From assembly GCA_031254155.1 (NCBI GenBank), contig JAIRVA010000277.1, positions 1-35,717 on the forward strand: a DNA stretch of 35,717 nucleotides, in the 5' to 3' direction. Positions 1 through 35,717 of this stretch are shown here, piece by piece. The notes beneath the pieces are model-generated. The model was not told the DNA's origin. It saw nothing but the letters and a program-made list of their open reading frames with translations, and searched no databases. The number at the start of each line of letters is the position of its first letter. Positions within the stretch are counted from its first letter, which is position 1. A program made the translations under genes and the position numbers. Source of the DNA: Propionibacteriaceae bacterium. GTDB taxonomy: Bacteria; Actinomycetota; Actinomycetes; Propionibacteriales; Propionibacteriaceae.

Positions 1-771
1 GACGCGTACCTCTTCGATCTTGACGGTACGGTGTACCTGGGCGACGGCCTCCTGCCCGGCGCGGAGCGCGTCATCCGGACCCTCCGGGACCGTGGCGCGG
101 TCGTCCGCTTCCTGTCGAACAACCCGACGAAGAGCCCGGCACAGTACGCGGACAAGCTCACCCGTCTGGGCATCCCGACCCCGGTCGCCGACATCACGAC
201 GACCATCGCGACAACGGTCTGGTGGCTTCAGACCCACCACCCGGGCGCCGTCCTCTACCCCATCGCCGAGGCCCCGCTCATCGACGCCCTGCGGGCGGCC
301 GGTTTCACCCTCAGCGAGGACCCCAGTGAGATCGACATTGTCATTGCGTCGTACGACCGGACGTTCGCGTACCGTAAGCTCCAGATCGCCTTCGACGCCC
401 TGTGGTACCACAAGCGGGCGATCCTGATCCAGACCAACCCGGACCGTTTCTGCCCCTTCCCGGGCGGGCGCGGCGAGCCGGACTGCGCGTCGATCACGGC
501 GGCGATCGAGGCGTGTACGCAGGTGACGTGTGCCGCGTCGATGGGCAAGCCGTCGCCGTTGCTGCTTGAGGCCGGCCTCGCGGGGCTCGACATCCCGCTC
601 GACCGTTGCCTGATGACGGGCGACCGGCTCGCGACCGACATCCGGATGGCCCTCGACGCCGGGATGGACGCGGCGGTGGTCTTCACCGGCGAGAGCCGCC
701 CCGAGGACCTGACAAGGGAGTACGCGGACGTCTACCGGCTGGGTACGCTGGGAGACCTCGGACCCCTGTGA
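1..771 (+). CDS. HAD-IIA family phosphatase (NagD-like), 5' truncated by window edge
   Basis: Frame 1 is open from base 1; DAYLFDLDGTVYLGDGLLPGAE (HAD motif I) and GKPSPLLLEAGL / MTGDRLATDI motifs. Confidence 0.9.
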   Translation, partial: DAYLFDLDGTVYLGDGLLPGAERVIRTLRDRGAVVRFLSNNPTKSPAQYADKLTRLGIPTPVADITTTIATTVWWLQTHHPGAVLYPIAEAPLIDALRAAGFTLSEDPSEIDIVIASYDRTFAYRKLQIAFDALWYHKRAILIQTNPDRFCPFPGGRGEPDCASITAAIEACTQVTCAASMGKPSPLLLEAGLAGLDIPLDRCLMTGDRLATDIRMALDAGMDAAVVFTGESRPEDLTREYADVYRLGTLGDLGPL

Positions 772-843
772 GAGCACTGCCGCTCGAAGGCGGCAGCCGC
801 GCTCGCGGAGTGGTAAAATGGCAGCTTGACGAGGAGGCGGGAC

Positions 844-1590
844 ATGTCTGATATCCACACAACCGACGACCAACTGACGCCCGGGCCGCAACGCGCGGAG
901 GAGGCGCCGAAGAAGAAGAAGCGGGTCGGCGGGATTCTGATCACCGTCCTGGCGGCGGTTCTGATCGTCGGCGGCGTGTACGGTATCGGCGGGTCGGCGG
1001 GCTGGTGGCCCTGGCCCTTCGGGGGCAGTACGCCGGGTGGCTTGGTCAACGCACCGCGTGATCTGGAGGGGAACATCGTCGTCCCCGAGGACGAGTCGGC
1101 GTTGTCCCCGGAGTTCATGAAAGCGGCTGGGCAGGTCGACGACGACGGTGGCGAGGGCTTCATCGTCCCGACGCTTGATCTCCAGGTCGCGCTGGGGTCG
1201 ATCAACGCCGTCAACGGGTCGATGAACCCGTCCAACTTTAAGAACGTGTTCTGGGTCCGCAACATGGGCGTGAGCCTGGACAAAGCGGAGACGGGGACGG
1301 TGTACCTGGTCACCCACGCGATCCAGGGCGGGAAGGCCCCGGGCAACATCCTGCAGTCGGGCGGCCAGGTCGCGCTCAAACCGGGTGACCTGATCACGGT
1401 GAACCACCGGACCTACGTGTTCGAGTCCGCCAGCATCATTAGCAAGAGCGACAAAGACGACAACCTGGGTACCCACGACGAACTGTGGACCAACGATCCC
1501 GGGCGACTGGTCCTCGTCACCTGTCTGCTCAACCCCCACGGCGGTCTCGCCGTCGACAACCTGGTGATCATCGCCAAGCTGCAGTCGTAG
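844..1590 (+). CDS. Sortase-like protein (class E/F-like), N-terminal TM anchor
   Basis: N-terminal KKKKR plus hydrophobic helix; VYLVTHA (His) and RLVLVTCL (TLxTC-like Cys). ATG at 844 follows a gaggaggcggg RBS; the track start at 826 is probably too early. Confidence 0.8.
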   Translation: MSDIHTTDDQLTPGPQRAEEAPKKKKRVGGILITVLAAVLIVGGVYGIGGSAGWWPWPFGGSTPGGLVNAPRDLEGNIVVPEDESALSPEFMKAAGQVDDDGGEGFIVPTLDLQVALGSINAVNGSMNPSNFKNVFWVRNMGVSLDKAETGTVYLVTHAIQGGKAPGNILQSGGQVALKPGDLITVNHRTYVFESASIISKSDKDDNLGTHDELWTNDPGRLVLVTCLLNPHGGLAVDNLVIIAKLQS

Positions 1591-1601
1591 CGCTTCGCGC
1601 C

Positions 1602-1637
1602 CCGCTGTACCAAGCGGGTAGCCACTTGGTACAGCGG
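1602..1637. terminator. Perfect 13-bp inverted repeat between convergent genes, candidate bidirectional terminator
   Basis: CCGCTGTACCAAG (1602-1614) / CTTGGTACAGCGG (1625-1637), 10-nt loop; no strong U-tract. Confidence 0.5.
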
Positions 1638-1698
1638 CCTAATTGCCTCCCCGGTCGTACGCGCGGGGGGTGGCGAGCCGTTCTGGTCGCCGTACTTG

Positions 1699-3537
1699 TC
1701 ACAACGTCTTGCGTGCCCCGCCGCAGTCGGCGGACTGGGCGAGCGAGGCGTAGACCTTGAGGGCGTTGGAGACCGGGCGTACCCGCTCCTTCGGCACCCA
1801 GCCCGCCGCGTCCTGCTCGGCGCGGCGCCGCTCCAGTTCGGCGTCGGGGACGAGGAGGCTGAGACTGCGCTCCGGGATCGAAATTGCGATGAGATCGCCG
1901 TCGTGGATGAGCCCGATGACCCCGCCCGCCGCCGCCTCGGGCGAGACGTGGCCGAGGCACAGGCCGGAGGAGCCGCCGGAGAAGCGCCCGTCGGTGATGA
2001 GGGCGCACTGGGGCCCGAGTCCCGTCCCCTTCAGGTAGCTCGTCGGGTAGAGCATCTCCTGCATACCGGGCCCGCCCCGCGGGCCCTCGTACCGTACCAC
2101 CACCACGTCACCCGGCTGGATCCGGCCGCTGAGAATGGCCTCGACGGCCGCCTCCTGCGACTCGGTGACCTGCGCGGGCCCGGTGAAGGTCCACTGCGAC
2201 TCGGGGACGCCGGCGGTCTTCACTACGCAGCCGTCCGGGGCGAGGTTGCCGCGGAGGATGGCGAGGCCGCCGTCAGCGGTGTACGCGTGGGCGGCATCGC
2301 GGATGCAGCCCGCCGTGGCGTCGGTGTCCAGGGTCTCCCACCGGGCGGTGGAGGAGAAGGGGGCAATGGTCCGTTCGCGGCCGGGTGCGGCGTGGAACAG
2401 GTCAGTGACCAGGTACGACGTTTTGCCTGACCGGATGTCCCAGCGGGCGAGCCAGGTGTCGAGGTCGGGGGAGTGGACGGCGTGGACGTCGCGGTCGAGC
2501 AGGCCGCCACGGTCAAGCTCGCCCAGGATCGCGGGGATGCCGCCGGCGCGGTGGACGTCCTCCATGTAGTAGCGGTGCGAGTTGGGGGCGACCTTGACGA
2601 GGCAGGGGGTCCGGCGGGAGAGCTCGTCGATGTCCGCCAGCGTGAAGTCGACGCCGGCCTCGGTGGCCGCCGCGAGCAGGTGCAGGACCGTGTTAGTCGA
2701 GCCGCCCATGGCAATGTCCATGGTCATGGCGTTGCGGAACGCGGCGCGGGTGGCGATGGTGAGGGGGAGTACGGCGTCGTCGTCGTGGTCGTACCACTGC
2801 CGGCACAACTCGACCACCAGCCGTCCGGCTTCGACAAACAGGTCGCGGCGGGCGGCGGACGTGGCCAGAGTAGAACCATTGCCGGGCAGGCCGAGGCCCA
2901 GTGCCTCGACCAGGCAGTTCATCGAGTTGGCGGTGAACATCCCCGAGCAGGACCCGCAGGTCGGGCAGGCGGCCCGTTCGATGCGGTCGATGGCGTCGTC
3001 GCTCACCGTGTCGTCGACCGCCATGACCATCGCGTCGATCAGGTCGAGCGAGGTCTCGGGTTCGCCCGCGCGGACGACGGTCCGACCGGACTCCATCGGC
3101 CCGCCGGACACGAACACCGTGGGGATGTTGAGGCGCAGCGCGGCGAGCAGCATGCCCGGGGTGATTTTGTCGCAGTTGGAGATGCAGACGAGGGCGTCGG
3201 CCTGGTGGGCGTTCACCATGTATTCGACGCTGTCAGCGATGAGTTCCCGGGAGGGCAGGGAGTACAACATGCCCGAGTGGCCCATCGCGATCCCGTCATC
3301 GATGGCGATGGTGTTGAACTCCCGGCCCACCCCGCCGGCCTGCGCGATGGCCTGGCACACCAGGGTACCCATGTCCTTAAGGTGGACGTGGCCAGGTACG
3401 AACTGGGTGTACGAGTTGGCGACGGCGATGATGGGCTTGCCGAAGTCCTGCTCCTGCAGGCCCGTCGCCCGCCAGAGCGCCCGGGCTCCGGCCATGAGAC
3501 GGCCCTCGGTGGTGGTACGCGAACGCAACTGTGGCAT
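1699..3537 (-). CDS. ilvD: Dihydroxy-acid dehydratase
   Basis: [26 protein letters not shown]..., [46 protein letters not shown] at 3537 preceded by gggagaaaag. Confidence 0.96.
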
Positions 3538-3588
3538 CTTTTCTCCCTCGGTCAATACCGTAGTTTAGTCCCTCGGGCGCGGATGTCC

Positions 3589-3647
3589 CCGTGGGGTCAG
3601 TTTCGTCGGGTCCGGGCGGTACCCCGGCGACCAAACTGACCCCACGG
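3589..3647. repeat. Long imperfect intergenic hairpin (15-bp perfect outer stem)
   Basis: CCGTGGGGTCAGTTT (3589-3603) pairs with AAACTGACCCCACGG (3633-3647); inner GTCG/CGAC and GGG-CGGTA-CCC can extend it. Confidence 0.7.
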
Positions 3648-3675
3648 CGAGATTTCGGGAAGCGGCCTAGGTTCC

Positions 3676-4917
3676 CTAGCGAACGAGGTCGATCGTCACG
3701 GTGCCACCGGCGGGGTTGACCGCCGCGAGCAGGGTCCACGGGATGCGGTACACCCGGCCCGGGGCGACTGGATACGACGTGGTGACCCGGCCGATCTCGC
3801 TGCCGCCTTGGCGGGCCACGATGGTTGGTCGTTTTCGTACCTCGGTGGGCCACGCGAGCACAAACCCGCGCGCGGGGGCGACGTCACCGGGTACGCACCG
3901 GGTCGGTGATACCCAGGCGAAGGCGTCGCCCGCCACCAATGGGACCGGTGTCCCGGAGGTCCGCTCGCCCCGCAGGTAACCCAGGACGGGCTCCGCCACG
4001 TGGGCCCCGTCCAGCGCCGCACAGTCGGCGGTGTCGACGGGGTGGACGAGGTTGCCGATGGCGAAGACGCCGTCCCGATCCGTCCGCAACCGGGTGTCGA
4101 CGCTTGGCCCCAGCGTGGCGGGATCGAGGGCGATCCCGGCCGACCGGGCCAGCTCGTGATCCGGAATCCAGTCGCCGGTGAAAACGACCGTGTCGCACTC
4201 GACGACCCGGCGCTGACCGGTTTGCAGATCCTCCACCTCGACGCCGGTGACCCGGCCGTGACCGATGACACGGACGACCTTCGTCCGGGGTGCCACGGGT
4301 ACCCGCAGGCCGATGCCCCCGGCGACGGTGAACAGACGGTACGCCTCGGAGGCCGCGTACTGTGTGGTCATCAGCACGGGCCGGCACCCGGCGTGGCGCA
4401 GGGTCAGGACCGCCGACCAGCTTACGAGCTCGCCACCGACGATGACGGCCCGGCTGCGTTCCGGGCGGTGGTGCAGGTACACCAGGTTCTGCAACTGGCC
4501 CGTCGTGTAGACCCCCGCCGGCCGGTCACCCGGGATCCGGCGGGCGCTCCGTGGGCGCTCCCGGGCGCCGGTGGCGAGGATGACCGCATCCGCGGCCACC
4601 TCGTACCGACCCTCAGGCGATGTCACGCAGAGCGCCCCAGCCCCGGTCCAACCGGTGACCATGGCGTGCGTGACAATGTCGGCCCCGGCTTGCCGGGCCC
4701 GGTCGCTGAGGAGGCGCGCGTACTTCGGCCCGGTCATGAACCGGTGCAGGTCACGGATGCCGTAGCCGGGGTGGTGGCAGTGGCGGGGGATACCGCCGGG
4801 GGCCGCCTCCCGGTCGAGCACCAGCACCCCGCCCTTGAGCGCGGGCGCCAGTTCAGCCGCCGCTCGCAGCCCGGACGGTCCGGCCCCGACAATTGCAACT
4901 TTGGTTTTCGTGATCAT
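3676..4917 (-). CDS. FAD/NAD(P)-dependent oxidoreductase (second subunit of a GlpA-type pair)
   Basis: MITKTKVAIVGAGPSGLRAAAELAPALKGGVLVLDREAAPGG Rossmann motif; VILATGARERPRSAR; VFAIGNLVHP. True start at 4917 overlaps the upstream stop (ATGA); the track ORF to 5745 includes spurious upstream sequence. Confidence 0.88.
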   Translation of the reverse strand: MITKTKVAIVGAGPSGLRAAAELAPALKGGVLVLDREAAPGGIPRHCHHPGYGIRDLHRFMTGPKYARLLSDRARQAGADIVTHAMVTGWTGAGALCVTSPEGRYEVAADAVILATGARERPRSARRIPGDRPAGVYTTGQLQNLVYLHHRPERSRAVIVGGELVSWSAVLTLRHAGCRPVLMTTQYAASEAYRLFTVAGGIGLRVPVAPRTKVVRVIGHGRVTGVEVEDLQTGQRRVVECDTVVFTGDWIPDHELARSAGIALDPATLGPSVDTRLRTDRDGVFAIGNLVHPVDTADCAALDGAHVAEPVLGYLRGERTSGTPVPLVAGDAFAWVSPTRCVPGDVAPARGFVLAWPTEVRKRPTIVARQGGSEIGRVTTSYPVAPGRVYRIPWTLLAAVNPAGGTVTIDLVR

Positions 4918-6290
4918 GCCTGGCTCCTTTCGTTGGCGAGCAGAGTTTCCACTGCGGCGCCACAGAAAAACCCTTGACAGCGGCCATTGGTCGCGCGGGT
5001 CCGCCGGCGCAGACCGCCGAGGGTCCGGGCCGGGACTGTCGACTGGCAGGCGTCGCGGATCTCGCCCCGCGTCACTCGTTCGCAGAAACAGACGACCTCG
5101 CCGTACGCCGGGTCGCGCCGGATCAGTGCGTCGTCCTGGTACGGTCGCCGGCCGGCCTCGCCCAGGTTGGGCAGCCGCGGCGGGTCCGGGAGGTCGTCCC
5201 GGGGCGTCACGTCCAGCCCGGCCCCGGCCAGGAGGTCGGAGACGTGCGCGGCGACCGCCAGGCACGAGGTCAGGCCCGTCGACCGGATGCACCCCGCCAG
5301 GAGGTACGTCCGGTCGGCATCGGCCTCGATGAGGTAGTCGGTCTGGTCGTGGGCGGCCCGCAACCCGGCGTAGGCGGCGGTCACTTCCTCGGCCATGAGA
5401 TCCGGTACGAGGGCCGCGCCCTTGCCGAGCAGGAAGTCGAAACCCGCCTCCGTGGTCGCGGTGTCGGCCCGGTCGGTCATGTCCTCGGCGGTCGGCCCGA
5501 CCATCACGTTGCCGTAGATCGTCGGGCTGACCAGGACGCCCTTGCCGAGCTTGCTCGGGACGGGCAGAACGATGAGCGGCACCTTTTCCCTGGCCAACTT
5601 GTCGAACACGAGCAGTTCGCCCCGCCGGGGGTGGAGGTGGAACCGGTCGTACCCCGCCTGGGCATCGAGTGTGTCCCCGCCCAGCCCGGCGGCGTTGATG
5701 AGCCACCGCGTCCGCAGGGGTCCGGCGGTGGTGTCGAGCGTCCACCCCTCCCCGGTCCGAGTGAGCCCTTGGACCTGGGTGTCGAGGTGCAGGGTCGCGC
5801 CCCGCTGGACGGCGTCAGTGGCCAGCGCAATCGTGGTCGACCACGTACAGATGATGGACTCACCGGGGACGCTGAGCCCGCCGCGGGCCCCGGGTCCCAG
5901 GTGGGGGGCCGCCTCGTACACCGCGGCGGCGTCGACGATCGCCGTCGCCTGGTAGCCGTTCGCCCGCGCCTTGTCGGCCAGGCCGGGCAGGGCGGCCTGT
6001 TCCTCGTCGGTCCACGCCACCAGCAGCGCGCCCGTCCGCTCGACCGGGATCCCGGTCTGGGCGGCGTACTCACCCAGCCGGTGGTACCCCTCGGCGACCA
6101 GCCGGGACTCGAGCGTCCCGGGCGAGGCGTCGTAGCCGGTGTGCAGGATCGCCGTGTTGGCCTTGCTCGTTCCGTCCCCGACATCGGAGCGGCCATCGAC
6201 CAGTCCGACGCTGAGGTGGCAGCCCGCCAGTTCGCGGGCGATTGCGGAGCCGATCAGGCCGGCCCCGATGACGACAACGTCGTACCTCAT
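4914..6290 (-). CDS. FAD-dependent (glycerol-3-phosphate dehydrogenase/GlpA-like) oxidoreductase with C-terminal BFD-type [2Fe-2S] domain
   Basis: MRYDVVVIGAGLIGSAIARELAG (start 6290); C-terminus EVVCFCERVTRGEI...NGRCQGFFC. Confidence 0.88.
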   Translation of the reverse strand: MRYDVVVIGAGLIGSAIARELAGCHLSVGLVDGRSDVGDGTSKANTAILHTGYDASPGTLESRLVAEGYHRLGEYAAQTGIPVERTGALLVAWTDEEQAALPGLADKARANGYQATAIVDAAAVYEAAPHLGPGARGGLSVPGESIICTWSTTIALATDAVQRGATLHLDTQVQGLTRTGEGWTLDTTAGPLRTRWLINAAGLGGDTLDAQAGYDRFHLHPRRGELLVFDKLAREKVPLIVLPVPSKLGKGVLVSPTIYGNVMVGPTAEDMTDRADTATTEAGFDFLLGKGAALVPDLMAEEVTAAYAGLRAAHDQTDYLIEADADRTYLLAGCIRSTGLTSCLAVAAHVSDLLAGAGLDVTPRDDLPDPPRLPNLGEAGRRPYQDDALIRRDPAYGEVVCFCERVTRGEIRDACQSTVPARTLGGLRRRTRATNGRCQGFFCGAAVETLLANERSQA

Positions 6291-7720
6291 TTTGTGTCTC
6301 CTTCTACTCCAGTGGTGTCGGCCAGTCGGTGCCAGTGCTCGCGGAACGTACCCGCCCGGTCGGCGCTCCAGGCGGGCGTGAACGTCCGTTCCGGAGCCCA
6401 GGCGACGATCGTGTCGGCGAGGTCCCGCGCCGGGTCGAGCGCCTTGCGGGCCAGCGCGACCGCCCCCAGCGGGGTGGCGTGCGCGGACGGGTAGACGTCG
6501 ATTTCGAGCTGGGCGATGTCGGCCACCGCCTGCATGAACCGGGCGCTGCGGGTCAGCCCGCCGTCGACGCGCAGCCGGGCGAGCGGCTGGCCCGAGTCGC
6601 GCCCGACGAGATCGCCCAGTTCGGCGACCTGGGCCGCGAGGCCCTGCAGGACGGCGGTGACCAGATCGGCGCGAGTCGTCGCCAGGCTGATCCCGGTGAA
6701 CAGAGCCTGGGCGTCGGGGCGCCACCAGGGCGCGGCGAGCCCCGCCATGGCCGGTACGCACCAGGCGCCGTGGGCGTCGTCCGTGGTGAGGACGTCCAGT
6801 TCCTCGGGCCCGGCGAGCAGGCCGACGTCGCCCAGCCAGCGGATGGCCGAGGCGGCGGTGTAGACCTGCCCGTCGGAGCAGTACGAGGTCCGCCCGTCGA
6901 CCCGCCAGGCCACGGACACGGTCAGCCCCGACGTCGACCGGGTGGCGTGCTCGCCGAGGTTGGCCAGCAGGAACGCCCCCGTACCGAACGTACACTTGGC
7001 CTCGCCCGCCGTCAGGCAGCGCTCGGCGAGCAGGGCCGCCTGCTGGTCCACCACGACCCCGGCGACGGGTACGGCCGGCCCGAACCGGCTCGTCTCCCCG
7101 ACGATCTCGTCGTTGGCCACGATCCGCGGCATCGCTTCGCCGTGGAGACCAAACAGGGCCAGCAGCTCCTCGTCGTACGTCACCGTGTCCAGGTTGGTCA
7201 CGAGCGACCGGCTGGCCGTGGACGCGTCGGTCACGTACTCACCCGTCAGGTGGTGCAAGAGCCAGGCGTCAGAGGTCGAGACGACCCCCGCCGTCGTGGC
7301 GTGGCGGCGCAGCCAGGCGAGCTTGGGGGCGCTGAAGTACGGGTCGAGCACCAGGCCCGTCCGAGCAGCGATGAGGCCGGCGTGCTCGCGCAGCGGCTCG
7401 CAGATCTCGCTGGCCCGGGAGTCCTGCCAGACGAGCATGCTCGTGAGCGGCTCGCCCGTCGCCGGGTCCCACGCGAGCACCGTCTCGCCCTGGTTGGTCA
7501 GGGTGACCGCGTCGATGGTGACCCCCGCCTCGGCAATTGCCCGGGTGGCCGCGACCATGACGGAGTCGAGCAGCTCGGCGGGGTCCTGCTCGACGATGCC
7601 ACCTTGCCGGTACTGCGGCCGGATCGGGATCTCGACGACGGACCGGATGGCGTCATCAGCCCCGACGACCATCGCCTTCGTGCCCGACGTACCCTGGTCG
7701 ATACTCAGAATCCACGTCAT
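6287..7720 (-). CDS. FGGY-family carbohydrate kinase, glycerol-kinase-like
   Basis: MTWILSIDQGTSGTKAMVV; TNQGETVLAWDPATGEPL; LDPYFSAPKLAWL; VVDQQAALLAE; KCTFGTGAFLL. ATGA overlap with next gene. Confidence 0.88.
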   Translation of the reverse strand: MTWILSIDQGTSGTKAMVVGADDAIRSVVEIPIRPQYRQGGIVEQDPAELLDSVMVAATRAIAEAGVTIDAVTLTNQGETVLAWDPATGEPLTSMLVWQDSRASEICEPLREHAGLIAARTGLVLDPYFSAPKLAWLRRHATTAGVVSTSDAWLLHHLTGEYVTDASTASRSLVTNLDTVTYDEELLALFGLHGEAMPRIVANDEIVGETSRFGPAVPVAGVVVDQQAALLAERCLTAGEAKCTFGTGAFLLANLGEHATRSTSGLTVSVAWRVDGRTSYCSDGQVYTAASAIRWLGDVGLLAGPEELDVLTTDDAHGAWCVPAMAGLAAPWWRPDAQALFTGISLATTRADLVTAVLQGLAAQVAELGDLVGRDSGQPLARLRVDGGLTRSARFMQAVADIAQLEIDVYPSAHATPLGAVALARKALDPARDLADTIVAWAPERTFTPAWSADRAGTFREHWHRLADTTGVEGDTK

Positions 7721-9261
7721 GCCGACTCCCTCCCGGCGGCCACGGCCACCTCGTCCAGATCGGCCTCGTCCAGTTCCTTGTCGATGTCCTTCATCTCGGG
7801 CATGGTCAGGCCGGCGCGGCCGTGGCGGATCATGAGGTACGCGAAGTACACCCCGCCGATGGCCAGCAGAATCAGGATATACAGCCAGCACTCACGGAAC
7901 GAGACGTCGCGGAAGATCGCCAGCTCCCAGACCAGCCAGACGGCCGCGGCGATGAGCACGGGGATCTCCCACTTGCCGAGCTTGAAACCCTTGGATGGCG
8001 GGAGCGACTTGCGCTTGACGATGTAGAGCAGCGTCGTACCGGCGTAGATCAGCGCCGGCAGCAGCGTGGCCGCCGAGAACAGGGAGAACAGCGCGTCGGT
8101 CGAGTACAGGGAGAAGATGGCGAGGACCAACTCGCCGATGATCAGCATGAAGACCATGGCGTTGAGCGGCGTACCCGTACCCTTGTTGACCCGGTGCAGA
8201 GCCTGCCAGCCGGGGAACCGCCGGTCGCGCGACATGGCCCAGACCAGCCGGGCGCCGCTCATGGAGATGGTGAGACCGCAGGAGAAGATGGAGATGACCA
8301 CCATGACGAGCAGCGCCTTGCCGACCACGCCGCCCAGCACGTTCGAGATGACGGAGGCGATCGGGGTGTCGGACTGGGCGAGTTCGATCAGGTTGCCACC
8401 GTTGGCCGTCACCGCGATGATGAAGAGCATGCCCAGGACGCCGAGGGACAGCACGGCCTGCCACATGGCCCGCGGTACCGTCCGGGCGGGGTCCTTGGTC
8501 TCCTCGGCCAGGTTGGCGGCCGACTCGAAACCGACGATGGTGAAGGCGCCGAGCAGGAAACCCATCGCCCACGGCCCGGCGTGCGTCCACGTCCCGATTG
8601 AGAAGTAGCCCGCCTCCGGGATCGCACCTGTCGAGAACAGGTTGGACCACTGGAACTTGCCGGTGGCGATCCCCACGATGAAGAGCAGGACCGTCAGCAG
8701 GATCATGCCGACGAGCTGGATGGTCACGGCCACGTTGTTGGTCCGCTGGGTGGCGCGGGTCGACCAGGCGACCATGATCGCCTGGAGGAGGATCACGACG
8801 GCAGTGATCAGCCACGCGTTCATCGTCGTACCTTGGTAGCTGAACAACACCGGCAGGATCGTGGACGCGATCGTGTAGTCGACGGCGACGACCACCACGC
8901 CCAGGAACATGAACGACACCCAGCCCATGATCCAGCCCAGGATGGGGTTGGCGAGGCGGGAGATCCATTGGTACGAGTAGCCGCTGACCGGGATCCGGGC
9001 CGCGAGGGCGCCGAAGACCAGGGCGACCGCGGTCTGGCCCAGGGTGACGATCGCCCAGGTCCAGATCCCGCGCGGGCCGGCCGTGTTGAGGACGGTACCG
9101 TACGTGGTGAAGATGCCCGTGGCGATTGACACGAAACCGAACGCGACGGCGAACGAGGTGTACCACCCCAGCCGTCGGGGCATTTCCTGTTTGTAGCCGA
9201 ACTCGGCAATGGCGGCGGCGTCGGCGTCGGCAGACGTCGGGCGGGATGGGTTAGAATCCAC
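7717..9261 (-). CDS. APC-superfamily amino acid/amine permease
   Basis: About 12 hydrophobic segments; GWYTSFAVAFGFVSIATGIFTTYG, GFESAANLAEETKDPARTVPRAM. AAGGAG RBS lies inside the track N-terminus, so GTG at 9261 is the likely start. Confidence 0.88.
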   Translation of the reverse strand: MDSNPSRPTSADADAAAIAEFGYKQEMPRRLGWYTSFAVAFGFVSIATGIFTTYGTVLNTAGPRGIWTWAIVTLGQTAVALVFGALAARIPVSGYSYQWISRLANPILGWIMGWVSFMFLGVVVVAVDYTIASTILPVLFSYQGTTMNAWLITAVVILLQAIMVAWSTRATQRTNNVAVTIQLVGMILLTVLLFIVGIATGKFQWSNLFSTGAIPEAGYFSIGTWTHAGPWAMGFLLGAFTIVGFESAANLAEETKDPARTVPRAMWQAVLSLGVLGMLFIIAVTANGGNLIELAQSDTPIASVISNVLGGVVGKALLVMVVISIFSCGLTISMSGARLVWAMSRDRRFPGWQALHRVNKGTGTPLNAMVFMLIIGELVLAIFSLYSTDALFSLFSAATLLPALIYAGTTLLYIVKRKSLPPSKGFKLGKWEIPVLIAAAVWLVWELAIFRDVSFRECWLYILILLAIGGVYFAYLMIRHGRAGLTMPEMKDIDKELDEADLDEVAVAAGRESA

Positions 9262-9303
9262 AGTGATCACTCCTTGCATGCTTGCTTGTGGGGGTTTGAT
9301 TCG

Positions 9304-9333
9304 CGTGGGGAGGCGTTGCCGCGCCTCCCCACG
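9304..9333. terminator. 12-bp perfect hairpin between DeoR and permease genes (terminator or attenuator)
   Basis: CGTGGGGAGGCG-TTGCCG-CGCCTCCCCACG; no long U-tract on the minus strand. Confidence 0.5.
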
Positions 9334-9338
9334 ACTCT

Positions 9339-10139
9339 TTACTGCGCAACGATGACGGTGGCCCCTCCTCGTTGGACGGCCGTACGCAGGACGGCGGGTG
9401 GTTCCTCGTCGGTGATGAGGGCTGTGAACGAGTCCCAGCCGGCGACGTGGTAGGGCGCGATCCGGGCGAACTTGGTCGCGTCGGCGAGCACGAAGGTACG
9501 GGCGCTGTTCCGCATCATCGCCCGCCGGGTCGCGATTTCATCGAGGTGGAAATCGGTCAGCCCGGAGGTGGGATGGACGCCACCTGAGCCAAGGAAGGCC
9601 AAGTCAACCCGGAGATCTTCGAGCAAGCCGATTGCGTACTGGCCCGCGGTGGCCAGGTCGTCGGAGCGGAGGCGGCCGCCGGCGACGAGCACGGTCGCGT
9701 GGGGGCACCGCGCCAGTTCGATGGCAACGGGTAGCGAGTTCGTGGCGACGAGGCCGCGGAACGAGGCGGGGATCGCGGCGGCGACGCAGAGGGCGGTGGT
9801 ACCGACGTCGAGGAACAGCGTCGACTCGTCACTGACCAGACGGGCGGCGGCCTGGCCGATGCGCGCTTTGCCCGTACCCTGGGCGGAGGTACGGTCATGG
9901 AAAGACGGTTCAACGCTCAGCCGCTGTCCGGCGGCGACCGCGCCGCCGTGGACCCGCTCCAGCGCGCCGTCGCGTTCCAGCGCCGCCATGTCGCGGCGAA
10001 CCGTCTCGACGGAAACCCCCAACTCGTCCACGAGATCCTGGGTTCGGACCACTCCTAAGTCGGCAAGTTTCCGGCGGATAACCGACCGCCGGGTGACGGG
10101 TAGCGCGCTGCCCGCAGCAGTCTCCTGTTGACTGACCAT
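9339..10139 (-). CDS. DeoR/GlpR-family transcriptional regulator
   Basis: N-terminal DeoR HTH (IRRKLADLGVVRTQDLVDELGVSVETVRRDMAALERDGALERVHGGAV); FLDVGTTALCVAAAI DeoRC domain. Confidence 0.93.
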   Translation of the reverse strand: MVSQQETAAGSALPVTRRSVIRRKLADLGVVRTQDLVDELGVSVETVRRDMAALERDGALERVHGGAVAAGQRLSVEPSFHDRTSAQGTGKARIGQAAARLVSDESTLFLDVGTTALCVAAAIPASFRGLVATNSLPVAIELARCPHATVLVAGGRLRSDDLATAGQYAIGLLEDLRVDLAFLGSGGVHPTSGLTDFHLDEIATRRAMMRNSARTFVLADATKFARIAPYHVAGWDSFTALITDEEPPAVLRTAVQRGGATVIVAQ

Positions 10140-10140
10140 G

Positions 10141-10174
10141 ACCGAATATTACCGATTATGACCGATTGACGCAA
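10141..10174 (-). promoter_or_regulatory. Candidate leaderless promoter with three tandem 10-bp operator-like repeats upstream of the deoR-type gene
   Basis: Plus strand ACCGAATATT / ACCGATTATG / ACCGATTGAC at exact 10-nt period (10141-10170). Minus strand TTGCGT (10169-10174), 17 nt, TAATAT (10146-10151), then 6 nt to the ATG. Confidence 0.6.
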
Positions 10175-10269
10175 GGGGGCATCAGAACGAGGGGTACGGC
10201 AGGCAAAAACGATCGAGCATCGATGAGCAGAAGCGCATCACAAAGACGATGACGGAGGTGCTCGTACAA

Positions 10270-10515
10270 TCACCGGTTCTCGGGCATGGAGTCCCAGATC
10301 TCCTTGCATTCCGGACACACCGGGTACTTCTCCGGGTTTCGGGAGGGTACCCAGATCTTGCCGCACAACGCGACAACCGGCGTACCCATCACCATGGCCT
10401 CGGTCAGTTTCTCCCGCGACACGTAGTGGGACAGCCGTTCGTGCCCCTGGTCGTCCTCAAGGATTTCCTCGCGGTCGAGGACGGTTTGCGAGCCGGGGGC
10501 GAACATGGTTGACAT
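10270..10515 (-). CDS. DUF3039-family small protein
   Basis: 81 aa; LSHYVSREKLTEAMVMGTPVVALCGKIWVPSRNPEKYPVCPECKEIWD. Confidence 0.85.
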   Translation of the reverse strand: MSTMFAPGSQTVLDREEILEDDQGHERLSHYVSREKLTEAMVMGTPVVALCGKIWVPSRNPEKYPVCPECKEIWDSMPENR

Positions 10516-10711
10516 ACCACTAGCGTACCGGTTCCTGGTCAGCGTACCGGTTCACGTTTGACGGGCCAACGGCGACGGAGACCTAGCCTCCGGACGTGAT
10601 CGGTCGTGGGCGGTCGGCCACAGTGGCCGTGGTGGTCGCGGACGCCGCCCGGCGCGATACCATCCTCGCCAGCCGGTGATGCATTAGGATGAACGGGAGG
10701 AAAGGACAACG

Positions 10712-11281
10712 ATGAGACTCAACCGGGTGATCGCGGGCTTGGTGGCGGCGGTGGCTGTTGCGGCGATGGCGGGCTGCTCGCCGAATGGGAGTGTGGCCGC
10801 GACGTACGATGGCCAGGTCCTGACCGAGCAAAGACTGACGGAACTAACTAGTGTCCTTGACGAGACCAAGGCCGACAGCCAGATCGCGGACACGCGGTCG
10901 TTCGTCCTGGTGAACGAGATCGGGGGCACTGTCATCACGGCGGCGTTCAAGTCCCTGGGTGTCACGGTCACCGACGACGACCGGACGCAGTGGTGGAACG
11001 GGAACATGTCGCCGGGGACGGCGGTGTACGCCATGTGGTCCGACCCCCGGATCCACTCGGTAATGGCGGGGTACATCGACCGGCAGCTGGTCTCCACGCT
11101 GGCCCAGTCGGGTGCGTTCGACTCCAACACCTTCATGGCCGGCCTGGCGACCGTCACGGTCAAGCTGAACCCGCGGTACGGGACGTGGGAGCCGGATTAT
11201 CTGGCCCCGTCGACGGCGGTGACGGCCGGGAGCGCCGGTGGCCCGTTGGCCATGCCAATGACATTCACCGTTCCCCAGTGA
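10712..11281 (+). CDS. Putative lipoprotein (SurA-N-like)
   Basis: MRLNRVIAGLVAAVAVAAMAGCSPNG lipobox; immediately upstream of mazG. Confidence 0.75.
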   Translation: MRLNRVIAGLVAAVAVAAMAGCSPNGSVAATYDGQVLTEQRLTELTSVLDETKADSQIADTRSFVLVNEIGGTVITAAFKSLGVTVTDDDRTQWWNGNMSPGTAVYAMWSDPRIHSVMAGYIDRQLVSTLAQSGAFDSNTFMAGLATVTVKLNPRYGTWEPDYLAPSTAVTAGSAGGPLAMPMTFTVPQ

Positions 11282-11943
11282 CCGCCCGTCCAGTGAGCCC
11301 GGCTGGCGGCGCGAGTACGGGTGCCGACGCGGCGACCGCCCAGTTGGCGCGGCTCGCCGAGGTGATGCGCACGTTGCGCTCCGGTTGCCCGTGGGACGCG
11401 CAGCAGACGCACGAATCGCTCATGACGTACCTCGTCGAAGAGACCGCCGAGGTCGTGGAGGCGGTCGAGAACGGCTCGGACGAGCAGATGGTCGAGGAAC
11501 TGGGCGACCTGCTGCTGCAGGTGTTTTTCCACGCCGAGATCGGTACCGAGCGGGGCGCGTTCACGCTGGCGGAGATCGCCCGGCACGTCGCGGACAAGCT
11601 CATCGCGCGCCACCCGTACGTTTACTCGGGTGAGGCCGTGCCCGACGACGTTTGGGGGTCGTGGGAGCGGCGTAAGCGGGCTGAGAAGGCCCGACGTTCG
11701 GCGGTCGACGGGATTCCGGACCCGCTGTCCGCCCTCGCGCGGGCCAACAAGGCTGTGGCGCGGATCCGGTCGCACAAGGTGGCGGTGGCGCTGGCGGATG
11801 ACCCCATCGCCGAGGCCGAGGTGGGCCCGGCGATCCTCGCGGTCGTGGCGCGGGCCCAGGCCCACCACATCGACCCCGACCAGGCGCTGCGGCAGGCGGT
11901 GCGGGAGTTGGAGGACGCCGCCCGGGCGGCGGAGGCCCGGTAG
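11278..11943 (+). CDS. mazG: MazG-family nucleoside triphosphate pyrophosphohydrolase
   Basis: LAEVMRTLRSGCPWDAQQTHESLMTYLVEETAEVVEAVEN...EELGDLLLQVFFHAEI; GTG start at 11278 overlaps the lipoprotein stop (GTGA). The track ORF starting at 10990 is over-extended. Confidence 0.92.
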   Translation: MTARPVSPAGGASTGADAATAQLARLAEVMRTLRSGCPWDAQQTHESLMTYLVEETAEVVEAVENGSDEQMVEELGDLLLQVFFHAEIGTERGAFTLAEIARHVADKLIARHPYVYSGEAVPDDVWGSWERRKRAEKARRSAVDGIPDPLSALARANKAVARIRSHKVAVALADDPIAEAEVGPAILAVVARAQAHHIDPDQALRQAVRELEDAARAAEAR

Positions 11944-12005
11944 TTCACGTCGCGGCGGGCCGTACCCGGGTTCGTCCGCTTGGGGCGCTCGACTAGACTG
12001 TACGC

Positions 12006-13553
<1,548 letters not shown>

Positions 13554-13608
13554 CCGCGAGATGTGCTGGAGACCGACTGGCCTCGTGAACAGTGCATTTG
13601 GTGTGGAG

Positions 13609-14772
13609 TTATGCGACGGATCGTTGCCGCCAGGCTGATAACGAGACTACCTGACCACGCCCGGTCGATGCCGGGAGGCTGTCAATCCAGTCGTCAAGTA
13701 AAGACTCCATTATGCCGACTTGTTGGGCCACTTGCTCATTGCTCGTACCCGGAAACACCCGACGGTAGCTCTGCTGGAAAAGGAGCGTCTTCTCTGGAGG
13801 TACGGCAACTGGCTCGTTCCTGCTCCAGCCTTGAGAAGATCGTTGGATGTGAAGACTCCGGGCGCGGTCCCTTGAGATCAGGCCTAGGCGTTCAGCTCGT
13901 GCAATGAGCGCTGCCACAGACATCCCATACTTCGCCTTCAGCGTCAGGTACCCGTGCAGCGTGAGGCTCTCAGACACATTTCTTCTCATCACCGAGTCAG
14001 GGACGAGCAAAGCACTGGCAAAGCTGTTGGCGACTAGTTCTTCGTGCGATCTCGTTCCACGAATCGGCCGCGTCAGCCGTCTGTCGTAAATGAGATGCCC
14101 CAGTTCGTGTGCGAGCGAGTAGCGTGCCCGGTCACCCGAACACTTAGCGACTAGGGCGACCAAGGGCCTTCCATCCGCAAGCTGTGGACAACTGATCGAC
14201 ACATGGCTGGTCTCAGTTTGAACTTTCATTTGCTGGCTCGCCTCAACGTCATCGAGGTCATCATTCACGTATGCATGCTCGAGTGGGCTGATAACACCAA
14301 CGCCCAGCCGCTCGAGTAAGCGAGTCATGTTGAGCACGGGATCGTCTGCGCCCAACCCAGCGGTGGCTCGCACTTCATCGGCCAATGTCGACGCGTCGTG
14401 CTCGAAGTCCCCGGGATGGGGCAGTGTGGCCGTCTTGAAGCCGGACTCTGTGGAGGTTGTTTTGAAGAGGCGCGCGGCTTCCCGATACTTCTTTGTGACG
14501 CGCTTTTCATCCTTGACAGATGCTGAAGCCTTCTTTCGAAAAGTGACCGGCCCAATCAGTTCGCTCGGAACGAGGAAGAAGGTGTACGGGACGGCAAAGG
14601 CGTCCGAAAGGTTCGAAACCATAGACTCGGTGAGCGGACGCTCACCGCGCTCAACGAGTGAGACCGACGCCTGGTTTACGCAGAGACGCTCAGCGACTGC
14701 GCTCTGCGACAGCCCCAGAATGTCTCTCAGATCAACCAAGCGTTCTCCGTTGAGTACCTGACTAGTCATCAC
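13609..14772 (-). CDS. XRE-family HTH plus ImmA/IrrE-type Zn-metallopeptidase (COG2856-like)
   Basis: HTH: LRDILGLSQSAVAERLCVNQASVSLVERGERPLTESM; HExxH: RYSLAHELGHLIYDRRL; SHEELVANSFASALLVPD. Confidence 0.9.
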   Translation of the reverse strand: MMTSQVLNGERLVDLRDILGLSQSAVAERLCVNQASVSLVERGERPLTESMVSNLSDAFAVPYTFFLVPSELIGPVTFRKKASASVKDEKRVTKKYREAARLFKTTSTESGFKTATLPHPGDFEHDASTLADEVRATAGLGADDPVLNMTRLLERLGVGVISPLEHAYVNDDLDDVEASQQMKVQTETSHVSISCPQLADGRPLVALVAKCSGDRARYSLAHELGHLIYDRRLTRPIRGTRSHEELVANSFASALLVPDSVMRRNVSESLTLHGYLTLKAKYGMSVAALIARAERLGLISRDRARSLHIQRSSQGWSRNEPVAVPPEKTLLFQQSYRRVFPGTSNEQVAQQVGIMESLLDDWIDSLPASTGRGQVVSLSAWRQRSVA

Positions 14773-15428
14773 ACGACTAGCTCTTCCGCCTGGCCAGGCT
14801 CATCGACGTCAACAAAGAAGTCCTCGGAATCGTCGCTGCCCGGGAACTGCAGCGACTCCCAGAGCCCACCCGAGGCATCAAGCGGTACGCTGAGGTCGAT
14901 AGGCACATTTGAACCATAACTGCCCGGCGTAAGTGTATGCACGACCCGCAGCGTGAAGCCCTGATCGATGTCCATCGCGTCGACAAGGTCCCAAAGTAGA
15001 AGGAGATTCGTCCAACCGTCGGTTGGGAGTAGACGAGGCATTCCGGGGAGAACCGGCTGAAGCGGCTCATTGCGCCAGTATTCGCGCCTGGTGCGGTTGT
15101 AACCGGGTGGCGGAACTCCTCCCGGATACGTTCGGCGGCGCTCTTTGAGTACCTTGAGCAGAAGACCGCTGTCCGCTTGCACCAGATGTAGCTGTCCGCT
15201 GAGTGCCGGGTTGCCGCCGAGGCCCCACCCCGGAAGCGACCGTTCCGACAACCGGATTCGAAGCGATAGGCGCATCACGTGGGACCGGATGTACACCGCT
15301 CCGGTTGGTTTGATGAGTGGGCCAACGGTCCTGTCGGCTTCTTCTAGCGCTGCGGCGACATCGCCGTACAGAACTGCGCTGATCGGCGCGAGTTGATCTA
15401 GGACTTGCGCCGGATCATAAACTTCCAT
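14769..15428 (-). CDS. Hypothetical protein (219 aa), translationally coupled to the HTH-ImmA gene
   Basis: Complete ORF with AGGAGG RBS; stop overlaps the downstream start (ATGA, 14769-14772); no family recognised. Confidence 0.75.
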   Translation of the reverse strand: MEVYDPAQVLDQLAPISAVLYGDVAAALEEADRTVGPLIKPTGAVYIRSHVMRLSLRIRLSERSLPGWGLGGNPALSGQLHLVQADSGLLLKVLKERRRTYPGGVPPPGYNRTRREYWRNEPLQPVLPGMPRLLPTDGWTNLLLLWDLVDAMDIDQGFTLRVVHTLTPGSYGSNVPIDLSVPLDASGGLWESLQFPGSDDSEDFFVDVDEPGQAEELVV

Positions 15429-15663
15429 TCAAACCCTCCTCTTGTCGTCAGTCCGCGGGAATCCACTAGCTCCGCGCGTCGTCGTCGCGCTGCTGGGCGC
15501 CTCCCGTGTTGGCTAGCACGGAGACCTTCACCTCGGACCAGTAGTCATAATTTAACATGGAATGTAATAGCCGGGCGGGATGCTGCGTGCCGTTTCGATA
15601 GTCTGCAAAAGGTGGGTTGGAATCGCTGCAAAAAGGCAGTTGTAGTCGCTGCCGAGTTGGCCG

Positions 15664-15783
15664 CTGGTCGTCCGTGATCTCAGGGTGTACGCCGAGGCAA
15701 CCGGTGCCACGATCCATCATTACCGCGACAGCAACGACAAGGACCCGGTCGTCTCCCGTCCTGTTCGCCTAGTCAAGCACTAG
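15664..15783 (+). pseudogene. Fossil of an AAA/DUF4143 ATPase C-terminal domain
   Basis: Frame from 15664 reads LVVRDLRVYAEATGATIHHYRDSNDKDPVVSRPVRLVKH*, resembling the DUF4143 signature (LVVRDLRVYA..xGG.v.HYRD...); no intact start upstream and too short for the track. Confidence 0.65.
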
Positions 15784-15793
15784 ACTTGGGTCC

Positions 15794-16111
15794 ATGACAC
15801 CGACTCAGGCGAGTGCGGCAGCGATGGAACGGGTACGACGACACCGTGACCAACTGGTTGACGTGTTGGAAAAGTACCAGGCCACTGAGCCGATGATCTT
15901 CGGATCGGTCGCGCGGGGTGATGCCACGGCCGAGAGCGACGTGGATGTGATGGTGACCCTGACATCAGATCATGTTAACCCGTGGATGCAGCTGGCCGGA
16001 CTCGCCGAGGAGTTCTCGGTTGTTCTGGGGATGCGCGTCGATGTCGTCGCGCTGCCTCATCTGCGACCGGAGGTGACCCGGCAGGCGTTCAAGGAAGCGG
16101 TCCCGCTGTGA
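15794..16111 (+). CDS. MntA-like minimal nucleotidyltransferase antitoxin
   Basis: FGSVARGDATAESDVDVMVTL (GSxxRGxxxxxSDxD); overlaps a HEPN gene. Confidence 0.88.
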   Translation: MTPTQASAAAMERVRRHRDQLVDVLEKYQATEPMIFGSVARGDATAESDVDVMVTLTSDHVNPWMQLAGLAEEFSVVLGMRVDVVALPHLRPEVTRQAFKEAVPL

Positions 16112-16461
16112 GAGGAAGCCGGGAGCGGATCGAGGACATGGTGGACGCCATAAACCGGGCTGTCGACTACCAACCACATCTGGCTGACAGCGATCCGGCT
16201 TGTCGTATGGCGTACGACGCAATACTACGGAACTTGGCCGTGGTCGGCGAGGCGGCGGCGCGGCTGCCCGAGTCGGTGACGGGGATGATCGACCAACCAT
16301 GGGCTTCGATCCGGGGGCTGAGAAACATCGTCATCCACGAGTACTTTGCTGTGGACTCCCGGATTGTGGCCGACATTGTGAGCAACTACCTCGCGCCTTT
16401 GGCGTCGGCGCTGAATGACTACCTCAGTGTAGTAGACAACGAGACCGGGGACTGTGCGTGA
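16108..16461 (+). CDS. HepT-like HEPN (DUF86) ribonuclease toxin
   Basis: GTG at 16108 (GTGA overlap). RNIVIHEY matches RX4HXY; ILRNLAVVGEAAARLPE DUF86 pattern. Confidence 0.88.
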   Translation: MRGSRERIEDMVDAINRAVDYQPHLADSDPACRMAYDAILRNLAVVGEAAARLPESVTGMIDQPWASIRGLRNIVIHEYFAVDSRIVADIVSNYLAPLASALNDYLSVVDNETGDCA

Positions 16462-16557
16462 AGCCACCTCATCCGAGAAGGGAGTTTCTCGCGTGGTCCT
16501 CGCCGTACCCGGGAGGTAGCTCTTCCCGTGGCGTCGAAAAGCGGGAATAATGGGGTC

Positions 16558-17649
16558 ATGGATCTCACCGAATGGATTCGCCGGTCGCCGAAGATAGCGC
16601 TGCACGACCATCTGGACGGCGGGCTGCGCCCCGCGACCATCATTGACCTCGCTGGGCCGGCCGGGGTGGAGCTGCCCGCCGCGACGCCCGACGCCCTCGG
16701 GCAGTGGTTCTTCGACCAGGCCAACTCGGGCTCGCTCGCGGCGTACCTCACGACTTTTGACCTCACCCTCGCCGTCATGCAGACGTACGACGACCTGCGC
16801 CGCGTCGCGAAGGAATTTGTCCTTGACCAGGCCGCGGACGGTGTCGTGTACGCGGAGGCGCGCTGGGCGCCGGTCCAGCACACCCAGGCGGGACTGACCC
16901 AGGAGGACGCCGTCCGGGCGGTCCGGGACGGGCTGGCCGACGGAATGGCGGCGGCCCGTGCGGCGGGTCACGTCACAATCGCGCGCCAGCTTCTGACCGA
17001 GCTACGGGGTACGGAGCCGACGCCCGAGACCGCCGAACTGGCCATCGCGTACCGGGACGACTCCGTCGTGGGACTCGACTGCGCCGGTCCCGAGGCGGGC
17101 CACCCGGCCACGGCCTTCGCCGAGTCGTGGCGTCTGGCCCACGCCGCGAACATGTTCGTGACCATTCACGCCGGCGAGGAGGGTGGGCTGGACTCGATCG
17201 GGGAGGCGCTGCACGACTGCGGGGCCCACCGGATCGGGCACGGCGTTCGTCTGATCGACGACATCACTGTCGTGGCGGGACGGCCCCGGTTCGGGCGGCT
17301 GGCGGAGCTGGTGGCGGCGCTCCGGATCCCGCTCGAGGTCGCGCCGACCTCCAACCTGCAGACCGGGGTGGCGCCCGATCTGGCCCATCACCCGTTCGAC
17401 ACCCTCTACCGGTCCGGGCTCCGCGTGACGGTCAACTGCGACAACCGCCTGATGTCCCGTACGACGATGACCAGGGAGTTCACGCGGCTCGCCGAGACGT
17501 TCGGGTACGGGCTGGGCGATGTCCGCCGCCTCACCATCAACGCCGCCAAGTCCGTCTTCCTGCCCTGGCAGGAGCGGCGGGCGCTCATCCACGACCTGAT
17601 CATTCCGGGGTACGTCGGCGCGCCGCCCGAGACCGCCCGGGTCAGGTGA
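16558..17649 (+). CDS. add: Adenosine deaminase
   Basis: PKIALHDHLDGGLRPATIIDLA; VGLDCAGPEAGHPATAF; TIHAGEEGG; RIGHGVRLIDD; PLEVAPTSNLQTG; NCDNRLMSRTTMTREF. Confidence 0.94.
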   Translation: MDLTEWIRRSPKIALHDHLDGGLRPATIIDLAGPAGVELPAATPDALGQWFFDQANSGSLAAYLTTFDLTLAVMQTYDDLRRVAKEFVLDQAADGVVYAEARWAPVQHTQAGLTQEDAVRAVRDGLADGMAAARAAGHVTIARQLLTELRGTEPTPETAELAIAYRDDSVVGLDCAGPEAGHPATAFAESWRLAHAANMFVTIHAGEEGGLDSIGEALHDCGAHRIGHGVRLIDDITVVAGRPRFGRLAELVAALRIPLEVAPTSNLQTGVAPDLAHHPFDTLYRSGLRVTVNCDNRLMSRTTMTREFTRLAETFGYGLGDVRRLTINAAKSVFLPWQERRALIHDLIIPGYVGAPPETARVR

Positions 17650-19573
17650 GCCGGGCGCCGGTGGCGAAGTCGAACGTGACGCTCTCGCGGTCGTCGGCGT
17701 TGGCGGTGACGATTCCGCCTTCGACAGTGAGCTGGATCGTTATTGCGTCGGGGTGTTCCCGGGCGTACGCGTCGATACCCTGGTTCAGGAGGTCGTCGAC
17801 CGGATCGGGTCCACCCGCCGCCCGGACCACGTGGTCAACCTTGGTTGTACCAACCAGTGTCTGATCGATCCGCCAGACGTCGCCGTACGGTGACAGGTCA
17901 GCGGGCAAGTTCAGCAGGACGAAAGAGTCGTCCACCAGGCTGGTGAGGAACTTATCCCAGCGGGTGAGGAAGGGATTGCCGGCCGGGAACTGGACCGACA
18001 ACCGTGCGTTGGGCCAGGGCAGGAGTGTGACCAGGTCGTACGTGGCCGGCAGACCAGTGAACGGCGCACTGACGGAGCCCATCTCGCACGAGTCGACCTC
18101 CTCGGAAGCGCAGTCGCCGAGCGCCTGGTTGGTGTCCGGGTTGACGAGGTAGCGGTTGATGAATCCGATGTAGTTCACCCCATCGTAGAACAGGTCGGAG
18201 AGGGCGATCCGGTGACCATCCGTGAGGGCAAACAGGGCGGCGTCTCGCGTGATGACGGTGCCAGCGCCGACGGGCCATATGGTCTTGCGTTCAATGGCGA
18301 ACATATCGGCGATCGTCGTGGCGGACCACTGCGTGAGCGTGGCCATGGTGAAGTCAGCGTTGGCCGTGCCAGTCGTGGTGGAGTGGGTCGGTACCGGGGC
18401 GAGATCGTCCAGCCAAGCCGTCACGGCCGCCTCGGTCGCCGGGTAGCCGGGGATTGTCACCCCCGTGACCGCCGATTCGGTGTTGTGGACGAAACAGTCC
18501 GTGATCAGGGGGTCGACCTCACTCGTGCAGGGGTTCGCCAAGATGGGGGCGCGATGGCCCTGGGGCCCGCCCGTACCGTTGGACTGGGTCGTGTTCTCCG
18601 GCGTCGAACCGGCGTAGCCGTACTCCTCGCGCCTGGGTACGATGTTCCCCGGCGCGAGGGGGACGTAGCCCGTACCCGAGGCGATCTGTTGACCCTCCGA
18701 GCCCAGGAACCAGTCGATGAGCTGGCGGGCGGGGGAGCCGGCCGGTTCGCCCGCGCGGACGACGGCGTAGTAGTAGGTGAGGTACGGGTAGGTTTCGTCG
18801 GAGATGGACTCCGTCGTCGGGGCGACGCCGTCGATGCCGAGGAGTTTGACGTTGTCGTAGGTGTACATCTCCTGGGCGTAGTAGTAGACGGAGTAGCCGA
18901 GGGCGTCGGCCGAGTTGTCGTACAAGGAGACGGCGTCGATCAGCCCCTCCATTCCGCCGGGACGTAGTTCGGTGGGGGCGTCGACGGGGGTGGTGTCGCC
19001 CATGGCGAGGGCGAGGAACAGGGTCTGGGAACCGGAGTTCACGGGACGCTGGTACGCGATGATGTCTGCGTCCGCTCCGCCAACCTGCGCCCAGTTGGTG
19101 AGCTGACCGGTGTAAATGTCCTTGACCTGGGCCTTGGTGAGGGAGTCGACGGGGTTGGCGGTGTTGGCGAGGAAGACGAGGGCATCCTTGACGACGGGGA
19201 TGACTTCGAGGTCGATGCCGGCGTCGGCGGCCAGGGCGAGCTCCTCGGTGCTGGGTGCGGTGACGAAGATGACATCCTTCGTCCCCTCGATCAGGTTGAC
19301 GTACGCGTTGTGGGTCGTGTTGTGGTGGAGCCCGGCGTCGGTGCCACGGAGGAGGCGGAGGGCGGCCGTCGTCAGTGGGATCGTGGCCGTGGAGCCGTCG
19401 ATCCGGTCGACGAACTCAGCGGCGAGCGTCGGCCGGTCGGGTGCGGGGGTGGGCTGGGAGCCCGTGGTCGTGGAGTCCGCGGCCGTGGGCTCGTCGGGGG
19501 TCGGAGTGGTGACGCATCCACCGAGGGTGAGGCCGAGCAGCAGGGGCAGTAGGGCGAGGGTACGAGTGTTCAC
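17642..19573 (-). CDS. PstS-like substrate-binding lipoprotein fused to a C-terminal DUF3298-like domain
   Basis: Lipobox LTLGGC; PBP motifs (LVFLANTANPVDSLTKAQVKDIYTGQLTNWAQVGG); C-terminal DGHRIALSDLFYDGVNYIGFINRYL resembles DUF3298. Confidence 0.75.
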   Translation of the reverse strand: MNTRTLALLPLLLGLTLGGCVTTPTPDEPTAADSTTTGSQPTPAPDRPTLAAEFVDRIDGSTATIPLTTAALRLLRGTDAGLHHNTTHNAYVNLIEGTKDVIFVTAPSTEELALAADAGIDLEVIPVVKDALVFLANTANPVDSLTKAQVKDIYTGQLTNWAQVGGADADIIAYQRPVNSGSQTLFLALAMGDTTPVDAPTELRPGGMEGLIDAVSLYDNSADALGYSVYYYAQEMYTYDNVKLLGIDGVAPTTESISDETYPYLTYYYAVVRAGEPAGSPARQLIDWFLGSEGQQIASGTGYVPLAPGNIVPRREEYGYAGSTPENTTQSNGTGGPQGHRAPILANPCTSEVDPLITDCFVHNTESAVTGVTIPGYPATEAAVTAWLDDLAPVPTHSTTTGTANADFTMATLTQWSATTIADMFAIERKTIWPVGAGTVITRDAALFALTDGHRIALSDLFYDGVNYIGFINRYLVNPDTNQALGDCASEEVDSCEMGSVSAPFTGLPATYDLVTLLPWPNARLSVQFPAGNPFLTRWDKFLTSLVDDSFVLLNLPADLSPYGDVWRIDQTLVGTTKVDHVVRAAGGPDPVDDLLNQGIDAYAREHPDAITIQLTVEGGIVTANADDRESVTFDFATGARLT

Positions 19574-19650
19574 GATGACCTCCGTGGTCTGATGGTTTCA
19601 GAATAGGAGAAATTTGGTCGTTTCGCGAGGGGAAACTCCAAATGCCGCAC

Positions 19651-19698
19651 AAGAGTGTGCGTTTGAGTGTCGTCTACCGTACCCAAAAGCACACTCTT
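19651..19698. repeat. 48-bp imperfect palindrome in the intergenic region
   Basis: AAGAGTGTGC (19651-19660) / GCACACTCTT (19689-19698) perfect 10-bp arms, extended inward by TTTGAGT / ACCCAAA (one wobble). Confidence 0.7.
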
Positions 19699-19711
19699 TG
19701 ACCAGGGAGCC

Positions 19712-21460
19712 TCAGCACTCGGCGGTGAGACGCAGTTGGATGCGCATCTCCTCCGCGTCGAGTTCCGCGAAGGCGGTGATGAGAGAGTGACAGCTATACT
19801 CTCCGGCGGCCCGCCACTCTAGGAGGACCTCCCGCTGGGCGTGGAGCCGGGCGAGGGCCGCCCGGGTGTCGGGGCAGTCCGAGGTGGCGTCACCAGGCGG
19901 CGTACCCTCCGTACTCGCTGTACCCTCCGGACGTTCTGGCCGGTCCGGCGCGGGCGGACCGGTCACCCCCGCCAGCTCCTCTTGCAGACGGGCCCACTCG
20001 CCCTCGGGGGCGGCGTCCTGGCCGGCGAGCCCGAGCCGCTGGATGACAAGCGAAATCGTCCCGCCCTGCAGCACCAGCGAGCCGGCCGCGACGAAGAAGG
20101 CCGTGAGGATCAGCAGCGAGCGGTGGTCGGCGGAGCGCGGCAGGGTCTGGGCGGCGGCGAGGGTGACGACACCGCGCATCCCGGCCCACGTCAGCAACGT
20201 ACCTTCCCGCCAGCCGAGGGGTTGCTCGAGGAGGTACTCGACGTCGGCCAGGTACCGTTTCATGGACAGCCGGAGCCGCTCCCGCCGCGTCGCCAGGTGG
20301 GCCCGCGCTGAAGGGTCGGCCTCAAGGAAGCGTGCCCGCAGCTGGGCGCGGCGCTGCAGCAACTCCTCGTGCCGCTGGAGGATCACCGGATCGGTCTCGC
20401 GGCCCGGTTCGGCCTCCCGGACCCGCCGGAAATGCTCGCGGCGGGCGACCTTGCGGGAGGTACGGCGGGAGGTCCCGCGGACGAGCAGGGCGATGTACGC
20501 CGCGCGGACCAGCAGGGTCGCGATGATCGCCAGCCCGGCGATCCCGACGGCGTGCCAGATCGTCTCGCGCTGGGAGTGCAGATCGGTGATGAGGGCGTCA
20601 AGCTCCAGGCCCATGACCAGGAAAACCGCTCCTTCAAGGAGAAACGCCAGGGTGTGCCAGTTGGCGCGCTCGGAGATTCGCTGGCGGGCGTCGAGGTGAT
20701 GCGGGCCGAGCTGGGCGGCCACGATGCCGGCGGCCACAACGGCGACGAGGCCGGAGGCGTCGACGGCCTCGCTCAGGAGGTACGCCACGAAGGGCAGCAG
20801 GATGGAGATCGCCGTGGCGGGAGCGGGGTCGTGGACGAGGCGGCGCAGCCGTACCCCCGCCCAGCCGACAGCCATCCCGATCCCGACCGCGCCGAGCGCG
20901 GCCCAGACGAAGGCCAGCGCCACGCCCCACACGGAGACCGTGGCCGCCGTGGCGGCGACGGCCGTGCGCAGGAGGACGAGGGCGGTCGCGTCGTTCAGCA
21001 GGGACTCGCCGTCGAGGATGATGCCGACGCGGGAGGGTACACCGAGGCGCCTGGCGATGCGGGTCGCCGCCGCGTCGGTCGGGCTGATGATCGCCCCCAG
21101 CGCGATGGCGATCGGCCAGGGGATCCCGGGGATGACGAGGTGGACGATCACCCCGACCACCAGCGCGCTGACGATGACGAGCAGGATCGCGAGGCCGCCC
21201 ACCGCCGTGAGGTCGCGGCGGAACTCGACCGTCGGCATGGCGATCGCCGCCGAGTAGAGCAGCGGGGGCAGGACGACGGCGAGGATCCAGTCCGGGGCGA
21301 TTTCGACCGGGCTCATGAACGGCAGCAGACTGACGCCGACCCCCACGAGCATCAGGATGAGCGGCGGGGCGACACCGAGCCGGTCCGAGACGGCCGACAG
21401 AGCGATGACAACGGCAATGACCACCACGGCCAGTCCGACGTAAGGAAGTATCTCGGGCAT
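19712..21460 (-). CDS. CPA1-family Na+/H+ antiporter
   Basis: Multi-TM; LPPLLYSAAIAMP, ALGAIISPTDAAATRIARRLGVPSRVGIILDGESLLNDATALVLL, WAGMRGVVTLAAAQTLP. Confidence 0.92.
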   Translation of the reverse strand: MPEILPYVGLAVVVIAVVIALSAVSDRLGVAPPLILMLVGVGVSLLPFMSPVEIAPDWILAVVLPPLLYSAAIAMPTVEFRRDLTAVGGLAILLVIVSALVVGVIVHLVIPGIPWPIAIALGAIISPTDAAATRIARRLGVPSRVGIILDGESLLNDATALVLLRTAVAATAATVSVWGVALAFVWAALGAVGIGMAVGWAGVRLRRLVHDPAPATAISILLPFVAYLLSEAVDASGLVAVVAAGIVAAQLGPHHLDARQRISERANWHTLAFLLEGAVFLVMGLELDALITDLHSQRETIWHAVGIAGLAIIATLLVRAAYIALLVRGTSRRTSRKVARREHFRRVREAEPGRETDPVILQRHEELLQRRAQLRARFLEADPSARAHLATRRERLRLSMKRYLADVEYLLEQPLGWREGTLLTWAGMRGVVTLAAAQTLPRSADHRSLLILTAFFVAAGSLVLQGGTISLVIQRLGLAGQDAAPEGEWARLQEELAGVTGPPAPDRPERPEGTASTEGTPPGDATSDCPDTRAALARLHAQREVLLEWRAAGEYSCHSLITAFAELDAEEMRIQLRLTAEC

Positions 21461-21543
21461 ACCCCATTCTTGCGTAAAACCCCGCCGGCGCGAGCCGGGG
21501 CCCGCGGGACCGGGGCCGGTTCGAGTCGCGGGCTCACCGGATC

Positions 21544-21573
21544 GGGTCCGTACGAGTTTCCGCGTACGGACCC
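21544..21573. repeat. Perfect 11-bp hairpin in the divergent intergenic region
   Basis: GGGTCCGTACG-AGTTTCCG-CGTACGGACCC. Confidence 0.75.
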
Positions 21574-21574
21574 T

Positions 21575-21631
21575 TCGAAATTCCGTGTCGAAGGTGCTCG
21601 AAATTCCGTTTAGGAACCCATCGAAATTTCA
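21575..21631 (+). repeat. Three iterons TCGAAATTYC at exact 23-nt period
   Basis: TCGAAATTCCG at 21575 and 21598, TCGAAATTTCA at 21621; upstream of the AAA/DUF4143 gene. Confidence 0.75.
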
Positions 21632-21664
21632 GGTTATGAAGACTTCCTATGATATGTTAGCGGG

Positions 21665-22960
21665 ATGAGTACGGAGAATTCCCTTGTCCAGAGAAGGATT
21701 CTCGACGTCATCCTCACTCGTATGGGCGAGGAGCCTGTGATCCTGTTGGAGGGTCCGCGAACGGTCGGAAAGTCAACACTGATGCGACAGATCGCCGACC
21801 AGACCGGGGGGACGATTGTCGACCTTGATGACCTACCGACGCGGTCGGTCGCCCTGGCGGACCCTACCTTGGTGGTTGACCAACGTCCGCCGGTGTTGAT
21901 CGACGAGTACAAGCACGCTCCGGATGTGCTGTCAGCTGTCAAAGCCCGGTTGAACCGTACGGGGTCGGTGCCCGGACAGTTCGTACTGACCGGCTCCTCG
22001 ACGTACGACACCCTGCCGCGGACGGCGGAAGCGCTCACTGGACGAATGCACCGGATGCAGGTATTGCCCCTCGCCCAAAGCGAACTGCGACGAACCTCAG
22101 ACCGCGGGCGGGTTGGTCTCCTGGCCGACCTTTTCGCGGTGGGCGCCGATGTGGTGAGCGCGACGCCCTCGACCACCACGCGGCAGCAGTACGTCGAGCT
22201 CATGGTCGCCGGTGGTTTTCCGGACGCGTTGGTCCGTTCGTCCGCCGCGAGCCGGGGCCGCTGGTTTGACGACTACATCCACGCCACGCTGGCAAAGGAT
22301 GTGGCCGATTTGAAAAAGCTCCGCCAGGCGCAGGCGCTGCCAGCGGTTCTGCAGTCTCTGGCCGGCCAGACCGGACAGGTGCTGAACGTCTCTCGCGTGG
22401 CCCAGGAGTTACGGCTGACATCTGAACTGGTGGTGAACTACACCCACCTGCTGGAGGCGGTGTACCTTCTCCGTGTCTTGCCCGCCTGGGGGAAAACTCT
22501 GAGCATCCGCAGTTCGGGCCGCCCGAAACTGCATGTGGTGGACACCGGGGTGGCGGCGAGACTTCTCCGCTTGTCAGTAGAGAAACTGGCATCGGCAGAT
22601 CCGACGTCACTGACTGAGTTCGGCCATCTGGCGGAGACGTTTGTGGTCGGCGAGATCCTGAAAGAGATCGCCTGGATGGACGGAATCGCGGGCGTCGGTC
22701 ACTGGCGGACGTACGACGATGATGAGGTCGACTTGGTCATTGAACGAGACGACGGCGCGATCGTGGCGATGAAGATCAAGGCGAGTACGCACGCTGCCAA
22801 GGGCGCATTCACCGCCCTCGCCAAGCTCCGGGACAAGGTTGGCCCGGCCTTCCGGGTCGGGGTGGCGTTCCACCTGGGTACCAGGGCGCACCACTACAGT
22901 GATCGGCTTATCGCCCTGCCCGTGGACCGGCTGTGGACCTCCGCCGAGGCCGCCCACTAG
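21665..22960 (+). CDS. AAA+ ATPase with DUF4143 domain
   Basis: LLEGPRTVGKSTLMRQIADQ (Walker A), PVLIDEYKHAPDVL (Walker B), FVLTGSSTYD; C-terminal FGHLAETFVVGEILKEI...DDDEVDLVIERDDG. Confidence 0.9.
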   Translation: MSTENSLVQRRILDVILTRMGEEPVILLEGPRTVGKSTLMRQIADQTGGTIVDLDDLPTRSVALADPTLVVDQRPPVLIDEYKHAPDVLSAVKARLNRTGSVPGQFVLTGSSTYDTLPRTAEALTGRMHRMQVLPLAQSELRRTSDRGRVGLLADLFAVGADVVSATPSTTTRQQYVELMVAGGFPDALVRSSAASRGRWFDDYIHATLAKDVADLKKLRQAQALPAVLQSLAGQTGQVLNVSRVAQELRLTSELVVNYTHLLEAVYLLRVLPAWGKTLSIRSSGRPKLHVVDTGVAARLLRLSVEKLASADPTSLTEFGHLAETFVVGEILKEIAWMDGIAGVGHWRTYDDDEVDLVIERDDGAIVAMKIKASTHAAKGAFTALAKLRDKVGPAFRVGVAFHLGTRAHHYSDRLIALPVDRLWTSAEAAH

Positions 22961-23008
22961 GCTTGGGTGAGGCGCCTCGGCCGGAGACGTCCCGACCGAG
23001 GAGGCCAC

Positions 23009-23335
23009 ATGACCGCGGTACCACAGGCGCTCGCCGACGCCCGGAGTTCCATCGACAACCTGGATGCCGCGCTCGTCCACCTGCTCGCGGAACGGTTCAA
23101 GATCACCCAGCGGGTCGGAGAGCTGAAGGCCCGGCTGGACCTGCCGCCCGCGGACCCGGCCCGCGAGGCCGAGCAGGTCCGGCGGCTCCGCACCTTGGCC
23201 GAAGCGTCACAACTGGACCCTGAGTTCGCCGAGAAGGTGATCACCTTCATCATGACCGAGGTCGTCCGCCACCACGTCCAGATCCGGGATGGGGTGTCCC
23301 CGGTGGAAGACGGAAATGTCGGCGGCTCGCGGTAG
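23009..23335 (+). CDS. Chorismate mutase (AroQ-type)
   Basis: ALADARSSIDNLDAALVHLLAERFKITQRVGELKARLDLPPADPAREAEQVRRLRTLAEASQLDPEFAEKVI; ATG at 23009 preceded by gaggaggcc. Confidence 0.9.
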   Translation: MTAVPQALADARSSIDNLDAALVHLLAERFKITQRVGELKARLDLPPADPAREAEQVRRLRTLAEASQLDPEFAEKVITFIMTEVVRHHVQIRDGVSPVEDGNVGGSR

Positions 23336-24664
<1,329 letters not shown>

Positions 24665-24667
24665 TCA

Positions 24668-25318
24668 ATGCCGGGTGATCCTCCGTACCACGCTCCTGGC
24701 CGTGACAACCCTCGTGGGTCTACGCGGCCGGGTGCGCGGCGCGAGCCGCGCCGTACTTCCCGTTCCGTTCCCGACGCCGAGGGACGCGTTGCCGGAGGTA
24801 CGGAGGGTACGGGGGACGCCGCGGCGACGCACGCGCGGGCGCGCAGCCGGGTCGTCGCGACGCTGGCCCTCGGCGCGACCCACCGCATCATCGCGCTCAC
24901 GGTGACCATCGCCGTCTTGGCGATCACGTTCGTGTCCAGCCTGAGCGTGTTTTTCGACCAGCAGCGGGAGATCATCGGGACGAAGGCCGCGGTCGCCGCT
25001 CAGGAGGCCGAGATCGCGCGCCTACAGGATCAGTTGTTGCGCTGGCAGGATCCGGCGTACATCCGCGCCCAGGCGCGCGACCGGCTCGGCTGGGTCATGC
25101 CCGGCGAGGTCGGCTACCGGGTGATCGACGAGACCGGGCACGTCATCGGGGGTACGGCCCCGGCGCCGACGCCGGAGGAGTCAGACAAGCCGACGGTGTG
25201 GTACGACGTGCTGTGGCAGAGTCTCGTGACTGCCGACCAGCCCGCTCCCGAACCGGAGGCCGCGACGGAGCCCACGGCGCCGATCACCGTCGGACCCGAA
25301 GGCGAGACGCCGCGGTGA
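24668..25318 (+). CDS. FtsB/DivIC-family septum formation initiator protein
   Basis: Single TM, coiled coil AAVAAQEAEIARLQDQLLRWQDPAYIRAQARDRLGWVMPGEVGYRVID; directly downstream of eno. Confidence 0.9.
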   Translation: MPGDPPYHAPGRDNPRGSTRPGARREPRRTSRSVPDAEGRVAGGTEGTGDAAATHARARSRVVATLALGATHRIIALTVTIAVLAITFVSSLSVFFDQQREIIGTKAAVAAQEAEIARLQDQLLRWQDPAYIRAQARDRLGWVMPGEVGYRVIDETGHVIGGTAPAPTPEESDKPTVWYDVLWQSLVTADQPAPEPEAATEPTAPITVGPEGETPR

Positions 25319-25836
25319 GGGTGTCGGCGCTTGATCCGGGGGACGAGGTGGTGGTCGAGACGCAACTCGGACGGCCACCGCGGGGGGCCCAGACGGTGGC
25401 GTGGCGCTGCCCGTGCGGGCAGCCGGGGGTCGTGATGACCGCGCCGCGACTGCCGGACGGTACGCCGTTCCCGACCACGTACTATTTGACCTGCCCGAAC
25501 GCCGTCCGGGCCTGCTCGACGCTGGAGGGCAGCGGACTGATGGCGGACATGACTGCACGCCTGGGGAGCGACCCTGACCTCGCCGGGCGGTACGCCGCGG
25601 CGCACCAGTCGTACTGCCAAGACCGCGCTGACTTGGGCGGACGCCTGGGACTCGATGTACCGACCTTCTCGGGCCGCTCGGCCGGCGGGATGCCCCACCG
25701 GGTGAAGTGTCTGCACGCGCTGGCGGGTCACGCGCTGGCCAAGGGGCCGGGCGTCAACCCGCTGGGCGACGAGGTGGTCGCGGCGCTCGGGGAGTTCTGG
25801 CGGCGGGGTTGTCGGGGCGAGGGGGCGGCCCGGTGA
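25315..25836 (+). CDS. DUF501 domain protein
   Basis: GTG at 25315 (GTGA overlap); QLGRPPRGAQTVAWRCPCGQPGVVMTAPRLPDGTPFPTTYYLTCP. Confidence 0.9.
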   Translation: MRVSALDPGDEVVVETQLGRPPRGAQTVAWRCPCGQPGVVMTAPRLPDGTPFPTTYYLTCPNAVRACSTLEGSGLMADMTARLGSDPDLAGRYAAAHQSYCQDRADLGGRLGLDVPTFSGRSAGGMPHRVKCLHALAGHALAKGPGVNPLGDEVVAALGEFWRRGCRGEGAAR

Positions 25837-26744
25837 GAGTCGCCGTCATCGACTGCGGTACGAACACGGTCCGGTTGTTCGTCGCCGACGCCACGCCGTC
25901 GGGGCTCGCGGAGGTCACGCGGGACCTCACGTTCACCCGCCTCGGCGAGGGCGTGGACGCGACCGGCCAGTTGCAGCCCGCGGCGCTCACGCGGACGTAC
26001 GCGGCCGTCGGCCACTACGCGGCCGAGATCGCAAAATTGGGTGTTGACAAGGTACGATTCGTCGCCACCTCGGCGGCTCGCGATGCCACCAACCGGGAGG
26101 AGTTCTTTGCGGGGGTCCGGGAACGGCTGGGTGTGACGCCGGAGATCATCACTGGTGCCGAAGAGGCCGAACTGAGTTTTTTGGGTGCCCTGACTGGTGG
26201 TCCGGTCTGGGGCTCCGTCCTGGTGATGGACATCGGCGGCGGTTCGACGGAACTGATCCGGGGCAGTGCTGCGGGCCGGGTCGAGGCGGCGGAGAGTCTC
26301 GACATGGGCTCGGTCCGGGTCCGGGAACGGTTTCTGCACCACGATCCGCCGCTGGACTCCGAGACCACCGCGGCGCGGGCGTTCATCGATGGGCTGTTGG
26401 CGGGGTCCCCGGTCGCGTTCGACGGGGTGGGGACGTGGGTCGGTGTGGCCGGTACCACCACCTCGCTGTCGGGGATGTACCTGGGGCTCGAAACGTACGA
26501 CCGGGCCAAGGTTCACAACTCGGTCCTGCCGGTGGCGGATATCGAGGCCCTGTCGGAGCGGCTGCTGAGGTTGACCGTCGCCGAAACCTGTCACGCGTAC
26601 CCCAGCCTGCCGCCCCAACGCGCCGAAGTCATCGTCGCGGGGGCCCTCATCTGTACCGCCGTCGCGCGGCGGGTCAACCGGCTCATGATCGTCCGTGAAA
26701 CCGACATCCTCGATGGCGCCGCCCACCGACTTGTGGAAACATAG
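25833..26744 (+). CDS. Ppx/GppA-family exopolyphosphatase
   Basis: GTG at 25833 (GTGA overlap): VRVAVIDCGTNTVRLFVAD; VMDIGGGSTELIRG. Confidence 0.93.
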   Translation: MRVAVIDCGTNTVRLFVADATPSGLAEVTRDLTFTRLGEGVDATGQLQPAALTRTYAAVGHYAAEIAKLGVDKVRFVATSAARDATNREEFFAGVRERLGVTPEIITGAEEAELSFLGALTGGPVWGSVLVMDIGGGSTELIRGSAAGRVEAAESLDMGSVRVRERFLHHDPPLDSETTAARAFIDGLLAGSPVAFDGVGTWVGVAGTTTSLSGMYLGLETYDRAKVHNSVLPVADIEALSERLLRLTVAETCHAYPSLPPQRAEVIVAGALICTAVARRVNRLMIVRETDILDGAAHRLVET

Positions 26745-26750
26745 GACCGG

Positions 26751-26823
26751 GCCCCCATAGCCCAACGGCAGAGGCAGTCGACTTAAAATCGATCCAGTGT
26801 CGGTTCGAATCCGACTGGGGGCA
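26751..26823 (+). tRNA. tRNA with UAA anticodon (decodes UUA, Leu) but short class-I variable loop
   Basis: 73-nt cloverleaf: GCCCCCA/TGGGGGC acceptor, GTCGA-CTTAAAA-TCGAT anticodon arm (TAA at 34-36), CCAGT variable loop, GTCGG-TTCGAAT-CCGAC T arm; A73; no encoded CCA. Confidence 0.88.
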
Positions 26824-26985
26824 CAAGCGATTGAGGCGAGCGAAGTGAAGACTTGGACGCGTAGCGTCGAGTCCTGCCTTCACTTCCGAGCCGATTGAAG
26901 CTTGTTGAGCGGCGGAGCCGCGAGCACAAGCGATTGAGGCGAGCGAAGTGAAGACTTGGACGCGTAGCGTCGAGTCCTGCCTTCA
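26824..26985 (+). repeat. Structured repeat, copy 1 (26828-26926) and tandem truncated copy 2 (about 26928-26985), 103-nt period
   Basis: 26821-26882 and 26924-26985 identical. Hairpins GAAGTGAAG...CTTCACTTC (26842-26886) and GCTTGT-TGA-GCGGC-GGA-GCCGC-GAGC-ACAAGC (26900-26931). Confidence 0.85.
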
Positions 26986-27081
26986 TCAGCCCGCATTCAG
27001 CGTCAACACACCGACGAATTGCGCGACCACGAGGCTCACCTGAGTAACGCGTTTGCGCTTGATTCCCGGCGAGACATGCAG

Positions 27082-27678
27082 CTAATTAGCCTTCGTGACT
27101 ACGCGCTGGAACATTGCGACCAGCGGTTCGCGATCGTCATGTTCCATGGCCGTGACGCAAGCCGTGTCGTTCTCATCTCCGACTACTTTCGCCCAGTCAA
27201 TGAAGTAGCCCACGTCGTTGGCGACGCGTTGCCAGAAGACCCGTTGAGCACGGCCATTGCCTTCGCGAAACGGGTGGATGTAGTTCAGTTGGTCATAGAA
27301 GTACGCGAGGCGTTCGACGAACGTGGACGGTGGGAGCCCCCTCAATCCCCTGGTTGCCCTCAACTCATCAAAGACGAACCCGGCCGCGCGGTCGATGTAG
27401 CCGACTGGCAGGAAGAACGCCGCGTCGGTGCGCTGCTTGCGAATGTCCACCGTCCTGATTCGCCCAGCCCAGTCGTACACGCCTCTGAACAGTTGGGCGT
27501 GAATGGCACACAACTCGCGCAGGTTGTTGGTGCGCGGAATCGCCACCTCGGCCAGTTCGAGTTCATTCGCGAACACAGCCTGCGGCTCCAGGAGGCGTAG
27601 TTCGTCGGAGGATTTCGCACCCAAGAGGTTACGGAGGTCGCCAATGGCAGGGTCAAAATAGGGGTCGGGCAGGCTCAC
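27082..27678 (-). CDS. Fic-domain AMP-transferase toxin
   Basis: HPFREGNGRAQR matches HPFx[D/E]GNGRxxR. GTG at 27678 (VSLPDPYFDPAIGDLRNLLG) overlaps the antitoxin stop; track ORF to 27882 is over-extended. Confidence 0.9.
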   Translation of the reverse strand: MSLPDPYFDPAIGDLRNLLGAKSSDELRLLEPQAVFANELELAEVAIPRTNNLRELCAIHAQLFRGVYDWAGRIRTVDIRKQRTDAAFFLPVGYIDRAAGFVFDELRATRGLRGLPPSTFVERLAYFYDQLNYIHPFREGNGRAQRVFWQRVANDVGYFIDWAKVVGDENDTACVTAMEHDDREPLVAMFQRVVTKAN

Positions 27679-27854
27679 TGCACGCTGATCCCATAGCGGG
27701 CACGAATCTGCTCTGCCGCTTGTCGGGCACTGGCCGTACCGACAACATAGTTGTCCGCGATGCGCTTGGACTCCTCGCTGACGACGAGATTCTCCAAGTG
27801 CTGGTTCGCGACGGCCTGGTCGACTTTGGCCTGACGCTGATCTGCGTTTTGCAT
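27675..27854 (-). CDS. VbhA-family antitoxin (59 aa; not in the supplied ORF track)
   Basis: Hand translation MQNADQRQAKVDQAVANQHLENLVVSEESKRIADNYVVGTASARQAAEQIRARYGISVQ*; GTGA overlap with fic. Confidence 0.85.
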   Translation of the reverse strand: MQNADQRQAKVDQAVANQHLENLVVSEESKRIADNYVVGTASARQAAEQIRARYGISVQ

Positions 27855-28202
27855 GACACCACTTTAGCACGACGAGCACCATGAGGACAATATGTATTTC
27901 GCGAGATTTCGGTCGCCTGTCTTCGCCGGGGCTGATGCAGCTCTCAGCACCCTCACCGCCACCTTCGCATCCGTCTTCGACACGCCAATCCCCGCCCCCG
28001 GGGATGAATCATCTCCATGCCGTTCCTCTCCTTGAGGTGTCATGCCCGCCGGGGTGGCACCGGCACACCTGTGGTCTCCTCAGGGCAACTGATACGATGG
28101 ACGGCCGACAAAGTGGGAAGTCGGTGCTATCATCCGTTGACGAAGGGTCGCCTCGAACAGGTGCGGGGTCACCACTGACCCGCAGCAAGAAGGGAGACGA
28201 GC

Positions 28203-29141
28203 ATGATGGACTTCACCGCAATCGACTTTGAGACGGCGAACGCCTACAGGGGTTCACCATGCTCTGTGGGGCTGGTGAGAGTCCGTGACGGTGTGCCTAC
28301 GGAAACGGCGCACTGGCTTATGCGCCCGCCAGAGGGCGTCGATGGCTTTGACCCCTTCAACATCTCGATCCACGGGATAACTCCCGAGATGGTGTCTGGC
28401 GAGCCTCGTTGGAAAGACATACTTCCGCGAATCTCCGACTTCATAGGCGACGACGTGGTAGTCGCACACAACGCCGGGTTCGACACAGGCGTGATTCGTT
28501 ACGCTTGCGCGTCCGACGGGATCGAGTGGCCCGATCTGCGCTTCCTCTGCACGATGGTTCTAGCGCGGCGAGCACTGCAACTTCCGTCGTATCGGCTCCC
28601 CTACGTTCTGGAAGAGCTTGGCGGGCACATTGAGGACCATCACGATGCGCTTGCCGATGCGAGCGCAGTGGTTGGCATCGTTCGTGCTCTCGCGGCCAAG
28701 ACCGGAGCAGTCAATGTAGAAAACCTGGCAAGCACCTACAACGTCCTCGTCGGGCACATGTTCGGCGGCACCTACAAGGGCAGTTCGGCGAGCCATCAAG
28801 GTGTCCGCCTGACACATGCCGACCTCAACTTGAACGCCGATCCAGATGGGTACTTATATGGACGCGTCGTGGTGTTCACGGGCGCTCTGATGTCCATGAC
28901 TCGGCAGATCGCCTGGGACGCTTGCGCTCACGTCGGCGCAACCGCTGACGATAACGTTACGAAACGCACCAATGTCCTTGTCGTCGGCGACATCAACCCA
29001 GCCGTGCTTCGACCCGGGGCAACCTTGACGGGCAAAGCGCAAAAGGCGTTCACGCTCCAAAGCAAGGGGCAAACAATTGAGGTAATGACCGAGGACGACT
29101 TCTTGCGCTGTCTCGATGACCCCTCATCGCTGAGCGAGTGA
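28203..29141 (+). CDS. DEDDh (DnaQ-like) 3'-5' exonuclease with C-terminal BRCT domain
   Basis: FTAIDFETAN (ExoI), VVAHNAGFDTGV (ExoII), HHDALADA (ExoIIIe); BRCT: GRVVVFTGALMSMTRQIAWDACAHVGATADDNVTKRTNVLVVGD. Confidence 0.92.
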   Translation: MMDFTAIDFETANAYRGSPCSVGLVRVRDGVPTETAHWLMRPPEGVDGFDPFNISIHGITPEMVSGEPRWKDILPRISDFIGDDVVVAHNAGFDTGVIRYACASDGIEWPDLRFLCTMVLARRALQLPSYRLPYVLEELGGHIEDHHDALADASAVVGIVRALAAKTGAVNVENLASTYNVLVGHMFGGTYKGSSASHQGVRLTHADLNLNADPDGYLYGRVVVFTGALMSMTRQIAWDACAHVGATADDNVTKRTNVLVVGDINPAVLRPGATLTGKAQKAFTLQSKGQTIEVMTEDDFLRCLDDPSSLSE

Positions 29142-29148
29142 TGCACAG

Positions 29149-30909
29149 GTGGCGACCAAACAATGCGCCTGGGATGGGTGCGAGGCGCTTGCCGCCTACG
29201 GCGCCCGGACGAAGCCTGCGTGGTGCGACGCGCACATCACCGCGATACTCCGGCAAGGCTGCCTTGAACCGCTGGAGGCATTCAGTTCCCCGACCGCTTG
29301 GAGGCTGACACGTTGTCTGAAGTGCGGCTGCGAAGCGCACTACCGATTTGTTTACACCCTCGACAAGAACGCCGAAGGCGAGGCGACCTGTCGGGCCTGC
29401 TACTGGTCAAGTTGGGCCACGCAAGGACTTGCCTTGGGAGCCACGGCAAGCAGCCCCGGGCTTTCTGACCTCGATGCCGATGAGGCGCGGGCATTTGCAG
29501 AAGCACGCGGGTACGACTATCTCGGGGCCTTGCAGCCTCCCGCCCATCGAGTTCGTTGCCAGTATTGCGGGCGGATCAGTGCCGAGCGAATCGGTGACAT
29601 TGGTTGGGGCTGTAGTTGCCAGGTGAACCCGCGCCGAGAAGTCCTGGCGAAGCCAACCGCTACGTTGTTGCGTGACTCGGCTTCGGCAGCGAGCAAGTGG
29701 TGGGACCACGGGCGAAACCCCGCCGACCTTTGGGCCACTGTGGGCGAGCGGACCCGGCGCAAGGCTTGGTGGTTATGTCCCGAGTGTGGCTTGAGTTTTG
29801 ATGCGAGCGTCAAGGACATGTTCGCAGGTGCCCAGTGCCCCAACTGTTCGGCCCGACGCAATGCGGAAAGGTCAGCTCAGCATTCACTGAAACGAATGGC
29901 ACCAGTGAGTGCCTCCCCCACCTTGGTCGCTGCTTGGGTTGACGATGCAGACCCGACGACAGTCATGCTGGGCGACTACACGAGCCACCACTTCCGCTGT
30001 ACGAACGGGCACGAAGTGACGGCGAACCCGTACTCGTATCTGCAACGCGGTTGCCCTGTGTGTCGTGGGCAGACGACCCGTGAGGCGAATCAGACGGCGC
30101 GTCTCGCGGCCTTTGCAGAAGGCCGTGAACATCCTGGTCGGACGCTCAACCCCGAATTGGTCGAACAATGGCACCCGACCCGGAACGGGAAACTGCGACC
30201 CGCTGACGTTGGACCCACGTCCAGGCGGCGCGTGTGGTGGCGAGAGCCCAGTTGCGGACACGAATGGGAAGCCACCCCCGCCGAGCGAGACAAGCGCGAA
30301 CGCCTGCGCTGCCCGGCGTGTCGGACAATCCTCGACTCGCTTGCCTGGCATTACCCGGACCTCGCGGCAGAGTGGTCGCCCGACAATCCTCGGACAGCCT
30401 GGCAGGTGCGTCCGAGCGGAAACCTGTCGTTCATCCCCGAGTGGATCTGTGCGACGGACCCCTCGCACCGCTGGCGGATCGGGACCAACGTTCGTGTGCA
30501 TGGCTCGCCCTGCCCGCTTTGCCGCGAGAGCGGCAAGTCACTCGTTGAACTACGCTACTTCGACTCATTACGTACTGTGTCCGGGGAGGCCTTCAGCGGT
30601 CTGTCGATGCGAAGCGAGGCGTTCGCGCGACGGTCAGCATGGGTACCTGACGTGACTGTCCATCTCAGCGACGGGCGCATCTTGCTCGTTGAGTACGACG
30701 GAAGCTATTGGCACGCGGACAAGACCGATGTTGACCGTGAGAAGTCGTGCGATCTGCTCGCGGCCGGAGCACTCGTTGTTCGCCTCCGCGAAACACCACT
30801 GCCGTCGCTCGGCATTGACTCGCGCGGCTACCTGGAACTGCCCGTCAGCTCCACTGTTCCCGACCCCGAGCGGGCCGTTGCCGCAATCCGTTCCTGGCTC
30901 AAGCATTGA
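29149..30909 (+). CDS. Multi-zinc-ribbon/treble-clef array protein (DUF4379-like) with C-terminal PD-(D/E)XK/Vsr-like nuclease domain
   Basis: GTG start 29149, 7 nt after the exonuclease stop. About seven Cys-rich modules (e.g. CPECGLSFD...CPNC, FRCTNGHEVTANPYSYLQRGCPVC, PSCGHEWEATPAE...CPAC, CATDPSHRWRIGTNVRVHGSPCPLC); C-terminal VPDVTVHLSDGRILLVEYDGSYWHADKTDVDREKSCDLLAAGALVVRLRE. Confidence 0.83.
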   Translation: MATKQCAWDGCEALAAYGARTKPAWCDAHITAILRQGCLEPLEAFSSPTAWRLTRCLKCGCEAHYRFVYTLDKNAEGEATCRACYWSSWATQGLALGATASSPGLSDLDADEARAFAEARGYDYLGALQPPAHRVRCQYCGRISAERIGDIGWGCSCQVNPRREVLAKPTATLLRDSASAASKWWDHGRNPADLWATVGERTRRKAWWLCPECGLSFDASVKDMFAGAQCPNCSARRNAERSAQHSLKRMAPVSASPTLVAAWVDDADPTTVMLGDYTSHHFRCTNGHEVTANPYSYLQRGCPVCRGQTTREANQTARLAAFAEGREHPGRTLNPELVEQWHPTRNGKLRPADVGPTSRRRVWWREPSCGHEWEATPAERDKRERLRCPACRTILDSLAWHYPDLAAEWSPDNPRTAWQVRPSGNLSFIPEWICATDPSHRWRIGTNVRVHGSPCPLCRESGKSLVELRYFDSLRTVSGEAFSGLSMRSEAFARRSAWVPDVTVHLSDGRILLVEYDGSYWHADKTDVDREKSCDLLAAGALVVRLRETPLPSLGIDSRGYLELPVSSTVPDPERAVAAIRSWLKH

Positions 30910-30968
30910 CTCGTCAGTGATGGAGCGTACACTGGGTGTACATAGTTCAGACTGTTGAAGGAGGAGAC

Positions 30969-31220
30969 GTGCCAACTGTCGGTGTCAGGGAGTTTCGGGA
31001 AGACCTGTCGACCTACCTCGATTCGCCGACCCCGGTCCAAGTCACCCGTAATGGCCGAGTTGTCGGTGTCTTCACCCCCGCTGAGCCCTTGGGGCCATTC
31101 GACCCGGTCGCGTTCCGTCGGGCCACTGAAGCCGTCGCATCCCAGTTGGCGGCGGCCGGTGTCGACGTGGAGGACATTGTGAACGACTTCGACCAAGCCA
31201 GGCATCGCCGTCATGCCTAA
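30969..31220 (+). CDS. Phd/YefM-type antitoxin
   Basis: VPTVGVREFREDLSTYLDSPTPVQVTRNGRVVGVFTPAEP; GTG at 30969 after ggaggag RBS. Confidence 0.85.
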   Translation: MPTVGVREFREDLSTYLDSPTPVQVTRNGRVVGVFTPAEPLGPFDPVAFRRATEAVASQLAAAGVDVEDIVNDFDQARHRRHA

Positions 31221-31659
31221 CCGTTCGCTCATTCTTGACGCGAACATCCTCATCCGGGCGATCCTGGGTACCAAGGCTAGTCAATTGTTGCTGACAGCCG
31301 CCGGGCGGATCTCCCTGTTCGCCCCCAGCGCCGCCTATCACGACGCCCGCCACTACCTGCCCAAGATTCTTCTCTCCCGAGAGATCGGTGATCCGGAGTC
31401 CGCCTTGGTCGCGCTCGACGAGCTTGAATCCCTCGTCATCCCGCTGGAATCGGCCCTCTACGAGGCGTGGCGGGACGAGGCGCTGATTCGTTTGGGCCGC
31501 CGCGGTCCGGAGGACTGGCCGATCCTGGCCGCTGCCCTTGCCATCGACTGCCCGATGTGGACCGAGGACCGGGACTTCTTCGGAGCCGGCGTCGCGACCT
31601 GGACAACTGATCGGGTCGGCCTCTTCTTTCGTAACCTCCCCGCGCCCGAGCCCAGATGA
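31213..31659 (+). CDS. PIN-domain toxin (VapC-like)
   Basis: LILDANILIRAILG ... EDWPILAAALAIDCPMWTEDRDFFGAGVATW; overlaps antitoxin by 8 nt. Confidence 0.87.
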   Translation: MPNRSLILDANILIRAILGTKASQLLLTAAGRISLFAPSAAYHDARHYLPKILLSREIGDPESALVALDELESLVIPLESALYEAWRDEALIRLGRRGPEDWPILAAALAIDCPMWTEDRDFFGAGVATWTTDRVGLFFRNLPAPEPR

Positions 31660-31726
31660 CGAGGGCAGGAACGCCGTTGCACGCCGATTGTCGCTGTGTT
31701 ACGGTGTGAGCGCGGAGGAGTACAGA

Positions 31727-31825
31727 CGATTGAGGTGAGAGAAGTGAGGACTTGGACGCGTAGCGTCAAGTCTTGCTCTCACTTCCGAACCGATTGAAGT
31801 CTGTTGAGCGGCGAAGCCGCGAGCA
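31727..31825 (+). repeat. Structured repeat, copy 3 (same orientation as copies 1/2)
   Basis: Ungapped 99-nt alignment to 26828-26926 with about 11 differences by hand; hairpin arms preserved by compensatory changes. Confidence 0.85.
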
Positions 31826-31896
31826 TGACCGTGTCAGCGACGGCTGGCGTCTCATCCACGACGGTCCGAGTCAACAATCATTCTCGAAAGGGCAAC

Positions 31897-32250
31897 ATGT
31901 CACGGTGGTACATCCCAGACGGGTACATCCCGCCCGCGAGTACGGGGGCCGAGGTCTCGCACGAGTCCATCTGCGTACTCAATGACACCCCCGACGCGGT
32001 CATGTTCACACTCACGGCCTTTTTCGCCGACCGGGACCCCGAGCGGTCCGAGCCCATCACTCTGCCTGGTCACCGGGCGGTCCACCTCCGGACGGCCGAC
32101 CCCGCGCAGGTCGGGGGCCTCCGTCTCATTCCCGGCGTACCCTACGGCCTGGTCATCGAGTCCGACGCCAACCTGCACCTCCAGTACAGCCGCCTGGACA
32201 CCACCCAGCCGGCGTACACCCTGATGACCGCCGTACCCCCGCGCGGGTGA
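31897..32250 (+). CDS. Sensory-rhodopsin-transducer (ASRT/PF07100)-like protein
   Basis: MSRWYIPDGYIPPASTGAEVSHESICVLNDTPDAVMFTLTAFFADRDPERSEPITLPGHRAVHLRT. Confidence 0.8.
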   Translation: MSRWYIPDGYIPPASTGAEVSHESICVLNDTPDAVMFTLTAFFADRDPERSEPITLPGHRAVHLRTADPAQVGGLRLIPGVPYGLVIESDANLHLQYSRLDTTQPAYTLMTAVPPRG

Positions 32251-32299
32251 CTCCACCCGAAGGCGCTGGAAGTACGCCCGCCCGAGTAAAGTAGGGGGT

Positions 32300-32821
32300 A
32301 TGCCCGAACAACTCATTATCGGCTTCAACCCGATGGCGGCGGCCAACCGGGTCGCGTACACCGGTAGCGTTGTCCGTGGTCGCGTGATGTGGCTCGTGGT
32401 GGCGGCCCTGATGTGTACCGCGATCTGGGTCTGGCAGCGGACATCCATGTCCGCGAGTACCACGGCGCTGATGTACGGTGTCGGCCTCGGTTTGTCGGTG
32501 GTGTGGCTCGTGGTCGCCCTCATCAACTGGGCGCGCGCCAAGTCGGCGCTCGCGGCGATCTCCCCGGGGATCGCGGCGGCGGTGGACCGGCAGGGGATGT
32601 GGCTCAAGGGTACGGGGATGGCGTGGCCCGAAATCGCCCGCGTCGCGATCATGCCGAGTCGCTTCGGGGGTTCGCCGTACCTCGTCGTCGAACGGGTCGA
32701 CGGGCACCTTGCCAGCATCTCCCTGGCCGATCTTGACGTCATCCCGGGGACCATCGACGCCGCTGTCCGGTCGTTCTCCGGCGGTACCCAGGCCATCGAC
32801 ACATCCAAACTCGGCAACTGA
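32300..32821 (+). CDS. Hypothetical two-TM membrane protein
   Basis: Two hydrophobic helices followed by a soluble C-terminal domain (WLKGTGMAWPEIARVAIMPSRFGGSPYLVVERVDGH). Confidence 0.65.
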   Translation: MPEQLIIGFNPMAAANRVAYTGSVVRGRVMWLVVAALMCTAIWVWQRTSMSASTTALMYGVGLGLSVVWLVVALINWARAKSALAAISPGIAAAVDRQGMWLKGTGMAWPEIARVAIMPSRFGGSPYLVVERVDGHLASISLADLDVIPGTIDAAVRSFSGGTQAIDTSKLGN

Positions 32822-33088
32822 CCCAGGCGAGGGGCATCCGGGAGACGTCGGCCCCGCGTACGTAAAGGAAGTGCTGATCTACGCTGTGTCGTCAGCCGGG
32901 CGTCCGGCGGAGTGAGATCCGTCCACCATATGGTGTACGTGGACTGGACGTCCACCGCACCATGTGGGAGGCGGAGATCGCCCGTCCGGGCGGTCGGATG
33001 GCGGCACATGGTAGATCAGTGGTTCCTATAAGACAGTAGACTGATGACAGGTCGTACGTGACCATTCATTTCGAGTTCAGGAGAGAAC

Positions 33089-34114
33089 ATGCCCATAGCA
33101 AACCCAGAGGTTTATGCTGAAATGATCAAGCGGGCGAAGGACGGCAGCTACGCCTACCCCGCGATCAATATCACATCCTCACAGACGCTCAACGCCGCGA
33201 TGGCCGGCTTTGCCGAGGCCGGGTCCGACGGCATCGTGCAGATATCGACGGGCGGCGCCGAGTACGCCTCTGGTCCGACAATCAAGAAGATGGTCGACGG
33301 GGCCGTCGCGCTGGCCGAGTACGCCCACGTGATCGCCAAGAACTATCCCGTCAACATCGCGTTGCACACCGACCATTGCCCCAAGGAGAAGCTGGACACG
33401 TACGTCCGCCCGCTGCTCGCCGTCTCGGCTGAGCGCGTGAAGGCCGGCAAAGACCCGCTGTTCGGGTCGCACATGTGGGACGGTTCGGCGGTCGGGACGA
33501 AGGAGAACCTCGTCATCGCCCAGGAGCTGCTGAAGCTCACGGCGGCCAACAAGCAGATCCTCGAGATCGAGGTCGGCGTCGTCGGCGGCGAGGAGGACGG
33601 CATCGTCGGCGAGATCAACGAGAAGCTGTACTCGACCGTGGCCGACGGCCTCGCGACCATCGAGGCGCTCGGCCTCGGCGAGAACGGCCCGTACATCACG
33701 GCCCTCACCTTCGGCAATGTTCACGGCGTGTACAAGCCGGGTCACGTCAAGCTGCGCCCCGAGATCCTCAAGGAGATCCAGGACGCGGTGGGGGCGAAGT
33801 ACGGGGTTGACAAGCCGTTTGCGCTCGTCTTCCACGGTGGTTCGGGCTCGTCCGCGCAGGAGATCTCTGACGCGGTCGACTACGGCGTCATCAAGATGAA
33901 CATCGACACCGACACTCAGTACGCGTTCACGCGCCCCGTGGCCGACTTCATGCTCCGCAACTACGACGGCGTACTGAAGATCGACGGCGAGGTTGGCAAC
34001 AAGAAGCTGTACGACCCGCGCGCCTGGGGCAAGATCGCCGAGGCCGGGCTCTCCGCCCGCGTCATTGAGGCGGCCAACCAGTTGCGGTCCGCGGGCCAGA
34101 CCTTCGCGGCGTAA
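33089..34114 (+). CDS. fba: Class II fructose-bisphosphate aldolase
   Basis: MPIANPEVYAEMIKRAKDGSYAYPAINITSSQTLNAAMAGFAEAGSDGIVQISTGGAEYASG; HTDHCPKEKL; FHGGSGSS; MNIDTDTQYAF. Confidence 0.97.
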   Translation: MPIANPEVYAEMIKRAKDGSYAYPAINITSSQTLNAAMAGFAEAGSDGIVQISTGGAEYASGPTIKKMVDGAVALAEYAHVIAKNYPVNIALHTDHCPKEKLDTYVRPLLAVSAERVKAGKDPLFGSHMWDGSAVGTKENLVIAQELLKLTAANKQILEIEVGVVGGEEDGIVGEINEKLYSTVADGLATIEALGLGENGPYITALTFGNVHGVYKPGHVKLRPEILKEIQDAVGAKYGVDKPFALVFHGGSGSSAQEISDAVDYGVIKMNIDTDTQYAFTRPVADFMLRNYDGVLKIDGEVGNKKLYDPRAWGKIAEAGLSARVIEAANQLRSAGQTFAA

Positions 34115-34130
34115 GGACTGACGGTACGAG

Positions 34131-34157
34131 GGGGAGCGGGGGTACCCGCTCCCCTTT
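34131..34157 (+). terminator. Rho-independent terminator downstream of fba
   Basis: GGGGAGCGGG-GGTA-CCCGCTCCCC followed by TTT. Confidence 0.85.
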
Positions 34158-34251
34158 GTCGTACTCAACGTCGTACTGCCGAAACAGGGCTTGGCTCATC
34201 AAGAGCGGGTGGACTTTCGCGGCATCATGCCGCTGAACCACGCCGCATCAT

Positions 34252-34803
34252 CTACAGGAGGTACTTGTCGCTGGCGACGGCGGCCTGGAGGGTGGTCAGC
34301 GTGGCGGCGCGGTCCTGATGGGTCGTGTCGATCGCGTGCCGTTCCCAGGCGCCGAGGGCCGCGAACTGGTCCCACATCGCGCCGAGCGGCCCGGCCGCGG
34401 TCAGCGCGTTCGTACCCCGGGCCTGGGCGCGGCGGATCGTCTCGTCGCGGGCGGGGCGCAGGACGAGGTAGTGCATCCGCGGCCCGCGGGCCAGGAGGAA
34501 GTGGTAGAGCATCCACGGCCCGATGACGCCGTCGACGATGGTGGTGTAGCCGCCGGCCGCGAACGTCGTCGCCGCCTTGACGATGACACGCATCACGACG
34601 CGGTTCTGGGAGTCGGACTCGGGGAGATACGGCGGGATGGCGCCGCTCACAATTGAGCGCCAGAAATCATCGGTCAACAGGTGGACCGCGCGCGGGCAAG
34701 CGGCAGCGAAAGCCCTGCTCATCGTCGTTTTTCCAGCCCCGGGCGGGCCAGTCATGATGATGATGTCAGCGCCGAAGGTTGACGTCAGTCCTGGATCTCC
34801 CAC
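34252..34803 (-). CDS. P-loop ATP-binding protein (small-molecule-kinase / zeta-toxin-like fold)
   Basis: IIIMTGPPGAGKTTMSRAFAAACPRAVHLLTDDFWRSI. Confidence 0.75.
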   Translation of the reverse strand: MGDPGLTSTFGADIIIMTGPPGAGKTTMSRAFAAACPRAVHLLTDDFWRSIVSGAIPPYLPESDSQNRVVMRVIVKAATTFAAGGYTTIVDGVIGPWMLYHFLLARGPRMHYLVLRPARDETIRRAQARGTNALTAAGPLGAMWDQFAALGAWERHAIDTTHQDRAATLTTLQAAVASDKYLL

Positions 34804-34883
34804 CTGACAATCTTCTCACGACTGACACCCTTTCCGCGCCCCGGGGGAGGTTCGGTACGACAGGTCGTACCGATCGGGCGTGA

Positions 34884-35717
34884 TCACGGGCCCAGGAGAG
34901 CGAGGGGTACGACCGTCACACCGTCCGGCCGCCGGAAGGCCCGGTCGCCGGTGTTGATCAGGAGTTTGTCGATCACGCGGTGGGGGATCTGGTCCCCTAG
35001 CCAGTTCAGGTGCACCACGTCGGCAGGCCGGACGCCGGCCGAGAGCTTGACCGCAATGGCGAGGACACGGGCATCGGCTCGTTCAACGATGAGGTCGATC
35101 TCATGGGTACCATCGCTTGTTCGGAGGTGGTGAACGGTCGCGTGCCCGGCCAGCACTCGCACTGTCTGAGCAGCGAGTGATTCGAAAAGCGCACCCAGGA
35201 AGGTACCGTCCCTGGGAAAGTCCGGCTCGCCGTCGCCACGGATGAGCGATCCGGCCGTCGTGCCGACGAGGCGGGCCGCCAACGCGGGGTCGACCAAGTG
35301 GTGTTTGGGTGCCTTCGCCAAGCGTTTGAGGTGGGAAAACCGGGGTTCCCAAGCCGGGATGGGGTCGAGTACCCAGATTCGCCTGAGGAGTTCGCGATAG
35401 GCCAGATGAGTGGGTTTGGAGAGCGAACCGGGTTCACCGGGTGTTGCAGCCCGGAGGATGACGGACTCGGCGGCCGTCGTACTGGTAGCAGCCGCGTACG
35501 CCGCCAGCAGGTTGCGTAACGCCGATGGGTTGCGGACAACGCCGCCAGCGTCTGCGATGTCCCGGTCGACGATGCGGTCGATGTAGCCGTCAAGGAGGTA
35601 GGGGCGGGCATCGGGGTGCTGGCGTCGGATGCCGGGCAGGCCGGAGGCCAGAATCTCGTTGACATAGTCGACTGTCGACAGGGAGGTACGCCCGCCGACT
35701 GCGGTCTCCTCGCCCGC
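34884..35717 (-). CDS. AAA ATPase/DUF4143 protein, N-terminus beyond window edge
   Basis: Hand reading upstream of the track start (35321, a TTG) stays open: RPYLLDGYIDRIVDRDIADAGGVVRNPSALRNLLAAYAAATSTTAAESVILRAATPGEPGSLSKPTHLAYRELLRRIWVLDPIPAWEPRFSHLKRLAKAPKHHLVDPALAARLVG. Confidence 0.85.
   Translation of the reverse strand, partial: AGEETAVGGRTSLSTVDYVNEILASGLPGIRRQHPDARPYLLDGYIDRIVDRDIADAGGVVRNPSALRNLLAAYAAATSTTAAESVILRAATPGEPGSLSKPTHLAYRELLRRIWVLDPIPAWEPRFSHLKRLAKAPKHHLVDPALAARLVGTTAGSLIRGDGEPDFPRDGTFLGALFESLAAQTVRVLAGHATVHHLRTSDGTHEIDLIVERADARVLAIAVKLSAGVRPADVVHLNWLGDQIPHRVIDKLLINTGDRAFRRPDGVTVVPLALLGP

Follow-up and report, generated by a model that had tools for sequence, protein, structure and literature searches.

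Two adjacent genes in the window (the whole 35,717-nucleotide stretch of DNA analyzed here) raise the question of whether an exonuclease and a zinc-rich nuclease act together to cut and degrade foreign DNA. The two ORFs lie on the same strand, 7 nt apart, at 28203-29141 (P1) and 29149-30909 (P2), as the original prediction had it, and from their sequences neither shows signs of disruption and purifying selection appears to act on both. Cut-and-degrade defense by the proposed pair is plausible. More broadly, we read P1 and P2 as an accessory pair of DNA-processing genes that was acquired horizontally, belongs to the family "Cys-rich N-domain with nuclease," and is likely directed against foreign or competing DNA. 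We give this reading a probability of roughly 45%; the cutting, the degradation, the joint action and the target are all parts that we infer.

Genomic Setting

On one side of the contig is a tRNA-Leu gene (26751-26824) with genes that, from reading the ORFs, we take to be eno, a DivIC-like gene, a DUF501-like gene and ppx; on the other is a presumed fba. A 99-bp direct repeat (26828-26926, forward strand) begins 4 nt past the tRNA, is adjoined by a 59-bp partial copy of itself (26927-26985), and recurs with 89% identity at 31727-31825 (forward strand). The full-length repeat occurs in these two copies alone in the genome, and they bracket a 4.8-kb cassette with the gene order Fic-P1-P2-Phd-PIN. 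Three further contigs of the genome also carry a core of ~25 bp.

P1 and P2 had been placed between two TA modules. Downstream this partly holds, with a PIN_2 toxin-like gene (31213-31659, forward strand, 2.8e-33) and a weak Phd/YefM-like antitoxin candidate (30936-31220, forward strand; 19 bits, below the cut-off). Upstream, the Fic-domain protein (27082-27882, reverse strand) stands alone with no proven TA pair, and it shows no sign of working with P1 or P2. A gene of the Anabaena sensory rhodopsin transducer family (PF07100, 9e-29; 31804-32250) is located at the right repeat. No integrase was seen inside the repeat-bounded segment. The stretch is compositionally atypical, as had been noted, with a GC content of 0.58-0.61 to about 29.2 kb vs. 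0.63-0.74 upstream.

The interval from the tRNA-Leu to about 32300 varies within the genus; of three relatives, the first carries 6.5 kb of other genes including Fic, the second 4.5 kb with ABC-type genes, and the third almost nothing. The flanking direct repeats and the variability of this spot support acquisition of the segment. Alternatively, the repeat might simply be a terminator-like element that was duplicated. One relative of the same genus has a different Fic gene at this variable spot (L159:6746-7675, genome G178).

P1, a DEDDh Exonuclease With a BRCT Domain

P1 (forward strand, 312 aa) is a DEDDh 3′-5′ exonuclease with a LigA-like BRCT domain. The exonuclease domain (about 28218-28676; Pfam RNase_T, 1.3e-19) contains all three predicted motifs, DFET, HNAGFD, and HHDALADA. 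The predicted NAD-ligase-type BRCT (about 28848-29111) is weak in Pfam, at 12.4 bits vs. a cut-off of 21.3, and draws its support from a match to the LigA BRCT region (1.5e-6) and from the match of residues 1-305 to the DnaQ-BRCT-like phrog_192 (1e-44). The call is also backed by a P1 homolog at a second locus, L043 (see below), whose BRCT scores 39.5 bits. P1 has a dN/dS of 0.10-0.17 against its fused relatives, with dS near saturation.

Among the nearest described proteins are those of the PRK06195 type (NCBIfam NF004844), DEDDh-BRCT exonucleases that match P1 over its whole length at 237 bits. P1 differs from them in scoring below the curated equivalog cut-off of 373, and most other members of its clade carry an additional domain, the N-domain described below. 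In PADLOC, P1 matched via its exonuclease domain only (CRISPR-associated DEDDh, candidate PDC-S48). The diDNases, exonucleases of actinomycete islands near defense genes, belong to the same wider DEDD group and share the patchy occurrence in such islands (PMC11706625). They are DEDDy dinucleases without a BRCT and have HTH and HIRAN/HipA partners, whereas P1 is a DEDDh enzyme with a BRCT and other partners.

P2, a Zinc Array With an EDxHD-Type Nuclease Domain

P2 (forward strand, 586 aa, GTG start) combines a treble-clef zinc array with an EDxHD/Vsr-type PD-(D/E)XK nuclease, and its three parts run in order along the forward strand. The N-domain (aa 1-160, 29149-29628), which elsewhere is fused to P1-type exonucleases, has 11 invariant Cys/Arg/Trp positions in an alignment of 54 sequences, nine of them Cys. 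A fold search of the N-domain against the PDB returned nothing (best E 0.64). Against a viral structure library the N-domain model matched treble-clef proteins only in part (TM about 0.3), several of them named homing endonucleases. The predicted zinc-ribbon array follows as four DUF4379 stretches in Pfam (aa 165-460, 29641-30528, 2.6e-33) and is probably the DNA-binding part of the protein.

The C-terminal domain (aa 466-586, 30544-30906) gave nothing convincing in Pfam when the window sequence was searched singly. Among 37 homologs, MTES_1575 REase matched in 31 and DUF559 in 25, and the residues D, E-Y-D-G, Y-W-H, D, K, and RxRE are invariant; the active site is probably formed by D501, E515, D517, H522, D529, and K532. 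The AF2 model of the domain (pLDDT 86) folds as a PD-(D/E)XK nuclease, with Foldseek matches to Bax1 (4e-5) and McrC (2e-3) at moderate TM-scores of 0.5-0.56. With these conserved catalytic residues and this fold P2 falls in the EDxHD/Vsr superfamily, which bears out the Vsr/DUF559-type assignment made earlier. The best PDB sequence match is 3r3p (record title "Mobile intron protein," E 1e-4), which we take to be an I-Bth0305I-type EDxHD homing endonuclease. This enzyme resembles the P2 nuclease domain in sequence, but it matched no zinc array, and P2 is not intron-encoded. The dN/dS of P2 is about 0.12 against L043, with dS near saturation.

None of the PADLOC system models matched P2, and no known defense system matches the pair. 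The system had been called undescribed, and this holds for the domain combination and the N-domain only. Nucleases with a zinc array (CapR/DUF4379/DUF723-like) and an EDxHD/Vsr-like domain are carried by phage group II introns and have been described as homing-endonuclease-like (PMC12350094). Like P2, they consist of several ~60-aa treble-clef-like modules and then the EDxHD/Vsr-like C-terminal domain; unlike them, P2 lies outside introns and carries a conserved N-domain of its own, and the paper does not link them to an exonuclease. Nor did we find the exonuclease link described in the literature, most subscription papers aside.

By analogy with the published class, which has the same layout, P2 likely has a homing-type origin, and later use in defense would be compatible with it. 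The main rival to cut-and-degrade defense goes further, taking P2 to be a selfish gene, free-standing and homing-endonuclease-like, that inserted next to the exonuclease gene, and the fused N-domain to be a domesticated remnant, so that P1 and P2 need not cooperate. The shared layout, the mobile-intron protein as closest PDB sequence match, and the partial likeness of the N-domain model to viral treble-clef proteins all suit this account. Against it, P2 is a free ORF, intron or intein encoding being a common, though not universal, trait of homing endonucleases; the only hits of an Rfam scan of 26700-32400 were the tRNA and, below threshold, an antisense match. P2 is also one of five genes in the repeat-bounded segment, not a single-gene insertion, and it is under purifying selection. 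We regard this rival as rather unlikely, and the relatives of P2 bear on it further.

Relatives of P1 and P2

An N-domain profile run against about 85,000 species picked out 64 loci, all in actinobacterial records: fused EXO-BRCT-N genes, P2-type N-zinc-nuclease genes, ORFs with the N-domain only, and the adjacent pair in L043, a Micrococcales MAG. The N-domain is patchy in its distribution, with 4/397 genomes of the phylum and 7/395 of the class (three of those seven weak), and viral contigs contained two N-domain loci only.

P2-type genes number about 38. They are usually solo and often plasmid-borne, with full-length homologs standing alone on plasmids of Streptomyces, Rhodococcus, Mycobacterium, and Arthrobacter, and several are broken by stops, frameshifts, or inserts. 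An exonuclease lies directly upstream in 2/~45 loci, the window and L043. The P2 proteins of these two loci are 79% identical and the exonucleases 41%, and the DNA similarity is essentially confined to the P2 gene. The adjacency expected to recur across genomes is thus rare. A lack of conserved adjacency was one of the refuting conditions set with the original prediction, and by this measure the operon of two genes mostly does not stand; a widely conserved P1-P2 operon is rejected. The solo habit, the disrupted genes, and the sharing of the P2 gene alone between the window and L043 are again what a selfish homing gene might produce, yet two adjacencies to DEDDh-BRCT genes would be unexpected had it landed at random. 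One P2-type gene is split by a ~1.3-kb insert (L040:7323-10808, the same gene as in L098), and another in L047 is interrupted similarly.

What survives of the conserved two-gene defense operon is the link between exonuclease-BRCT and N-domain, which recurs as a fusion in 18-19 actinobacteria, some of them with defense genes nearby. The fused EXO-BRCT-N gene was found in 18 genomes (one gene is cut by a contig end), with a further split gene in Nocardia. Each of the 18 joins a P1-type exonuclease to a P2-type N-domain in one ORF without the remaining parts of P2. Four genomes of the same order have a P1-type exonuclease ~65% identical to P1 and fused to the P2 N-domain, one of them cut by a contig end. 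That about 18 actinobacteria have this fusion suggests a single family of DNA-attacking genes, possibly for defense. P1 and P2 might instead be neighbors by chance, put together when a variable region recombined, and have no joint function. The adjacency in only 2/~45 loci and the unrelated cargo that follows the tRNA-Leu in relatives fit such an accident, but the same two modules are fused elsewhere and the second adjacency involves a different exonuclease, and we consider it improbable.

In the P1 tree, the window P1 is nested in the fused clade as sister to Williamsia and Rhodococcus (98/92, 96/87). In the N-domain tree, the window N-domain groups with L043 and other solo P2-type genes (100/93, 97/98). 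Both are short, single-protein trees in which the named branches are well supported. The differing positions point to a recombinant pair: most simply, the ancestor of the window exonuclease would be a fused form whose N-domain was lost, and the exonuclease now precedes a P2-type gene. We rejected the idea that the pair arose when a stop split a fused gene, as P2 is in another frame with its own start and its N-domain groups with the solo genes. Two other P1-type genes (G590, G093) stand alone, with neither an N-domain nor a P2 within about 8 kb, so the N-domain is also lost where there is no P2.

Possible Joint Action of P1 and P2

In the proposed mechanism, the zinc array of P2 would bind DNA and its EDxHD domain would cut or nick it. 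P1 could then degrade one strand 3′-5′ from the end made by P2, its BRCT perhaps helping to bind broken DNA or a partner. Most relatives of P1 have a zinc N-domain in cis on the exonuclease (EXO-BRCT-N, often with a second gene, gene X). The window exonuclease appears to have lost its own, and the adjoining P2 could provide a replacement in trans. Foreign or competing DNA would be the likely target.

The reading of P1 and P2 as a DNA-processing pair draws on the fusions, the two adjacencies with very different exonucleases, the tree positions, the invariant motifs, the purifying selection, the defense neighbors, the patchy spread, and the repeat-bounded segment. We counted against it the rarity of the adjacency, the two standalone genes lacking both N-domain and P2, the homing-like layout of P2, a control from a single genus, and the few PADLOC matches. 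A DNA-repair pair, with Vsr-like nicking followed by exonuclease removal, would suit the Vsr-like fold of P2 and the LigA-type BRCT of P1, but is very unlikely given the very patchy, partly plasmid-borne distribution and a long zinc array that mismatch recognition does not need. If the link is functional, homing-type zinc-array nucleases would have been recycled and a DNA-reading zinc module passed to an exonuclease, and a targeted DNA-degrading enzyme could arise either in cis, by fusion, or in trans, as an operon.

Gene X and Defense Neighbors

In 12/19 fused loci (two matches are weak or partial), gene X (~200 aa) immediately precedes the fused gene and abuts or overlaps it. Examples are L067:5076-5906 and L101:5292-5891. 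A further weak match lies downstream of the fused gene in L061. The two members tested had no Pfam match, and the family shares a conserved ending motif, ERRRRT...TPWIMP. A search of the window for gene X found no copy.

Some fused genes are near type I RM, CBASS, Wadjet, or Abi/PARIS-like genes. PADLOC matches near them include type I RM (L055), TRIP13 (L061), JetD (L068), AbiLi/AriA-like (L091), and TniQ (L067), with a HORMA match in the set. When 20 more neighbors of fused genes were scanned one by one in PADLOC, most gave no match. In a control drawn from a single genus, that of the window, 93 genes surrounding fba matched 12 mostly generic PADLOC families. These neighbors were counted by family rather than by locus, with no matched statistics, and the defense-gene neighborhood of the fused genes is suggestive.

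A more specific possibility, which we put forward tentatively as an improbable one, is an undescribed actinobacterial defense family in which gene X and the EXO-BRCT-zinc fusion would sense and degrade invading DNA. The window would then hold a trans version, with the zinc-array endonuclease making the initial cut and also providing the zinc domain. Gene X and EXO-BRCT-N form a conserved, uncharacterized actinobacterial pair that is directly testable for defense.

The P2-type genes have other neighbors. In two loci (L050:5379-6836, L069:5741-6958) the upstream gene is, by our reading of the sequence, presumably AlbA_2-like (Schlafen-type). Type III RM genes lie beside five Corynebacterium P2-type loci, on either side (L071, L078, L079, L083, and L087, the last two truncated).
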